Positions 1 through 62,031 of a stretch of 62,031 nucleotides of DNA are shown piece by piece. The DNA lies in NCBI GenBank assembly GCA_905236385.1, contig CAJOOY010000056.1:1-62031 (forward strand), written 5' to 3'. Source of the DNA: an uncultured Spirochaetia bacterium (GTDB lineage Bacteria; Spirochaetota; Spirochaetia; Sphaerochaetales; Sphaerochaetaceae). How positions within the stretch are numbered: position 1 is the stretch's first letter; the number at the start of each line of letters is the position of its first letter. Under the pieces are notes generated by a model, which was not told where the DNA came from, did no database searches, and saw only the letters and a list, made by a program, of their open reading frames with translations. The position numbers were made by a program, and so were the translations under genes.

Positions 1-99
1 AATGCTTCAATTAACATATTGCGGGAAGGACTTTCCCGTTGCTCGCTAAACCCGGCAGTGGCTGGGTTTGGGCAGAACCACACGATTCTAATCGTGTGA
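1..99 (+). CDS. tnpB: TnpB (IS200/IS605 OrfB) transposon nuclease, C-terminal fragment at window edge
   Basis: Frame 1 is open from the first base to a TGA at 97-99 and encodes the last 32 residues of a protein whose rest lies left of the window. It begins NASINILREGL, which matches the stretch after the zinc ribbon at the end of TnpB proteins (family consensus D-x-N-A-A/S-x-N-I-L-x-E-G). TnpB is the RNA-guided DNA nuclease carried by IS200/IS605-type elements and the ancestor of Cas12. The final codons lie inside three consecutive stem-loops, as expected because the guide-RNA scaffold overlaps the 3' end of tnpB in this family. Whether the full protein is intact cannot be judged here. Confidence rests on the motif plus the hairpins together. 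Confidence 0.8.
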   Translation, partial: NASINILREGLSRCSLNPAVAGFGQNHTILIV

Positions 100-104
100 G
101 TAGG
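1..104 (+). mobile_element. Right end of an IS200/IS605-type element with reRNA-like hairpins
   Basis: Three stem-loops follow one another: 22-27 with 33-38 (CGGGAA/TTCCCG); 48-56 with 61-69 (nine pairs, one G-U); and 79-86 with 91-98 (CACACGAT, loop TCTA, ATCGTGTG), a perfect 8-bp stem that covers the tnpB stop. In this family a terminal hairpin near the right end is recognised by the TnpA transposase, and the 3' region of tnpB yields the guide RNA whose guide is read from the flanking DNA just outside the element. The exact cut site is not visible; it should fall shortly after base 98. The left end and any tnpA are outside the window. Confidence 0.65.
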
Positions 105-108
105 TCAG

Positions 109-588
109 TTAATCCCAATAGCCTTTGTGAACTTCCGCAGCCTCTACTTCCAAATTTGGAAACGGGCCTCTAACACTAATTGGTTTTTGGCCTCTGGCAA
201 GAATCTCTCTGCACGGCATGCTGAATGTTGGGTTCTGCTCATTTGATCCAGTGAGCTCGAGTAGCCTCTTTTCAGTCATGGCATAGACTATGCGTCCTAT
301 GTTTGCCCAGTAGATAGCGCCGGTGCACATGGCGCAAGGCTCAGCTGAAGTATAAAGGGTGCACTTCCACAGAAAATCTTTTGAATACTTTAAACCTGCT
401 GCCTCTGCAAGGGCTGTCTCAGCGTGCCCTGTGCACTTGTGGGTGGTTATTTCTATATTTTCCTGCTCTAGCAAAATCTCACCATCAGGCCCCACAAGAA
501 TGGCTCCAAAAGGAGTGTTTCCATTCTCTCTAGAGCTCTTTGAGACTTCTATGGCTCTTTTCAGGTAGTACTCATCATCATGCATCAT
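109..588 (-). CDS. Nucleoside/guanine deaminase (CMP/dCMP deaminase fold)
   Basis: A zinc-dependent cytosolic deaminase of about 159 aa. The zinc site is visible as GHAE (proton-shuttle Glu) and the later PCAMC pair of cysteines, followed by GAIYWANIGRIVYA. The PCxMCxGAIYW pattern resembles Bacillus-type guanine deaminase (guanine to xanthine), with TadA-like tRNA adenosine deaminase as the main alternative. A longer reading frame starts at a TTG at 624, inside the upstream gene; I prefer the ATG pair at 588/585 because it gives a normal family N terminus. Its stop is about 10 bases from the end of the IS element. If it makes xanthine, it would feed the molybdenum hydroxylase at 20394. Confidence 0.8.
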   Translation of the reverse strand: MMHDDEYYLKRAIEVSKSSRENGNTPFGAILVGPDGEILLEQENIEITTHKCTGHAETALAEAAGLKYSKDFLWKCTLYTSAEPCAMCTGAIYWANIGRIVYAMTEKRLLELTGSNEQNPTFSMPCREILARGQKPISVRGPFPNLEVEAAEVHKGYWD

Positions 589-595
589 AGAGCTA

Positions 596-1180
596 TCACT
601 TTGTGTATCTGTACTCGAATGCAAGTCCCACTGTTGAAGCTAAAAGAGCCACGCTCCAGAAAGAAGCATTCTGTCCAATTCTTCCTAAATCTGTCTGGGA
701 AGGAAGAATCTCTGGCTCCACCAGGCTCTCAACAGAAGCTCCAGGAGGAGCTATCTGAACGTACTCTTCAACTAAACAAGCAATAATGACTATAACAATC
801 ACGGCAAAGATAATTGTTCTAGCCTTCTTCTTATTCTCTAGGTTATCTGCAAAAACAAGCACCAAGCCAAAGGCTATGGTCATAAGTGTAATGAAGGCAA
901 TATTTGTAGCTGCAATCATCTCCACACAGAGAATAATCCCGGACAAAGCGTAGACAAGGCCAAGGAAGTATCTGTCATCTTCTTCCTTTCTGCCTCTAAT
1001 GGCGTAGAAAATAATACCTATAAAGGCAAGAACTTCTGCAAAAGCCACCAACAGAAACCTAGTTGAATGCCCCTGGCTGATAGTACTCACAAGGGTTAGA
1101 ATTGCATTTACAAATCCCATTATGACAAGCATGCCGTGAAGAACATTCAGCCATGCTTTCTTTATGTTTCTTTCCATCAT
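596..1180 (-). CDS. Integral membrane protein, unknown function
   Basis: Not recognised. 194 aa with about five or six hydrophobic segments: roughly residues 12-32, 42-62, 74-95, 96-113 and 120-138, with a possible last one near 172-188. Between the last segments is an acidic, probably extracytoplasmic loop. An AGGAG ribosome site lies seven bases before the ATG. It lies 13 bases downstream of the MscS-type channel gene on the same strand and is probably co-transcribed with it. No catalytic motif is visible. Confidence 0.7.
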   Translation of the reverse strand: MMERNIKKAWLNVLHGMLVIMGFVNAILTLVSTISQGHSTRFLLVAFAEVLAFIGIIFYAIRGRKEEDDRYFLGLVYALSGIILCVEMIAATNIAFITLMTIAFGLVLVFADNLENKKKARTIIFAVIVIVIIACLVEEYVQIAPPGASVESLVEPEILPSQTDLGRIGQNASFWSVALLASTVGLAFEYRYTK

Positions 1181-1193
1181 AGTTTGCTCCTAC

Positions 1194-4100
1194 TTATGAA
1201 TTCTTTACACTCTCAATTCTCTTTGACTTGTCCCTTTGGCCTTTCACAAAGCCTTTGGCTTCTTTCTTTTCCTTCTTTGTAGCACCCTTGGTCTTCTTGT
1301 CTTCAAGATAAGAAATGGTGACCTGTGGGAACGGAATATTGATTCCGTTTTCAGTAAAGGTCAGATACAGCTCTCTGTTAAGGGCTCTCATAACACCCAT
1401 TCTGTCTCCTTCAAGACACTGAGCAACAACAAGAAGATTTACAGAGTTGTCTCCCATAGAAGAAACACCTTTGTAGAAAGGTCCGTTAACAATCTCAGGT
1501 ATACCTTCTCTTATAATCGGGAACTGCTTTTTCAAGACAGACTCTACGCGCTCAAGGGACTCACCGTACTCAATAGAAAGAGTGACAGCAACAGTTGAGT
1601 ATTCCTTTGTCATATTCAGAACGCCGGAGATGGAACTGTTGTTCAGAATCTTTATGTTTCCAACAAAGTCTTCAATCTTTGTTGTTCGGATTCCAATCTC
1701 TATAACTGTTCCACGGAAGTCTCCGATAGTAACAATATCTCCAACTCTGAACTCACCTTCAAAGACAATAAAGATACCGGCAAGAATATCTGATATAAGG
1801 CTCTGGGCACCGAAACCAACAACCAATGAAAGCAAGCTGGCCGAGGTTATCAGGGACGCGGTATTAAAGCCTATCAGGTGCAGCATATAGAAGAGTATTC
1901 CAATAACACTTCCGTACTTAAGAACAGACTCCAAAAGGTGTCCAACCGTCTCAGCTCTAGCTCCGAGGTTCACAGTCAAAATGTGAATTACTCTCTGGAG
2001 AATCCTTGTTCCAAACATGGCCACTATAAGAAGAACCAAACAGCGGGTAAATACAAACATGTTTGGAGTTCTTTCAAGGTCTCCACTGATTATGTAAGAG
2101 AGAATAGACTCTCTACTAAAGAGATACCTTGAGAAAACAATCACAAAGAGAACTGCAAGGAAGAATAAAAAACCAAAACCCGCAGTAATGAATGAGAACT
2201 TCTGCTCAACTGACTTTTTCTCCCACTCAGTGAAGCGCTGTCTCCATCTTGCATTAACCGCTTTAACTCTCTTGGTTTGGCCATCAGGCATCTTAACATC
2301 AAAGTTAGCACTGCCTTCAAGCATGTTTTCACTCTCTGCCGCCTGTTCTTCCTCCAGACGCATCTTCATAGCATCATCTTGGTCGCTACTTGAGTAAAGC
2401 ATGAAGCCAAGGAGGTTCAGGAAGGAAATCAGTGAAAGACCAACAGTAATAATGGCCACAATATTTCTAAGCCTGAAAAGAGTTGTACCAGGCATAATTG
2501 TACCAATATACAGATCTCCGACCTTCTTGAGGGTTATAAAGCTTCTTACACCTTCTATTGTCCTGTATCCATTAAATGTTCCTGTGAACATACCGTCTGA
2601 CTTAATGCTGTCTATAGTAGTCTCGCTGAAAGCAGAGTAAAGAAGAGTATGCTCTTCGTTTGAATCAAATACTATAAATGAGCCGTCATAGAACATCCTC
2701 ATGCCATCAAGAACGTATTCCATGGTCTCAATTTTAAGAACATCTTCTAGCATCTCGCTTGTAATTCCAACCTGGACCAGGCTCCTGTGTCTTGTAATCC
2801 CGGAGGCCGGAACCAAAATGTTTCCATTCTCGTCTTTAATTCCGTTGGTGTATTCATAAGAAGAAGCAAAACGGGTTGTCCCGTTATCATCATAGGTGTA
2901 GTAATAGTAAACGGAGCCTATGAACTGCTCGCTCTCTCCAACATCACTGATCTGGGCTTCCTGAATCAGGCTATCACTGTTGAGAATAACATCTCTGAAC
3001 TCGTAAGACTGATCGTTTGGATCATCGCTAAGGACAAAGTTCCACCATTGCCTGTTTGTGGCTATTACGCGCCCCTGGTCATTGAATACGTAGATTGAAG
3101 AAATACCATTGGAGTCCGCAATTGCCTGCAGGGAAGGAAGGAACCTGCCTGTACGAATTGGGTTGCCGTAGTCGTCGAGGACCGTACTATTATCCGTGTC
3201 CTTTGCAAGCTCATAATGATAAGAATCCTGATCATCGTATGAGAATGCCACATCAGGATCCCTCTCCAGAATATCTGCAATCAGCATGGCCTTATACAGA
3301 TTCTGCTTATCATAGAAGTTCCTTATAGTTTCCGCTGTTTCCCTGTTCTTCTCAATATTTATACCAATCTCTTCAATTCTTGTATCAGAAGCAGTAACAG
3401 CAATTGAGAGCTGAGTTAAGGTCTGACTGAACATGGAGACGGCAAATATGGTAACAAGGCCCACAACAAGAAGAGGCATGATTCTTAAGCCAAGAGCCCT
3501 GTTATAGTAAATCTCGTTTCCGCTTTTGGTTCTGAACAATAATCTTCTGGACTCGTTAATTGTTCCCTTTTTGTACTGATCTATCTGAAGAATGATAGCA
3601 AATGTGAGAATCAGGCTTCCGACAATTATAAAAATTAAAACCGACCACAAAACGTTTGATGTGCGAGAGGCATAAAGCTCAACTTCGGGAACAGAAGCAG
3701 CAATGACTACATAATCTCCAAAAACCTCTGAGGAGTAGACCTTAGTTACGCAGAAATATTCAACACCGTCAATTATCTGTATTCCCGAATAACCATCAAC
3801 CAAAACATCATCTGTAATACCGGATTCTGCATACTTTTCACCGGTGAGGTTCAAGCCCTCAGCATTTTCAAAATAGAGGAACTCCCCTGTCTCTGGGCTG
3901 AGTGAGAAAACAAAACCTGTCTTTCCAACGCCCATATTCGTAAGAATGCTCTCAATATTCTTAAGGCCTGAAATCTCGGCATCTAGCTCGCTTGCATCTG
4001 CCATTGCCACCAGGTAATAGCCACTTTTACTTCCGTCTTCTGTCTTGATTGCTGTGCTGTAGTAGTAACCGTTGTATATGTTCCCCGCTGAGTCTTCTAT

Positions 4101-4691
4101 GACAGTATAGACGGGTTTACATTCTGCAGTTGTTCCTGAAGTGTAAACAGTGCCGTCCCATCCACCTGTTCTGGCTGTCAGTCTCTGGAATTCATCAGTA
4201 GAGAAAACACCTGCTGGGTTGTTTTCAGTTCTCATCAGGTTGTACTGCATATCCATAAGTCCGGCCTCATAGAATTCCAGTTTGTCCATCAACACCAGAT
4301 CTCCGTACTGGGTGAAAATAAACATGGAGTACATGCCTGTGTTCTGGGATAGGTTTTTTAGAGCCTGAGCCGCATCCAAAATATCAGTTGCTTCCTGAAG
4401 CTCCTTAAAACAACCGCTACGTAAAAGCAGTTCAATCATTTGAAGCGTAGACTGATTAGCATTGTGAAAACGGTTAGTAAGAGTCTGGACGTAGCTTGCA
4501 TTTGTATCCAGCTCATTCATTACCTCTTCCAACAGCGGCTCCAGGCTGGATGTTTTCTGGTACTCCTGCTGTCCAACAGTTTGAATATAGTAGATGTTGA
4601 AAGTTATCAAAATTATAGTTGCTACAACAACGACTGCATACGCAATGGCCTTATTGCGCAAAAGATTTCTTCCTTTTTTCTTGTCCACCAT
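1194..4691 (-). CDS. MscS-type mechanosensitive channel with large sensor region
   Basis: A 1165-aa inner-membrane protein. The C-terminal third carries the MscS pore helix and beta domain: a glycine/alanine-rich helix (ITSASLLSLVVGFGAQSL) followed by FEGEFRVGDIVTIGDFRGTV, the typical upper beta domain. The N-terminal two thirds hold two extracytoplasmic regions, about residues 36-345 and 430-745, each bounded by membrane helices (15-35, 350-372, 405-428, 745-770). They look like Cache-type ligand sensors by layout and composition; I infer that rather than recognise a motif. A membrane helix near 845 and three further helices precede the pore. The C terminus is a basic tail. Ordinary MscS is under 300 aa, so this is a giant form. 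GAGAGGT lies just before the start. Confidence 0.85.
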   Translation of the reverse strand: MVDKKKGRNLLRNKAIAYAVVVVATIILITFNIYYIQTVGQQEYQKTSSLEPLLEEVMNELDTNASYVQTLTNRFHNANQSTLQMIELLLRSGCFKELQEATDILDAAQALKNLSQNTGMYSMFIFTQYGDLVLMDKLEFYEAGLMDMQYNLMRTENNPAGVFSTDEFQRLTARTGGWDGTVYTSGTTAECKPVYTVIEDSAGNIYNGYYYSTAIKTEDGSKSGYYLVAMADASELDAEISGLKNIESILTNMGVGKTGFVFSLSPETGEFLYFENAEGLNLTGEKYAESGITDDVLVDGYSGIQIIDGVEYFCVTKVYSSEVFGDYVVIAASVPEVELYASRTSNVLWSVLIFIIVGSLILTFAIILQIDQYKKGTINESRRLLFRTKSGNEIYYNRALGLRIMPLLVVGLVTIFAVSMFSQTLTQLSIAVTASDTRIEEIGINIEKNRETAETIRNFYDKQNLYKAMLIADILERDPDVAFSYDDQDSYHYELAKDTDNSTVLDDYGNPIRTGRFLPSLQAIADSNGISSIYVFNDQGRVIATNRQWWNFVLSDDPNDQSYEFRDVILNSDSLIQEAQISDVGESEQFIGSVYYYYTYDDNGTTRFASSYEYTNGIKDENGNILVPASGITRHRSLVQVGITSEMLEDVLKIETMEYVLDGMRMFYDGSFIVFDSNEEHTLLYSAFSETTIDSIKSDGMFTGTFNGYRTIEGVRSFITLKKVGDLYIGTIMPGTTLFRLRNIVAIITVGLSLISFLNLLGFMLYSSSDQDDAMKMRLEEEQAAESENMLEGSANFDVKMPDGQTKRVKAVNARWRQRFTEWEKKSVEQKFSFITAGFGFLFFLAVLFVIVFSRYLFSRESILSYIISGDLERTPNMFVFTRCLVLLIVAMFGTRILQRVIHILTVNLGARAETVGHLLESVLKYGSVIGILFYMLHLIGFNTASLITSASLLSLVVGFGAQSLISDILAGIFIVFEGEFRVGDIVTIGDFRGTVIEIGIRTTKIEDFVGNIKILNNSSISGVLNMTKEYSTVAVTLSIEYGESLERVESVLKKQFPIIREGIPEIVNGPFYKGVSSMGDNSVNLLVVAQCLEGDRMGVMRALNRELYLTFTENGINIPFPQVTISYLEDKKTKGATKKEKKEAKGFVKGQRDKSKRIESVKNS

Positions 4692-4768
4692 TGGACTACC
4701 TCTCTAAGTCAGCTTTTATAATGATTATTGTCGTTAAAGAAAATTGTATCATAGATAAAATATTTTTG

Positions 4769-6397
4769 TTAATGAGACACAAGCCTCTCCATCTGAGGAT
4801 TCTTTTTCAAATACTGCTGCTCTTCTATGGCAACCGTCACAATATCTCCCAGCACATTTACAAGGTTCTGTGAAGAACCCAAGAACACTTCAAGATAGAC
4901 AGCCATAGAGATAAGATCATCAGCCTTAAGGAAATAAATAATAATCAGAGTTCCTATGAGAATAGTACCAGGCTGGTTCGGAGCACCCATGGAGAGGAAG
5001 AAAACCAGGAAGATAATGACGGCCATCTGATACCATGGGACACTAACTCCAAGAAGCAGAATCAGTATCAGTGCGTCAGTCATGAGCATGCAGCAGTTTC
5101 CGTCTAGGTTTATCTGCGCAAGGATTCTAAGATTCTGCGTAAGTCTTTTCCTATCATAACCGTAGGTTTTGGAGCAGTACCGCACATTGAAAGGAACGGC
5201 GTCCACTGCTGAATTTATTCTCAGGTTTTCTCTAATTAGTGCAGGAAGACCTTTAAGGAACGGTCCAATCTTTACTCCACCCACATACAACCTAGCAAGA
5301 TAGTACAGACATATAATAAGAACGGTTGAATTAATAAGAATAACCAGCTCAACAACAAGGATCAGGTCCTCAAAGCCACCTGTCAGCATAGGAGTTAGAA
5401 ATGCAAAATAGCAGAAAACCGGCATGCCGTACATGACTATATTCATCATTCTGGAAAAAAGAGCATAGCCGGCATCAATGATTTTTTTAAAATAAGCAAA
5501 ATACTTTCCTACTGAACATAACGAATATGTCACAAGCAGGGCTGCTAGGATCATGGGGAAAGGATTGAGGGTAACAAAAGGCTCAACAATACTTGAAGGA
5601 ATCAGAGAATTAATTACATCACTGACAAACAAAGACCCTTCCATCTTTGGATACTCAGACAGATAACCTATGTATTTATTCAAAAAATAGTAGACAATGG
5701 CGTAAGAAACAATTGCTAGAAAAATGGAAATGGCTGAGGTAATAAAAGTTTTAGCCTGTAGCTTTCTCACTGATGAGCTCTTCTCAGAAGCTATATAGGT
5801 ATCTGACAGGTTCTTCAATAATGAGAACAATGTTACCGGACCACCGACCATGAGAATGGCATTTGAGAACATCTTCACCAGTGGGTATACAATATCTTCT
5901 TCAAGATTAGCCATGGTTTCCACGCTGACAAAAGGTCTCATAAGCAGATAGGTAAGAAAAGCCAGAACTATGCTTCCGAAGCAGCGCATCAGAGACAGGT
6001 TGTAGCTCCTCTTCACGATCACATAAATGGTGTTATGGCCTGAGCTGTACCTGTAGTCGACATTCTCTTCATATGCTTTCAGGATTTTATCTTCTTCAGG
6101 AAGAACTGCATTATCCGAGATTGTCGGATTATAAGCCTTTCCGGCAAAGTCCAGTCTAATTTTAATTTCTCCAAAGGATCTGATAATCCTCATGCTCAAG
6201 ACATTCTCTTCCGTAAAGCCCTGCTCTACCATGTTCTTGATCAGAGCATTGACGATTTTTTTTGAATCTGATGAAATCTCGCGGCTAACCTCATAAATGT
6301 TTATATTTTTTCTGATGTACTCATCCACCTTGGCAAAATACTCTGTGCTTACAGGTATTTCCAAAGGCTTCTGTTCGTTTAGCCACTTATTTTTCAT
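4769..6397 (-). CDS. Dicarboxylate/amino acid:cation symporter with N-terminal soluble domain
   Basis: 542 aa. Residues about 130-530 form a multi-span membrane domain of the DAACS (glutamate/dicarboxylate symporter) family, with the conserved serine-rich and late NQPGT-type regions visible (FLSMGAPNQPGTILIGTL, resembling the GxPxxPGG segment). The first 125 residues are soluble and not usual for the family. Their DFAGKAYNP segment recalls the D-x-G-x-x-F-N/D-P box of HATPase-type proteins, so a nucleotide-binding-like regulatory domain is possible (weak inference). Likely role: sodium- or proton-coupled uptake of C4-dicarboxylates or acidic amino acids. It is divergent from fic across a 263-base gap. 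Confidence 0.75.
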   Translation of the reverse strand: MKNKWLNEQKPLEIPVSTEYFAKVDEYIRKNINIYEVSREISSDSKKIVNALIKNMVEQGFTEENVLSMRIIRSFGEIKIRLDFAGKAYNPTISDNAVLPEEDKILKAYEENVDYRYSSGHNTIYVIVKRSYNLSLMRCFGSIVLAFLTYLLMRPFVSVETMANLEEDIVYPLVKMFSNAILMVGGPVTLFSLLKNLSDTYIASEKSSSVRKLQAKTFITSAISIFLAIVSYAIVYYFLNKYIGYLSEYPKMEGSLFVSDVINSLIPSSIVEPFVTLNPFPMILAALLVTYSLCSVGKYFAYFKKIIDAGYALFSRMMNIVMYGMPVFCYFAFLTPMLTGGFEDLILVVELVILINSTVLIICLYYLARLYVGGVKIGPFLKGLPALIRENLRINSAVDAVPFNVRYCSKTYGYDRKRLTQNLRILAQINLDGNCCMLMTDALILILLLGVSVPWYQMAVIIFLVFFLSMGAPNQPGTILIGTLIIIYFLKADDLISMAVYLEVFLGSSQNLVNVLGDIVTVAIEEQQYLKKNPQMERLVSH

Positions 6398-6563
6398 CGG
6401 CAGTCTTTCCCAGTGAAAGAATTATAATATTCAACAGAAAACTTCTCAATCCATCTTCTTACAAGAATTAACTTGTTGTTAGACACGGTCTTAAGAATAG
6501 GAGCTAACTCATTGAGAACTTGCATAGTTTTTCTGCCAAGTTATCAATGTGATTTTAAATCAT

Positions 6564-6635
6564 ATCATTTTTGAATCGTTTATCAGTTATCACATCAAAA
6601 ATGATGTGATTACTCTTTACAGCCTCAAAAATGAT
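6564..6635. promoter_or_regulatory. Operator array upstream of fic: three copies of TCAAAAATGAT
   Basis: The 11-mer TCAAAAATGAT occurs at 6595-6605 and 6625-6635, and inverted at 6564-6574. Centres are 31 and 30 bases apart, about three helical turns. The middle copy sits within a perfect 9-bp inverted repeat (6589-6597 with 6602-6610, loop AAAA). The third copy lies inside the spacer of the predicted fic promoter. Such placing is typical of cooperative repressor sites; the Fic protein itself ends in a winged-helix-like domain and may be the repressor. Confidence 0.6.
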
Positions 6636-6644
6636 TGGTATTGT
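6616..6644 (+). promoter_or_regulatory. Predicted promoter of fic
   Basis: A -35 box TTTACA (6616-6621), a 17-base spacer and a -10 box TATTGT (6639-6644). The spacer contains one of the repeated operator 11-mers, so a protein bound there would block the polymerase. The start of transcription would fall just before or at the GGAGG ribosome site (6651-6655), giving a very short leader. Confidence 0.5.
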
Positions 6645-6660
6645 ATTATTGGAGGAACAA

Positions 6661-7776
6661 ATGGCATACATATGGCAGAATCCGAAGTGGCCTTCCTATT
6701 CATATAATTCAAAGAAAGTTGAAAAAGCATATGAAAAATTTCTTGAAATAAAGAAAGAGGCTGAAATTGCATTCAGTATTCTGGACGAACAGGCCAGATA
6801 TAGGATTCATGCAAAATCAATAGCTGATGAGATTGTTGCCAGTCTCGGAATTGAAAATGAGACCATCAGTTACGAATCTGTTTACTCATCTGTTTCAAAA
6901 CGACTTGATATACTGCTTGAATTCAACGGTAAGACAGATGCATATGCAGATGCAATTTCTGCTATTACCTTAGATGCAATTAGAAACAATGAACCTCTAA
7001 CAGAAGAAAGACTTAATAGTTGGAACAGAATGCTGTTTGAGAATTATGCAGGACTAAAGCCTCGCAATACTGGGAAATATCGAAATGGACCAGAATACAT
7101 AATCAAAAAAACAGTAAAAGAGCCAGAAATCGTCTATACTGCCGTTCCAGCTGAAAGAGTCCATGCAGAAATGCAGACTCTTCTTGACTTTGTAAATTCC
7201 GATAAAGAAAAGAACCCAATAGTCCAAAGCGCAATAGCTTCTCAATGGTTTGTTGTAATCCATCCTTATGAAGATGGAAACGGAAGAATCTCAAGAGCAA
7301 TATCCGACTACATTCTTGCCGGAATGTCTGAAAAGAAAACCTACAGTATGTCGTCTATTATTCTTGCAAATAGAAAGGATTATTATGAAAAGCTGAATTC
7401 AATCAGCACACAGGACGAGAGCCTTGATTTGACAGACTGGATTGTTTGGAATATAGAAATAGCAGTAAGGGCTCAGGCTAATGCCATTGAAACATTAAAG
7501 AAAACCATGCGTCTCACAAGTTTTATGAGAAATCTAGATCCGTCCGAGTACAACTCAAGGGAGATTTCTATGCTTTACAAGCTTGCCGATGGTACATTTT
7601 ATGGAAAGCTTACAACAGAGAAATGGGTAAAAATGACAAAGTGCTCCAACTCTGCAGCTCAACGCGATATAAAACACTTGGTGGACAATGGATATCTTGT
7701 TCCTGACGGAGACAAGGGCCCAAAGACTGGATATTTCCTCAACACCCTTCTGCTAGACAAACCTATGCTTGTATAA
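6661..7776 (+). CDS. Fic family protein (AMPylase-type) with DUF4172 and HTH-like domains
   Basis: 371 aa. The N terminus (YIWQNPKWPSYSYN) matches the DUF4172 domain found ahead of some Fic domains. The Fic core motif HPYEDGNGRISR lies near residue 198 and supplies the catalytic His and the phosphate-binding Gly/Arg residues; such enzymes usually transfer AMP from ATP to a protein hydroxyl. The last 70 residues look like a winged helix (REISMLYKLADG...LTTEKWVKMTKCSNSAAQRDIKHLVDNG region). A longer frame starts at 6631, but GGAGG at 6651-6655 clearly serves the ATG at 6661. The gene stands alone between divergent and downstream genes and has operator repeats in its promoter. Target protein unknown. 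Confidence 0.88.
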   Translation: MAYIWQNPKWPSYSYNSKKVEKAYEKFLEIKKEAEIAFSILDEQARYRIHAKSIADEIVASLGIENETISYESVYSSVSKRLDILLEFNGKTDAYADAISAITLDAIRNNEPLTEERLNSWNRMLFENYAGLKPRNTGKYRNGPEYIIKKTVKEPEIVYTAVPAERVHAEMQTLLDFVNSDKEKNPIVQSAIASQWFVVIHPYEDGNGRISRAISDYILAGMSEKKTYSMSSIILANRKDYYEKLNSISTQDESLDLTDWIVWNIEIAVRAQANAIETLKKTMRLTSFMRNLDPSEYNSREISMLYKLADGTFYGKLTTEKWVKMTKCSNSAAQRDIKHLVDNGYLVPDGDKGPKTGYFLNTLLLDKPMLV

Positions 7777-7806
7777 AAATGTCGGCAAAGAAAATAAGGG
7801 GAAAAG

Positions 7807-8631
7807 ATGATTAAGATACTATTTGTCTGCCACGGCAATATATGCAGAAGTCCTATGGCAGAGTTTGTTTTTAAGAAGATGGTAGAGGAAAATGGCCTCT
7901 CATCAGTCTTTGAGATAGATAGTGCTGCTACCAGCACTGAAGAGCTTGGGAACCCAATCTACCCTCCTGCCCGTAAAACCTTGGCCCTGCACGGGATAAC
8001 AAATGCGGAACACAGGGCCCGTCAGGTAACAAAGTCTGACTACAGGTATTTTGATTACATACTTGTCATGGACAACTGGAACATGAGAAACATATTACAG
8101 ATAACCGGCGGGGATCCTGATGAAAAGATTTCTTTGCTGTATGGAGCGGAGATAGAAGACCCTTGGTACACAGGTGGCTTTGACAGGGTTTACAACCAGA
8201 TAGAAAAAGGCTGCAGAAACCTCCTGGACAGAATCTTCTCTTTCTATGGCTCTGATGGAATCAGGACTGATAAGAGAATTCTTCATCTTTATGCTAGGCT
8301 TTTCAGTGCATGGTGCAAAGAAACCTGTGCTCCACGTATGCAGGAAAAGTGGAGCCTCTTAAACAGAACTCTCGGGCAGTGCTCGGTTACTGCCTTCCTT
8401 ACTCAAGATATTCTGGGTGGAGAAGTTTATGGCTCTATGGTGCCTTCTGGAGACCTACACTGTTTCAACCAGATAGGTGGAAAGATTTATGATTTGACCA
8501 GTGACCAGATAGATCAGAGTGGTGAAGTCTGTAACTATGAAAACAGAGTACTCCAGAACCGAGATGAACACTTCTCAAAAGAAGAGAAGTTTAACAGATA
8601 CAGACTCCTAAAAAGACTATTAGAAAAGTAA
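7807..8631 (+). CDS. Low-molecular-weight tyrosine phosphatase fused to YunG-like domain
   Basis: 274 aa, two domains. Residues 1-145 are an LMW protein-tyrosine phosphatase: the P-loop CHGNICRSP (nucleophile Cys, CX5R) near residue 9 and the general-acid loop EDPWYTGG near 118. Residues about 155-274 carry GQCSVTAFLTQDILGGEV followed by an HCFNQIGGKIYDLTSDQI-type segment, which I read as a YunG-like domain (family known only as uncharacterised). LMW-PTPs are normally about 150 aa, so the extra domain is a real fusion in one frame. An AAGGGG ribosome site precedes the ATG. It lies 30 bases after fic and could be read through from it. A hairpin follows the stop. Confidence 0.8.
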   Translation: MIKILFVCHGNICRSPMAEFVFKKMVEENGLSSVFEIDSAATSTEELGNPIYPPARKTLALHGITNAEHRARQVTKSDYRYFDYILVMDNWNMRNILQITGGDPDEKISLLYGAEIEDPWYTGGFDRVYNQIEKGCRNLLDRIFSFYGSDGIRTDKRILHLYARLFSAWCKETCAPRMQEKWSLLNRTLGQCSVTAFLTQDILGGEVYGSMVPSGDLHCFNQIGGKIYDLTSDQIDQSGEVCNYENRVLQNRDEHFSKEEKFNRYRLLKRLLEK

Positions 8632-8661
8632 AGCTGCCTCATTTGAAGCAGCTTCTTTACT
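8627..8661. terminator. Bidirectional terminator between convergent genes
   Basis: Left arm AGTAAAGCTGC (8627-8637) pairs with right arm GCAGCTTCTTTACT (8648-8661) with a two-base bulge. It sits between the ends of the phosphatase fusion and the CobW-type gene and is rich in A and T at both flanks. Confidence 0.6.
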
Positions 8662-8666
8662 AATTA

Positions 8667-9848
8667 TTATCCAGCTAAACACTTATCAAGTTCAGCAGCT
8701 ATGGCCTTCTTGTCAAGGTTCTTTCCGATTATGCAGATACGGATCATTCTGTCTCCTACATTCTCGTCCCAGTCCTGAACAAGCTGCGGATTTGCATTCA
8801 GTATCTCCCTTCTCTCTGCTTCCGGAGCTGAAGCAACCCACTGTCCGTAAGGGCCGCAGAGAACCTGGCGCCCTGAAGTCTCAAAGACGTAGGCTTCATT
8901 GTACTCATCAGAGAACCAGATAACACCCTTACATCTGATTATTCCCTTAGGCCAGGCATTTACAAATGAGCGGAAAGAGTTACGATCAAACGGAATTCTC
9001 TTATAGTAGATGAATGTCCCTATTCCGTACTCGTCTTCCTCATCTCCCTCATGCTTGTGTTCATGGTGGTGCTCATGATGATGTTCGTGTTCATCTTCGT
9101 CATCGTCATCATCTTCAAGCTCGTCATGGTCTGGGTCCAGCTCGCCTTCTGCCAGGGCCTTGCACCAGCCTGCGCTCTCATAAACTTCTGCAAAATCAAA
9201 GCTGTGGGTGCAGATTATATCCTCAACAGGCACATCTCCATGGCTTGTTTCAAAGACTTTGACGCCTGGATGCAGTGCCTCAATCACCTTCCTGACCTTT
9301 GCCAGATCGGACTCGGAAACCAGATCCTTCTTGTTGATGACCAGAGTTGAACAGAATTCAATCTGCTGGATGAGCAGTGATTCAATATCTTCCTCGTCAA
9401 TGCTTTCCTTCTTAAGCAGGCTGTCGCCACCCGCAAACTCATCTACAAGTCTGGCTGCGTCTACAACACCCACAACATTGTCCACACGGCCGTTTTCAAT
9501 CAGCTCGAGCTCTTGGGCAATCGGCATGGGTTCACAAACGCCTGAAGCCTCAATGAGAATGTAATCGTACTTGCCTGAGGCAATGATTTTCTCTATGTTC
9601 TCAGCCAGCTTGCTTTTTAATGTGCAGCAAATGCAGCCATTTGTAAGTGGGACAATATCACTTGTGTCGGTAATATTAGCACCCTTGGCAATCAGGGAGG
9701 CATCTACGTTAATTTCACCTATGTCATTAACAATAACGGCAACCTTGTAACCTTTCTGGTTGGTAAGAACCTTATTCAAAAGTGTGGTCTTACCGGCTCC
9801 GAGGTAACCACAAAGCAAAGTAATAGGAGTTTTTTTCAAATTTTTCAT
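8667..9848 (-). CDS. CobW/ZNG-type GTPase metallochaperone (COG0523)
   Basis: 393 aa cytosolic G3E-family GTPase thought to deliver a metal, usually zinc or cobalt, to client proteins. Walker A is CGYLGAGKTTLL near residue 13-24; the metal-binding GCICC motif is near 71; the NKKD base-specificity motif is near 178. A His/Asp/Glu-rich linker (HEHHHEHHHEHKHE, about residues 252-266) separates the GTPase from the C-terminal CobW_C domain and is a typical metal-buffering stretch. It lies downstream of a sugar kinase but belongs to no obvious metal locus here; the client is unknown. An AAGGA site precedes the ATG. Confidence 0.88.
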   Translation of the reverse strand: MKNLKKTPITLLCGYLGAGKTTLLNKVLTNQKGYKVAVIVNDIGEINVDASLIAKGANITDTSDIVPLTNGCICCTLKSKLAENIEKIIASGKYDYILIEASGVCEPMPIAQELELIENGRVDNVVGVVDAARLVDEFAGGDSLLKKESIDEEDIESLLIQQIEFCSTLVINKKDLVSESDLAKVRKVIEALHPGVKVFETSHGDVPVEDIICTHSFDFAEVYESAGWCKALAEGELDPDHDELEDDDDDEDEHEHHHEHHHEHKHEGDEEDEYGIGTFIYYKRIPFDRNSFRSFVNAWPKGIIRCKGVIWFSDEYNEAYVFETSGRQVLCGPYGQWVASAPEAERREILNANPQLVQDWDENVGDRMIRICIIGKNLDKKAIAAELDKCLAG

Positions 9849-9890
9849 TACGGTTTTTCCTTCTGAACTAATGTACTAAAAAAACCGCCT

Positions 9891-10793
9891 TTAGAAAACC
9901 TCTGACGAGAGAGGAATAGAAGAAGCAGCCCCATGTCTGCAGACAGCTATTGAAGAAGCTTTAGCAGCAAGTCTCATGCACTCAGAAAGCGGTTTGTTCT
10001 GCATGAGAGAAGCAAAGAAATAGCCGGTAAAGGTATCTCCGGCTGCAGTAGTATCCACAGCATCAACCTTAAAGGAAGGCTGGAAGACCTCTTCTCTCGG
10101 CGTAAAAGCCCAAGCGCCGTGGGAGCCGAGGGTAAGGACTATATTCAAATCCGGCCACTTGTCATGGGCTGCTTCCCAGAAAAGCTTTGGGTTCTCGGCA
10201 ACCACTACATCTTCCTGGTACAAGAACTCCTCCATCAGGTGCTGAGCCTCGACTTCATTGATGATTATCCAGTCCAGTTTGGACCAGTTGATTGAGTTCA
10301 AGGCAAAATCAAACGGAGATGGGTTTAAAACTATCTTAAGCCCATTGTTTGAGGCCGTGTCCACTATCTCTTTAAGGCAGTTGACCTCGTTTTGAAGGAT
10401 TATGTAGTCCCCACTGTCAAATTTTCTGATGGTTTCGTCTATCTGTTTTCTGGTTATGCAGCGGTTTGATCCGCCAAAGAGGATTATGCAGTTCTCGCCT
10501 TCGTTGTTTACCTGGATTATTGCATTGCCCTGCAACTCATCCACATCTTTGATCAAAGATGTATCAACTCCGTTGCTCTTAAGGGTCTCTCTGAGCATCT
10601 GGCCTCCCTTTCCAAGGCAGCCTGCGTGGTAGACCTCAGCCCCGGCGCGGGAGAGCGCTATGGACTGGTTTAGGCCCTTCCCGCCTGCGTTCACTATAAC
10701 GCTATCTGCGGTAATAGTTTCCCCAGCAAGAACAAAGTGGTCAGTTTTGTAGACGTTATCCAAATTCAAAGATCCGAAATTGATTACTTTCAT
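9891..10793 (-). CDS. Ribokinase-family (PfkB) sugar kinase
   Basis: 300 aa. The two PfkB signatures are present: NAGGKGLNQSIALSRAGAEV near residues 36-55 (GGKGxNxA type) and DTTAAGDTFTGYF near 245, containing the catalytic Asp. The closest named type is ribokinase or a related pentose/nucleoside kinase, ATP-dependent. A GTG-initiated frame extends to 10808, but GGTGAGG lies at the right distance from the ATG at 10793. It follows the ABC importer operon on the same strand, with a strong terminator in between, so it may have its own promoter or depend on read-through. It could phosphorylate the sugar brought in by that importer. Confidence 0.82.
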   Translation of the reverse strand: MKVINFGSLNLDNVYKTDHFVLAGETITADSVIVNAGGKGLNQSIALSRAGAEVYHAGCLGKGGQMLRETLKSNGVDTSLIKDVDELQGNAIIQVNNEGENCIILFGGSNRCITRKQIDETIRKFDSGDYIILQNEVNCLKEIVDTASNNGLKIVLNPSPFDFALNSINWSKLDWIIINEVEAQHLMEEFLYQEDVVVAENPKLFWEAAHDKWPDLNIVLTLGSHGAWAFTPREEVFQPSFKVDAVDTTAAGDTFTGYFFASLMQNKPLSECMRLAAKASSIAVCRHGAASSIPLSSEVF

Positions 10794-10858
10794 ACCTAGC
10801 CTCACCACCTATTTTAAACCAAGTTTTTACAAACACAAATTTTTAAAGGCCTATAATT

Positions 10859-10886
10859 AAAAAAGCTGCAACATTTCTGCTGCAGC
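10859..10886 (-). terminator. Rho-independent terminator of the ABC importer operon
   Basis: On the minus strand GCTGCA (10886-10881) and TGCAGC (10870-10865) form a stem followed directly by six T residues (10864-10859). It lies about 20 bases after the stop of the last ATPase gene. Confidence 0.75.
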
Positions 10887-10907
10887 CTCTGATGGTTTTT
10901 TCCACTC

Positions 10908-11993
10908 TTATTTGATAACGTTTTCTGTCTCGCCGTCGAAAAGATAGATGCTTTCCTGTGGGATTGAGAACTTGATATCAATATCTGTCTCAGGAGTATC
11001 ATGTGGATCAATTTTGAGGATACTCTTGACACCCTGGATATCTACGTAAACGTTTGTGTTATCTCCGAGAAGCTCTGTAAGTTCAACGCTGGCGTTGATT
11101 ACTGCTGCTCCCTCAACTTCACCAAGCACAACAGCCTCAGGTCTGAAGCCGAAAACAATCTCCTTGCCTTCATACTCCTTGATCTGCTCTGCTGAAAGCT
11201 TCTTGCTCAGATCAACTGTGTTTTCACCAATCTTAATCTTTCCGCCCTTCACAACGCCACTGGCAAAGTTCATTGGAGGCTCTCCGATAAAGCCTGCAAC
11301 GAAGACGTTTACAGGATTGAAGTAAAGTTCATATGGTGAACCAACCTGCTGGATGTAACCTTCCTTCATGACGACAATCCTGTCAGCCATGGTCATGGCT
11401 TCTGTCTGGTCGTGTGTGACGTAGATGGTTGTTGAGCCAGTTCTCTGATGAATCTGGGTAATCTCAGAACGCATGGTAACACGCTGCTTGGCGTCCAGGT
11501 TTGACAGAGGTTCGTCCATGAGGAAGATACCTACCTTACGGATGAGAGCTCTTCCTACAGCAACTCTCTGTCTCTGACCACCGGAGAGGGCCTTCGGAAG
11601 TCTGTCCAGATAATCGGTAAGGCCGAGAATCTTTGCTACATTCTGAACCTTTCCTTCAATAACATCCTCATCAACACCCTGGAGTGTGAGACCGAATGCA
11701 AGGTTGTCATATACAGTCATCTGAGGATAGAGAGCATAGCTCTGGAAAACCATTGCTATTCCTCTTTCACGGGGTCCCTTTTCATTTACACGGTCCCCAT
11801 CAATTAAAAAGTCACCGTTACTGATATCTTCAAGACCGGCAATCATTCTCAGTGTTGTGGACTTACCACAGCCTGACGGTCCGACAAAGATAATGAACTC
11901 GCCTTTCTGAATTTCAAGATTAAAGTTATGAACAGCATGGAAACCGTTCGGATAAATCTTGTTTATGTTCTTTAAAGTCAGGTATGCTGCCAT
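10908..11993 (-). CDS. ugpC: ABC importer ATP-binding subunit, UgpC/MsmX type (copy 1)
   Basis: 361 aa. Walker A GPSGCGKSTTLR, signature LSGGQRQRVAVGRAL, Walker B FLMDEPLSNLDA and the switch histidine in THDQTEAMTMADR are all visible, followed by the C-terminal OB-fold (TOBE) regulatory domain of MalK/UgpC-type ATPases. It powers CUT1 sugar importers; LplB/YtcP-type permeases commonly lack a dedicated ATPase and share one of this type. GGAGGAG lies 6 bases before the ATG. It is the last gene of the operon and the second ATPase in it. Confidence 0.93.
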   Translation of the reverse strand: MAAYLTLKNINKIYPNGFHAVHNFNLEIQKGEFIIFVGPSGCGKSTTLRMIAGLEDISNGDFLIDGDRVNEKGPRERGIAMVFQSYALYPQMTVYDNLAFGLTLQGVDEDVIEGKVQNVAKILGLTDYLDRLPKALSGGQRQRVAVGRALIRKVGIFLMDEPLSNLDAKQRVTMRSEITQIHQRTGSTTIYVTHDQTEAMTMADRIVVMKEGYIQQVGSPYELYFNPVNVFVAGFIGEPPMNFASGVVKGGKIKIGENTVDLSKKLSAEQIKEYEGKEIVFGFRPEAVVLGEVEGAAVINASVELTELLGDNTNVYVDIQGVKSILKIDPHDTPETDIDIKFSIPQESIYLFDGETENVIK

Positions 11994-12019
11994 CTACGAC
12001 TCCTCCTTCAACTTTTCCT

Positions 12020-12634
12020 TCAACTATTTTTCCTGGCCTTTGCCAGAATCTTGCTAAACAACATCTTGATTCCTAGGAACAGCAGGTCAAATCCCATGTA
12101 GAAAAGACCAAATCCCAGTGGCTCAACACCAAGTGGAAGTGTATCCACATTTCCTGTTGCGCCTATGATTGCTCTGTTTATCAGGTTATAAGCACCGTAA
12201 ACACAGAACATCAAAACAAATGCATAAAGGACATTTCCAATCAGGCTGACAAAGCCTTTGACGGAAACCATCATCCATTTATCATTCTCTCCCGGGGTTT
12301 CTTCCATGTACCTCAGGATGTTGTTCTCCAGTATGTCTGTAACAAACCCCATGGCAAGGGCTGTTATAAACATAAGATCGAGCTGGGAAGGAACATACAG
12401 TCCCAACCCCCAGAGAAAGAAGTAACAGGCAGCTCCGGCAAACCAGAACTTTAAGAAAAGGACCTTCAACCAGGTAGGTATGTTGAGCGAAGTTTTCTTG
12501 TACTTCTTCAGCTCTTCTTTTGAAACCTCCGGTGAATTTTCCTTATCCGCCGTTACAAGGTCTTCCACAGCCTCTTTATTAAGCTTGTAGAAGTCCTTGT
12601 CTATAAGCTCTTCCCTCTCTAAATCTTTGCCCAT
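12020..12634 (-). CDS. Membrane protein of the ABC operon, unknown function (2B)
   Basis: Not recognised. About 204 aa: a charged N-terminal 60 residues (acidic/lysine-rich, cytoplasmic) then about four hydrophobic segments (near residues 62-82, 88-105, 128-150 and 178-195) and a basic tail. The start at 12634 is chosen because it lies just after the previous gene's stop (12636-12638); the longer frame would overlap. It lies between a small membrane-protein gene and the terminal ATPase, and overlaps or abuts its neighbours, so it is surely co-expressed with the importer. Possible accessory subunit. Confidence 0.65.
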   Translation of the reverse strand: MGKDLEREELIDKDFYKLNKEAVEDLVTADKENSPEVSKEELKKYKKTSLNIPTWLKVLFLKFWFAGAACYFFLWGLGLYVPSQLDLMFITALAMGFVTDILENNILRYMEETPGENDKWMMVSVKGFVSLIGNVLYAFVLMFCVYGAYNLINRAIIGATGNVDTLPLGVEPLGFGLFYMGFDLLFLGIKMLFSKILAKARKNS

Positions 12635-12635
12635 C

Positions 12636-13190
12636 TCAGTCGTTCTCAAGCTCTATGGCTTCCATCTTTCCGTAACCTTCAACATTAATACCTGTGTTGA
12701 TCTTCTTCAGCAACTTTGAATAGACAGGAAGAAGAACTGTAAGACAGACAGAAATGATAATGAAGATCATATGCTTGAACAGCATTTCATACGCACTGAT
12801 TATATAAAGTGTGTTCTCTGTTACTGTAATATGGTTAGGATTGCTTGCATCCACTGCACGCAGAATCAATCCGCGGTACTGGACATCTGCAAAGAAGACC
12901 AGAGCAACCATAAAGAGTGAAACACCGAGCATCACCTTATTAACCGGCTTTCTGTGTGGGAAAGCGTTCATAAAAGCAACCAGTGAAAGCATGGAGAACA
13001 GCATGGTCATAAAACCATAGAGTCCCATGCCCGGGCTGTTAATCTTAGCTGTTGTATTTGAAATACTTGTAAGATTGAAAGAATAGAAGATGAAACACAG
13101 AACAAAAGCAATCAAAGGAATTCTGTGAGGATTTCTCTTCAAGGCAACAACAAATTTTCTTACGCGCTCTTTAAAACCTTTGTTTTCCAT
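12636..13190 (-). CDS. Membrane protein of the ABC operon, unknown function (2A)
   Basis: Not recognised. 184 aa with four likely membrane helices (residues about 23-43, 52-75, 84-103, 132-155), a hydrophilic loop between the third and fourth, and a charged C terminus. AAGGAGAG precedes the ATG, which overlaps the stop of the upstream ATPase as TAATG, implying translational coupling. Its place in the order (small membrane protein, small membrane protein, ATPase) mirrors the unit just upstream. Confidence 0.68.
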   Translation of the reverse strand: MENKGFKERVRKFVVALKRNPHRIPLIAFVLCFIFYSFNLTSISNTTAKINSPGMGLYGFMTMLFSMLSLVAFMNAFPHRKPVNKVMLGVSLFMVALVFFADVQYRGLILRAVDASNPNHITVTENTLYIISAYEMLFKHMIFIIISVCLTVLLPVYSKLLKKINTGINVEGYGKMEAIELEND

Positions 13191-14278
13191 TATTTGCTCT
13201 CCTTTCCTGTGATTGCAACTGTTGTCTCTTTGTCAAAGAAGTGCATTCTGTTAATGGAGATCATTGCTGTATCACCGCTCTTGTAGTTGCACCAGCCACG
13301 GAGCTTACAGACTATTCTATCGAATGTTCTGTCTCCGTCCTGAATATGTCCGTGTACAAGAGTATTCATTCCGAGGTTTTCATTATCTGTAACCTTGACT
13401 GCAATATCCTTGCCTTCAACAAGGTTTTCAGGTCTGACTCCGAGAACAATCTCCTTACCGACATAGGATTTGAGAATCTTCTTGCTCTCAGCATCCAAAG
13501 GAGCCTTGAAGCCTTTTCCTTCAAGATACTCTTCATGGACAGTCACATCAAACATGTTCATAGGAGGAAGACCAATGAAGGTAGCAACAAAGATATTTGC
13601 AGGATTATCGTACAGCTCAAGAGGTGTACCAATCTGCTGAACCTTACCCATGGACATACATACTATTCTGTCAGCAAGTGTCAGAGCCTCTGTCTGGTCA
13701 TGTGTGACATACATCATTGTGGCCTGAAGTCTCTTGTGGAGAAGAAGAATCTCTCTTCTTGTGGATCCTCTGAGCTTAGCGTCCAGGTTTGAAAGAGGTT
13801 CGTCAAACAGGAAGACCTTCGGAGTTCTGACAATTGCACGACCCATGGCAACACGCTGTCTCTGTCCACCGGAGAGCTGTCCGGGCTTCTTGTTAAGCTG
13901 TGTTGTAAGGTTGAGAATCTCTGCAGCAGCGAGAACCTTCTTGTGAATGACATTCGGATCTTCCTTTCTGAGAGTAAGAGAGAATGCCATGTTTTCATAA
14001 ATGGTCATGTGTCCGTACAGAGCATAGTTCTGGAAAACCATAGCCATATCTCTGTCCTTTGCAGGAACACGAGTAATGTCTTTACCATCGAGAAGCAGGT
14101 GCCCGTTTGAAATATCTTCAAGACCGGCAACCATTCTGAGTGTAGTGGACTTACCACAACCTGAAGGTCCGACAAGAACAATCAGTTCTCCGTCTTTGAC
14201 ATCAAGATTGAAGTCTTCTACAGCCTTTACGCCTCCGTCATAGATTTTATCAATATGCTGTAATTTAAGGTTAGCCAT
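13190..14278 (-). CDS. ugpC: ABC importer ATP-binding subunit, UgpC/MsmX type (copy 2)
   Basis: 362 aa. Walker A GPSGCGKSTTLRMVAGLED, signature LSGGQRQRVAMGRAI, Walker B FLFDEPLSNLDAKLRG and H-loop THDQTEALTLADR are present, with a C-terminal TOBE domain. It is clearly paralogous to the copies at 10908 and 47602. The ATG overlaps the previous stop (ATGA) and has GAGGAG upstream. Two ATPases in a single CUT1 operon are unusual; they may form a heterodimer or serve different permeases. Confidence 0.93.
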   Translation of the reverse strand: MANLKLQHIDKIYDGGVKAVEDFNLDVKDGELIVLVGPSGCGKSTTLRMVAGLEDISNGHLLLDGKDITRVPAKDRDMAMVFQNYALYGHMTIYENMAFSLTLRKEDPNVIHKKVLAAAEILNLTTQLNKKPGQLSGGQRQRVAMGRAIVRTPKVFLFDEPLSNLDAKLRGSTRREILLLHKRLQATMMYVTHDQTEALTLADRIVCMSMGKVQQIGTPLELYDNPANIFVATFIGLPPMNMFDVTVHEEYLEGKGFKAPLDAESKKILKSYVGKEIVLGVRPENLVEGKDIAVKVTDNENLGMNTLVHGHIQDGDRTFDRIVCKLRGWCNYKSGDTAMISINRMHFFDKETTVAITGKESK

Positions 14279-14778
14279 CAGTCTCTCCTCTTTTCTTCAC
14301 CAAGGGTAGCAATATAAGCCTTAAGCTTGCGGCTCTTTACAATGCCTACCAGAGCACCGTAAACGCAGCAAACTCCGGAAACAACCAGGTAGATAACACA
14401 GCGGATGAACTGGCTGTTGAGCATGACCTGTCTCTCAACGTTTGCAATTACTACGGTTGCATTGTGTGCACGCATGGGAATGATGAAGATTCTGATAAAC
14501 TGGATAATTCCCATTGCCAACAGAAGATAACAATAGTTTTCATTGTACTGCTTGATTTCCTCTGAACAAAGGAATGCTGCAAGCAAGAACAAAAGATTGA
14601 AAACTATAGAACCACCAATAAGAATATTGTAGTAATAGTTACTGACATCTGACTTGTAAATATTCACAAAGTAGAAAACGTCAAAAAGAATAGCAAGAAT
14701 AGCCATATTAGCTGATGTCTTATTCTTTGTATAACGCATGCGGTCAACAACTAAATTTGCATCTACTTCCTTTTTCAT
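14278..14778 (-). CDS. Membrane protein of the ABC operon, unknown function (1B)
   Basis: Not recognised. 166 aa with four likely helices (residues about 24-40, 50-68, 81-98, 122-145) and basic ends. A longer frame reaches back to 14868 inside the upstream gene, but a perfect AGGAGG lies right before the ATG at 14778, and that ATG overlaps the upstream stop (ATGA). Membrane partner of the ABC system by position only. Confidence 0.68.
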   Translation of the reverse strand: MKKEVDANLVVDRMRYTKNKTSANMAILAILFDVFYFVNIYKSDVSNYYYNILIGGSIVFNLLFLLAAFLCSEEIKQYNENYCYLLLAMGIIQFIRIFIIPMRAHNATVVIANVERQVMLNSQFIRCVIYLVVSGVCCVYGALVGIVKSRKLKAYIATLGEEKRRD

Positions 14779-15365
14779 GCTTCCTCCTGCTTGCCCTGTT
14801 TGATAAGAGCATCTTCTTCTTTCATGAGGCTTCTCTTCCAGAAGATGTTGTAGATGAGAAGACCACAAGCAACAATCAAAAGACCAAAGACCAGATAGTG
14901 AATATCAAACCAGAATGTTGATTCTGTATATGCTGTATTAAATGTTTCAGCAAAGTCCTTGAGCTCTTCAAAATTAATCTGTTTCCACAGGGACTTGTAG
15001 TACTGAATCTGTGAATGTCCCCAGAAAACAACATACAAATCTGCAATTGAGAAAAGACCGATTGAAACATAGTTTGCAATATAGTATTTTCTGCGCTTGT
15101 CAGTATTTGTAATAAAGAGGAGACATGCTAACAGGATCAGGACTATAGAATAAGAAAGGAAACTCCTATTAAAACCCTGCATGTAATAATAGACCTGTGA
15201 ACCGCTCACCCATGTTGAGTCTATATCTGTAGGATCCATCATCGTGGAATAAAGGCAATCAAAAAGGTCCGTCATTATTCCAAGAGAATAGATGAAGACC
15301 ACCACGCTGGCCACTAATGCGATTACACAGAAAATCTTCTGAAATATCATCTGTTTTCTGTACAT
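14775..15365 (-). CDS. Membrane protein of the ABC operon, unknown function (1A)
   Basis: Not recognised. 196 aa with about four helices (residues 9-30, 72-90, 98-115, 156-175). The regions 30-70 and 115-150 are polar and may face the periplasm. TTAGGAGGAG precedes the ATG at 15365; the longer frame to 15395 lacks such a site and runs into a hairpin. First gene after the solute-binding protein, from which it is separated by a stem-loop that may lower its expression. Confidence 0.68.
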   Translation of the reverse strand: MYRKQMIFQKIFCVIALVASVVVFIYSLGIMTDLFDCLYSTMMDPTDIDSTWVSGSQVYYYMQGFNRSFLSYSIVLILLACLLFITNTDKRRKYYIANYVSIGLFSIADLYVVFWGHSQIQYYKSLWKQINFEELKDFAETFNTAYTESTFWFDIHYLVFGLLIVACGLLIYNIFWKRSLMKEEDALIKQGKQEEA

Positions 15366-15394
15366 AACTCCTCCTAAACTTATCCAAAATTCCA

Positions 15395-15420
15395 TGCAGG
15401 GGACCTTAACGGCCCCTGCA
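15395..15420. terminator. Stem-loop between solute-binding protein and downstream genes
   Basis: TGCAGGGG (15395-15402) pairs perfectly with CCCCTGCA (15413-15420), 10-base loop. No long T run follows on the minus strand, so it is more likely an attenuator or a 3' stabiliser of the binding-protein message than a full stop. ABC operons often carry such a structure after the binding-protein gene to keep that protein in excess. Confidence 0.55.
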
Positions 15421-15445
15421 CGGACTGTTTTAATTATTCAGTCAA

Positions 15446-17605
15446 TTAAAGACTTTCGTAGAATTTCAAGAGACGTGACCACTGAGTATCCTTAATCTTC
15501 AGATACTGCTTGCCACCCCATTCATTAGTTACTCTGTTAACCATGTCTGCTTCTGAAGCAACGCCATCAAGGGTGTAACCCTTCTGGACCATGTCAACAA
15601 GGATATTAAACTGGTTGCTTGAAGAAGCGAACTTGGTTGTCAGCTCTGTGTAACCCTGGATTGTAGCTGTCTCAACTGTTGTTGTCGGCAGTGTTGTCGG
15701 GATAGATGTGTACCACATGTTATCTGCAACAGCGAGCTCCGGATGCTTGATTGTTCCAAGAGCAATAGCGTTTGAAATATAACCGGCACCAAGCATACCT
15801 GCTTCTGTTGTGCACTGGAACTCAAAGGCCTGGCTCTTTACGAAGTGCAGGGTTGAACCGAGATACTGACGGGCAAAGTTGGTGTAGTTACCACCAGCAA
15901 GCTCCCAGAGCTTAGCTCTTGTTTCATCAGCAATAACAGGCATTTCCTTACCGTTGAAGTTGAATGTTACATATGAACCGTCAGCGTTTGTCTTGATGAA
16001 TACATCCGGACCGTAGCTGAGGAGGATCTGACCTCTTTCGCTGTAAGCAAAGTCAAGAAGAACAAGAGCAGCATTGAGCTTATCTGTATCAGAACCGACA
16101 CCAGACTTGGAAATTGACCAACCTGTTGTCTTAACTGAACGCCAAGACTCTGTGAATCTCATATAAACGCCATTTGGATCTGTTCCATCGTACCAGCGTG
16201 CTACAGGAACCATAATAGCTCTGTAAACTTCGCCTTCGCTGAGCTTACCATCGTTGTTGAAGATGGTCTGTGTCTGGTTGTAGTCGTAGCTGAGGAAGCC
16301 AATATCGTTCTCAATGATGGTTGCTGACTTTTCAGTCTGTCCTTCAATAAAAGACTTAGAGATAAGACCTTCAAGAGCAAGATCTCTCATTCTGTTGACA
16401 GCTTCATAAAGCTCTGTATCCTGTCTGGCATCCTTGAGAGAACCATCAGCATCAAAGTAGAGGTAATCCTGTCTTGACTCAACACCGCGGACTCCAAAGA
16501 GGTGACCAGCAAATCTGATTAAGTCAATCTGTCTTGAAAGGTTTGCATCTTCACGGGAGAAGAGACCCTGGATTGAATCTGTCCCGTTGAGTGTATAAGC
16601 ATTTGCAACAACACAGCGCAGGAGAGCGACCATTTCGTCAGCATCCCATGCGGCATCCTGACCAGCAAAAAGGTTAGATCTCTTTGTTCCGTAGTATCCG
16701 TTGTAAGCTGTATCAATATAATCTCTGAGCATATTGACAGCATCAACACCACTGAGAGCGCCCTTAGCAATAGCTGCGTTCATCTTAGCAACAATGTTAC
16801 CAGCCTTGTCATAGTCCTTTGTGAGCATGAATGTGCTGGTTCCGTCAGCTGTCGGAGTCTCAATTGTAACCTTTCCGCTTGTCGGCATATAAGGCTCATA
16901 CTCAGCAACTGTGATTGAACCGCTCTTGGCTGCTGTGAACTTTCCTTCACCGTCAAGAAGCTTCTCAAGCATGTCAGTTCTCATGAGAGGCATTCTTTCA
17001 ATATCGTTTACACCATCGAAGTATGGAGCAAAGTAGATAGCACCGGTAGATGTGTTACCTGTGATTGAAAGTCTGACAATCGGGTTTTCCTCAAGGTAAG
17101 CCTTGAAGTTAGGCATATAGTCAAGATACTGTGCAAGATCAACGAAGCTGCCTGCTTCACCGAGCTCTGTCAGTTCTGAAGCATTACCATAGGCAATATC
17201 AATTTCATTGAGTCTTTCTTTCCAGTATTTAAGCTCGTTGGAAGAAGAGTTGCCCTGATACTTGTCTTCAATCTTGATGTTCAAAATATTCTGAACTTCA
17301 ACCCATGTCGGCTTAAAGTCGCCTGAGTGGTATGTTACACCACCGAGTGTAATACCTTCACCAGCAACTTCTGCATCAAATGTAAGGCCTGTCTTCTTGC
17401 TGTTGTAACCTGTAGCTGTTCTGAGAACTGTTCCAGCAGCATATTCAAGAGTCTTAGCCTCTTCCTTAACAGCAGCAGTAGTCTCTGTTGTTGCAGGAGC
17501 ACTAGATGTCTCAGCAACAGTAATTGTGCTTGAAGACTTTCCGCATCCTACAAATGCAAACAAAGCAAGCATAATTACGAGTGAAACAATGATTGTTTTT
17601 TTCAT
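15446..17605 (-). CDS. Extracellular solute-binding lipoprotein of ABC importer
   Basis: 719 aa. An N-terminal signal ends in the lipobox FVGCG, so it is a membrane-anchored lipoprotein. A Ser/Thr/Ala-rich linker follows. The body is poor in obvious motifs but sits with LplB- and YtcP-type permeases, which places it with LplA/YtcQ-like (COG1653) binding proteins for complex oligosaccharides; it is longer than the usual 430-560 aa. The start at 17605 is set by GGAGG six bases upstream; the ATG at 17617 overlaps that site. Ligand unknown. Pectin-derived oligosaccharides are a reasonable guess given kduI and the pectinesterase elsewhere in the window. Confidence 0.82.
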   Translation of the reverse strand: MKKTIIVSLVIMLALFAFVGCGKSSSTITVAETSSAPATTETTAAVKEEAKTLEYAAGTVLRTATGYNSKKTGLTFDAEVAGEGITLGGVTYHSGDFKPTWVEVQNILNIKIEDKYQGNSSSNELKYWKERLNEIDIAYGNASELTELGEAGSFVDLAQYLDYMPNFKAYLEENPIVRLSITGNTSTGAIYFAPYFDGVNDIERMPLMRTDMLEKLLDGEGKFTAAKSGSITVAEYEPYMPTSGKVTIETPTADGTSTFMLTKDYDKAGNIVAKMNAAIAKGALSGVDAVNMLRDYIDTAYNGYYGTKRSNLFAGQDAAWDADEMVALLRCVVANAYTLNGTDSIQGLFSREDANLSRQIDLIRFAGHLFGVRGVESRQDYLYFDADGSLKDARQDTELYEAVNRMRDLALEGLISKSFIEGQTEKSATIIENDIGFLSYDYNQTQTIFNNDGKLSEGEVYRAIMVPVARWYDGTDPNGVYMRFTESWRSVKTTGWSISKSGVGSDTDKLNAALVLLDFAYSERGQILLSYGPDVFIKTNADGSYVTFNFNGKEMPVIADETRAKLWELAGGNYTNFARQYLGSTLHFVKSQAFEFQCTTEAGMLGAGYISNAIALGTIKHPELAVADNMWYTSIPTTLPTTTVETATIQGYTELTTKFASSSNQFNILVDMVQKGYTLDGVASEADMVNRVTNEWGGKQYLKIKDTQWSRLLKFYESL

Positions 17606-17679
17606 TTTTTCCTCCATTTAAGCTTTCAAAAAATGAAAACCAAATTTGAATATTTAACTATAGGGACTAAACCCGATAA

Positions 17680-18570
17680 TTACTCTTTAACACCACCCAT
17701 GTTTACACCCTTGGCAAAATACTTCTGGATGAACGGGTAAATAATAAGGATAGGAACAATTGAACATACAATCAGAGCATAGATAACTGAGTCTGATGCA
17801 TAACTATAGTTCCAACCGGCCATGGCTTCAGCGTCTGTGTACTCCTCAAGCAGAAGTCTGATGAAAACCATCAAAGGATGTTCGTTTGAGTTACTGATCA
17901 TCTGACGTGCCCAGAAGTATCCGTTCCATCTTGAAATACCGAAGAACAGGGCAACTGTAGCAATGGTTGACTTACTCATAGGAATATAGACCTTTGAAAG
18001 AACCTGGAATTCTGTAGCACCGTCAACAATTGCAGCTTCCTCAATTTCGGAAGGAACGTTTTCAAATGCGTTACGAAGCAGGATAATATTCATGGCAGCC
18101 ATACCCATGGCAATGATAACAAGCCATTTATCGTCTGTAATACCAATTCCGTTGAAGACTTTCTTTGTGCTCAAGTAGTTGAGGTACTGTGGAACAATAC
18201 CGGCTGAGAACCACATGGTGAAAACCAGGAAGAAGTTGAGAGCCTTTCTGAAAAGGAGTCTCTTCTTGGAGAGAGCATAGGCACCGAGAATTGAATACAA
18301 CAGAGCAAAAATAGTTCCGTAAAGTGTTATGAACAAAGTATTTGAGTAGGAGTTCCAGAACATGTTGTTATTGAACATCCTGCTGAATGCTTCAAACTGA
18401 ATCTGTTTCGGGAAGAGGACAACCTGTGAGTACTCAACTGCGGTTCTTCCGCTTATTGCTGCAGAGATTGCATAGACAAACGGATAAAGACACATGATTG
18501 AGAACATGGTAAGGAACAGATAGCTGATGATCTTGAAGATAAGTTCAGAAGTTTCAAGTTTTCTTTTCAT
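17680..18570 (-). CDS. ABC sugar permease, YtcP/LplC type
   Basis: 296 aa inner-membrane subunit with six helices and the binding-protein-dependent transport signature. The EAA-type loop that docks onto the ATPase is visible as EEAAIVDGATEFQVLSKVYIP near residue 195. The C-terminal KYFAKGVNMGGVKE is typical of the YtcP/LplC (CUT1) branch. AAGGGAGAG precedes the ATG. It sits 14 bases after the LplB-type permease, with which it forms the membrane heterodimer. Confidence 0.9.
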   Translation of the reverse strand: MKRKLETSELIFKIISYLFLTMFSIMCLYPFVYAISAAISGRTAVEYSQVVLFPKQIQFEAFSRMFNNNMFWNSYSNTLFITLYGTIFALLYSILGAYALSKKRLLFRKALNFFLVFTMWFSAGIVPQYLNYLSTKKVFNGIGITDDKWLVIIAMGMAAMNIILLRNAFENVPSEIEEAAIVDGATEFQVLSKVYIPMSKSTIATVALFFGISRWNGYFWARQMISNSNEHPLMVFIRLLLEEYTDAEAMAGWNYSYASDSVIYALIVCSIVPILIIYPFIQKYFAKGVNMGGVKE

Positions 18571-18584
18571 ATCCGTACTCTCCC

Positions 18585-19637
18585 TTAGTAAAGTGAAACA
18601 TTAGATGCCTTTCTGGCAATCGTATTAGAACCGATAACAAGCAACATACCAATTACGTTGTTCATCATTTCAGCAGCTGAAGCAATTCCCTTGGCTGCGC
18701 CCTGCAGACCGTAGCGCTGAGCAAATGTTGAAACAACGTCACCAGTTACGTATGTGTTCGGGTTGTACAAAAGAAGGACTTTTTCGTATCCAATGCTGAG
18801 CAGTGTACCGATTCTGGTAATCAGCATGATGACTATTGTTGAAAGGATACTCGGAAGAACAACATACTTCATCTGAGCCATCTTACCTGCTCCGTCAATC
18901 TGTGCAGCTTCATAGCTGGTTGGGGAAATGGCAATAATAGCAGCAAAGTAAACAATACTTCCGTAACCGGCAGTCTCCCAAATACCACTAAGTTCATAGA
19001 TGGTTCTGAAGTAAGCCGGGTTGTTAAGCAGACCTGCCTGAGCTGTCTCATGGCTGATCATTCCAATCTTCTCCATCAGCTGGGAAAGAACACCGTAGCT
19101 GGTTGTGAGAGAACCCTGCTTGACAAGCATGGTAATAAGAGATGTCATAACAACGGTTGACATGAACTTAGGAAGATAGGTAAGAACCTGGAAGATACTT
19201 CTTGCAGCGTTTGATCTGACTTCATTGAAGAAGAGTGCAAGAATGATAGGAACCGGGAATCCGAAGCACAGTCCGTAGAAACTCAGAATAAATGTGTTAC
19301 GGAGAGCTCTCCAGAACTCTACAGAAAGGGCATCTCCGGAAACAAGCAGACGCTTGAAATATGAGAAACCCGAGAACAACTGCTCTGATACCGGAAGAAC
19401 CTCATCGGAAACCTTGAAACATCCGAGAAGTTCATACATGGGGAAATATCTCCAGAACAGGAAGACAAGCAGCATTGGGAGAACCATGATATACAGTCTC
19501 CAGTCTTTTGCCATAGTGAGACCGACATGTTTCCAGTAATGCTTTTCTACATCATCCCTGACAATCTGTTCAGGGTTTTCTCTGTAGACTTTCTTCTCTT
19601 CATCATAGATAAGGTAATCAGCTGCCTTAACTTTCAT
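18585..19637 (-). CDS. lplB: ABC sugar permease, LplB type
   Basis: About 350 aa. After a hydrophilic N terminus of about 50 residues there are six helices with the EAA loop SYEAAQIDGAGKMAQMKYVVLP near residue 230. It partners the YtcP-type permease next door. A frame to 19718 exists, but GAGGAGG before the ATG at 19637 and the overlap of only 11 bases with the upstream gene favour the shorter form. The extended cytoplasmic N terminus is common in LplB-type proteins. Confidence 0.9.
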   Translation of the reverse strand: MKVKAADYLIYDEEKKVYRENPEQIVRDDVEKHYWKHVGLTMAKDWRLYIMVLPMLLVFLFWRYFPMYELLGCFKVSDEVLPVSEQLFSGFSYFKRLLVSGDALSVEFWRALRNTFILSFYGLCFGFPVPIILALFFNEVRSNAARSIFQVLTYLPKFMSTVVMTSLITMLVKQGSLTTSYGVLSQLMEKIGMISHETAQAGLLNNPAYFRTIYELSGIWETAGYGSIVYFAAIIAISPTSYEAAQIDGAGKMAQMKYVVLPSILSTIVIMLITRIGTLLSIGYEKVLLLYNPNTYVTGDVVSTFAQRYGLQGAAKGIASAAEMMNNVIGMLLVIGSNTIARKASNVSLY

Positions 19638-20208
19638 TACGCTCCTCCTCTTCTTCCCTGTTGATTCTGAACAGGTAGGCCTTCTGATCTTCAAATACAC
19701 CATCAAGCCGCCTGACAATCCAAACGATTACTAAAGCAAATACGCCGGACAGTGAATCTGTCAAAACAAAATTAAGAACTATTCCGATTGGGGAGCCAAG
19801 CAAGAAAGCAACCAGGCCACGTCCAACCTGCATGAGCAATGTCACAAGTACGGCATATAGAAGGGACCAAAAAACTTTTGATCTTATCTTTTCCTTACCC
19901 ACATACAACAGAACCAGTAAAGAAACTCCGGAAAGAAGGTTTCCTACTACGTAAATCTCGTATTGTGCAACATCCGCATGGGAACAGATGCAAAATACCA
20001 GAGCTCCGAGTACCGCATGGAGAACTCCCCATACTCCCCATCTCATGTAAACAATACATGTGACGGCTGGCACTATTGATAATGTATAAGGTTGTGAAGA
20101 AAAACGGGGAGCAGCCTTAACTACGATTGTCTCAAAAACAACCATAATCACAGCAAATACGAACAAATCATTTGCTCTGTACTGCTTGAAACTCATCCTT
20201 TTTCCCAT
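19627..20208 (-). CDS. Six-helix membrane protein heading the ABC operon, unknown
   Basis: About 193 aa, with about six short helices and a strongly charged C terminus (DGVFEDQKAYLFRINREEEE). The helix pattern and length recall substrate-capture (S) components of ECF transporters, but I see no family-defining motif, so this is only a suggestion. Start at 20208 (or 20196, which has AAAGG upstream); the longer frame has no good ribosome site. First gene of the importer operon; its last 11 bases overlap the LplB gene. Confidence 0.65.
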   Translation of the reverse strand: MGKRMSFKQYRANDLFVFAVIMVVFETIVVKAAPRFSSQPYTLSIVPAVTCIVYMRWGVWGVLHAVLGALVFCICSHADVAQYEIYVVGNLLSGVSLLVLLYVGKEKIRSKVFWSLLYAVLVTLLMQVGRGLVAFLLGSPIGIVLNFVLTDSLSGVFALVIVWIVRRLDGVFEDQKAYLFRINREEEEERNES

Positions 20209-20380
20209 ACCATACCTTGTGACGGAATAAGCACATAATCCGTCTGGTTTCAAATGCTAATAGATGAAAAATTCACCTGCAAGAAAAAATTTGAAGATGT
20301 CGGCAAATTATTAAGCCACTACGGAAAAAGACAATTTTGCATTTTTGAGTACTTTTTACTGCAGTTTTGTGTCTTTAATA

Positions 20381-20394
20381 TATAATGTATTGTA
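20381..20394 (+). promoter_or_regulatory. -10 box TATAAT abutting the start codon: possible leaderless start
   Basis: A consensus TATAAT lies at 20381-20386. Transcription starting about seven bases later would begin at 20393-20394, the A of the ATG chosen for the molybdenum hydroxylase. No ribosome site is seen before that ATG. The -35 region is weak (TTTACT at 20355-20360 is 20 bases away), so the promoter would need an activator or is poor. Confidence 0.4.
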
Positions 20395-23393
20395 TGGCTA
20401 TTCTTACAATCAATGGAAGAAAAACAGAAGTAATAGAAGAGAAGAGACTTATCAATTTTCTCAGGTATAATTTTCATCTGACTTCTGTCAAAGACGGTTG
20501 TTCAGAAGGTGCATGCGGAGCTTGTACTATTCTGATTGATGGAGAGCCCACCAGGGCCTGTACACTTCTCACAACAGAGGTGGACGGCAAGAACATACTT
20601 ACAGTCGAAGGCCTTACGGACTATGAAAAAACTGTTTTCACCTATGCCTTCGGAGAAGCTGGAGCCGTACAGTGCGGGTATTGCACCCCAGGCATGGTCA
20701 TGTGCGCAAAAAGCCTGCTGGACAAAAACCCCACCCCCACCGAAAGGGATATAAGGCACGCCATAAGAAACAACCTGTGCAGATGCACAGGCTACGTAAA
20801 AATAGTTAAGGCCATCCAGATGGCTGCAGCCATATTCAGAAGCGACGCAGGCAAAGAAAACACCATCTTTGACGACAGAGCTTGGCTGGTTGGAGAGCGT
20901 GTTCACCGCGTAGACGTAAAAGACAAGGTTACGGGAACTGGCCGCTACCCGGATGACATATACATGGAAGACCAGCTGAATGTTGTAGCCGTGCGCTCAA
21001 AGTACCCACGGGCCCGAGTCCTCTCCATTGACTACTCGCTTGCAGAAAACGTCCCCGGCGTCTTTGCCATCTACACAGCCGAAGACGTTCCCGGCAACAA
21101 AAAGGTCGGCCACCTGAAACGAGACTGGGACGCCCTGATCGGAATTGGGGAAGTTACCCGCTACCGCGGCGATGCCTTAGCTCTGGTCGTTGCCGAAACC
21201 CGCAGCGCAGCCTACAAAGCTCGAGATTTAATAAAAGTTGAATATGAAGTTCTTCCTTTTGTAAGTTCTCCCGAAGAAGCCATGAAAGACGGAGCCCTTC
21301 TAGTTCATGAAGAAGGAAACCTCCTAGGTGAGACCCATGTGGACAGAGGAGATGTGGAAAAAGCTCTCTCTGAATCAGAGTTTGTAGTTTCAGGCCACTT
21401 TGAAACTCCATGGACCGAGCACGCCTTCATTGAAACCGAGTGTGCTTTTGCCATCCCGCTGGGAAACGGCGGAGTTAAGATTTACTCAACAGACCAGAGC
21501 GTCTATGACACAAGACGGGAGACAGCTCCGTTCTTGGGACTGGACGAAGAAATGGTTGTAGTTGAGAACTGCTACGTAGGAGGAGGCTTTGGTGGCAAGG
21601 AAGACGTGACTGTTCAGCACCTAAGTGCTCTGGCGGCCCTACTCACCAACCGTCCCTGTAAGATGAAACTCTCAAGGCAGGAAAGTCTTGAGGTTCACCC
21701 AAAGAGACACCCCATGAGCATAGATATGACCATGGGCTGCACCAAAGATGGAATAATCACAGCCCTGAAAGCCAAACTAGTAACAGATACAGGCGCCTAC
21801 GCCTCCCTGGGCCTGCCGGTTTTACAGAGAGCCTGCACCCACGCCTCCGGTCCTTACAACTACCAGAACTTCAAAGTTGACGGCTATGCCTGGTACACAA
21901 ACAACCCACCTGCCGGAGCCTTCAGAGGCTTTGGAGTCACCCAGAGCTGTTTTGCTGTTGAGACACTGATAAACAGACTTGCAGACAAAGTGGGCATCTC
22001 TGGCTGGGAAATAAGGTACAAAAACGCCATAAGACCTGGCCAAGTGCTTCCAAACGGCCAGATAGCGGACTCTTACACAGGCCTGGCTGAGACTCTTGAA
22101 GCGGTGAAGGAAGAGTACGACTCAAACGAGCTTGTAGGAATAGCTTGTGCCATGAAGAACGCTGGAGTGGGAGTAGGACTTCCTGATTACGGAAGAGTTG
22201 ATCTGGAAGTAAAGGACGGTAGAGTAATAATCCACTGCGGAGGATCCTGTCTTGGACAGGGACTGTGTACAGTTCTAAAACAGATGGTCTGCACAGCTAC
22301 TGGCCTAGATGGAAGCCTGGTAGTGGAAGAGAAGTCCAGAAGTGACCTGGCTCCAGACAGCGGAACAAGCTCAGGCTCCAGACACACAACGGTCACTGGA
22401 GAGGCTGCCCGCAGAGCTGGACTTAAGCTTAGAGAAGCCCTTGCTGGAAAGAGCCTAAAAGATTTGGAAGGAGAACACTTCTACGCAGAGTACCTGGCTG
22501 AAACAGATGAGTTTGGTTCTAAGAAGCCTAACCCAAAAAGCCACGTTGCATACGGCTTTGCAACCCAGTTGTGCATTTTGGATACAACGACACACAAGGT
22601 TGAAAGAATTGTTGCTGCTCATGATGTAGGCCGAGCCATCAACCCGACAAACGTTGAAGGCCAGATAGAAGGTGGAGTGGTCATGGGCTTAGGCTATGCC
22701 CTGAGAGAGAACCTTGAGATAAAAGACTGCGTTGTTCAGGACAAGTTTGGATCTCTAAAACTCTTCCGGGCAGATGAGGTGCCCGAGATAAAGGCTGTAA
22801 TAGTTGAAAAAGAAGGCCTGGATACTTCATTTGGTGGAATTGGAATTGGAGAGATAACCTGTATCCCAACCGCCCCTGCTGTAGCAAACGCCTATGAGCA
22901 CTTGGACGGGGAGGAGAGAAACTCTCTCCCTCTAATCCACACCCCGTACCAGAGCCAGGAAGCTGAAGAAGGAACTGGTGAGAGACGAATCCTTGTAGCG
23001 GATAAGAACAAGAGGTGTATAGGCTGTAAGGAGTGTATGAGAGCCTGCTCTACTACTTATTTTAAGAGCGAACAGTCATCCCTTGCGTTTATTCAGGTAA
23101 GAGAAAGAAAGGGTATTGGAAACGAAAGCGGTATTTCGGGTATAATAACCCGGCCGGTCACCTGCATACAGTGCGGTGCCTGTGCAAGAGCTTGTCCAAA
23201 AGAGGCAATTACCAGAAACCGCTTTGGCGTTTACGTTGTAGACACAAAGCTTTGTGACGGCTGTGGCAAGTGTGCTAAGGCCTGTCCGCTGGATTTGATA
23301 GTCATTAGTGGTCAGACTGCACTCAAGTGCATCAGCTGTGGCAAGTGCGTCAAGGCCTGCCCTATGGATGTTTTGCGGTTGAAAAATGGATGA
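20394..23393 (+). CDS. Molybdenum hydroxylase (xanthine dehydrogenase type) fused to ferredoxin domains
   Basis: About 999 aa in one frame. Residues 1-150 are the two [2Fe-2S] domains (CSEGACGAC, then CGYCTPGM and CRCTGY). Residues about 165-840 are the molybdopterin catalytic domain, with GGGFGGKEDV, GAFRGFGV and the active-site region GGIGIGEITC containing the catalytic Glu. Residues about 865-999 hold four CxxCxxC(x3)C motifs (CIGCKECMRAC, CIQCGACARAC, CDGCGKCAKAC, CISCGKCVKAC), room for up to four [4Fe-4S] clusters. No FAD domain or separate FAD gene is nearby, so electrons probably leave through the ferredoxin tail rather than to NAD. Layout is closest to the selenium-dependent xanthine dehydrogenases; the substrate (xanthine, hypoxanthine or an aldehyde/heterocycle) is not certain. 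An in-frame ATG at 20385 is an alternative start. Overlaps prfA by 8 bases. Confidence 0.88.
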   Translation: MAILTINGRKTEVIEEKRLINFLRYNFHLTSVKDGCSEGACGACTILIDGEPTRACTLLTTEVDGKNILTVEGLTDYEKTVFTYAFGEAGAVQCGYCTPGMVMCAKSLLDKNPTPTERDIRHAIRNNLCRCTGYVKIVKAIQMAAAIFRSDAGKENTIFDDRAWLVGERVHRVDVKDKVTGTGRYPDDIYMEDQLNVVAVRSKYPRARVLSIDYSLAENVPGVFAIYTAEDVPGNKKVGHLKRDWDALIGIGEVTRYRGDALALVVAETRSAAYKARDLIKVEYEVLPFVSSPEEAMKDGALLVHEEGNLLGETHVDRGDVEKALSESEFVVSGHFETPWTEHAFIETECAFAIPLGNGGVKIYSTDQSVYDTRRETAPFLGLDEEMVVVENCYVGGGFGGKEDVTVQHLSALAALLTNRPCKMKLSRQESLEVHPKRHPMSIDMTMGCTKDGIITALKAKLVTDTGAYASLGLPVLQRACTHASGPYNYQNFKVDGYAWYTNNPPAGAFRGFGVTQSCFAVETLINRLADKVGISGWEIRYKNAIRPGQVLPNGQIADSYTGLAETLEAVKEEYDSNELVGIACAMKNAGVGVGLPDYGRVDLEVKDGRVIIHCGGSCLGQGLCTVLKQMVCTATGLDGSLVVEEKSRSDLAPDSGTSSGSRHTTVTGEAARRAGLKLREALAGKSLKDLEGEHFYAEYLAETDEFGSKKPNPKSHVAYGFATQLCILDTTTHKVERIVAAHDVGRAINPTNVEGQIEGGVVMGLGYALRENLEIKDCVVQDKFGSLKLFRADEVPEIKAVIVEKEGLDTSFGGIGIGEITCIPTAPAVANAYEHLDGEERNSLPLIHTPYQSQEAEEGTGERRILVADKNKRCIGCKECMRACSTTYFKSEQSSLAFIQVRERKGIGNESGISGIITRPVTCIQCGACARACPKEAITRNRFGVYVVDTKLCDGCGKCAKACPLDLIVISGQTALKCISCGKCVKACPMDVLRLKNG

Positions 23394-24456
23394 TTTACTG
23401 AATAAACTACCTTCCTTCAAGAGCCAGCTTGAGGAGACGGACAGAAAACTCTCTGATCCGGATATTATGAAAAACATGGAAGTCTACCGCTCCCTCATGC
23501 TGGAGCGTAGCCACCTTGTGCCCGTTGTTGAAGAGCTGGAAACGCTAAATGACCTTATCTCCAGAATTTCTGAAAATGAAGAAATGATCAGAGAGGGTGG
23601 CGAGATAGCAGAGATGGCAAAAGAAGAGCTTCCGCTTTTAAAAAATCAGGAAGAAGAGTGTAGAAAGAAGTGTAAGATGCTTCTTGTCCCTCCGGATCCT
23701 CTTGAAGGAAAGAACATAATCATGGAAATAAGAGCCGGCACCGGTGGTGAGGAAGCAGCGTTGTTTGCAGCCGATTTGTACCGTATGTACATGTACTACG
23801 CTCAGACCATGAGGTGGAAAATCAAAGAGATAAGCGCAAATGAAACAGGCTTAGGTGGCTACAAGGAAATAATTCTCTCCATAAGCGGAAAAGATGTTTA
23901 CGGCTCTCTCAGATGGGAAAGTGGTGTTCACCGCGTCCAGAGAGTCCCGGAGACCGAGTCCGGTGGAAGAATCCACACTTCTGCTGTTACAGTTGCTGTT
24001 CTTCCTGAGCCGGAGCAGACAGATATAGTAATCAGGCAGGAAGATTTGAGAATAGATGTTATGCGCGCAGGAGGCCCGGGTGGTCAGTGTGTCAACACAA
24101 CTGAAAGCGCTGTCAGAATTATCCATCTTCCCACAGGCCTCACTGTAATCTGTCAGAACCAGAAATCCCAGCTTCAGAACAGGGAAGAGGCCATGAGAGT
24201 TCTCCGCTCCAGGCTCTTTGATATGGAAACTGAGAAAAAGAACCGTGAAAGAGCTGAGGAGAGAAAGAGCCAGGTCGGCAGCGGAGACAGAAGTGAGAGA
24301 ATCAGAACCTATAACTTCCCTCAAAACCGCCTAACTGACCACAGAATCAACCTGACTCTGTACAATCTGGACTTGGTTATGGAAGGCCACCTGGAGCAGG
24401 TAATAGAGGCTCTTAAAATCAGCGCCGGAGAAGCGGCTCTTAGAGACGCGGAATAA
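23386..24456 (+). CDS. prfA: Peptide chain release factor 1
   Basis: 356 aa. The GGQ peptidyl-hydrolysis motif is in RAGGPGGQCVNTTESAVRI, and the tripeptide anticodon region reads RVPETESGGRIHTSAVTV, where the P-x-T form (here PET) marks RF1, reading UAA and UAG. Full length. The ATG lies inside the last codons of the hydroxylase gene. Followed directly by prmC, the methyltransferase that modifies the GGQ glutamine, which is the classic pairing. Confidence 0.95.
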   Translation: MDDLLNKLPSFKSQLEETDRKLSDPDIMKNMEVYRSLMLERSHLVPVVEELETLNDLISRISENEEMIREGGEIAEMAKEELPLLKNQEEECRKKCKMLLVPPDPLEGKNIIMEIRAGTGGEEAALFAADLYRMYMYYAQTMRWKIKEISANETGLGGYKEIILSISGKDVYGSLRWESGVHRVQRVPETESGGRIHTSAVTVAVLPEPEQTDIVIRQEDLRIDVMRAGGPGGQCVNTTESAVRIIHLPTGLTVICQNQKSQLQNREEAMRVLRSRLFDMETEKKNRERAEERKSQVGSGDRSERIRTYNFPQNRLTDHRINLTLYNLDLVMEGHLEQVIEALKISAGEAALRDAE

Positions 24457-24457
24457 G

Positions 24458-25336
24458 ATGAATCTTGGAGATAAATACAAACTCTGCGTCAAATCTCTAG
24501 AAGGCCACTCTGACTCACCTGAGTTGGACACTTCTCTTTTCTTTGAAGAAGTGTGCTCCCTAACTAAGAGTGCCCTTGTACTTCACGCCTCAGCCCCCCT
24601 TAAAGACGAAGATGAGAAGAAAATAGATAGCCTTGTCTCTCGCCGCCTCAACGGAGAGCCGGTGGCCTACATACTAGGTCACAAGGGCTTTTACAAGGCT
24701 GAATTCTGCACACCAAAAGGGGTTCTGATTCCGCAGCCAGATACTGAAACACTGGTTGAGAGTACCCTCTCCGCCTCTTTAACCTTCCCAGACAAAGAAG
24801 AGCTGCACTTACTGGACCTCTGTGCGGGGACTGGGTGCGTTGGAATCAGTGTAGCCATGGAGCTGTACAAGAATAAAACAGTGGAGCTCTACCTTTCAGA
24901 TATGAGTGAAGAAGCCTACTTATCCTTTTCTAAAAACGCAAAAGCCCTGCTTCCCTCTGCTGTTAAAACACACTTAATTCTCAGTGACCTGTTTGAAGGC
25001 GTTAAAGGAAAAAAGTTTCAGATAATTACTTCAAACCCACCCTATATTAAAACAGAAGTTATAGACACACTGAGCCCTGAAGTTAAGGCTGAGCCGCTTT
25101 TGGCTCTAGACGGTGGAGAAGATGGGTTAGTTCTGATTAGAAGAATTATCTCTGAGGCCCCGTCTTTTCTTGCTCAGGGTGGGTACTTGCTGCTTGAGAT
25201 AGGGTATGACCAAGGGGAAGAAGTTAAAAAGTTGTTTACAGATAATCATTTTACAGATGTTGAGATAAAAAAGGACCTTGGAGGTAGGGATAGAGTCGTT
25301 CTTGGCAAAGTGTCAAGTTGCCAAAAAGGCCTATAA
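24458..25336 (+). CDS. prmC: Release factor glutamine methyltransferase
   Basis: 292 aa. SAM-binding motif LLDLCAGTGCVGISVA near residue 125 and the catalytic NPPY motif (ITSNPPYIKTEVI) near 195 identify PrmC/HemK, which N5-methylates the GGQ glutamine of release factors. The N-terminal helical domain holds PVAYILGHKGFYKAEF. The start codon is one base after the prfA stop, so the two are translationally coupled. Slightly longer than the usual 280 aa. Confidence 0.94.
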   Translation: MNLGDKYKLCVKSLEGHSDSPELDTSLFFEEVCSLTKSALVLHASAPLKDEDEKKIDSLVSRRLNGEPVAYILGHKGFYKAEFCTPKGVLIPQPDTETLVESTLSASLTFPDKEELHLLDLCAGTGCVGISVAMELYKNKTVELYLSDMSEEAYLSFSKNAKALLPSAVKTHLILSDLFEGVKGKKFQIITSNPPYIKTEVIDTLSPEVKAEPLLALDGGEDGLVLIRRIISEAPSFLAQGGYLLLEIGYDQGEEVKKLFTDNHFTDVEIKKDLGGRDRVVLGKVSSCQKGL

Positions 25337-25354
25337 AATTGTATAACCGAATCT

Positions 25355-27394
25355 ATGTACGAAGAGCTAGTTAACAGATTTCTTTCAAAGACTGAGAAAT
25401 ACTCACCCGAAGACAGGGAAAAGATAAGCAAGGCCGCTTGGTATGCCAATGAGAAGCATATAGAGCAGAAGAGGAAAAGCGGTGAGCCGTACATAATCCA
25501 TCCCCTGGCAGTTGGTGAAATACTAGTTCAGAAGTTCAATATGGACGCAGACACAGTCTGCGCAGGTCTTTTGCATGACGTAATAGAAGACACGGATGCA
25601 ACCGAAGAAGAAGTTACCGAACTCTTCGGAAAAAATGTCTGTGAACTGGTTCAGGGCGTAACAAAGATAAAGGCTATTAAGAACCTTTCAAGAAGCCTGG
25701 CAGAAGCAGAGACCATCAGGAAAATGTTCATTGCCATGAGCAAGAACATGCCTGTAATCATCATTAAGCTTTCGGATAAGCTGCACAATATGCGCACTCT
25801 CCAGTATATGGACCCGGAGAGAGCCAAGGAAAAGGCCAGCGAGTGCTTAGACATTTACGCCCCTCTTGCCGATAGGCTTGGTATATTCTGGATGAAGGCT
25901 GAACTGGAAGACCTCTGCTTAAAGGCCCTCAAGCCAGATACGTATGAATACATAACTAAGTATCTCAAGGAAAAGAAGGCTGAAAGCGTTCAGTACCTGA
26001 ACACTGTAAGAAAGAAAATCTCAAATGCCTGTATAAACGCTGGAATCAAGGGAATAACAATCAAGACCAGGCAGAAGCACATTTACTCTGTTTACATGAA
26101 GATGAAAAAGAGAAGAAAGGAGATAGATGAGATCTTTGATCTTCTTGGAGTAAGAGTTATCTGTAACACAGTTAATGAGTGCTACACCTTAATTGGAATA
26201 ATCCACCAGCTTTGGCCACCTATGGAAGGCAGGTTTAAGGACTACATAGCCATGCCTAAGGCAAACAACTACCAGAGCCTGCACACAACTATAATGGCCA
26301 TGAACGGCGTGGTTCTGGAAGTGCAGATCAGAACCTATGAAATGGACCAGATAGCTGAGTACGGAGTTGCTTCCCACTGGGCTTACAAGGCTCAGAGCGG
26401 CAGTGCCGAGGCCTCTCAGGACTGGTCAAACATGGATACTCAGCAGCTTTCAAGGATTGCCACAAAGCTCAAGTCCTGGAATACGGAGATTGAACAGAGC
26501 GAGTCCTTCATGGAAGACCTCAAGGGAGAACTTCTCAAAGATACTATCTACGTCTTTACTCCAAAGGGCCAGGCTATTGAGCTACCTATTGGTGCTACAG
26601 CACTGGACTTTGCCTATTTAATTCATACAGAGATTGGAAACCACACGGTAAGTGCTAAGGCAAATGGAGCTATTATTCCACTTGGGCAGAGCCTTGAGAA
26701 CACGCAGGTTATTGAGATAATTACCCAAAAAAACGCACACCCGCGTGTTACGTGGCTTAAGTACGCACACACAACCAGTGCCAGAAGAAAAATCCGTAAC
26801 TGGCTGAATAAGTACGATGATAACCTGGTTATAGAAAAGAATATTATTGCCCGCAAGAAGGAAATTGAGGAAGCGGTTAAAAATGAGCCGGTGCAGGAGC
26901 CGGAGCTCAAGGACAGCGATATTGTGCGTTCCATTTCCGATATATCCAGAAGCTCGGTAACAGTCGGGTCTTCGAAGAATATGATGATTCATATTGCCCA
27001 GTGCTGCAACCCAGTGCCAGGGGACAAGATTGTGGGCTACGTTTCACGCGGGAGGGGCATAATAGTTCACAAGGAAGACTGCCCGAACCTTGAGCATATG
27101 ACTGAGATTAACCAGAGGCGCATAACTGTAGAGTGGGAATCCGATTCAGAGACCATCACAAGGCGCTTTGTGGTCACAAGCAAGAGAACCCAAAACCTCT
27201 TCAGCGAGATTGAGGGGGCCATAAGAAGCTACAAGGGCCACCTTATTTCGGGCAGCCTCATAGACGATGAGATGGGAAATCTGCAGGGCACCTTCATGCT
27301 CGAGTGCGACAAAGAGGAGTCTTACAAGAAAATTGTCAAGGCAATCAGGGGAATTCCAAGTATAATCAAGATAGCACAGGCACCTATGTCTTGA
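25355..27394 (+). CDS. relA: Bifunctional (p)ppGpp synthetase/hydrolase
   Basis: 679 aa, domain order HD hydrolase (AGLLHDVIEDT near residue 68-78), RelA/SpoT synthetase (RFKDYIAMPKANNYQSLHTT near 295), TGS (DTIYVFTPKGQAIELPIGATALDF near 395), the zinc/CC region CCNPVPGD near 548, and a C-terminal ACT domain. Both catalytic halves look intact, so this is the Rel/SpoT type that makes and degrades the stringent-response alarmone. It lies 18 bases after prmC in the same transcription direction. Confidence 0.94.
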   Translation: MYEELVNRFLSKTEKYSPEDREKISKAAWYANEKHIEQKRKSGEPYIIHPLAVGEILVQKFNMDADTVCAGLLHDVIEDTDATEEEVTELFGKNVCELVQGVTKIKAIKNLSRSLAEAETIRKMFIAMSKNMPVIIIKLSDKLHNMRTLQYMDPERAKEKASECLDIYAPLADRLGIFWMKAELEDLCLKALKPDTYEYITKYLKEKKAESVQYLNTVRKKISNACINAGIKGITIKTRQKHIYSVYMKMKKRRKEIDEIFDLLGVRVICNTVNECYTLIGIIHQLWPPMEGRFKDYIAMPKANNYQSLHTTIMAMNGVVLEVQIRTYEMDQIAEYGVASHWAYKAQSGSAEASQDWSNMDTQQLSRIATKLKSWNTEIEQSESFMEDLKGELLKDTIYVFTPKGQAIELPIGATALDFAYLIHTEIGNHTVSAKANGAIIPLGQSLENTQVIEIITQKNAHPRVTWLKYAHTTSARRKIRNWLNKYDDNLVIEKNIIARKKEIEEAVKNEPVQEPELKDSDIVRSISDISRSSVTVGSSKNMMIHIAQCCNPVPGDKIVGYVSRGRGIIVHKEDCPNLEHMTEINQRRITVEWESDSETITRRFVVTSKRTQNLFSEIEGAIRSYKGHLISGSLIDDEMGNLQGTFMLECDKEESYKKIVKAIRGIPSIIKIAQAPMS

Positions 27395-27412
27395 GCCTGT
27401 AACGGAGGAAAT

Positions 27413-27868
27413 ATGTCAAATAAACTGAGAATAGTCATGGCCAACGACCATGGAGCAACAGAGCTGACAAGGGAGCTCAAGGATTACCTGGAATCCAAGG
27501 GCCATGAGGTAGTGTGGCTTGGCACTCAGACAAATGACAGCGTTGATTATCCCGACCAGGCAGAAAAAGCCTGCAGAGAGTTCCTTAAGGGCTCCTACGA
27601 CTTTGGAATTCTTTGCTGCGGCACCGGAATTGGAATCTCCATCTCCGCCAACAAGATCCACGGCATAAGATGCGCCCTCCCCCAGAACTGCTATGCAGCC
27701 CAGATGGCTAAGGAACATAACAATGCCAACTTCCTGGCCTTTGGCGGACGCATTGACTACCCCGAGTCTCCAACTTCCATGGTTCAGACCTTCATAGACA
27801 CCGCCGTCTCCCCTGAGCCGAGACACAGGAACAGGGAAGCCAAGATGATGGCCCTTGAAAAAGCCTGA
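27413..27868 (+). CDS. rpiB: Ribose-5-phosphate isomerase B
   Basis: 151 aa. Converts ribose 5-phosphate and ribulose 5-phosphate in the pentose phosphate pathway. The N-terminal ANDHGATELTRELKDYL and the central CCGTGIGISISANKIHGIRCA (active-site Cys and anion hole) are diagnostic of the RpiB/LacAB family. GGAGG precedes the ATG, 18 bases after relA; last gene of the prfA-prmC-relA run. Followed by a cluster of palindromic repeats. Confidence 0.93.
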   Translation: MSNKLRIVMANDHGATELTRELKDYLESKGHEVVWLGTQTNDSVDYPDQAEKACREFLKGSYDFGILCCGTGIGISISANKIHGIRCALPQNCYAAQMAKEHNNANFLAFGGRIDYPESPTSMVQTFIDTAVSPEPRHRNREAKMMALEKA

Positions 27869-27892
27869 AAGTACAAACAGACCAGATCAAAG

Positions 27893-27976
27893 TTTCATTG
27901 AAATGGTGAGGAAAAATGGCTTTTTCAATGAAAGTTTCATTGAAAGACACTTCAAAACAGGCGCTTTTCAATGAAA
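27893..27976. repeat. Cluster of four TTTCAWTGAAA palindromes
   Basis: Copies at 27893-27903 and 27935-27945 read TTTCATTGAAA; copies at 27923-27933 and 27966-27976 read TTTCAATGAAA. The middle two form a perfect 11-bp inverted repeat with one base between. Outer copies are 30-31 bases away. The cluster fills the gap between the end of rpiB and the convergent exported-protein gene and is AT-rich, so it is not a standard terminator. It could bind a protein or form an RNA hairpin at the 3' end of both messages. Confidence 0.65.
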
Positions 27977-28002
27977 ACCACCAACATGTAGAACTTTGTC
28001 TC

Positions 28003-28539
28003 TTATCTGAGATCACGCCAGCTGCCTTTTATGTAGTGGTCGTAGATGGTAAGGCTCAAAAACACAGAGAAAGTATTCTCTCTGAAGTTCCATGCCACGC
28101 CTATGGGCAGCAGTGACTGTCTATGCCCGGTGTGCGGGGTTCCCATAGATAAGGGAGTGATTCTCAACGTTAGATATGTTGGAGCAAAAACTCCGCTATG
28201 ATCTGAGAAGAAGAAGCCGGCACTGATTATGGTATTCATGTAAAAGCCAGCGTTCTTATCTGCATTTGTTCTGTTTCCAAGAATTGAGTAACCTATCTCT
28301 GTTCCAACTGCCACTTCTGAAAACGGAGACGGAGCAAGCTCTGTTATGGCCTCAACATTCAGCTCAATGCGCTCCGTAAGACCCAAGGAAACGCCTCCAA
28401 GGATGTTCAAACCGTAGTCGCCGTCATGGGCTACAAAACTTCCGTGCCCTATTCTCAGTCCTATATCTCCCAAAAACGTGGAGGCGCAGAGTGGAAAGAC
28501 TAGTAACAATAAAAGACACAGAACAAAAACTCTCTTCAT
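28003..28539 (-). CDS. Exported protein, probable small outer-membrane beta-barrel
   Basis: Not recognised. 178 aa with an N-terminal signal peptide ending near LCAS (residue 18-20). The rest alternates polar and aromatic/hydrophobic residues in short strands (for example LGLTERIELNVEAITEL, VGTEIGYSILGN, TYLTLRITPL), as in small beta-barrels. Ends convergently with rpiB. It is the last gene of a run with the next exported protein 9 bases upstream and the phospholipase-D lipoprotein before that. Confidence 0.65.
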   Translation of the reverse strand: MKRVFVLCLLLLLVFPLCASTFLGDIGLRIGHGSFVAHDGDYGLNILGGVSLGLTERIELNVEAITELAPSPFSEVAVGTEIGYSILGNRTNADKNAGFYMNTIISAGFFFSDHSGVFAPTYLTLRITPLSMGTPHTGHRQSLLPIGVAWNFRENTFSVFLSLTIYDHYIKGSWRDLR

Positions 28540-28548
28540 CTTGGGGCC

Positions 28549-29028
28549 TCAAAACAACGCTGTCATGCGCAAGAAACTAATGCTCCACTCTCTGATTCCA
28601 TTCTCAAATGTGGCAGAGAGGACAAACCACTCGTATATGTAGTCCTTATCCAGAACTCTGAAGAGTGAAATCTCACCATAAGGGCAAACATGAGAGCCCT
28701 CTATACTTATTCCCCCTGCTATTGCCGGGCTCCATGGACCTGCGTTAGCCATGGTAAAAGAAAGGGGATTTTTCATACTCTTAAACAGCTCCAGATTTGC
28801 CGTAGCTTTCAACCCGGACCATGAGAGACCATCTTTTGAAATGTCTAGGCCACCTTGAAGCCGAACAAACAAGGGCAAAGGCCTGTAGACAAGGTTTATC
28901 TCGGCTTGAGTCTTGGCTTCACTGGTTCCTGAGAAGGAGTAGCCAGCACCGAAAACAAAAGATCTGGCAGCAAGAGCCGGAGTGAGGATTAAAACAAGTA
29001 AAACAGCAATAATCAGAGTTTTTTTCAT
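28549..29028 (-). CDS. Exported protein, probable beta-rich envelope protein
   Basis: Not recognised. 159 aa: signal peptide of about 20 residues (MKKTLIIAVLLVLIL, cleavage near ALAA), then strand-like segments (FVFGAGYSF, AEINLVYRPLPLFVRLQGGLD) resembling an outer-membrane or periplasmic beta-barrel fragment. It and its downstream neighbour are of similar size and composition, but I see no clear alignment between them. Co-directional and closely spaced with both neighbours. Confidence 0.65.
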   Translation of the reverse strand: MKKTLIIAVLLVLILTPALAARSFVFGAGYSFSGTSEAKTQAEINLVYRPLPLFVRLQGGLDISKDGLSWSGLKATANLELFKSMKNPLSFTMANAGPWSPAIAGGISIEGSHVCPYGEISLFRVLDKDYIYEWFVLSATFENGIREWSISFLRMTALF

Positions 29029-29035
29029 ACCTTTC

Positions 29036-30316
29036 TCACCCCGCCATCATGGCTATTAAAAAGCTTATTAGCCCACTGAAAGAACGCCACTGGTCAGCTA
29101 GGTCTTCAGAGAGAACTATGGTGTCTTCTGCCAAGTCCATGAAATGTGAGCGCACAAACGAAGCAAATTCAGAATCATCTATCACTATAGCTATCTCATT
29201 TGAAAGAGCCATACTGCGGTAGTTTAAGTTCACTGATCCAATGACTGTGTACCTGGTATCTACTACCAGCAGTTTCTCATGCAACAGGTTCTCAGTGTTG
29301 TACAGGGCCTTCTCACTTAAAACGGTTATTCCGGCTTCCTGAAGGTCTTTTACGCTGTAGTGAGCTGCCTTAAAGTTCAGAGGTCTCGGGTCATTCGGAA
29401 GGATTATTGAAAACTCCACTCCCCGCTCTGTAGCGTTCTTTATGGCTTCTTTCATATCTGAGTTCAGAAGCGGCAGAAGCGGAAGGCACAGAATCTCTTC
29501 TTTGGCACTTGAGAAGAGAGAGCCAAAGAGGGAAGGCATGATCAGTTTATCTTCCCTTTGGTTCACAACCCAGGCGTTTATCCACCCTTCTTCCGGATAA
29601 GAGACCTCTACTGCAGAAGGGAGAGCCTCTATTTCTTCCCAACTGTACGTGTTCCAGATTTCCATGAACTGTTTTGAAAGTATTTTTGCCACTTCAGGGG
29701 ACTCAAAAATGTACATGGAGTCTCTTTGTCCTTTATCTGTTGAGCTTATGTCTGACATGTAATTGAAGTTCATTCCACCTGTCATGACTGTGTGCCCATC
29801 AATTATTACCTGCTTTCTGTGCTCACGGATGAGCATTTTAGTGCCAGTTGCCAGCCTATCTAGGGAGAACGGGTTGTACTTAAACAGGTGCACACCCTCT
29901 TCTCTCAGGTACTCTATGCTTCTCATGTGATACTTACTCTCAGTCATATCCACATCTCCGGCACTGTCGTAGAAAAAGTAGATTTTTACCCCTTCTTTAG
30001 CTTTCTCAGCTAAGGCCTCAAAGAAAATCTGGTTTTCATCACACTCAGAGACAAGAAATGAAGAGATGAAAATGTAGCTTTGTGCATTCTTTACATACTC
30101 AGTTACAGCTTCAAGCCACTCATCTCCTTCATAGAAAACCTGTATGTCCCTAAGCCTGGCTGATGGAAAGTCAAGAGCCTGCAGTTTATAAGGCAGGTCT
30201 GTAGTTGTGTCTGTTACTACTGGATCCTTAACCATGGCTGAAGTAGAGGCGCAGGAGACAAGAAACAAAGAGAGAGTGATTGATAATAGAAAAGCCAAAA
30301 TAGGTTTTTTAATCAT
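29036..30316 (-). CDS. Phospholipase D-like lipoprotein (cardiolipin synthase type)
   Basis: 426 aa. The signal peptide ends in a lipobox (LFLVSCAS). Two HxK(x)4D motifs define the bilobed PLD active site: HRKQVIIDGHTVMTGGMNF near residue 165 and HEKLLVVDTRYTVIGSVNL near 345. Such enzymes transfer phosphatidyl groups (cardiolipin synthesis) or cleave phosphodiesters; lipid anchoring in the envelope suggests phospholipid or nucleic-acid work outside the cytoplasm. The start overlaps the stop of the HAD-Cdd fusion (ATGA). Confidence 0.85.
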   Translation of the reverse strand: MIKKPILAFLLSITLSLFLVSCASTSAMVKDPVVTDTTTDLPYKLQALDFPSARLRDIQVFYEGDEWLEAVTEYVKNAQSYIFISSFLVSECDENQIFFEALAEKAKEGVKIYFFYDSAGDVDMTESKYHMRSIEYLREEGVHLFKYNPFSLDRLATGTKMLIREHRKQVIIDGHTVMTGGMNFNYMSDISSTDKGQRDSMYIFESPEVAKILSKQFMEIWNTYSWEEIEALPSAVEVSYPEEGWINAWVVNQREDKLIMPSLFGSLFSSAKEEILCLPLLPLLNSDMKEAIKNATERGVEFSIILPNDPRPLNFKAAHYSVKDLQEAGITVLSEKALYNTENLLHEKLLVVDTRYTVIGSVNLNYRSMALSNEIAIVIDDSEFASFVRSHFMDLAEDTIVLSEDLADQWRSFSGLISFLIAMMAG

Positions 30317-31401
30317 AGTTCAAAAGCCAGAGGCAAAAGCTGCCTGAAGCTGTAGTGTAGCACTTTTCCTGTTTTTACTGAATAAAGATAAACCTGAGTA
30401 TCTGGACCGGAGAACTCATTTAACACCTGGCGGCAGATAGCACACGGTGGAGCTGGATCTTCCGTCTCGGAGGCCACAGCAACAGCCTTTATCTCAACCT
30501 CGGGGCCTTCAGCAGACACTGCTGCATGAACAGCTCCCTGCTCTGCACAGCGAGTAGCTCCGTAAGAGGCGTTTTCAAAATTACAGGCGCTGTAGACACC
30601 ACTTCTGGAAGTCAGTACCGCAGCACCCACTCTGAAGTGAGAATATGGGGCGTAGGCATGCTCCAGAGCAGAAGAAGCCTTTCTAATCAGTTCTCCTATA
30701 AAAGAGTTGGAGATGGCTGAATCTGTCTTTTTTGTGATAAGAGAGTTTAGCTCCTCCACTGAAGAGAAAGCACCAAACTCTTCAAAAGACTTAACTACAA
30801 AATCAGCTCCTCCGAGAAGTAGGGCTTTTTCATCAAAAGAGGTGGCCACGCCCATAGCGTGACAGCCTGCGTAGTGGGCAGCACTGAGCCCGTTCAGTGC
30901 ATCTTCCACTACCAGCGTCTCTTCGGGAGGAAGAACTAATTTAGCTGCAGCGTAGGTATAGATATCTGGGAAAGGCTTGGTTCTGCTTACCTCATCTCCA
31001 CAGATAACTGCATCAAAGAGATTTATATCCAGCCCAGTTTCCTTCATGCTTTTAAGGAGTTTCACTCTATCTGAACTTGTAGCCAGGGCTAGTTTCACTC
31101 CTGCTGAAGAGCAGGCATGAATAAACTCCACAACCCCTGCAAAAGCCTTGAGCTTACCTTTAATAACCTGTCCGTAGTAATCATAGATGGCTTTTTTAAC
31201 TTCCACAGCATCTACCTTCAGATCTGAGATTTCCGCCAGGTAGTTTATGCTGGTTATCTCCCCTGTTCCGACAATGGGAGCAAAGTCTTCATCTTTTATT
31301 TCTGCTCCAAGATCGGCAAATGCCCTGGTATATGCCTGTCTGATAAACGGCTCAGAATTAAAGATTACGCCGTCTACGTCAAATAATAGTCCCTTAATCA
31401 T
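30313..31401 (-). CDS. HAD phosphatase - cytidine deaminase fusion
   Basis: 362 aa, two domains in one frame. Residues 1-218: HAD hydrolase of the beta-phosphoglucomutase-like branch, with the nucleophile motif DVDGVIFNSE, the SDRVKL Ser motif II and DEVSRTKPFPDIY/VVEDALNG motifs III-IV. Residues about 235-362: cytidine deaminase with APYSHFRVGAAVL, NFENASYGATRCAEQGAVH (zinc Cys and catalytic Glu) and PCAICRQVL (zinc Cys pair). A dual nucleotidase/deaminase acting on pyrimidine (CMP to cytidine to uridine) is one reading; the HAD substrate is not known. Its first 8 bases overlap the hydantoinase gene, suggesting a shared pyrimidine pathway. Confidence 0.87.
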   Translation of the reverse strand: MIKGLLFDVDGVIFNSEPFIRQAYTRAFADLGAEIKDEDFAPIVGTGEITSINYLAEISDLKVDAVEVKKAIYDYYGQVIKGKLKAFAGVVEFIHACSSAGVKLALATSSDRVKLLKSMKETGLDINLFDAVICGDEVSRTKPFPDIYTYAAAKLVLPPEETLVVEDALNGLSAAHYAGCHAMGVATSFDEKALLLGGADFVVKSFEEFGAFSSVEELNSLITKKTDSAISNSFIGELIRKASSALEHAYAPYSHFRVGAAVLTSRSGVYSACNFENASYGATRCAEQGAVHAAVSAEGPEVEIKAVAVASETEDPAPPCAICRQVLNEFSGPDTQVYLYSVKTGKVLHYSFRQLLPLAFEL

Positions 31402-32764
31402 GCTGCTTCAGGAATAAGCCTTTATTCCCCTCTCCGTAGTATTTACCATCTTCCATCATGAGACGCCCTCTGAGAAATGTCATCTTAACATGGCCCTGAA
31501 CCTCAAAGCCCCTGTAAGGTGTGTAGAGGGCTGCAGTGTGAACACACTCATCAGTCAATGTCCACTTCTCTGTTGGGTCGTAAATAACAACATCTGCATC
31601 AGATCCCTCTTTCAAGCTTCCCTTCTGAGGATAAATTCCAAACAGTTTAGCCGGGTTTTCAGTAACAACAGATACTATCTTCTCTAGTCCCACTACCGGG
31701 TTCTGTGACCACATGGTAAACAGCAGGTGAAACAGCTCCTCAGTTCCCGGAATTCCTGGGTAGATGGAGCGCACATCCGACGAAGAGAGTTTCTGCTCTC
31801 TTGTAAACGAGCAGTGGTCTGTGGCCACAACCTGGATTTCTCCGTTGAGAACTGCCTGCCTTAAAGCTGAGCAGTCCTTCTCTGTTCTTAGTGGTGGAGT
31901 CATGACGTACAGAGGGCCGTCTTTCCCTTCCAAGAGTCTTCTGTCTAGGAATAGGTATGTAGGAGTGGTTTCAGCATAGACGGTAGCTCCCTTGCGACGC
32001 AAGTCTCTGATAGCGTTCAGTCCGGCTTCTGAAGAGCAGTGAACCACGTAGAACGGGCAGTCCTCTTCCAAAGCACAGGTTCCATAGAACTCAATTGCCT
32101 TACCCTCAGCCTCCGCAGGTCTTAGATCTGCATGGGCGTGAGGAAGGAAGTCTCCCTTCCAGTTCTTAGAAATCTTCTCAATATCCGGGTTGTATTCACA
32201 GTGAGCTGTTACCAGCATGCCAAGCTTTTTAGCATACCTGAAGAGGCTCTTAATCTTTTCTCTCTCTTCAAGAAGGTAGCCAGTCTCTCTGTAGGTTGTG
32301 AAAATCTTGAGTGTCTTAACACCCTGTTTCTTCAGCTCTTCCAGCTGTTTTTCTATATCTGCAGTAAACCCGTGTCCGTAAACACCCTGGTGCAGTGTGT
32401 AGTCTATATTCATACCGTCTTTCATTTCATCAAGACGGATATTTAAGCTATCAGTTAAGTTCATGCCCTTCTGGTGGTCTGCAAAATCCACCACGGTTGT
32501 TACTCCGCCAAAGGTGGCTAAACGGCTTCCCTGTGGAAAACTGTCCGCTGTAACAGTTCCGCGGCTAACCAGATGATAGTGAGTGTGGGCATCTATGAAG
32601 CCAGGGAAAACATACATGCCGGTAGCATCTATATTCTGAGCGTCTTCTCTTTCTATTGAAGGGCCGACTTCCAGAATCTTACTATCTTCAATCAGTACAT
32701 CTGATTTAGAAACTCCCTCTGAAGTGACAACAGTTCCGTTTTTGATAAGAACCAGATTACTCAT
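31394..32764 (-). CDS. Dihydropyrimidinase / D-hydantoinase family cyclic amidohydrolase
   Basis: 456 aa. Metal-site residues of the amidohydrolase fold are visible: DAHTHYHL (first His pair), the carboxylated lysine region GVKTLKIFTTYR, VTAHCEYN, VVHCSSEAG and the Asp in VATDHCSF. It would open the ring of dihydropyrimidines or hydantoins to N-carbamoyl amino acids; an allantoinase-like activity is possible. Length fits the family (about 460). Co-transcribed with the HAD-cytidine deaminase fusion. Confidence 0.88.
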   Translation of the reverse strand: MSNLVLIKNGTVVTSEGVSKSDVLIEDSKILEVGPSIEREDAQNIDATGMYVFPGFIDAHTHYHLVSRGTVTADSFPQGSRLATFGGVTTVVDFADHQKGMNLTDSLNIRLDEMKDGMNIDYTLHQGVYGHGFTADIEKQLEELKKQGVKTLKIFTTYRETGYLLEEREKIKSLFRYAKKLGMLVTAHCEYNPDIEKISKNWKGDFLPHAHADLRPAEAEGKAIEFYGTCALEEDCPFYVVHCSSEAGLNAIRDLRRKGATVYAETTPTYLFLDRRLLEGKDGPLYVMTPPLRTEKDCSALRQAVLNGEIQVVATDHCSFTREQKLSSSDVRSIYPGIPGTEELFHLLFTMWSQNPVVGLEKIVSVVTENPAKLFGIYPQKGSLKEGSDADVVIYDPTEKWTLTDECVHTAALYTPYRGFEVQGHVKMTFLRGRLMMEDGKYYGEGNKGLFLKQHD

Positions 32765-32843
32765 ACCTTCCTCCCTGAAAAACCATTATTGGTAACTGAG
32801 TATTCTACCACAGAAACAATGAGAGTGTATCTTTTTTGATTTA

Positions 32844-34349
32844 TCAGCAAAATTCGCTCTTTAAGAACTCCAAGTCCAGTTCAGGATAGAGAACAAACTT
32901 GTTTAAAAGAGCAGTGATCCTTGCCTTGGCTTCTTCCTTTACAGCCTTATCTGCAACAGCTTTTGACTTACTGAGAGTTCCGGCCTTCTCACCCTTTGTA
33001 ATTGTGGCAGCTCGTGCATTTTTCAGGACAAGAGCAAAGACTGAAGCTATCTCCTTCATCTCCTCTACTCCCATACCCAGGGTAGTTACAGCGGGCGTTC
33101 CGACTCTTAAACCAGAAGTGTACCAAACACCGTTTGTATCAAACGGAAGAGCGTTTCTGTTTAGAGTTATGGCACACTCGCGAAGAAGAGACTCAGCCTG
33201 TCTGCCGTTAAGGCCAAATGGACGCACGTCCAGAAGCAAGAGGTGGTTATCTGTTCCGTTTGTTGAAACAGGAATTCCTTCATCCATGCAGGCCTTGGCA
33301 AGAGCCTGTGCATTTTCAACTATCTTTTTTGCATAAATCTTAAACTCAGGATTCAAAGCCTCAGTGAGTGCCACAGCCTTAGCAGCCATAACGTGCGGAA
33401 GTGGTCCGCCAATTACCAGAGGACAGCCTCTGTCCACGCTTTCAGCAAACTCTTCTTTACACAAAATCATGCCGCCACGTGGGCCCCTGAGCGTTTTATG
33501 AGTAGTGGTAGTGACCACATCTGCCCATTTGACCGGGTCGTAGTCGCCTTCAAAAACTCCACCCGCAACCAGGCCCGCAAAATGAGCCATATCCACCATT
33601 AGAACGGAGCCGGACAGCTCAGCTATCTCCTTCATTCTCCTGAAGTTGATCTTCCTCGGATAGGCACTGTAGCCAGCAACTATTATCAGCGGCCTGATGG
33701 CCAATGCCTGTCTCTCTATTGCATCATAATCCAGCAGCCCTGTTTTCTCATCTACAGTGTAAGAATAGGAGTCAAACATCTGGGCTGAGATATTCTGTCT
33801 GTAGCCGTGTGTCAGGTGTCCGCCACTGTAGTAATCAAGGCCGAGAATCTTCTGGTTTCCAGTGAGTTTTCTTATTTTATTCCACTGTTCTTTTGTCAGA
33901 TTACTGACGTTTGAAATTCCAATCTTTTCTAGCTCCGGTATCTGGATTTTAGTATTCAAAATGGCCCAGTAGGCGCACAGGTTTGCATCCGCTCCGCTGT
34001 GAGGCTGGATGTAGGCATGCTCTGCCCCAAAGAGTTCACAGGCCTTTTTGCAACCGTAGTCCTCAATTGCATCAACATTGTCACAGCCGGCATAGAACCT
34101 GTGGAAAGGAAAGCCTTCTGAGTACTTGTCTGTAAGCAGGGTACCCATGGCACTCTGTACTGCTATTGAGGAAAAGTTCTCGCTTGCTATCAGCTTCAGG
34201 TATGTTCTCTGATCTTCAAGCTCCTTCACTATACTTCTAGCTATCTCGGGAGCCACACTTTTTACATTCTCAAGCTGTGCCACATAAGAGACCATGGCCG
34301 GGCTCACTGATGAGCCGTATTTTTCCAGATACTTCTGCAGGGAGGACAT
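32844..34349 (-). CDS. glyA: Serine hydroxymethyltransferase, long form
   Basis: 501 aa PLP enzyme interconverting serine and glycine with tetrahydrofolate. The PLP lysine lies in VVTTTTHKTLRGPRGGM; the folate/PLP regions LIASENFSS and YYSGGHLTHGYR are clear. The usual enzyme has about 415 residues. The extra length is an insertion around residues 128-175 (ILNTKIQIPEL to QKILGLDYY) and a lysine/alanine-rich stretch near 450, as in the long treponemal and chlamydial forms. Three bases from a small basic-protein gene upstream. Confidence 0.94.
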   Translation of the reverse strand: MSSLQKYLEKYGSSVSPAMVSYVAQLENVKSVAPEIARSIVKELEDQRTYLKLIASENFSSIAVQSAMGTLLTDKYSEGFPFHRFYAGCDNVDAIEDYGCKKACELFGAEHAYIQPHSGADANLCAYWAILNTKIQIPELEKIGISNVSNLTKEQWNKIRKLTGNQKILGLDYYSGGHLTHGYRQNISAQMFDSYSYTVDEKTGLLDYDAIERQALAIRPLIIVAGYSAYPRKINFRRMKEIAELSGSVLMVDMAHFAGLVAGGVFEGDYDPVKWADVVTTTTHKTLRGPRGGMILCKEEFAESVDRGCPLVIGGPLPHVMAAKAVALTEALNPEFKIYAKKIVENAQALAKACMDEGIPVSTNGTDNHLLLLDVRPFGLNGRQAESLLRECAITLNRNALPFDTNGVWYTSGLRVGTPAVTTLGMGVEEMKEIASVFALVLKNARAATITKGEKAGTLSKSKAVADKAVKEEAKARITALLNKFVLYPELDLEFLKSEFC

Positions 34350-34351
34350 TC

Positions 34352-34486
34352 TTACCAGTTGTCCTTGTCTTTCTTCTTTGAGATGACCTCTGCAGCTACA
34401 TAAGCGTTCTGGGGAGTTGCCTTCTGCTTGGTGTCTTTTGAAGACTTTTTTCCCTTACTTTCTTTTCTGATTTCGCCTTTTGCCAT
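34352..34486 (-). CDS. Small lysine-rich basic protein (44 aa)
   Basis: A short gene: ATG at 34486, stop TAA at 34352-34354, 44 residues starting MAKGEIRKESKGKKSSKDTK and ending KKKDKDNW. A strong GGAGGT lies 6-7 bases before the ATG, and the stop is two bases upstream of the glyA start, so the two are coupled. About a third of the residues are lysine, with an Ala/Val segment in the middle (QNAYVAAEVIS). Function unknown; basic composition would suit nucleic-acid or ribosome binding. Confidence 0.75.
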   Translation of the reverse strand: MAKGEIRKESKGKKSSKDTKQKATPQNAYVAAEVISKKKDKDNW

Positions 34487-34534
34487 AAAAGACCTCCGTT
34501 TTCATCTGAATAATATACTCAGAATCAAAAGGGG

Positions 34535-35917
34535 TCAATTCTCAGCACCCGTCAGGTCACACAGATAAGAGATGGTATATGCAGCAACTGCCCTGTTCAT
34601 GTTGGCCCTGATCAGGTCTGCTTTACATGAAGAGAGGTCTATCTGAGATTGAATATAGTCACTTTCACTGCCGTAGCCTGAGTCCATAAGCGTTTTCTTA
34701 TTGGTAAGAGTGCTCTGGTAGGATTCATAAAGGGAGTTCTGGTAATCAGCGTCAGAGGCCGAAGAAATGTATGTGCCGTAGTTCTCTGCAAGGGTGGTAA
34801 GAATCTGGGAGCGAGCCTGAGAGCTATCTATCTCCGCCTCAGCCATATCTGAGACGGCCCGTGAGAGGTCTCTGGAAGAGGCGCCGGCATCAAAAAGTGT
34901 TGTTTTTATGGCCACGGTCACTGTCCCGCTCCAGTCATCCTGTCGGTACCAGTCCTTCTCTATGAGCGGGAAACGGCTTCCTGTGTAGTCAAAATCCACA
35001 ACCAGCGCCACATCTGGCTTCCAACTAATCTTAGCAGAAGCAAAATTCCTTGCCGCCAGGGATATTTCTTCCATCTTCTTTAGCAGTCTCAGCACCGTCC
35101 TTCTCTCCGATACCGACAAATCTTTTAGCTCTCCATAGCTGTAGCTATCTATCTCTTCATATAGTGCCTCTAACTCTTCCTCGTTAAACACAAGAGACGA
35201 AGAGGAGAAATCTTCAAGGCCACATAATGAGCCTATGTTTGCTTCAAGCGCAATTATCTGAGAGAGAATCTGGGCTTTAGCAGAATCTGTGGCTCTGGCT
35301 TTTGCAACTATGGTTTTGTACTCGCTCTCTATCATCATCCCATTCTCAAAAGCTGAAAGAGAAAGCTCCACAAGACGTTCTGAGAGAGAAGAAGTTTCAT
35401 CTACTACAGCATAAAGCTCATTCAGATAGTGCAAAGCTGCACACTGGGCTTTAACCTTCACGCTGTTATCTTCAATAGTCCTCTGTAGATCCAGAATCCT
35501 TGCTTCATAGGCTTCATTAGCAAGTTTTACCGCATTTGATAGTTTCCCCGAAGTGTAGAGTGGCTGAATAAGCTCAACCTTGAACTGGTAGTATGTGCTC
35601 TCCTGACCCTTGTACAGAGTTATATAGTCACTTGATACCACCCCGGGCATGTTCACGTAATCCGACGGGTTTATTCTTATGGCCTCCATAGGATTAGCAA
35701 TATACGACCCGGAGAGTGTTAAATCTACACTTGGGCAGTAAGAGCCCTTGGCGTCCTGTATATCTAAATAAGCCTTCTGAACACTCTCTCTAGCCTTTTT
35801 AACCTCAGTATTGTTCTCCTCCATGAGAGCAAGTAAGTTCCCAGTTGTATACAGACCAGAAGCAAAGAGAGAGAAAGAGAGAAGTAGAACTGACAGTACA
35901 AAAAAGAGCTTTTTCAT
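34535..35917 (-). CDS. TolC-family outer membrane efflux protein
   Basis: 460 aa: signal peptide (cleavage near LFASG) then two repeats of long amphipathic helices, as in TolC channels (for example NNTEVKKARESVQKAYLDIQ, ESTYYQFKVELIQPLYTSGKLSNAVKLA). Forms the outer-membrane duct for the RND pump encoded in the same operon. Start at the ATG 35917, three bases past the upstream stop; a TTG six bases earlier is less likely. Confidence 0.88.
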   Translation of the reverse strand: MKKLFFVLSVLLLSFSLFASGLYTTGNLLALMEENNTEVKKARESVQKAYLDIQDAKGSYCPSVDLTLSGSYIANPMEAIRINPSDYVNMPGVVSSDYITLYKGQESTYYQFKVELIQPLYTSGKLSNAVKLANEAYEARILDLQRTIEDNSVKVKAQCAALHYLNELYAVVDETSSLSERLVELSLSAFENGMMIESEYKTIVAKARATDSAKAQILSQIIALEANIGSLCGLEDFSSSSLVFNEEELEALYEEIDSYSYGELKDLSVSERRTVLRLLKKMEEISLAARNFASAKISWKPDVALVVDFDYTGSRFPLIEKDWYRQDDWSGTVTVAIKTTLFDAGASSRDLSRAVSDMAEAEIDSSQARSQILTTLAENYGTYISSASDADYQNSLYESYQSTLTNKKTLMDSGYGSESDYIQSQIDLSSCKADLIRANMNRAVAAYTISYLCDLTGAEN

Positions 35918-35919
35918 GT

Positions 35920-36750
35920 TCAAGTTCCCGATTTAAAGCTGTTGTAACTTACCTGGTAGCTTTGAGTGCCGCTTTGAATGACAACCTCTGCAATCAGGTC
36001 TTGAGAATCAAGGACAAAACAGCCTTCTGAATCTTCAGTCAGATCCCCACCATGGTCGAATATCAGATAAACAGTCATGCTTGCGTAGTTATTCTCATCC
36101 GGAGTTGCTTCCCACTTAATAGTTGAGCCACCGAGATTTGAAAAGTTTCCATGACTGAAGGTAGTACTTGAGTCATAAGAAGCTACCTGCGCACTTGTGG
36201 TATAAACCTTGGCAGAAGAAGCAGCAAAGCGTTTGTAACCGGTCTCGTCCTTGTAACAGAGGTAGACTGGCAAATCATCATACTCTGATTCAATGTAGTC
36301 AGTAGAAGTTGTACTAGTGACACGGCCAGAGAATACAGGCATGGGGAAGCGAATGCGGGTTAGCTCTACGCTACCCTGGCTGTCGTTGGTGCTGTCACTG
36401 ATAATGGTCACCGGGATAAGGGCGCTGTCTTCAAAGTCATCATGTGTAACCTTGATATAGATAGTCGTGTAATCAGCAGTCTTGCCAAAGGCAGGGTTTG
36501 AGGACTCCCAGACTATGCGTCTGACAGTGTAGGCTCCGTTTGCATCTGTAGTAGTGCTGGCCATAAGGTTGGTGCCGTTGCTGTCTGAGTAGACAGAGAC
36601 CTTTGCATCTGAGACATAGGTCTTGGTTGTTCCGTCGTAGTAGTAAATGTAGCCGCTGACTCCTGCATCAAAAACTGCTGAACAGGAGACAAATAGGGCA
36701 AGAATTATCGCTGAAATAATAGTTAGTTTGATAATAGAGTCAGTTTTCAT
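35920..36750 (-). CDS. Lipoprotein with carboxypeptidase-regulatory-like fold, efflux operon
   Basis: 276 aa. A signal peptide with lipobox ALFVSCSAVFD, followed by a region like a carboxypeptidase regulatory/Ig-like beta-sandwich (GVSGYIYYYDGTTKTYVSDA, ATTTDANGAYTVRR). The rest is Ser/Thr-rich beta-type sequence. It begins inside the last bases of the RND pump gene and ends 3 bases before the tolC start, so it is an integral member of the efflux operon. Not a standard component of tripartite pumps; role unknown. AAGGAG precedes the ATG. Confidence 0.72.
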   Translation of the reverse strand: MKTDSIIKLTIISAIILALFVSCSAVFDAGVSGYIYYYDGTTKTYVSDAKVSVYSDSNGTNLMASTTTDANGAYTVRRIVWESSNPAFGKTADYTTIYIKVTHDDFEDSALIPVTIISDSTNDSQGSVELTRIRFPMPVFSGRVTSTTSTDYIESEYDDLPVYLCYKDETGYKRFAASSAKVYTTSAQVASYDSSTTFSHGNFSNLGGSTIKWEATPDENNYASMTVYLIFDHGGDLTEDSEGCFVLDSQDLIAEVVIQSGTQSYQVSYNSFKSGT

Positions 36751-39700
36751 GTATTTTTCTCCTTAAAGTGGTGTTTTCAAATCTGAAATAAATGACAGGG
36801 ACAATGAAGAGCGTGATAAGAGACGAGATGGCCAGTCCACCCGCTATTGCCTGTCCTACTGAAGCATACAGCTCAGCACCCTTTCCGGTTCCTAAAGCCA
36901 TAGGGATAATTCCAAAGAGTGTGGTCAGAGTGGTCATGAGAATAGGTCTTAATCTGGAAGAACCACCTTCGACTATGCTGTCATGGAGTATCTTCTGCTC
37001 AGCTTTCATATCCAGCAGTTTTTCTCTGAATTCAAAACTTGTGTATGTAGTGTTCGGATTGTCAATCTCTCCCTCTTCAACTCCAAGAACTAAAGCTGCG
37101 CGCTTTCTGTTTCGGACCGTGTTTATGTAATCAACCAGGATTATGGCATTGTTCACAACAATTCCTGCCAAGGCGACTACTGCAACGGCACTCATGAGGG
37201 TCAACGAGGAGCCAAAAACAAGCAGGCTCACTATAACACCGATCAGGCAGAAAGGAATGCTGAGAAAGATGATAAAGGGCTGCTTGAAGCGCTCAAACTG
37301 GATGACCATAACACTGAAAACCAAGAAGACGGCAATGATCACAGCTGTTATCATGTCCCCGAGGGAATCAGTTATAAGCTCCATGACTCCCGCATCCTGC
37401 TTCTCAACTCCGTTTGGAAGCGGGTGGCTCTCAATATAGGCAAGAACCCGGCTGTTTACGCCCGAAGCATCCTCAGTTACAAGGTTTGCACCAACTGTTA
37501 TACTTGCGCTTCGCTCACTGTTATGGAGGGAGGAGACCGTTTTCTCAAGAGATAAAGAGCCAAGGCTTGCAAACGGGACCGAAGAGCCCGAGAGCGTGTT
37601 AACTGTCATGCGGTTTAGAGTCTGGAGGTCTGTAAAGCTGTCATTTATGTCACTAACAAGCTTAATCTGGTTTCTGTTTCCAGAACTATCTGTCATGTAA
37701 CCAACTTCTACCCCGTTAAAGAGGACGGCACTAATCATACCAGCTTCGTAGGAAGTGAGGCCTAGTGAGCTCAGCTTCTCGTGGTCCATCTTTATCTTAA
37801 GGGCCATTTGGTTGTAGTCAGTATCAATAGATGTTCCCATGACCTCAGGGTCTGAGTTCAGGTATTCTCTGAGCCCGGAGGCGTAGGTGTAGAGAGTGTA
37901 AACATCATCTCCTAGGAATCTTATGCTGTAGCCTCCACCATCAGATATGAAACCAACCAGACGGTCAATTCCACCGTTAGTGACACTTATGTCCGCATCC
38001 GGTATTTCTGCACTAAGGGTCTTCTGCAATTCTCTGATTATTAAGTGTACACTTCTTCTGTTTCCGTCTTTGAGCATGACAAACAGGTAGCCGTTGTTCT
38101 CCTGGGAAGCATAACGGGAAGAATACTGCATGCTTGTTCCGGAGAAGACAGCAACCTTCTCCACCTCAGGTGTTATCTCTGAAACCATGGCACTTATGGT
38201 GTTCATCTTCTCTTCAGTCATTTCAAGAGTGTAGCTTTGAGGAAAGGACACACTTATGTAGAAGTCTCCGGTGTCAATTGATGGAAGGAAGCTGTACCCC
38301 AGCCCTCCGACCATGAAAAGTGAGAGAAAAAGAATGATTGTAGGAACAGCTATTACATACAATTTATGCCTTAAGCTCCATGAGATTCCTCTCTTGTACA
38401 GGCCTTCAACCTTATCAATTGCTCTCATAAATGCTGTCTTTTTAGGTTCTTTGTAGCCCTTGCCTGAAACTACACGGATAAGCCATGGAACAACAACAAT
38501 TGAGACAAGTAGGGAAGCAATCATACAGAAGATGAGAACTATGGCAAAACCATTAAGAATCATTCCAATTACTCCCTTTAGAAAGCAGATTGGAATAAAA
38601 ACAACAACGGTAGTAAGAACAGAGGCTACAACTGACGAGCCAACCTCATCTGAGCCCTGCTCTACTGCTTGAAGCGTAGTGTAGTTCTTGTGCCCCAGGT
38701 ACCTGAAAATCTGTTCCAGCATAACGGTTGAGCCATCAACTATCATACCGAGGGCTACAACAAAACTTGAGGTTGTTACTAAGTTTATGGTGCTCCCGAT
38801 CATTTTCATACCTATGAAGGTAAAGAGAACCGAAAGAGGGATGGAGGCTCCGATTACGAATGTAGATCTCGGGCTGTTTGTAAAAAGAAAAATTACAACA
38901 ACAGCAACAAGAATACCTAGTATTCCAGACAGCAAAACGTTTGTAAGAGAGCTCCTAATTGAGGAAGCGTCATCTGTGAAGATTCTGTATGTAAGAGCTC
39001 CATTAGTATCTTCTTCAATGGTTGAGAGTACTTCTTTTATACTCTCAGTGATTTTAACGGTGTTTCCTGAGGCTCTCTTTGTTACAGAGACCATAATCAC
39101 CTGTGTTCCATCGGAGGAGATGATGGTGCTCTCTTTCCCTGTGGTGTAGTAAACATCTGCTACATCTGAGAGTCTGATAAGACTTCCATCTTCAGAGCTT
39201 CCAACTGTAAGAGCTCGAATGTCTTCAAGAGAAGAGACTGATCCCTCGTACATGATGCTGACCGTCTTGTCCGTGTACTCTGTACTTCCAAGAGGAATAT
39301 TAAAACTGCTGTAGTTGAGAACCTGGTATATCTGAAGTATACTCACCCCGCTGCTCTGAACGCGGTCCATGTTTAGCCTAACTTCAATATAAGGCTCCTC
39401 TGCACCACTGACAGTTATATCTGAAACGCCCTCTATTCTTGTTAGGCGGGGTTTTAGAGTCTGATTAACATAATCAAGTATTCTGGAAGTGTCTGAGCCA
39501 CCTATTATGGCAAACTCCATTACTGGCAGCATGGTGGCTCCACCGACCAGAGAGACAGGTTTGCGCGCGTCTTGTGGAAGATCTTCCTGAAGATTATCAA
39601 TTCTGTAGCGAAGTTCTGTCAGCTGGTCATACGGGTCAACTGAGTCATCATACACTATTGAGATCCAGCTTAAAGAGTCCATGCTGGTACTGGTCATGCT

Positions 39701-39934
39701 CTTGTAGTTGGGAAGTGTGGCAAACTCATCTTCAAGAACTTTAGTCACATCTTCATTTACCTCTTCAGCCGAGGCTCCCGGGTATACGGTAAGGACCTCA
39801 ACTTCAGGCATGGAAATGTCCGGCAGATACTCAAGATTCAGTCCGAACAGACAATATACTCCGAATGCCACAAGGGCAATGAGGATCATGGCAATTACTG
39901 CAGGATGCTCTACGGAATACTTGGATATTTTCAT
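36740..39934 (-). CDS. RND-family efflux pump (AcrB/HAE1 type)
   Basis: 1064 aa with the two-fold repeat of one helix, large porter loop and a bundle of helices. Recognisable parts are the N-terminal SVEHPAVIAMILIALVAFG and LEYLPDISMPEVEVLTVYPGAS, and the helix-4 proton-relay segment VALGMIVDGSTVMLEQIFR. AcrB has two Asp here (VDDAIV); this protein has Asp-Gly, so one relay aspartate is missing. A cytoplasmic loop between helices around residue 990 carries extra charged residues. It exports amphiphilic or toxic compounds out of the cell together with the adaptor and TolC in this operon. Confidence 0.92.
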   Translation of the reverse strand: MKISKYSVEHPAVIAMILIALVAFGVYCLFGLNLEYLPDISMPEVEVLTVYPGASAEEVNEDVTKVLEDEFATLPNYKSMTSTSMDSLSWISIVYDDSVDPYDQLTELRYRIDNLQEDLPQDARKPVSLVGGATMLPVMEFAIIGGSDTSRILDYVNQTLKPRLTRIEGVSDITVSGAEEPYIEVRLNMDRVQSSGVSILQIYQVLNYSSFNIPLGSTEYTDKTVSIMYEGSVSSLEDIRALTVGSSEDGSLIRLSDVADVYYTTGKESTIISSDGTQVIMVSVTKRASGNTVKITESIKEVLSTIEEDTNGALTYRIFTDDASSIRSSLTNVLLSGILGILVAVVVIFLFTNSPRSTFVIGASIPLSVLFTFIGMKMIGSTINLVTTSSFVVALGMIVDGSTVMLEQIFRYLGHKNYTTLQAVEQGSDEVGSSVVASVLTTVVVFIPICFLKGVIGMILNGFAIVLIFCMIASLLVSIVVVPWLIRVVSGKGYKEPKKTAFMRAIDKVEGLYKRGISWSLRHKLYVIAVPTIILFLSLFMVGGLGYSFLPSIDTGDFYISVSFPQSYTLEMTEEKMNTISAMVSEITPEVEKVAVFSGTSMQYSSRYASQENNGYLFVMLKDGNRRSVHLIIRELQKTLSAEIPDADISVTNGGIDRLVGFISDGGGYSIRFLGDDVYTLYTYASGLREYLNSDPEVMGTSIDTDYNQMALKIKMDHEKLSSLGLTSYEAGMISAVLFNGVEVGYMTDSSGNRNQIKLVSDINDSFTDLQTLNRMTVNTLSGSSVPFASLGSLSLEKTVSSLHNSERSASITVGANLVTEDASGVNSRVLAYIESHPLPNGVEKQDAGVMELITDSLGDMITAVIIAVFLVFSVMVIQFERFKQPFIIFLSIPFCLIGVIVSLLVFGSSLTLMSAVAVVALAGIVVNNAIILVDYINTVRNRKRAALVLGVEEGEIDNPNTTYTSFEFREKLLDMKAEQKILHDSIVEGGSSRLRPILMTTLTTLFGIIPMALGTGKGAELYASVGQAIAGGLAISSLITLFIVPVIYFRFENTTLRRKIHEN

Positions 39935-40983
39935 ACTACCCTGACCTTCTGACCATCAAGAACACTGTTCTGCCCCTCTGTAATAAAGGGTTTTCCATTG
40001 TAGCTTTCAGGAACAACAATGAATTCAGAGCCTTCTGCAACTGCTATGTTTCCAAGATAAACAGCCCTTCCAGTCTCTTGGTCATACATATAAACGCTTC
40101 CGTCTGCGCATGTTGCCTTCTGCGGCAGAAGCAGTACGTTTTCCATTGTGTTGTAAATCAGTTCTGCAGATACGAACATACCAGGAGCCAGAAGCATATC
40201 TTTCTCTTCCACAGCCAGCGTTAGACGGAAGGTTCTGGACTGGGGGTCAATGTAAGGTGAGATGGTACTAACAGCGGCTTCTGCAACTGAACCGTCTCCA
40301 CTTCTGGTAAGATGAGCCCTGACAGCTTCTCTGTTTGAAACAATCGTCTGGTAGTAGGTTTCAGGAACATTTAGAACTATCTCAAGTCTGCTTAAGTCAG
40401 CAATTACAGCCACGCATGTTCCCTGTGCTACCGCTGAGCTTTCCGTGCTCTGTACAGTGAGCACTGTTCCGGAAACCGGTGCCTTTATGTCTGTATACTC
40501 AAGCTGAACATTTGCCAGTTCATACTGGGCCTTGTAAGCATCTACCTGTGCCTTAGCCTCGTCATAGTTCTGTTTTGTAACAGCATTTGACTGCTGAAGG
40601 CTCTCTATTCGTTCAAAAGTTGCTAGAGCTGCTAGATACACAGCCTGTGCCTGCTCTGCCTGAAGTCTGTACGGTTCAGAATCAACTCTGGCTATTATAG
40701 TATCTTTTTCAACCCACTGGCCTTCTTCTACCAAAAGCTCGTTCAGTGTCCCGCTTACAAAACTCACTACCGGAACTGTATCTGAGGCCTGAATGTACCC
40801 AGTTAGCCTTATGCTCTGCTCAAAATCACCGCGCTGAGCTAATTCTGTTTTAACAGGCTCCAGAGGCCTTTCATAGCTCTCTTTCTCTGCGTTAAGCACG
40901 AACTTCCAAATCATAAAAAGAAGTCCGAGCACTATAACAAAAGTAATAAGCCACCTTATAATCAATGCTTTTTTCTTTGTCAT
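39931..40983 (-). CDS. RND efflux periplasmic adaptor (HlyD/MFP)
   Basis: 350 aa. One N-terminal anchor helix (residues 9-27), lipoyl-like half motifs (VSGTLNELLVEEGQWVEKDT and IKAPVSGTVLTVQ), a coiled-coil hairpin between them (EQAQAVYLAALATFERIESL to DEAKAQVDAYKAQYELA) and C-terminal beta-barrel. It bridges the pump and the outer-membrane channel. First gene of the operon; its stop overlaps the pump's start (ATGA). Divergent from the TetR gene. Confidence 0.9.
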   Translation of the reverse strand: MTKKKALIIRWLITFVIVLGLLFMIWKFVLNAEKESYERPLEPVKTELAQRGDFEQSIRLTGYIQASDTVPVVSFVSGTLNELLVEEGQWVEKDTIIARVDSEPYRLQAEQAQAVYLAALATFERIESLQQSNAVTKQNYDEAKAQVDAYKAQYELANVQLEYTDIKAPVSGTVLTVQSTESSAVAQGTCVAVIADLSRLEIVLNVPETYYQTIVSNREAVRAHLTRSGDGSVAEAAVSTISPYIDPQSRTFRLTLAVEEKDMLLAPGMFVSAELIYNTMENVLLLPQKATCADGSVYMYDQETGRAVYLGNIAVAEGSEFIVVPESYNGKPFITEGQNSVLDGQKVRVV

Positions 40984-41063
40984 GGTCTGTTGTTTCCTGT
41001 TTTATAGGTACAATAATTAAAGGATAAATTAAACGGACATTTTGATTACATATGTTAATTATT

Positions 41064-41086
41064 TAACAAATGTTTATTATTTGTTA
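41064..41086. promoter_or_regulatory. Palindromic operator TAACAAAT-N7-ATTTGTTA
   Basis: Perfect 8-bp inverted repeat (41064-41071 with 41079-41086) between the divergent TetR-family gene and the efflux operon, 10 bases before the TetR start. Size and symmetry fit a TetR-family dimer site; it would repress the regulator itself and probably the efflux operon. An overlapping imperfect repeat GTTAA/TTAAC lies at 41054-41067. Confidence 0.65.
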
Positions 41087-41096
41087 TCATTTATCC

Positions 41097-41672
41097 ATGA
41101 AACAAAAACCCGTAACTGAAAACAAGAGAAAAGACCTCAGGATTCAGAAAACCAAAAATGCTCTTACAGATGCTTTTTACGCTCTTATGAAGCAGAAAAA
41201 CTTTGAGAAGATTACCGTAGATGAGATCTGCAGTTCAGCCATGGTTAGCCGACCCGCCTTCTACACCCATTTTGAGGATAAGTATGATTTCTTCGATTAT
41301 GCTTCCAACAGAATCCTTCAGCAGTTCTCGGCTCCTTCTTCAGGATATGGGGAAACCATCAACCACTTGTTGGACTTTCTTGATGAGAATGAAGATGTGG
41401 TGAATTCTTTTTACCGAAGTTCCTCAAACTCCATTCTCATGGGAATAATCACTGAAAACATCAGTACCATGCTCCGCAACCACGTGGAGCAGGATATAAA
41501 AAGCGGTGTCTCATACACTGCTCCCCCGGAAATCATAGTACCGACCTTTACCGGTGCCCTGACCGGAGTCTGCGGGTGGTGGGTCTCATCCGGCAGGAAA
41601 GTTCCCAAAGAAGAGATTGTTGCTGCTTTGAAAGATATGCTTGACAAGCTGATTGACCGGCAATGTGAATAA
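41097..41672 (+). CDS. TetR-family transcriptional regulator of the efflux operon
   Basis: 191 aa. N-terminal helix-turn-helix: RIQKTKNALTDAFYALMKQK, then ITVDEICSSAMVSRPAFYTHF, the typical TetR recognition region. The C-terminal ligand domain resembles the TetR_C group found with DhaS-like and efflux regulators. The longer frame from 41070 begins inside the palindromic operator, so the ATG at 41097 is preferred although its ribosome site is weak. Likely senses a pump substrate and relieves repression. Confidence 0.88.
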   Translation: MKQKPVTENKRKDLRIQKTKNALTDAFYALMKQKNFEKITVDEICSSAMVSRPAFYTHFEDKYDFFDYASNRILQQFSAPSSGYGETINHLLDFLDENEDVVNSFYRSSSNSILMGIITENISTMLRNHVEQDIKSGVSYTAPPEIIVPTFTGALTGVCGWWVSSGRKVPKEEIVAALKDMLDKLIDRQCE

Positions 41673-41677
41673 AAAAT

Positions 41678-41709
41678 GTACCCCTACAGCAAACTCGCCA
41701 TAGGGATAC
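41678..41709 (-). terminator. Terminator downstream of kduI
   Basis: GTACCCCTA (41678-41686) pairs with TAGGGATAC (41701-41709) with one mismatch; on the minus strand it is followed by ATTTTTTATT, so it ends the kduI message and also lies just past the TetR stop. Confidence 0.55.
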
Positions 41710-41738
41710 AAACTACAAAAAAGTAATAATCAGATCTG

Positions 41739-42569
41739 TTATCTGAGATCCTTCATTTCAATCCAGTCCTGATCGGTGTAAGTTTTGTTCTCTCCGGTCA
41801 TACCCCAGATAAAGGTGTAGTTTCCAACACCGGCTCCAGCGTGGATGGACCATGACGGGCTGATAACTGCCTGCTCGTTTCTGACAACAATTGTTCTGAT
41901 CTCATCCGGCTTACCCATGAGGTGGAAAACAACTCTGTCATCCGGAAGGTCAAAGTAGAAGTAAACTTCCATTCTTCTCTCATGTGTGTGAACCGGCATG
42001 GTGTTCCAGCAGGAACCCTCTTCCAGATGTGTCAGACCCATTGAAAGAGCGCAGGTGTCAAGAATTGAAGCTTCAAAGTATTTGTTTATAACTCTCTTGT
42101 TGCTCTGTTCTACGCTGCCGGCTTCCATGTGAACAGCGTCCTTAAGAGGAACAAGCTTTGTTGGATAGGTCATGTGTGCCGGGCAGCTGTTGTAGTAGAA
42201 CTTAGCTGGCTTTGATGGATCCTTGCTTGCAAACTTAACGTCTTTTGAACCCTTTCCTATATAAAGAGCATCCTGATAGTTAACCTCATACTCCTTGCCA
42301 TCAACTGTAACAAAACCTGTTTCACCAATATTGATAAGTCCGAGCTCTCTTCTCTCGAGGAAGTACTCTGTTCCAAGTTCCTTTCCGCCCTCAAGCTCAA
42401 GCATCTTCTTAACCGGCATAATTCCGCCGGCAATCATGCGGTCTACATGGCTGTAGGTTGTAGTTACCTGATCCTCTGCAAAAACAGTCTCAATAAGATA
42501 GTTCTTTCTTAGTCCTTCTGTATCAAGATGCTTTGAGTACTCAGAATTAACGTATTCTCTAATATCCAT
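41739..42569 (-). CDS. kduI: 5-dehydro-4-deoxy-D-glucuronate isomerase
   Basis: 276 aa cupin enzyme of the pectin/glycosaminoglycan pathway; isomerises 5-keto-4-deoxyuronate to 3-deoxy-D-glycero-2,5-hexodiulosonate. The zinc site HTHERRMEVYFYF is present near residue 194-200 and EVYFYF is a KduI hallmark, with SPSWSIHAGAGVGNYTFIWG near the C terminus. AGGGAG precedes the ATG. A single gene, divergent from infA, without kduD nearby. It implies that unsaturated uronate units are processed by this cell. Confidence 0.95.
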   Translation of the reverse strand: MDIREYVNSEYSKHLDTEGLRKNYLIETVFAEDQVTTTYSHVDRMIAGGIMPVKKMLELEGGKELGTEYFLERRELGLINIGETGFVTVDGKEYEVNYQDALYIGKGSKDVKFASKDPSKPAKFYYNSCPAHMTYPTKLVPLKDAVHMEAGSVEQSNKRVINKYFEASILDTCALSMGLTHLEEGSCWNTMPVHTHERRMEVYFYFDLPDDRVVFHLMGKPDEIRTIVVRNEQAVISPSWSIHAGAGVGNYTFIWGMTGENKTYTDQDWIEMKDLR

Positions 42570-42638
42570 AAGTGTCTCCCTTTTGTTAATTATTTCTATA
42601 CTTTAAGTTTAACCCTGCTAACCTTGAGGGTCAACGGA

Positions 42639-42667
42639 TTGACAAGAAAAAGATGATTCTGTACCTT
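42639..42667 (+). promoter_or_regulatory. Promoter of infA
   Basis: Consensus -35 TTGACA (42639-42644), 17-base spacer, -10 TACCTT (42662-42667). Transcription would start about 42674, leaving a short leader with AGGAGG (42681-42686) before the ATG at 42691. Confidence 0.6.
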
Positions 42668-42690
42668 GAAAACACTCTGTAGGAGGAATA

Positions 42691-42909
42691 ATGGCTAAAG
42701 AAGAAGCTATCGAAGTTGAAGGACTGGTTAAGGAAGCCCTTCCCAACGTTATGTTCCGTGTTGAGCTCAAGAACGGACATATCATCCTTGCCCATATGTC
42801 TGGCAGAATGCGCCAGAACCATATCAAGATTGTCCCGGGAGATACTGTAAAAATTGAAATGTCTCCGTATGATCTTACAAAGGGCAGAATCACCTACAGG
42901 GAAAAATAA
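42691..42909 (+). CDS. infA: Translation initiation factor IF-1
   Basis: 72 aa, the standard length, single OB-fold: [58 protein letters not shown]. Binds the ribosomal A site during initiation. A strong AGGAGG precedes the ATG. Its stop abuts the stop of the convergent exonuclease gene with no base between. Confidence 0.97.
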
Positions 42910-43482
42910 TCATACGTTCAGGGCTTTTACCTGAACTCCCCTGACAATCAGAAACTTTCTCAACTCCATATCCGTCTCCATATGACCTTTGCATGCTAAG
43001 CAGAGGATTTTTCCACAGTTTGCTGCATCATCAAGGGCGTTGTGTGCCTGGTACGGAAGATCAAAATAAGAGCTGAGAGATGTAAGCCTGTGACTACTCA
43101 GCTGAGGCCATATTCTCCTTGAGACCTCAAGGGTGCACAGGTAGCGGTTTGAAGGCACAGGGCAGTTGAAATAATCAAGAAGACTTTTGAGAACAGCCAC
43201 ATCAAAACGGGCATTGTGCGCCACAAGCATACTGTCCTCTATGAAGCGAAGCATAATATGCCATATCTCGTCAAAGAAAGGCGCGTCTTCCACGTCCGAT
43301 GGTCTTATGCCGTGAATGTTTATGAAATCAGGAAGGAAATAGTTGTAACGCTCAGGTGGTTTTATGAGTGTGTAAAACCTATCTGATATGTTTCCCTGCC
43401 CATCAAAACGGACAAGGCCCACGGAGCATGCGCTCTGTGGGCACCTGTTAGCAGTTTCAAAATCAAGAGCTACAAATTCCAT
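42910..43482 (-). CDS. DnaQ-like 3'-5' exonuclease (DEDDh)
   Basis: 190 aa. The four acidic residues and the catalytic His are visible: ALDFETAN (DxE), AHNARFDVAVL (Asp), and YQAHNALDDAANCG (His and Asp). Could be a DNA polymerase III epsilon-like proofreader, or an oligoribonuclease/repair exonuclease; it stands alone and is short, so a free exonuclease is likely. The ATG at 43482 is two bases after the upstream gene's stop; a TTG-started frame is less likely. Confidence 0.85.
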   Translation of the reverse strand: MEFVALDFETANRCPQSACSVGLVRFDGQGNISDRFYTLIKPPERYNYFLPDFINIHGIRPSDVEDAPFFDEIWHIMLRFIEDSMLVAHNARFDVAVLKSLLDYFNCPVPSNRYLCTLEVSRRIWPQLSSHRLTSLSSYFDLPYQAHNALDDAANCGKILCLACKGHMETDMELRKFLIVRGVQVKALNV

Positions 43483-43484
43483 GC

Positions 43485-44660
43485 TCAATTGCCGTCATAT
43501 CCGAGAGTTACACGGAGTGTGAGTGAGTCAACCGGCTTGTAACCGAGCATGTCTCCAGCCTCATGCCAACCGTAGAGAAGGCTTATGTTGTTTCCAGCAA
43601 TATCAAGTCCTGCACCAACCTGCCAGTAGCCTGCATTAAGAGCTCCCTTTACTGAAAGGAAGTTAAGAATCTTAACCTCTGCGCCAATGTTCAGGTGAGA
43701 CATAATCTCTTCATTGCCATCCTTGTTCAGAACAAAGTTGTAGATGTCTACCAGCTCAACTCTGATTTTCGGATCAATGACAGGAATATCTGGATCAAAG
43801 ATAACTGCAGCATTCAGAGACCATGGAGTATATTCAGTATAGCCTTCGTCTCCATCCTTGATGTTAATAGCAGCTTTGTAATTCTCGTGCTTTGCCATGT
43901 AGTAGTAACCGTTGAGGTTTGTGGCGCTGAGAGTAAATCTAAGGGTCTTGTTGTAGAGCTCCGTTCCGAGGGCAACATCCACCGGAACAGCCCAACCTGA
44001 GCAGATAATCTCATCATCAATGTTAAAACTCTCAATTGATGAAGCTGTTATGTCGCTCAAAGTGTAGGCTCTGAAAGCAAACTTTGTTACAACAGCAAGG
44101 TTCAGATTAAAGCTGTCATTTTCAATTAAGCCAATATTAAAACCAAAGCCTCCGGTCAAATCCAACATGGGTTTGATCTGTGCATCTGTACCGGCACCAG
44201 ACTCTGACCACAAATCAGTGGAAACTCTTGCGTTCACACCTATGACCCAATTGTTACCGGCAGCACCTGCGTTAACGTCTACATCAATAAGGTCGTTGTA
44301 CCCTACTCCCAAGTTATCAACAATTGTGTACAGGGCAGAAATCAATCTGTTCTTATCAATCTCCGAGAATCTAAGATTCACAATATCAGAAGCGAGCTCT
44401 GAGCCTGCATCTGATGAAAGGAATGAAGAAGTGTTGTACTGTGTAACAGAAACAGAAGGAAGAGCTAAGGAGAACTTTCCACCTGAAAGAACTGTAGGAT
44501 CCTTGAAGAGTGCGTATGTTACATAGTTGCTTTCTGCAGCATCTGTCGGGACATAAGCCTTGTTAATTGAATTAAAAGGGGTTCCGGGAATGTTCATGTT
44601 ATATGCAAAAGCACTGAATGCAGCAAAAATTACCATTAAAAATATAATTGTTCTTTTCAT
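43485..44660 (-). CDS. Outer-membrane beta-barrel protein (TraF/UPF0164-like), unknown function
   Basis: 391 aa: signal peptide (cleavage near FAYN) then repeated amphipathic strands typical of a barrel, for example FGFNIGLIENDSFNLNLAVV, LRFTLSATNLNGYYYM and LRVTLGYDGN, ending near the C terminus. Similar proteins are described in spirochaetes as TraF-like or FadL-like outer-membrane proteins, but I cannot fix the family. GAGGAAG precedes the ATG at 44660. Closely followed by the exonuclease gene and preceded by two lipoproteins. Confidence 0.65.
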   Translation of the reverse strand: MKRTIIFLMVIFAAFSAFAYNMNIPGTPFNSINKAYVPTDAAESNYVTYALFKDPTVLSGGKFSLALPSVSVTQYNTSSFLSSDAGSELASDIVNLRFSEIDKNRLISALYTIVDNLGVGYNDLIDVDVNAGAAGNNWVIGVNARVSTDLWSESGAGTDAQIKPMLDLTGGFGFNIGLIENDSFNLNLAVVTKFAFRAYTLSDITASSIESFNIDDEIICSGWAVPVDVALGTELYNKTLRFTLSATNLNGYYYMAKHENYKAAINIKDGDEGYTEYTPWSLNAAVIFDPDIPVIDPKIRVELVDIYNFVLNKDGNEEIMSHLNIGAEVKILNFLSVKGALNAGYWQVGAGLDIAGNNISLLYGWHEAGDMLGYKPVDSLTLRVTLGYDGN

Positions 44661-44679
44661 ATTCACTTCCTCTAATCAA

Positions 44680-45534
44680 TCAGCTTTCCATTAAAGCCGG
44701 CAAAACATCAATTGCCTGTTGCAGGAAATTCTTGAAACTTGTTCCGCTTGCTATGTCAATGGCTCCCATGGCCGGCAGGATAGAATTAACCAAGTTTATA
44801 ACAACTGAGGAACTTTCAAAAGACATCTGTTCTACCCCTTGTTCCTGAAGCTGCTCAGTAACGGAAGAAATCAAACCGTCAACTACCATAAGGGTAGCAA
44901 CATTTCCGTAGGTAGCCTTCGCTTCACTATTTTCTTCAGTATCAATGGTCAGACCGAACACATCTGCAACAAATCCACCTATCTCATCTGCTACATTCGC
45001 ACTATCAATCTCTTCAAGTCCAGTTTTCACTTCTTCAAGAAGCTGCTTAATCTCAGGCTCTTCAACCTCAGCAATCAAAGAATCCATAGAGCCTTTTATA
45101 TTATCAACCACGGTTGAAATCTGATCGCCCAGAACATTATTTATGACGTATCCAAACTTCCCAGCAAGCTTATCATTGTAATCTTCAGCACTCATGTCGC
45201 TTTCTTTCTGTAGTGAAGCAATAATGCTGGCTTTTCCACTATCAGTTGAAGCTGCCTTGTTGATAAGTGTGGCTATCTTTGATGCGTTTTCACTGAGTGT
45301 ACCAGATGGCGTTAAACTATTATCACTTGTATACAGCTCAATGCTTGATTTAATTGTGGATTCTGTTTCCTCTACAGCCTGAGTGTTTCCTCTGGAGTTG
45401 ACCACATTTGAAGAAAGGGAAGCGCCTGCTTCTCCGAACTCCTTCATCTGATCAGCGTTACAGCTTGTAAAGAAACAGAGACTGATAAGGACTATTGTTA
45501 AAAAACAAACAAAGGAAAAAGATTTTTTATTCAT
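44680..45534 (-). CDS. Lipoprotein, tandem paralogue A
   Basis: About 284 aa. Signal peptide ends in the lipobox FFTSCNADQ. The mature part is mostly helical and acidic, with no known domain visible. It is paralogous to the gene at 45653: both begin CNADQ, then share GN-T-x-A-x-x-ETES (residues after the lipobox) and end with a conserved ILPAMGAIDIASGTSFKNFL / VLSAIGAIDTVNGTGLKDYL block. The ATG at 45534 or 45546 may be used. Lies upstream of the barrel protein in the same direction. Confidence 0.75.
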   Translation of the reverse strand: MNKKSFSFVCFLTIVLISLCFFTSCNADQMKEFGEAGASLSSNVVNSRGNTQAVEETESTIKSSIELYTSDNSLTPSGTLSENASKIATLINKAASTDSGKASIIASLQKESDMSAEDYNDKLAGKFGYVINNVLGDQISTVVDNIKGSMDSLIAEVEEPEIKQLLEEVKTGLEEIDSANVADEIGGFVADVFGLTIDTEENSEAKATYGNVATLMVVDGLISSVTEQLQEQGVEQMSFESSSVVINLVNSILPAMGAIDIASGTSFKNFLQQAIDVLPALMES

Positions 45535-45652
45535 TTTAAACCCCATATCTGAAAGGCAGTGCCCAAGCTTCAGCCCCTAAGACCATGCTAACACAAACAA
45601 ACAACAAAATGGTGTAAAAGTTTCAATATGTAAGACTTTTTTATAAAATCTA

Positions 45653-46420
45653 TCATAAGAATTCATCAATAAGGGAGCTAAGATAATCCTTCAGTCCTGT
45701 TCCATTTACTGTATCTATGGCTCCGATAGCGCTTAGAACTGGAGAAGCAATAGGCTCAATAATCTCAATTGTAAGTTCCTCAATGCTTTCTATTTCATTC
45801 ATGAAGTCTTTGAATTCAGCAACGTGAGCAACTACGCTGTCAAAAAGCATTAGAGTAGTAATGTTTCCATAGTTAGCAGAATCCTGAAGCTCCTCATTGG
45901 CTTTAAGACTAACAAGATCTTGTAGGATGTTTGTTAATGCAGTTGAAACGGTCTCAGATATACCTCCTCCTGAGCCTGATTCTGATCCCGAGTTTAAACG
46001 TGAAAAACTTGAATAGATGCTAAAACCATCTCCAAACATAGCATTGCAATCGGAAATATATTTCTCATTGAAAATATCAGCATCCATTTCCGTTTCAGTT
46101 GCCATGAGAGACATCAGGGTGGCTTTGCCCTGCTCTGTTGAGGAAGCTGAGTTTATGTATTTGGCTATGGATTCTGTATAGGTTGATTTGAGCTGTGTTT
46201 GCTCATCTGTTAGGGAGTCGGAGGAAATGAGTTGTAGATACTCGGTAACTGCGGATTCGGTCTCCTTGGTTGCGGCGGTGTTGCCGTTTGGGTTTGAGAG
46301 ATTTGTGGAAAGAGAAGAAGCGAGGGAGGCGGTTTGACGGAACTGGTCGGCATTGCACGAGCAAAGGAGGGAGATGAGAATAAGCAAGAGAAAGAGGTGT
46401 CCGATCAGTTTTCTGCTCAT
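45653..46420 (-). CDS. Lipoprotein, tandem paralogue B
   Basis: 255 aa. Lipobox LLCSCNADQFRQ. Its mature sequence aligns by eye with the downstream paralogue: SLSTNLSNPNGNTAATKETE near the start, a TTLMLFDSVV segment near residue 195 (A has ATLMVVDGLI), and the AIGAIDTVNGTGLKDYL end. A Ser/Gly-rich linker lies near residue 145. Ligand or role unknown. A 118-base gap with possible promoter elements separates it from paralogue A. Confidence 0.75.
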   Translation of the reverse strand: MSRKLIGHLFLLLILISLLCSCNADQFRQTASLASSLSTNLSNPNGNTAATKETESAVTEYLQLISSDSLTDEQTQLKSTYTESIAKYINSASSTEQGKATLMSLMATETEMDADIFNEKYISDCNAMFGDGFSIYSSFSRLNSGSESGSGGGISETVSTALTNILQDLVSLKANEELQDSANYGNITTLMLFDSVVAHVAEFKDFMNEIESIEELTIEIIEPIASPVLSAIGAIDTVNGTGLKDYLSSLIDEFL

Positions 46421-46441
46421 AAATTCATAGTAGCACGAAGA

Positions 46442-47599
46442 TTAACGAGAGAGAAGTTTTTTTCGGAAAGCGAGCATGAGAGCGGCGGCCACGAGGGGGA
46501 GGACTGAGTAGGAGGCGAACAAGACCGGGTAGCCAAAGTTGTCGATTACGGCGCCGCCTATGCTTACAGCTATCATCTCAGGCAGGTTGAAGCCGAGGGC
46601 CTGGTAGACGCCCATGCCAAGAGTAAATTTCTCTTTGCCGAGAAGGGTGGCTATGTAGGCGGTGGCTGCTATGTGTGCCATGCCGTATGTTAGCCCGTGC
46701 ATGGCTTGGGCTATGGTAAACATGACTATACTGGACGGGAAAAGATAGTAAATCAGTAGGCGAACCGTCACTGAAAAAGTAGAGATAAGGAGCATGTTCA
46801 AGCAGGTGGCTTTTCCGTTTGCTGTTTTCTTGCCAAAAAGAATCATAACCATGGCCTCAAAAAGAGCTCCAAGGGCTATGAAAAACGTGAATTTGCTGCC
46901 CAGGCCAAGAACCTCTGTCATGTAGGAAGAAAGAAGTCTTTCAACTATGCCATGGGCTACTCTAGCAAGGGCAAAGAGGGCGATAAAGAGGTAGAAAACT
47001 GAACCGAGAGATTTAAAACTGCTGGCCTCTTTTTCTTTTGTAAGTGAGCTCTCTTGGTGGGTTTTGGAGTCTGGCTTAAGAAACAGCAGGCAGAAAAGAA
47101 CAAACGCTCCAACTTTTATGCTTATATTTAGAAAAATGCTTGAGTTACTTTCTTGGTTTGGAAAGGCCGTGAGTGTAGAGAAAATGAGCATACCAACGTA
47201 GCCCATGGTTCCACAGGCTCGGATTTTTCCGTAGTAGGATGGGGATGGAATATGGTCATTTATGTAGCTGTCGTGTAGTGGGTTTATGCTACAAAGACAC
47301 ACGTACATCAGGCAGTAGCAGACTATGATCCCTGCTGTAGAGAGTGGGAAAACTACTGGTGCTAAAAATACTCCAATGGCCAGGCCTGTAAGAAGCAGAA
47401 CCAGGCGTGGCTTTCTGGATTTCTTGGAAATGAAGGAAATGAGCAGAGGACCAGCTACTGAAAGTAAAAGTCCAGCGCCCATTATGGTGCCTACAATGGT
47501 GTGAGAGTAGCCGCTGTTTCTCAGAATTATCTGCAGGTACGGTCCTGTGGAGGCCTGAATGGACTGGACCAGAAATGATAAAAAGTAGAGAGCGCCCAT
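46442..47599 (-). CDS. MFS transporter (12 helices)
   Basis: 385 aa with 12 hydrophobic segments in the major-facilitator pattern. The loop after helix 2 reads ISKKSRKPRLVLLL, a variant of the MFS GxLaDrxGrk motif; LHDSYINDHIPSPSYYGKIRACGTMGYVG matches the sugar/phenylpropionate (MFS_1-like) group. Substrate unknown, possibly a carbohydrate. It lies 2 bases after a stand-alone ABC ATPase gene and so is co-transcribed with it. Confidence 0.8.
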   Translation of the reverse strand: MGALYFLSFLVQSIQASTGPYLQIILRNSGYSHTIVGTIMGAGLLLSVAGPLLISFISKKSRKPRLVLLLTGLAIGVFLAPVVFPLSTAGIIVCYCLMYVCLCSINPLHDSYINDHIPSPSYYGKIRACGTMGYVGMLIFSTLTAFPNQESNSSIFLNISIKVGAFVLFCLLFLKPDSKTHQESSLTKEKEASSFKSLGSVFYLFIALFALARVAHGIVERLLSSYMTEVLGLGSKFTFFIALGALFEAMVMILFGKKTANGKATCLNMLLISTFSVTVRLLIYYLFPSSIVMFTIAQAMHGLTYGMAHIAATAYIATLLGKEKFTLGMGVYQALGFNLPEMIAVSIGGAVIDNFGYPVLFASYSVLPLVAAALMLAFRKKLLSR

Positions 47600-47601
47600 T
47601 T

Positions 47602-48702
47602 TCAGAAGATGGCCTTCCCTGTGTCCATATCAAAGAACTTGGCCTTTGCCATGGTGGGAAGAAGTGAGATGGTCTCTCCCTTGTGTACTATTGCAGTAGG
47701 AGAGATTTTACCAGTAATGGTATTTGTAGGAGTGCTTACATAGACATTTGTCTCTGAGCCCAGCGGCTCAACAACTGAGACGGTTCCGTTAATGGTTCTG
47801 TCCACCTCGCCTTTCATACAGAAGGTAAAGTCTTCAGGTCTGAGGCCCATAATTATCTTCTTTCCAGCGTATGGAGAGAGGATTGAATCATGAAGCATGT
47901 TTGCTTTAAGGCGGAAAGAGCCTTCATTCAGGTAGTAGCTGCCGTTTTCATACTCAACAAAGACAGCCATGAAGTTCATGGGAGGAGTTCCTAGAAAGCC
48001 TGCAACAAACATGTTCTCTGGGTTGTTGTAGAGCTCCATTGGAGTGCCGACCTGCTGCACCTCTCCATCTTTCATGACAACTATTCTGTCTGCCATGGTC
48101 AGAGCCTCAATCTGGTCATGGGTTACGTAGATCATGGTAGCCTGAAGCTTCTCGTGCAGAGCTGAAATCTCAGCTCGCATCTGGACACGGAGCTTGGCGT
48201 CCAGGTTTGAAAGTGGTTCATCAAAGAGGAAAACTTTTGGCTGGCGAACTATGGCCCGCCCTACTGCTACTCTCTGTCTCTGACCGCCAGAGAGAGCCTT
48301 GGGCTTGCGCTTCAGCAGGTCTTCTATGCCCAGAATCCTTGCAGCCTCATGAACACGGGCATCTATTTCCTTCCTTGGAATCTTGCGTATTTTCAGACCA
48401 AAGGCCATATTCTCGTAAACTGACATGTGCGGATAGAGAGCGTAGTTCTGGAAAACCATGTCTATATCCCGATCCTTAGGTGGTATATGGTTCACAACCT
48501 GCCCGTCTATGATAATCTCCCCGCCTGAAATTTCCTCAAGGCCTGCAATCATTCTCAGAGTGGTGGTTTTTCCACAGCCTGAGGGGCCGACAAGGACAAC
48601 AAATTCCTTATCTTTTATCTCAATACTACAATCCTTGACTGCCTCAACCGGAGTCTTGCCACCATAAACCTTTGACAGATTCTTAAGAATGACCTGAGCC
48701 AT
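47602..48702 (-). CDS. ugpC: ABC importer ATP-binding subunit, UgpC/MsmX type (copy 3)
   Basis: 366 aa with Walker A GPSGCGKTTTLRMIAGLEE, signature LSGGQRQRVAVGRAI, Walker B FLFDEPLSNLDAKLRV and THDQIEALTMADR, plus the TOBE domain. No permease or binding protein is adjacent, so it is probably a shared (multi-task) ATPase as MsmX is in Bacillus. GGAGG precedes the ATG. Followed directly by the MFS gene. Confidence 0.93.
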   Translation of the reverse strand: MAQVILKNLSKVYGGKTPVEAVKDCSIEIKDKEFVVLVGPSGCGKTTTLRMIAGLEEISGGEIIIDGQVVNHIPPKDRDIDMVFQNYALYPHMSVYENMAFGLKIRKIPRKEIDARVHEAARILGIEDLLKRKPKALSGGQRQRVAVGRAIVRQPKVFLFDEPLSNLDAKLRVQMRAEISALHEKLQATMIYVTHDQIEALTMADRIVVMKDGEVQQVGTPMELYNNPENMFVAGFLGTPPMNFMAVFVEYENGSYYLNEGSFRLKANMLHDSILSPYAGKKIIMGLRPEDFTFCMKGEVDRTINGTVSVVEPLGSETNVYVSTPTNTITGKISPTAIVHKGETISLLPTMAKAKFFDMDTGKAIF

Positions 48703-48742
48703 ATTGCCTCCGCAGAAATCTCTGCATTTCAGATTTTAGCTA

Positions 48743-50518
48743 TCACTGGCATTCCTGTAAAGTGTGCTCCTCAGTCAAATCCATCTTGTACTCCTTAAGC
48801 GCCTCGTTACGCTTAATTTTGTGGGTAGAAGTGGTCTTCAGCGGCTCCTTGATAATGGTCGTGAGTGAAATCTTTTTATAGGCCTGAAGGCGACTGTTGA
48901 TTTCCGTAACAATCTCATTAATCCGCTTTTCTATTGCTTCCTTCTTGCCCTGAAGGTCCTCCCTTAGCTTTGCGGACGGCAAAGCCAACAGTCTTACGCC
49001 TTCGGTCTTCATTTTCTTGTCTGTGTAGTATGGGACAATGCACACCTGCTCCAACTCCTCGTACAGCTGGAACATGTCTTCTATCTCTTCCGGAAACACA
49101 TTCTTACCACCTTCGGTGACAATAATGTTCTTTGACCTGCCGCTGAGGTAGAGGTAGCCGTCTTTGTCGAGGTGGCCTACATCACCCGTGTTGAACCAGC
49201 CTTCTGCGTCCAGAACCTCCGCTGTGGCCTCCGGGTTTTTATAGTAGCCCATCATGATTCTTGAGCCCTTCAGGTGCAGTGTTCCATTTCCATCCTTGTC
49301 CGGAGAGACAATCTTCTGCTCCGATCCGGGGCAGAGGCGCCCTACACTTCCGTCCCTGTAGGCGTAGAGCGGATTGAGATGGGTTATGGGAGAAGTCTCG
49401 GTCAGACCGTACCCCTGGACAAAATCCAGCCCGAGAGATCTGAAGGTTCTGGCTGTGGAAATGGGGAGAGCTCCACCTCCGCTTACGCAGATACGCAAGT
49501 TGTCAAAACTCAGCTTTGCAAGAACCTTCCTAAATGGTCTTTTGAGTATGTTCCAGCCGAAGACGTTTCTGAAAAATGCGTTTATACCCATGGCCAGACG
49601 CATAAGGCCATAGGTCAGAGGACCCTTAGCCTTCATGCCCGAAAGCAGGCCTTTAAGCATTTTGTTGTAGAGCATTGGGACAGCCACAAGAACGTTTACC
49701 TTGTATTCGTGCATCTCTCTAAGGATATTTGCAACTGTCAGGCGCTTTCCAAAGACCAGATGAGAGCCCATGCTCATGCTTTCAAGCAGGTCTGCCTGAA
49801 GAGCAAATGCATGATGGATGGGTAGGATTATATAAAATACATCTTCCGGATGAATATTCATCAGTCCTTGGGAGAGATAGGCACAGCTGATCAGGTTCTC
49901 GTTCGTAAGCATGACACCCTTCGGGTTTCCCATGGTACCGCTGGTGAAAAGCATGACTGCCAGGTCCTCAGACTGTGTGTAGGCGCTCTTTTGGGAGGGA
50001 CAACGAAGGTTTTCCGGGCCCTTTAGGTCCATAATGTATGGATAGCTGTCGTTTTCTTCAAGGCAGACAAGTGTCAGCTTCTGCCTGACTTCCTCACTCA
50101 GGGAGTCCAGTCTTTCCTTGTCGCCAAAGACCATTGAGATGTCTCCGAAAGAGATGATGTTCTCAAGTTCTGCCGGATGAAGTGTGTTGTCCAGCGGCAC
50201 TGATACTGAGCCGGCATACTGCACCGAAAAGAATGCAACTGCCCACTGCGGTGAGTTTTTTCCAGTAATTGCTATGTGGCTGTTTTTTGTCACTCCCCTT
50301 TCCCTGAGCCATGAAGAGACACTGTAGATTTTCTCTTCTGCCTGAGCATAGGTGAGTTTTACGCCTTTCTTTGCAGGGTCTGTCCAACATGGACGCTCTG
50401 CATACGTTACAGCTGATATATGAAAGGTTTCCCTGATTGTGGGCCACTGCCCATCAAAATAGGTTCCCCTGAACTGATCCAGGTATTCCCAAGGGTTAAG
50501 GTTTTCTTTGTTTTTCAA
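48743..50518 (-). CDS. Long-chain acyl-CoA synthetase / AMP-binding enzyme
   Basis: About 591 aa of the ANL superfamily; activates a carboxylic acid with ATP to an acyl-adenylate and then the CoA thioester. The P-loop is VMLFTSGTMGNPKGVML, the adenine motif is VQGYGLTETSP, the hinge region is NTGDVGHLDKDGYLYLSGR. The reading frame extends to a TTG at 50578, but AGGAGAGG sits eight bases before the TTG at 50518, giving a start at LKNKENLNPWEYL. A stretch around 420-450 is usual. Upstream is a palindrome that could regulate it. Could also act on carboxylic acids other than fatty acids. Confidence 0.88.
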   Translation of the reverse strand: MKNKENLNPWEYLDQFRGTYFDGQWPTIRETFHISAVTYAERPCWTDPAKKGVKLTYAQAEEKIYSVSSWLRERGVTKNSHIAITGKNSPQWAVAFFSVQYAGSVSVPLDNTLHPAELENIISFGDISMVFGDKERLDSLSEEVRQKLTLVCLEENDSYPYIMDLKGPENLRCPSQKSAYTQSEDLAVMLFTSGTMGNPKGVMLTNENLISCAYLSQGLMNIHPEDVFYIILPIHHAFALQADLLESMSMGSHLVFGKRLTVANILREMHEYKVNVLVAVPMLYNKMLKGLLSGMKAKGPLTYGLMRLAMGINAFFRNVFGWNILKRPFRKVLAKLSFDNLRICVSGGGALPISTARTFRSLGLDFVQGYGLTETSPITHLNPLYAYRDGSVGRLCPGSEQKIVSPDKDGNGTLHLKGSRIMMGYYKNPEATAEVLDAEGWFNTGDVGHLDKDGYLYLSGRSKNIIVTEGGKNVFPEEIEDMFQLYEELEQVCIVPYYTDKKMKTEGVRLLALPSAKLREDLQGKKEAIEKRINEIVTEINSRLQAYKKISLTTIIKEPLKTTSTHKIKRNEALKEYKMDLTEEHTLQECQ

Positions 50519-50551
50519 AGCAGATCCTCTCCTGTTTCTTTTTTTGTTTGT

Positions 50552-50580
50552 TTTTGACAGTTTAACAGAAAGTGTCAAAA
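50552..50580. promoter_or_regulatory. Inverted repeat TTTTGACA-N13-TGTCAAAA upstream of acyl-CoA synthetase
   Basis: Perfect 8-bp arms (50552-50559 and 50573-50580), centre-to-centre 21 bases, about two helical turns, 34 bases before the TTG start. Arms include TTGACA-like -35 sequence on both strands. Likely a regulator site for the acyl-CoA synthetase gene, but the protein is unknown. Confidence 0.45.
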
Positions 50581-50636
50581 TAAAAAAGATAGTAAATCTG
50601 GAAATGACCTTTTGTTGGTGCTTTTTCTTGTTTTTT

Positions 50637-51467
50637 TTAATTCAGAATCGACTGGTCATCTATTATGAAACGGTTCTCCTGAGGAAGATGGTTCTTGCCT
50701 CTGCTGTCCATCATACTTGTCCAGAGCTTGAGATTAATATGGTTTCCAAGCTTACAGTTTGAAACAAACATGAAGGAAGAGACGCCCTCATCTCCCCACG
50801 GGTGCCAAGGGCGAGCAAGATAGACGCTCCTCTCCGGCACTCCTTCGGTGGCTGTAAATGTACAGTCCATGAATGAGAAACCCATGTCAGAGTCAGCCTT
50901 TGTTGAAGGGGCGCACACAAATCCCTCTCCGTTTGAGACTATAGTGCAGTTATGAAAATCTGCATTTGCTCTTCCGAAGATGAAGTCCACGGAGCCTTCA
51001 ATGGTGCAATCAACAAATAGGTTGTGCACCCCGTCTGCAAAGAGTGTGTCCTGATGCCCCAAAAGCCGGCAGCAGTCAAAAACAACCTCATCCGAAGAGG
51101 GAGAAATATAGACAGCTACAGCCTGCAGGCCCATCTTCTTAGTCGCCTCTTCTCTCTCTTTCTTTGCTTTTTCATAATCAAAATCATTTTCTACAATCAG
51201 GTCTCTTATGAGAACTGTACTGCCGTTTATGCTCAGTACTGCACTGTCAGCTGTGGCTGTGTTATATCTTATTGTGTTCTCATAGTTTCCGTTGCAGTCC
51301 GTGTAAACTATCTTTGAGCCGTTACCCATTATGGTTACGTTGTCTCTGTTGATCTTTACCTTCTGTCTATACGTGAAAGCTGCAGGAAGCTCCACAACCA
51401 GTTCTTCTTTTGTATCAGTATTAAAAAGTGCGTTCAGATCTGAATTTGCATCAGCCTTGATTATCAT
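50637..51467 (-). CDS. Pectinesterase (carbohydrate esterase family 8), cytoplasmic
   Basis: About 276 aa. Removes methyl ester groups from pectin galacturonate. The active-site motifs of CE8 are present: GHQDTLFADG (Gln/Asp region), GSVDFIFG (Asp nucleophile) and LARPW (Arg). The sequence starts directly with mature-type residues (MIIKADANSD), so no signal peptide is visible and the enzyme should be cytosolic. The start at 51467 follows the upstream stop; a longer frame begins inside the previous gene. Downstream of a small coiled-coil protein. Works on imported methylated oligogalacturonides, by inference. Confidence 0.88.
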   Translation of the reverse strand: MIIKADANSDLNALFNTDTKEELVVELPAAFTYRQKVKINRDNVTIMGNGSKIVYTDCNGNYENTIRYNTATADSAVLSINGSTVLIRDLIVENDFDYEKAKKEREEATKKMGLQAVAVYISPSSDEVVFDCCRLLGHQDTLFADGVHNLFVDCTIEGSVDFIFGRANADFHNCTIVSNGEGFVCAPSTKADSDMGFSFMDCTFTATEGVPERSVYLARPWHPWGDEGVSSFMFVSNCKLGNHINLKLWTSMMDSRGKNHLPQENRFIIDDQSILN

Positions 51468-51468
51468 T

Positions 51469-51876
51469 TCAGTTAAGCCTCCTGAGAATTCTCTCAACCT
51501 GGTCTATGGCACGCTCCACAGCACCTTTCATGTCAGATATGCGCTTCTGGACCATAATCTCTGCTATGAAGCTATCCATGTAGTCAAAGAAGGTCAGAAA
51601 CTCTGACATTTCAATATTTCCAATAGTCTCTGAAACATCTTTGAGTTCTCTATTAAACACATCTAAATCATACCTGGCTCTCTGCAAAGCGCTCTGTGCT
51701 GTGTTGAGTTTTGAGTGTTTCATGATGGTTGAGAACAGTCCGCCACCACCACTTGTAAATATATCCAGCAGGCCCCAATTTCCTGCGCTACTTAAGGCAT
51801 TTCTGGCTTCATAAAGAGATCTTAAGGCTCTTTCTCCGGCCAGGCTTGCTTCTTCTTTTTCTCTCTGGATATCCAT
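51469..51876 (-). CDS. Small coiled-coil protein of unknown function
   Basis: Not recognised. 135 aa, rich in Glu/Lys/Arg with heptad-like helices (MDIQREKEEASLAGERALRS, LNTAQSALQRARYDLDVFNR), a glycine-rich turn SGGGG near residue 50 and a C-terminal IDQVERILRRLN. A longer frame reaches 51948, but GGAGG precedes the ATG at 51876. Divergent from the tRNA-Leu promoter and followed 2 bases on by the pectinesterase gene. Confidence 0.65.
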   Translation of the reverse strand: MDIQREKEEASLAGERALRSLYEARNALSSAGNWGLLDIFTSGGGGLFSTIMKHSKLNTAQSALQRARYDLDVFNRELKDVSETIGNIEMSEFLTFFDYMDSFIAEIMVQKRISDMKGAVERAIDQVERILRRLN

Positions 51877-51899
51877 GGAATCCTCCGCATTCATACTAA

Positions 51900-51927
51900 T
51901 TGACAACCGCCTCACATACAAGATAAT
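51900..51927 (+). promoter_or_regulatory. Promoter of tRNA-Leu
   Basis: TTGACA (51900-51905), 16-base spacer, GATAAT (51922-51927). Near-consensus. Transcription would begin about 51934, 15 bases before the mature tRNA 5' end. Confidence 0.65.
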
Positions 51928-51948
51928 ATTTGACCGTTCAACGAACAA

Positions 51949-52032
51949 GCCCAGGTGGCGGAATTGGTAGACGCGCTTGGTTCAGGTCCAAGTTTCTGCA
52001 AGGATGTGTGGGTTCGAGTCCCGTTCTGGGCA
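51949..52032 (+). tRNA. tRNA-Leu (anticodon CAG)
   Basis: 84 nt, class II with long variable arm. Acceptor GCCCAGG (51949-51955) pairs with TCTGGGC (52025-52031) with one G-U; discriminator A at 52032. D-loop contains GGCGGAATTGGTAGACGC, the anticodon stem-loop is TTGG-TTCAGGT-CCAA with CAG, and the T-arm has GGGTTCGAGTCCC. The CCA end is not encoded (AAAA follows). Reads CUG. Confidence 0.96.
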
Positions 52033-52069
52033 AAAGAGAGTTATCTGACCGGTAGCTCTCTTTTCTTTT
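52032..52069 (+). terminator. Terminator after tRNA-Leu
   Basis: AAAAGAGAG (52032-52040) pairs with CTCTCTTTT (52056-52064), followed by CTTTTG. Overlaps the discriminator base of the tRNA. Confidence 0.65.
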
Positions 52070-52082
52070 GCTCAAGGCTTCC

Positions 52083-52112
52083 TTGTTTACAATCCTTCCA
52101 GTGTTGTATTAT
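52083..52112 (+). promoter_or_regulatory. Promoter of the flavin reductase gene
   Basis: -35 TTGTTT (52083-52088), 18-base spacer, -10 TATTAT (52107-52112). TAGGAGA follows, then ATG at 52133. Confidence 0.45.
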
Positions 52113-52132
52113 TTCTCTATTAGGAGAAAAAA

Positions 52133-52684
52133 ATGAGCAGAATCAATTTTGGAGCAAAACCACTTATGTACCCACAGCCAGTACTTATCATCGGCACATA
52201 TGATGAAGACGGCGTTCCAAATGCCATGAACGCAGCCTGGGGAATTACAACAGATTATAAAGAAATAACAATCAGCCTTTCAAAGCACAAAACCACTGAC
52301 AACCTAGCCATAAGAAAGGCCTTCACTGTGAGTATGGCAACCGAGGATCAGGTTGTTCCTTGTGACTACGTTGGAGTTGAATCCGGAAGAAAAGTTCCAA
52401 ACAAGTTTGAGAAAGCAGGCTTTCACGCAACAAAGAGTGAATTTGTAGATGCCCCACTCATTGACGAACTCCCACTTGCCCTAGAATGCAAGGTAAAGAG
52501 TTTTGAAAACGGCCTTCTTGTTGGTGAGATAATAAATGTCAGTGCTGATGAAAGCATAATCACCGACGGCCACGTAGATGTAACCAAGCTCAAACCCATA
52601 AGCTTTGACCCATTCGGCAACGCCTACTACGGAATAGGTCCCAAAGTAGGAAATGCCTTCAAAGACGGCACGAAACTTAAATGA
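52133..52684 (+). CDS. Flavin reductase-like FMN-binding protein
   Basis: 183 aa of the flavoredoxin/flavin-reductase (split-barrel) family: PQPVLIIGTYDEDGVPNAMNAAWGI at the N terminus, then TISLSKHKTTDNLAIRKAFTVSMA and VESGRKVPNKFEKAGF. It binds FMN and transfers electrons, often with ferredoxin or rubredoxin in anaerobes. TAGGAGA precedes the ATG. Alone between a tRNA and a convergent DUF362 gene. Confidence 0.85.
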   Translation: MSRINFGAKPLMYPQPVLIIGTYDEDGVPNAMNAAWGITTDYKEITISLSKHKTTDNLAIRKAFTVSMATEDQVVPCDYVGVESGRKVPNKFEKAGFHATKSEFVDAPLIDELPLALECKVKSFENGLLVGEIINVSADESIITDGHVDVTKLKPISFDPFGNAYYGIGPKVGNAFKDGTKLK

Positions 52685-52703
52685 ACCTGAAAGAAGACAA
52701 ACA

Positions 52704-52735
52704 AGGGGCAGAGCTAAATGTCTGCCCCTCTGTTT
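52704..52735. terminator. Bidirectional terminator
   Basis: AGGGGCAGA (52704-52712) pairs with TCTGCCCCT (52721-52729), then CTGTTTTT. It lies between the flavin reductase and the DUF362 gene that ends at 52736. Confidence 0.8.
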
Positions 52736-53629
52736 TTAAAGCTCAATCAGCTCGTATTCACGCACCCCGAAGCCAAGCTCGGCAGCTGCTTCTATGGTGT
52801 GAATTCCGTGCCTTGACTCCACACGCTCAATAAAATGAGCCTGCCCGGGATCATCTTTTGCGGCATAGATGAGATCAATGCAGGCCTGATCAATAGCCAC
52901 CGGATCCAGGGAAGCAAGAATACCTATATCTTTCATACACGGATCTTCAGCCACGGAACAGCAGTCGCAGTCTACAGACAGATTCTTCATGACATTTACA
53001 TATGCAATCTTCCCTTCAAAGTGTTTTACAACAGAAGAAGCTGCATCTGCCATGGCTTCACAGAAGCGGTCCTGCTCTGCATGAAGCTTCCACGCTTCAA
53101 TATTGCTCTCAGATACTCCTCCGGAGTGAATCAGTGCCTTTCCAACTGCTGAAGCACAGCCAATTGACAGCTGCTTGAGTGCTCCACCGAAGCCTCCCAT
53201 TGGGTGGCCCTTGAAGTGTGCCAGAACCAGCATGGAATCATAATTCAGTATATGCTTGCCCAGATGGTTTTCCTTGAGCACCTTTCCATTGGGAATCTTC
53301 CATACCACATCCGGACCTTCGGCGTCCATAAGGTCCGTATCAAATGTCCCAATCCAGCCATGAGCCTTCAAAAGCCTAAGGTGAGACGGAGTATGGTCAC
53401 GCACCCCACCGGAAGCGTCCCCATAGGCAGTGTTGCACTCGACTATGGTCCCGTTAACCTCGTCTACAGCCGGCTTCCAGAAGTCTGGACGAATATAGTT
53501 CTGGTTCCCCTTTTCTCCGGAATGCACCTTTACAGCCACCTTGCCCGGGAGGGCAATTCCCAACTTTTTATACAGCTCCACCACCTTCTGCGGAGTTATC
53601 TCTCTTGAGAAATAGACCTTAGCTCTCAT
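52736..53629 (-). CDS. DUF362 family protein
   Basis: 297 aa. Pattern KVAVKVHSGEKGNQNYIRPDF, VLAHFKGHPMGGFGGALKQLSIGCASAVGK, DCDCCSVAEDPCMKDIGILASLDPVAIDQACID matches the DUF362 domain (proteins often with ferredoxin motifs). Cys-rich segment DCDCC could bind a metal or Fe-S. Lacks a classical ferredoxin domain. Convergent with the flavin reductase. Function not established. Confidence 0.82.
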   Translation of the reverse strand: MRAKVYFSREITPQKVVELYKKLGIALPGKVAVKVHSGEKGNQNYIRPDFWKPAVDEVNGTIVECNTAYGDASGGVRDHTPSHLRLLKAHGWIGTFDTDLMDAEGPDVVWKIPNGKVLKENHLGKHILNYDSMLVLAHFKGHPMGGFGGALKQLSIGCASAVGKALIHSGGVSESNIEAWKLHAEQDRFCEAMADAASSVVKHFEGKIAYVNVMKNLSVDCDCCSVAEDPCMKDIGILASLDPVAIDQACIDLIYAAKDDPGQAHFIERVESRHGIHTIEAAAELGFGVREYELIEL

Positions 53630-53678
53630 ACTACCTCCTCTCAGTTCTTCTTATTGTATCCTGCCCGCCTTCTACAAT

Positions 53679-53890
53679 TCAATTATACCATGCAGGATTC
53701 TGTTTCAGGACTTCCCATGTCGAGTTCTTCTTTGCACCAACGCGCTTGATGCTTTCTTACACAGCTCTTGAAACACTTCTCCATTTTGTTTTACTCCGAA
53801 GTATGGCGTACCAATTCCGTGCTTATTCAGAATGGAAGCAATAGACGCCGGTAGATTTCTTAAATTCAAGCGTTTCTGTTTCTTTGCCAA
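53679..53890 (-). pseudogene. Small gene with a -1 frameshift (61 aa frame A + C-terminal frame B)
   Basis: Frame A starts at a TTG (53890) with MAKKQKRLNLRNLPASIASI and ends at TGA 53705-53707 after ...ELCKKASSALVQRR. Shifting back one base near the LCKK codons gives frame B, which reads ESIKRVGAKKNSTWEVLKQN and ends PAWYN* at 53679-53681. The two pieces together make a coherent basic protein of about 70 aa (ELCK joined to ESIKRVG). No family recognised. Either a one-base mutation (pseudogene) or a frameshifted gene. It lies 15 bases after the mgtC stop. Confidence 0.5.
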
Positions 53891-53905
53891 GGTTCATCAA
53901 ACCAA

Positions 53906-54619
53906 TCAGAAGATGGTCGGATTCAGCTGAATGCTGTCAAACAGACCACCCTCCTGGCATGAATCAATGAGGCGGATTGAGGAGTCCATGTTCTTGAAAC
54001 GGGCTATCACCGAGACAACGGTTCCCTCTCCGGAACTTGAAACAGAAATGTCTCTCACTTTCAGGTCAAGCTTGGAAAGCCTGTCTCTGAACTCACTGTA
54101 GCTCATGTTTCTCTTTGTAATATTGGTTGTCAGAAGGCCCATGTTGAATGTGTGGTATTTAATATGGAAATGGTGAAGAGCCCACTGGATGACGAGGATG
54201 GTGGCTGTAGCAAAAAATCCAATCAGGTACATGCCGGCACCCAGGGCCAGACCTATTCCAACTGTTGCCCACAATCCTGCAGCGGTTGTCAAGCCCAGGG
54301 TGTTTTCCTTTTTGACAACAACTACTCCAACACCGATAAAACCTATGGCCTGAACAGCAGAAGCGGCTATACGAGAGCCGTCAAGCTGAATTTTCATCCC
54401 ATCCAGTCCCACTATATCCATAAACGCATACTTAGAAACAATCATCATTATAGAAGCTGCAAGACAGACAATCATATGTGTGCCAAGGCCTGCACTCTTA
54501 AAGCGCTTCTCTCTTTCAAAACCAATTATTCCTCCACAGATAACAGAGGCAAAGATTCTACAGAGAAAATCAATGTAGTTTTGGGTAGTAAGAACAGAAC
54601 CGATAACTGATAAATGCAT
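53906..54619 (-). CDS. mgtC: MgtC/SapB family membrane protein
   Basis: 237 aa. N-terminal membrane domain with about four helices, including CGGIIGFEREKRFKSAGLGTHMIVCLAA and AIGFIGVGVVVVKKENTLGLTTAAGLW, the MgtC signature. The C-terminal 75 residues resemble the ACT-like cytoplasmic domain. MgtC proteins modulate Mg2+/phosphate or ATP synthase and are involved in adaptation to low Mg2+ or acid; the exact role here is unknown. Lies 21 bases after ccsA. Confidence 0.88.
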   Translation of the reverse strand: MHLSVIGSVLTTQNYIDFLCRIFASVICGGIIGFEREKRFKSAGLGTHMIVCLAASIMMIVSKYAFMDIVGLDGMKIQLDGSRIAASAVQAIGFIGVGVVVVKKENTLGLTTAAGLWATVGIGLALGAGMYLIGFFATATILVIQWALHHFHIKYHTFNMGLLTTNITKRNMSYSEFRDRLSKLDLKVRDISVSSSGEGTVVSVIARFKNMDSSIRLIDSCQEGGLFDSIQLNPTIF

Positions 54620-54640
54620 TTGTAAGCATACCTCCGAATA

Positions 54641-55456
54641 TCAACCGTAGCTGTGCAGGCCTGGAATAAAAGTATTTACGCCAACGTAGGTGAAAAGGAC
54701 ACAGATGAAGCCCACTACTGCAAAGATGGCAGCGCCCTTTCCCTGATAGCCACGCCTGACTCTAAGGTGCAGGTAGACAGCGTAGATAAGCCATGTAATC
54801 AGAGACCATGTCTCTTTTGGATCCCATGACCAGTAGCTGCCCCAGGCTCTCTCTGCCCAGATGGCGCCTGTGATGATTGTGAAAGATAGAAACAGAATTC
54901 CAAGAGATACGCTTCTGTATTCAATTAAATCTAATTTTTCTTTGTTTGGAATATGCTGATCCAGAAAACCTCTGGCACTGAGCTTGTCCCTTAGAAGAAA
55001 AATTATTCCAAGAACAAAGGCCACACCAAAGGCTCCGTAGGCCAAAATGGCAGTTGAAACGTGGATTCCAAGCCAGTTTGAACGCAAAGCTGGCATAAGA
55101 GATCTCACTTCCTTACTCTGCATGGCCGCGTAGCCTATTAGGAGAAAGGTTACCGGGGAGACAAAAGCACCCATTACGTAGAAGCGGTTACGGAAGATGA
55201 AGATCAGGCTTAATAGGCACAAGCCCCAAGCAAAAGAGGTGGCAAACTCATACTGGTTTGTCAGTGGCAGTCGCCCAGCTCCTATTCCTCTGCAGATGAT
55301 TGCAGCTGTGTGGAGAACAAAGCCAAAAAGCTGGACAGCAAAAGCAACTTTGGAAAGAGTTTCCTTCTTTATTGCTATGTAGAAAAAATACAAAAGCATG
55401 GAAGCCAGGTATGAGAACATGACTATTGTAAATAGGGTGTTTTCAATCTCAAACAT
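54641..55456 (-). CDS. ccsA: Cytochrome c biogenesis protein CcsA/ResC
   Basis: About 271 aa, eight helices. The haem-handling WWD-type motif is GSYWSWDPKETWSLITW near residue 205, with conserved His in the flanking loops. Forms with ResB the System II haem-attachment complex that delivers haem to apocytochrome c on the outside of the membrane. GGAGAGG precedes the ATG at 55456, which overlaps the resB stop; the longer frame would start inside resB. Matures NrfA by neighbourhood. Confidence 0.92.
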   Translation of the reverse strand: MFEIENTLFTIVMFSYLASMLLYFFYIAIKKETLSKVAFAVQLFGFVLHTAAIICRGIGAGRLPLTNQYEFATSFAWGLCLLSLIFIFRNRFYVMGAFVSPVTFLLIGYAAMQSKEVRSLMPALRSNWLGIHVSTAILAYGAFGVAFVLGIIFLLRDKLSARGFLDQHIPNKEKLDLIEYRSVSLGILFLSFTIITGAIWAERAWGSYWSWDPKETWSLITWLIYAVYLHLRVRRGYQGKGAAIFAVVGFICVLFTYVGVNTFIPGLHSYG

Positions 55457-56750
55457 TGTTTTCCTCTCCTTTCGGCTCAGAAGTGAGTACTTCATTCAGC
55501 TTGTTTTTAAATGCCATATTGCTCTTCTTGCAGGTTGCAGTAATCTTCCAACTCCCATCTTCACACTCAACAGCTTCAACAGCTGATACCTGAACATAGA
55601 AAGCCAGGAACAAGCCAGCCATAATCACCAATCCTCCTATGAAAGCCAGGAAGGTAAATGAGTCCTTCTTTATTTGAATTAGAGTGTAGTTCTGTGGCTC
55701 AGTAAAGTGCACTGTGTAGTCGTCTATAGTCAGAACCTCGTCTTTAAGCAGAACGTTCATACCAAGAATCCGGCCCTTGTAATAGACTGAGTAAAGGTAG
55801 GCTGGGTTATTTAAACCAGAAGACCGGGTTGCCGGTCCATAGCCTTGGATTAAGACGTAGTCTGGATAAAAGGCGTTGAAGTAGATGACCAGATCTTCAT
55901 TGTCAGAGACAACTAAGTAGTCCCCTGAACAGACAACGCTCTCCTGAAGAAAAGCCCCTTCCTTATCAACAGAAACCGTAGCAGCCCAACCAGTTGAGTT
56001 CTGGTAGAAGCGCAGCCCATACAAATCTGCAGGATTATTTACACTGATTACAGCAGTTCTGCCCTCTGTTCCCTGCTCCAGGTTGTAGACGGTGATAACT
56101 GCAGTGTACTGCTCTACTGTGTCATCTTCTCTTAGGCCTATTTCAAAATCATCTATTGAAAGAACCAGGGACGTGTCCCCTATTCTCTTCATCTCCCCAG
56201 GAACTCCGTAGACTGTGTACTCTTTGTAGGTCATCTGTCCAAGTGAGTAGCCAAGGATCAGCAGGAGGACTCCTATGTGGCAAATCCAAGCGCCCCAGAC
56301 TCCTATTACGTTTTTGTGAGCATAGTGCCTGTCAGAACCAGAGGAGCTCTTCATGCCCAAAGTCTTGAAGAAAGATTGAATATCTCCTTTATAGACACCT
56401 TCTATCGTTTCTCCCGCCTTCGGAAAAGAATTTGGAAGATTAACAGGAGAAGTATAAGCCTTGGTTCTTTTTATCAGACTTGGGAGCCTGATTATGTTGC
56501 ATAAAAGGAGGTTGAGTACCAGAAAAGCAGTAATCAGGACAAACCACCAGGAGTGAAAAACGCTGTCCAGGTTAAGAGCCAGGATTATTGCCGCCAGGCG
56601 CTCTGAGTAGGCGGAGTAGTAGTAAGAGTAGGAGTAGCCTTGGGGAATGAGGCTTCCAATTACACACGCAAAAACCAGAACCAGAAGAAGGATTATGGCA
56701 AAGCGCATGGAGGAGATAAATTTCAGAACTTTTCTTAACGACTCTTTCAT
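55449..56750 (-). CDS. resB: Cytochrome c biogenesis protein ResB
   Basis: About 433 aa. Three N-terminal helices (residues 9-30, 55-75, 128-150), a large periplasmic domain, and a last helix around 370-392. Motifs: SLIPQGYSYSYYYSAYSERL and GVWGAWICHIGVLLLILGYSLGQM. Partner of CcsA. The ATG at 56750 is 12 bases after the nrfA stop; a TTG at 56759 is possible. The C terminus is extended and acidic. Confidence 0.88.
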   Translation of the reverse strand: MKESLRKVLKFISSMRFAIILLLVLVFACVIGSLIPQGYSYSYYYSAYSERLAAIILALNLDSVFHSWWFVLITAFLVLNLLLCNIIRLPSLIKRTKAYTSPVNLPNSFPKAGETIEGVYKGDIQSFFKTLGMKSSSGSDRHYAHKNVIGVWGAWICHIGVLLLILGYSLGQMTYKEYTVYGVPGEMKRIGDTSLVLSIDDFEIGLREDDTVEQYTAVITVYNLEQGTEGRTAVISVNNPADLYGLRFYQNSTGWAATVSVDKEGAFLQESVVCSGDYLVVSDNEDLVIYFNAFYPDYVLIQGYGPATRSSGLNNPAYLYSVYYKGRILGMNVLLKDEVLTIDDYTVHFTEPQNYTLIQIKKDSFTFLAFIGGLVIMAGLFLAFYVQVSAVEAVECEDGSWKITATCKKSNMAFKNKLNEVLTSEPKGEENNV

Positions 56751-56761
56751 CTTAAGCAAAG

Positions 56762-58057
56762 CTAGTTGAGTAAAAGCATGGCTTCTTCAATGCGAGACTC
56801 TGAAATATCAAGGCAGTTGAAAGCCAGATCTGAGTTGTGAGCTCCTTCAGAGTTTTCAACATAGCAGAAATCAAAGAACCACTGAGCCTCTCTGTAGAGC
56901 TTACGCAGAGTCTCAAGGGTGGCCTCATCCCTGCTTCCAGCAGCTACTGCACCAGCGAGGGCTGTCTTGAAATCAGAGAGCTTGTTTCCAACCTCTGTTT
57001 CTCTAGCTGTTACGCGCTCCTGGATGCGGTGGACCATTTCAACCATGTCTGTATCTCCATGACACTCGGCACAGGTTGAAAGAAGGGTCTCGCTCTCAAG
57101 CGGGCTTACCAGGTAGTGGCTGTGATAGACTGTTCCGTCATCTGCCATCTCAATAGCCATGTGGCAGTCAGCACAGTTCAGAAGAGAAGCGTGCTTACCA
57201 AGAAGATAGGTTTCCATCTCTGGGTGCTGAGCCTTCAGCAGCTTGGCTCCGGTGCTTGGCTGAGTCCAGTCGGAGAAGCCGACAGAGCCATCAGGAAGAA
57301 CCATGTTGTCGTAGTAGGCAAGAATGGCCTGAGGAGTCATTTCTTCAACACTGGAGTAAGGCATCATGGTCTCTTTATCTGTTGGAGTAAAGTAGTACTC
57401 TATATGGCACTGGCCACAGGAAAGTGTGGCGCTGTCTATACTGCTCATATTTGAGCCAAGGGCCTTGGCCACGTAGGAGTGAGTAATCACTATCTCACCC
57501 TTGTTTCCGGCGTTGTTACCGTGGCAGGTGTAACAGCTTATACTCTCTTCCATCATGCCAAGAGCTGTATTGAAATCAAGAGTGTAAGCGGCGACTCCCA
57601 TGTCATTTACAAGCTTAGCAAAGTTTGGAGTCTTACAGGTGAGACAGTTTGCAAGAGCGTGCGGGCGGGCCGTGGCTGAGACATCTTCCAGAGTGTACTC
57701 ATGGCCTCTTGCGCTACCGTACTCTTTAGCAAACCCAAAGCCTTCATAGATATTTACAAGGTACGGGTCCTCTTCAAGGTAGCTTGTTATATAGGAGTTA
57801 TCCTTGTTAGCTCCCATGGAGGCAACAATATACGGATAGGTTTCTGCCCAGTCGGAAGCGTTAATTGTCCCGTCTTTGCTTGTGGCTGTTGGGGCTGTGG
57901 CGCTCACGTAAGTTATATCTTCCCCGGTAAGCGGGCCCAGAGCACCGCGGTTTTTGAGGTGATAATACAAGTCGTCCCCAAAAATGCCTAGCAGAGCGCA
58001 GCAAAGGGCAATAATAACAACAGAGATAACAATCTTTAACAGTTTTTTATGTTCCAT
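56762..58057 (-). CDS. nrfA: Ammonia-forming cytochrome c nitrite reductase
   Basis: About 431 aa. Five haem motifs in order: CLTCK (the unusual Lys-ligated catalytic haem that marks NrfA), CYTCH, CGQCH, CADCH, CAECH. Catalyses six-electron reduction of nitrite to ammonium in the periplasm. The N terminus is a membrane anchor (LLKIVISVVIIALCCALLGIFG). Usual NrfA has about 450-510 aa, so this is a little short. AAGGGG precedes the ATG, which is two bases after the rnfB stop. No nrfH quinol dehydrogenase gene is present in the window, so its electron donor is open. Confidence 0.95.
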   Translation of the reverse strand: MEHKKLLKIVISVVIIALCCALLGIFGDDLYYHLKNRGALGPLTGEDITYVSATAPTATSKDGTINASDWAETYPYIVASMGANKDNSYITSYLEEDPYLVNIYEGFGFAKEYGSARGHEYTLEDVSATARPHALANCLTCKTPNFAKLVNDMGVAAYTLDFNTALGMMEESISCYTCHGNNAGNKGEIVITHSYVAKALGSNMSSIDSATLSCGQCHIEYYFTPTDKETMMPYSSVEEMTPQAILAYYDNMVLPDGSVGFSDWTQPSTGAKLLKAQHPEMETYLLGKHASLLNCADCHMAIEMADDGTVYHSHYLVSPLESETLLSTCAECHGDTDMVEMVHRIQERVTARETEVGNKLSDFKTALAGAVAAGSRDEATLETLRKLYREAQWFFDFCYVENSEGAHNSDLAFNCLDISESRIEEAMLLLN

Positions 58058-58059
58058 AA

Positions 58060-58851
58060 TCACCCCTTAATAGTAATTACCTTCACAGGGCACTTCTCAG
58101 CACACTTGCCGCACTGGGTACACTTTGAATAGTCTATACGGGCCAGGTTGTTTTCAACATGGATGGCATCAAACTCACACTGCTTGGTGCAGAGCATGCA
58201 GCCAATACACCCGGCCGAGCACACTTTCTTGACCTGAGGCCCCTTGTCCTTGTTGGAACACTGAACAGCCACGTAATTGTTTACGGGTATGAGCTCTATG
58301 AGGGACTTTGGACAGGCTTTGGCGCAAAGGCCACAGCCAATGCACTTCTCCCGGCTCACGACCGCCACCCCGTCTTTTACCACAATTGCGTGCTCCGGAC
58401 AGACTGAAACGCAGGAACCAAGACCCAAACAGCCATAGTCGCAGGAAGTAATGCTGATTCCGGAAAGAGAAGCACTTCTACAGTCCTGAATGCCAACATA
58501 GTTAGCCTGGTTTGTGGTCACTGAGCAGTTTCCCTTACAGCGAACAAAGGCCACGCGCTTTTCAGCTTCTCCTGCGGCAACTCCCATGACAGCACTGATC
58601 TTGTCTGCTACGCTCTGACCGCCGACAGGGCATCCGTTGGCAGGAGCGTCTCCGGCTACAATTGCCGCAGCCATGGCATCGCACCCGGCAAAGCCGCAGG
58701 CACCACAGTTGTTACCGGGCAGGCAGGAACGCACTTCCACCTCTCTCTGGTCAACTTCAACGTGGAATTTCTTTCCCGTGTAGACAAGGGCCACACCGAC
58801 AACTACCCCGACAAGAGTTATGACAACAGCAGTGATGATTACAGTACTCAT
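58060..58851 (-). CDS. rnfB: Rnf complex subunit B (ferredoxin-like)
   Basis: 263 aa. An N-terminal helix, an Fe-S domain with PGNNCGACGFAGCDAMAAA, and C-terminal ferredoxin motifs (CIGCGLCAKACP, CIGCMLCTKQCE, CTQCGKCAEKCP, with an earlier CGLGSCVSVCP) for several [4Fe-4S] clusters. Takes electrons from ferredoxin into the membrane complex. GGAGGAAG precedes the ATG. Overlaps or abuts its neighbours in the operon. Confidence 0.95.
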   Translation of the reverse strand: MSTVIITAVVITLVGVVVGVALVYTGKKFHVEVDQREVEVRSCLPGNNCGACGFAGCDAMAAAIVAGDAPANGCPVGGQSVADKISAVMGVAAGEAEKRVAFVRCKGNCSVTTNQANYVGIQDCRSASLSGISITSCDYGCLGLGSCVSVCPEHAIVVKDGVAVVSREKCIGCGLCAKACPKSLIELIPVNNYVAVQCSNKDKGPQVKKVCSAGCIGCMLCTKQCEFDAIHVENNLARIDYSKCTQCGKCAEKCPVKVITIKG

Positions 58852-58863
58852 ATCTTCCTCCTA

Positions 58864-59442
58864 TCAGATATTCAGGCCCGAGAAGCCCATGAAGGCTATG
58901 GACATGAGAGCTGCGGAAATCAGGACTATTGGGGCGCCCCTAAGTGGCTCAGGGAGGTCTGTCTCCTGAATCCTGCTTCTGATACCGGCAAGCAGGACAA
59001 TTGCAATTGTGTAACCGACTGCTGTTCCAAAACCGGAAAGAACACATTCTATAAAATTGTAACCATTCTGGACGTTTGTGAGAGCCACACCGAGAACAGC
59101 ACAGTTTGTTGTAATAAGCGGAAGGAAGATTCCCAGAGCTTTATAAACTGCAGGAGAAGTCTTTTTAAGGAACATCTCAACTATCTGTACCAGGGCCGCA
59201 ATAACCAGAATGAAAACAATAGTCTTCATAAAATCCAGTCCCAGCGGAGCCAGAACCAGATCATACAGTAGGCTTGCTACTGCTGAGGCAATGGTCAGAA
59301 CAAAGATAACTGCTGCTCCAAGGGAGGCGGAGGCCTTCATCTGCTTGGAGACACCTAAGAATGAACAGATACCAAGGAACTGGTTCAAAACTACGTTGTT
59401 TATCAGTGCTCCACTGATCATGATAAGAATCAAAGCTTTCAT
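58864..59442 (-). CDS. rnfA: Rnf complex subunit A
   Basis: 192 aa with six helices. NNVVLNQFLGICSFLGVSK is the RnfA/NqrE signature; the Cys residues in helices 1 and 4 (LGICSF, TTNCAVLGV) bind the membrane [2Fe-2S] cluster shared with RnfE. ATGA overlap with rnfE. Confidence 0.95.
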   Translation of the reverse strand: MKALILIMISGALINNVVLNQFLGICSFLGVSKQMKASASLGAAVIFVLTIASAVASLLYDLVLAPLGLDFMKTIVFILVIAALVQIVEMFLKKTSPAVYKALGIFLPLITTNCAVLGVALTNVQNGYNFIECVLSGFGTAVGYTIAIVLLAGIRSRIQETDLPEPLRGAPIVLISAALMSIAFMGFSGLNI

Positions 59443-60113
59443 TTTTCTGCCTCCTTACATGTTGAAGCACAGGTAGAGCAGCACCCGTCACAGCCTTCTA
59501 CCAGCTTCTTCTGTCTGGTCTTGATTCCGATTGCATTCATGATGACTATGAAAAGAGCAATTACCAGGAAGGCTCCAGGTGGCTGAACAAAGATGGCTAT
59601 AGGCTGAACGCCGGAAGGAAGAATCCGGAATCCAAAAGCTGTTCCGTTTCCAAGAACCTCTCTGAAGAGACCAGCCAGGGTAAGAGCTACTGTAAACCCA
59701 AGACCCATACCTACTCCGTCCATGACAGACAGCAGTGGTTTGTTCTTGTTTGCAAAAGCTTCTGCTCTTCCGAGGATTATACAGTTGACAACAATAAGCG
59801 GAATGTAGATTCCCAGTGCCTCATAAACAGAAGGAATATAGGCTTCCAGCAGCAGCTCTGTAACAGTAACCAAAGAAGCAACTATAACAATGTAGGACGG
59901 AAGTCTCACCTCATCCGGAATAACTTTTCTCAAAAGAGAGATAACAAGGTTGGAGAGAATAAGGACTGCTGTTGTACTCAGACCCATTCCAATACCGTTC
60001 ATGGCTCTTGTAGAAACAGCAAGAGTGGGGCACATGCCAAGCATGAGTACCATGGTGGGGTTTTCTTTTATAAGACCGTTGTACAGTCTTTCAACATATT
60101 TATTCATCTTCAC
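59439..60113 (-). CDS. rnfE: Rnf complex subunit E
   Basis: 224 aa. NPTMVLMLGMCPTLAVSTRAMNG at the N terminus and IYIPLIVVNCIILGRAEAFA in the middle are RnfE/NqrD hallmarks with the two cluster cysteines. A Cys-rich C terminus (EGCDGCCSTCASTCKEAE) is an extra that may bind metal or be cluster storage. GGGGGAG precedes the ATG. It overlaps the rnfD-rnfG gene upstream (ATGA). Confidence 0.94.
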   Translation of the reverse strand: MKMNKYVERLYNGLIKENPTMVLMLGMCPTLAVSTRAMNGIGMGLSTTAVLILSNLVISLLRKVIPDEVRLPSYIVIVASLVTVTELLLEAYIPSVYEALGIYIPLIVVNCIILGRAEAFANKNKPLLSVMDGVGMGLGFTVALTLAGLFREVLGNGTAFGFRILPSGVQPIAIFVQPPGAFLVIALFIVIMNAIGIKTRQKKLVEGCDGCCSTCASTCKEAEK

Positions 60114-61675
60114 TCCCCCTTGATTGTGTTGTTGTAGAAGTCCAGTGCAGCGTTAACTGCATTTACAACCGCATTTGAAGTGATTGTGGCTCCGGAGATA
60201 CTGTCTACTTCATTTGAAGCGCTCTTTCCGCTCTTGACAAGTTTCAGCTTGGTAGCTGCCATGCCGTTGAACTGATCCTTGAACTCAGGCTCAGAAGCAA
60301 GCATACCCTTACCCGGAGTTTCATTGAGCTCTGTGAATGAGATGGAGTTGATTGTTCCATTAGCACTGATACCGATTGAAATAGTTATATTTCCTTCATA
60401 ACCTTCAGAAGAAGTAGCCTCAACAGCGTATCCAACAGTGTTTCCGCTCTCATCAAGGCCTTCAACAGCCTGGTTGATCTTAACTCTTCCAAACTCAGTT
60501 CCGTAGATCTGTCCGGCTATCTCATTTACTGCTTCAACCTGCTTGAACTCTACAGCTCCAGGAACAACTGCCTGATAAGAAGCCCAGGCTTTCTTTTCTT
60601 TCTGGATGCTGATGGTCTCTTCGGTCATCCTGTAGGTTCCACCGAGGGCCACACCGGCAATCAGGGTAATGATTGCAATCACTATAACCGGACGAGGAAC
60701 AAAGTCCTTAAATGTCTTCTTTGGCTCGCCGTTACGCTTAGAAACTTCTTTCTTGGTGTAGGCAAACGGTTTTGGAACCACGTACATATCTATCATAGGA
60801 GTAAGGAGATTTCCAATCAGGATTGAGTAGCTGACTGAGTCAGCTGAAGATCCGTAAACACGGAAAAGACCAGCCAGAATTCCAATAACTGCTCCGTAGA
60901 TAATCTGGCCTTTCTTGCTGACCGGAGAAGTAACATAGTCGGTAGCCATAAAGAAGGCACCCATGACTATTCCACCACCGCAGATGTTTGCAACCAGGAA
61001 GGCTGGGTCAAAACCCTGACCGCCAAAGAGAGCAACAAAGAGTGTGAAAGCTCCCAGTACTGAGAAACAGATTTCTCCGTGGATTATATCAAAAGCCCAC
61101 AGCAGCAGGCCGCCAATTAAAAGAGCAAGGATGGAGCTGCCGATTACTGCGTTTGATGTTCCGAGGAACATGGAAGTTATGTTTACAGCTCTTCCTGCAA
61201 GTAATTCAGCTACCGGAGTTGCGCTGGTAACTGCATCTACTTTAAAAGCAGTCATGGGGTTACTGAATGAGATGAGTAAGAAACACCTGGCAGCCAGAGC
61301 CGGGTTCAAGAAGTTCTTTCCAAGTCCTCCGAAGCAGCCTTTTACTACAACTATGGCAAAGACGGCACCAAGAATCGGGGCGTAAAGCGGTGTACTTGGA
61401 GAGAGGGAGAGAGCAAGAAGCAAGCCTGTGAGGGCCGCACTGCCATCCAGGCACCCTTTTGGATCCTTGTGAACCAGTAGGTCAAACAAATACTCTGAGA
61501 GAACTGCTGTTCCAACTGAACAGAGGATAATTAACAGAGCATGTGTTCCGTAGACAACTACTCCTACAATTGTTGCAGGAAGCAGAGCCAGAAGCACCAG
61601 GGCCATAATCATGCGGGTTGAGAGTTTGTTTCTTACATGTGGTCCGGATGAAATATTCAAAGCTGTGTTCATCAT
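60110..61675 (-). CDS. rnfDG: Fused Rnf subunits D and G
   Basis: 521 aa joining two subunits usually encoded apart. Residues 1-305 are RnfD with its helices; the covalent-FMN threonine site is DAVTSATPVAEL near residue 152. A helix at about 333-352 starts the RnfG part (VIVIAIITLIAGVALGG), whose flavin site is DSISGATITSNAV near residue 492. Both FMN sites look intact. Fusion keeps both flavins fixed in one protein. ATG overlaps the rnfC stop. Confidence 0.93.
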   Translation of the reverse strand: MMNTALNISSGPHVRNKLSTRMIMALVLLALLPATIVGVVVYGTHALLIILCSVGTAVLSEYLFDLLVHKDPKGCLDGSAALTGLLLALSLSPSTPLYAPILGAVFAIVVVKGCFGGLGKNFLNPALAARCFLLISFSNPMTAFKVDAVTSATPVAELLAGRAVNITSMFLGTSNAVIGSSILALLIGGLLLWAFDIIHGEICFSVLGAFTLFVALFGGQGFDPAFLVANICGGGIVMGAFFMATDYVTSPVSKKGQIIYGAVIGILAGLFRVYGSSADSVSYSILIGNLLTPMIDMYVVPKPFAYTKKEVSKRNGEPKKTFKDFVPRPVIVIAIITLIAGVALGGTYRMTEETISIQKEKKAWASYQAVVPGAVEFKQVEAVNEIAGQIYGTEFGRVKINQAVEGLDESGNTVGYAVEATSSEGYEGNITISIGISANGTINSISFTELNETPGKGMLASEPEFKDQFNGMAATKLKLVKSGKSASNEVDSISGATITSNAVVNAVNAALDFYNNTIKGE

Positions 61676-62031
61676 TTGGCACCTGCCTTTGCACGTTTGG
61701 CTGCCATGATTTCAGCCTTAGTCTGCTTGAATAACTGCGTCAGAGGTCTCCTTGCAGGACAGATGAATGTACAGGAGCCGCAGGAAATGCACTCAAGTCC
61801 GTAGAGTTTGTACTCGTAGCGCTCCAGATCCCCTACATGCACCGCGTCTGCCATGAGCTGAGGAACCAGACCCTGCGGACAGACTGTGGTACAGCGGCCG
61901 CAATGCAGGCAGTTTGTAACTTCCTTTTCAGCCTCCTCTACCTCATCTTCAGCTAAGAGAGTTACTGCGTTTGTGGTCTTTACTACCGGCACGTCTAAAC
62001 TAGTCATGGCAAAACCCATCATAGGGCCACC
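61672..62031 (-). CDS. rnfC: Rnf complex subunit C, C-terminal part (cut by window edge)
   Basis: Frame open to the last base; the visible 119 residues begin GGPMMGFA, which matches the RnfC segment just before the two [4Fe-4S] motifs (CLHCGRCTTVCP and CISCGSCTFICP). RnfC holds the NADH/FMN site on the missing part. The tail is Lys/Ala-rich. First visible gene of the operon rnfC-D/G-E-A-B. Confidence 0.95.
   Translation of the reverse strand, partial: GGPMMGFAMTSLDVPVVKTTNAVTLLAEDEVEEAEKEVTNCLHCGRCTTVCPQGLVPQLMADAVHVGDLERYEYKLYGLECISCGSCTFICPARRPLTQLFKQTKAEIMAAKRAKAGAK

What the first reader, a model, noticed from the sequence alone, without database searches (positions are those of the whole stretch)
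6564..6661. Fic gene with evenly phased operators, one inside its promoter spacer
TCAAAAATGAT occurs three times with about 30-31 base spacing, one copy inverted, one inside the 17-base spacer between TTTACA and TATTGT, and one nested in a perfect 9-bp inverted repeat. The Fic protein has a winged-helix-like C terminus. Together this suggests autorepression, a seldom described control of a Fic/DUF4172 protein.
Basis: partly seen in the sequence, partly recalled or inferred. Interest (0 to 1): 0.6.

Follow-up and report, generated by a model that had tools for sequence, protein, structure and literature searches.

The report
Fic enzyme with self-matched operator array
A bacterial Fic enzyme (a protein that tags others with AMP) carries three evenly spaced DNA landing sites in its own promoter, and relatives in many phyla carry their own versions that change together with the protein's DNA-reading helix, so the enzyme very probably switches off its own gene.

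Summary
TCAAAAATGAT is the core of a palindrome; the three axes (6569.5, 6599.5, 6629.5) lie exactly 30 bp apart, the last in the 17-bp spacer of the fic promoter. No such triple appeared in 20,000 shuffles. The closest homolog (67% identical, other genus) keeps all three sites, the spacing and the promoter while the DNA between drifts. The array is family-wide: 22 homologs (40% identity or more) have 40 such palindromes upstream against 4 in coding controls, mostly 30 or 40 bp apart; distant DUF4172-Fic-wHTH genes in many phyla carry other half-sites with fixed geometry. Half-site sequence follows the recognition helix beyond overall relatedness (partial Mantel, 0 of 2000 permutations); Asp at helix position 4 predicts GCG-type half-sites (40/9/0/64). 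A third-party repressor is therefore unlikely. Autorepression by Fic itself is the best reading, inferred, not assayed. Autorepression by a Fic-wHTH protein is already published for Yersinia CccR; the specific site of the nearest solved relative, CbFic2, is unknown. New here: the family-wide array and an apparent helix-operator code. Verdict: new variant of a known kind.

The parts
6557..6582 (.). Operator A, 11-4-11 pseudo-palindrome AAATCATATCA-TTTT-TGAATCGTTTA, axis 6569.5
   Evidence: the 11-mer core is kept in L002
6587..6612 (.). Operator B, TTATCACATCA-AAAA-TGATGTGATTA, axis 6599.5; contains the perfect 9-bp inverted repeat 6589-6610
6617..6642 (.). Operator C, TTACAGCCTCA-AAAA-TGATTGGTATT, axis 6629.5, centred in the promoter spacer
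6616..6621 (+). -35 element TTTACA of the fic promoter (predicted)
   Evidence: kept in L002
6639..6644 (+). -10 element TATTGT (predicted), 17-bp spacer
   Evidence: TAATGT in L002
6651..6656 (+). Ribosome-binding site GGAGGA
   Evidence: read directly from sequence
6661..7776 (+). fic gene: 371-aa DUF4172-Fic-winged-helix protein
   Evidence: Pfam PF13776 and PF02661 above cut-off; PADLOC SoFic model 144 bits; AlphaFold2 model
6841..6858 (+). Inhibitory-helix motif SLGIEN (residues 61-66), class II Fic
   Evidence: alignment A1: S61 and E65 invariant
7261..7296 (+). Catalytic Fic motif HPYEDGNGRISR (residues 201-212), intact
   Evidence: alignment A1
7555..7740 (+). C-terminal winged-helix DNA-binding domain (residues 299-360)
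   Evidence: AlphaFold2 model
7642..7686 (+). Recognition helix with its N-terminal turn (residues 328-342); the residues that co-vary with operator class are 329-334

Best explanation
The Fic protein is its own repressor. Its C-terminal winged helices bind three palindromes of form TAATCnnATCA-n4-TGATnnGATTA (best match: site B), spaced 30 bp apart, close to three helical turns, so bound dimers lie on nearly one face of the DNA. Site C lies between -35 and -10, so occupancy blocks RNA polymerase and keeps a potentially toxic AMP transferase at low level. Array and gene behave as one transferable unit: as the recognition helix diverged between lineages, the sites diverged with it. Shown here: sequence, geometry, conservation, helix-operator covariation, predicted fold. 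Inferred: binding, dimer or higher-order occupancy, repression, and toxicity or defence role.
For: Exact 30-bp axis spacing and operator in the promoter spacer. Phylogenetic footprint with 67%-identical L002: 33/36 site positions and 11/12 promoter positions kept, against 25/52 elsewhere. 22 homologs at 40% identity or more: 40 TCA-n4-TGA palindromes upstream against 4 in coding controls, axis distances only 29-30, 39-41, 43, 60, 70, 81. Repeat test p<=0.05 in 76/132 fic upstreams, against 5/132 coding and 7/127 far-upstream controls and 12/174 neighbouring-gene upstreams. Helix-operator covariation: partial Mantel r=0.18, 0/2000 permutations; pairs with Fic-domain identity 30-40% but identical helices share repeats in 21/21 cases, against 1-3% for dissimilar helices. 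Asp at helix position 4 against GCG half-sites 40/9/0/64. Natural switches: L103 lost Asp and has GACGAGAATA, its nearest relatives have Asp and GCGG sites; L012 has Asp and GCGG sites although its nearest relatives have neither. Neighbouring genes are not conserved beside fic. Precedent: CccR represses its own promoter through inverted repeats near -35/-10 (PMC9755527).
Against: No binding or expression data. Sites A and C are imperfect outside the core. CccR uses one pair of 10-bp repeats 26 bp apart, a different layout. The protein could activate or have a two-way effect. Helix classes were named after seeing the data, and Fisher tests ignore shared ancestry (the partial Mantel test controls for it only roughly).
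Confidence: 0.85

Rival explanations
1. Another transcription factor binds the array and controls fic, which is only a target gene.
For: Binding was not assayed; host regulators can use palindromes in promoter spacers.
Against: Site sequence tracks the recognition helix of the adjacent Fic protein across phyla, beyond relatedness. The window genome has no second place with an array of this 11-mer. Neighbouring genes are not conserved.
Confidence: 0.07
2. The array is chiefly an enzymatic switch: operator-bound Fic is held as a dimer that removes AMP or is inactive, and free monomers AMPylate; transcriptional repression is secondary.
For: CbFic2, the nearest solved relative, is reported to AMPylate as a monomer and to become a deAMPylating dimer on DNA (PMC10628234). 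Inhibitory motif and catalytic motif are both intact here.
Against: The sites overlap the promoter in L001 and L002 and in aligned GCG-class genes, which points first to transcription. A few chromosomal sites could hold only a few molecules.
Confidence: 0.2
3. The inverted repeat 6589-6610 acts as RNA (terminator or attenuator).
For: It scores as terminator-like on the + strand.
Against: It lies upstream of the fic -35, so the fic promoter does not transcribe it; its tail TACTCTTTAC is poor; the same palindrome type recurs at 30- and 40-bp steps as DNA sites.
Confidence: 0.02
4. Chance repetition in AT-rich DNA.
For: The pair-only repeat test is not significant for this locus alone (p=0.12).
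Against: 0/20,000 shuffles give a triple; conserved in an independent genus at identical spacing; family-wide enrichment.
Confidence: 0.01

Closest known systems
CccR of Yersinia pseudotuberculosis (PMC9755527)
   Same: Fic domain plus C-terminal DNA-binding domain; footprint on inverted repeats near -35/-10 of its own promoter; negative autoregulation shown by reporter, EMSA and ITC
   Different: One pair AGATAATCAT-N26-ATGATAATCT rather than three 11-4-11 palindromes at 30 bp; distant in sequence; a T6SS effector, which is not implied here
CbFic2 of Coxiella burnetii (8CIL, PMC10628234)
   Same: Best match by sequence (E 7e-48) and by fold (TM 0.86); DUF4172-Fic-wHTH, class II, binds DNA through the HTH
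   Different: Studied with random DNA; its sequence-specific site is unknown; proposed to act on host histones. The present protein comes from a spirochaete-like genome with no sign of being an effector
SoFic / Sofic anti-phage Fic proteins (PADLOC PDLC03963; PMC12249575)
   Same: Single-gene class II Fic; PADLOC SoFic profile matched over residues 18-362 (144 bits)
   Different: NCBI's SoFic equivalog cut-off is far from met (59.8 against 550 bits); no DNA binding shown for SoFic according to PMC10628234; E. coli Sofic has a small downstream antitoxin AS1, with no room for one directly after fic here
Type II toxin-antitoxin operons autorepressed through operator repeats
   Same: Toxin-type enzyme whose promoter carries repeated palindromes; negative feedback
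   Different: Enzyme, intramolecular inhibitor and DNA-binding domain are one polypeptide; no antitoxin gene found

Membership tests
DUF4172-Fic-wHTH (CbFic2-type) class II Fic | N-terminal DUF4172 domain | tested here: met
   PF13776, 52.7 bits against cut-off 25
DUF4172-Fic-wHTH (CbFic2-type) class II Fic | Intact Fic motif HPFx[D/E]GNGRxxR | tested here: met
   HPYEDGNGRISR at 201-212 (Tyr for Phe); PF02661 above cut-off
DUF4172-Fic-wHTH (CbFic2-type) class II Fic | N-terminal inhibitory motif [S/T]xxxE[G/N] | tested here: met
   SLGIEN at 61-66; S61 and E65 invariant in A1
DUF4172-Fic-wHTH (CbFic2-type) class II Fic | C-terminal winged helix | tested here: met
   AlphaFold2 model and Foldseek match to 8CIL over the full chain
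DUF4172-Fic-wHTH (CbFic2-type) class II Fic | AMP transfer and DNA-dependent dimerisation | not testable with these tools
   needs purified protein
Autorepressing Fic (CccR-like) | Inverted repeats at -35/-10 of its own promoter | tested here: met
Autorepressing Fic (CccR-like) | CccR operator layout, 10-bp repeats separated by 26 bp | tested here: not met
   layout is 11-4-11 palindromes with 30-bp axis spacing
Autorepressing Fic (CccR-like) | Protein binds the repeats and lowers transcription | not testable with these tools
   only indirect support from helix-operator covariation
SoFic anti-phage defence | Match to the PADLOC SoFic profile | tested here: met
   E 1.7e-42
SoFic anti-phage defence | NCBI SoFic equivalog cut-off (NF046030) | tested here: not met
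   59.8 against 550 bits
SoFic anti-phage defence | Protects against phage | not testable with these tools
   needs plaque assays
Two-gene toxin-antitoxin | Conserved partner antitoxin gene | tested here: not met
   Flanking LMWPc-YunG and symporter genes are not found beside the homologs; 30-bp gap downstream of fic

The most novel reading that the evidence does not exclude
DUF4172-Fic proteins form a one-gene toxin module in which the promoter array is both operator and allosteric ligand: bound dimers are repressors without AMPylation activity, and loss of operator DNA or of occupancy (for example when a phage degrades or takes over the chromosome) both raises expression and frees AMPylating monomers. 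The array and recognition helix co-evolve under a readable code.
Probability: 0.2. Interest if true: 0.85.

Novelty: new variant of a known kind. Interest (0 to 1): 0.57.

Why it matters
DNA binding by DUF4172-Fic proteins has been studied without a known cognate sequence; the CbFic2 authors name the specific site as an open question (PMC10628234). The arrays give a predicted cognate site for a large part of the family. They also give a simple helix-to-operator relation to test, and suggest that self-repression is the ordinary way these one-gene Fic systems are kept quiet. The relation predicts sites for other members from their helix alone: CbFic2's helix TSRTTAYRELHDL resembles the class with GAAGCGAWTA half-sites.

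Tried and rejected
Regulon search: the exact 11-mer occurs once elsewhere, inside an ORF. CATCA-N4-TGATG with one mismatch gives too many hits (96 against 35 for the reversed pattern) and was not pursued gene by gene. Operon or antitoxin partner: neighbours not conserved. Terminator reading of the inverted repeat: it lies upstream of the promoter. Reading the 11-mer as a directional operator: replaced by the palindrome reading. A loose operator label (2 mismatches) on the Fic tree was noisy and uninformative for branch-by-branch co-change, so a stricter label was used. A count of genes with a repeated 7-mer (107 of 113) has a high chance baseline and is not used as evidence. Two alignment calls failed on stop codons and were repeated without those rows.

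Full report
OBSERVATION. The 11-mer is the centre of a palindrome ATCA-n4-TGAT. Read that way, the region holds three 11-4-11 pseudo-palindromes with axes at 6569.5, 6599.5 and 6629.5, i.e. -91, -61 and -31 from the ATG at 6661, exactly 30 bp apart. Site B holds the perfect 9-bp inverted repeat. Site C is centred in the 17-bp spacer of TTTACA-TATTGT. No 11-mer triple within 100 bp appeared in 20,000 dinucleotide shuffles of the intergenic region.

THE PROTEIN. The gene encodes a 371-aa protein with DUF4172 and Fic domains, intact catalytic and inhibitory motifs, and a C-terminal winged helix in a confident AlphaFold2 model (mean pLDDT 92). Its nearest solved structure is CbFic2, both by sequence and by fold (TM 0.86, rmsd 3.1); SoFic and other Fic structures are more distant. 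PADLOC's SoFic profile matches it. The genome family appears to be Sphaerochaetaceae-like spirochaetes, because locus L033 of the same family has the same identity to the query and the same upstream DNA as the named record L081.

FOOTPRINT. The closest homolog (L002, 67% identity, other genus) keeps all three sites at the same 30-bp spacing and the same promoter elements. Identity is 33/36 in the sites, 11/12 in -35/-10 and 25/52 elsewhere.

FAMILY. Among 22 non-redundant homologs with at least 40% identity, 160 bp upstream hold 40 TCA-n4-TGA palindromes against 4 in coding controls, and the distances between axes are 29-30 (8), 39-41 (10), 43 (1), 60 (2), 70 (2) and 81 (2). Across 132 homologs from many phyla, 76 upstreams have significant internal repeats (p<=0.05), against 5/132 coding, 7/127 far-upstream and 12/174 neighbouring-gene upstreams. 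The largest other class uses TGCGKnGAWTA half-sites: 4.0 per gene against 0.24 in coding controls, with convergent gaps of 7 (54 cases), divergent gaps of 5 (33) and same-orientation offsets of 33-34. Aligned on these, a TATAAT-like -10 overlaps one half-site and another falls in the region expected for the promoter spacer (the -35 is weak in that alignment). The fully palindromic L046 site TATTCTAATCA-TCTT-TGATTAGAATA joins the two designs.

WHO BINDS. Operator sequence follows the recognition helix of the adjacent Fic protein. With Fic-domain identity controlled, helix identity predicts sharing of repeated 7-mers (partial Mantel r=0.18; largest of 2000 permutations 0.062). Helix classes against half-site motifs give a nearly diagonal table (classes named after inspection). 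Asp at helix position 4 against GCG half-sites gives 40/9/0/64 (not corrected for ancestry). Two natural switches fit: L103, which lost Asp within a GCG group, has GACGAGAATA sites; L012, which has Asp although its nearest relatives do not, has GCGG sites. This makes an unrelated regulator unlikely.

MECHANISM. Most likely negative autoregulation: wHTH domains of Fic dimers occupy palindromes on about one DNA face and block the promoter. It is inferred from sequence. Published CccR work shows the principle in a distant Fic protein (PMC9755527). CbFic2 work shows DNA-induced dimerisation and a switch from AMPylation to deAMPylation, with random DNA (PMC10628234), so the array may also set enzyme activity; this is a hypothesis.

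NOVELTY. Autorepression by a Fic-wHTH protein is known. The multi-palindrome phased array, its presence across the DUF4172-Fic family and the helix-operator covariation were not found in the papers searched. That library holds only open-licence papers, so absence there is weak evidence. I did not fetch the Coxiella gene's promoter.

Noticed in passing
window 27893-27976: Four copies of TTTCATTGAAA / TTTCAATGAAA within about 85 bp between an RpiB-like ORF (27413-27868, +) and a facing ORF (28003-28539, -); perhaps hairpins of a two-way terminator or another operator array. The exact 23-mer joining two copies is absent from 40 relatives.
   Followed up: partly
window 7807-8631 (+): A low-molecular-weight protein tyrosine phosphatase fused to a YunG domain, 30 bp after the fic stop; not found beside other fic homologs.
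   Followed up: partly
L108, L099, L104, L106 (upstream -8 to -13): In many GCG-class relatives a half-site runs up to or into the start codon and the -10 sits about 20 bp upstream, which suggests nearly leaderless mRNAs.
   Followed up: no
L103 (Candidatus Phocaeicola faecipullorum), 115 bp upstream of fic: Apparent natural Asp-to-Ala change in the recognition helix together with an operator change from GCGGAGAATA-type to GACGAGAATA, a ready-made test of the recognition code.
   Followed up: partly
G126:C352:7978-9081 and 9497-10579 (L031, L079); G082:C12 (L059, L060): Two DUF4172-Fic genes close together in one genome; L031 and L079 have different helices and each has its own upstream repeats, which could show insulation between paralogs.
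   Followed up: no
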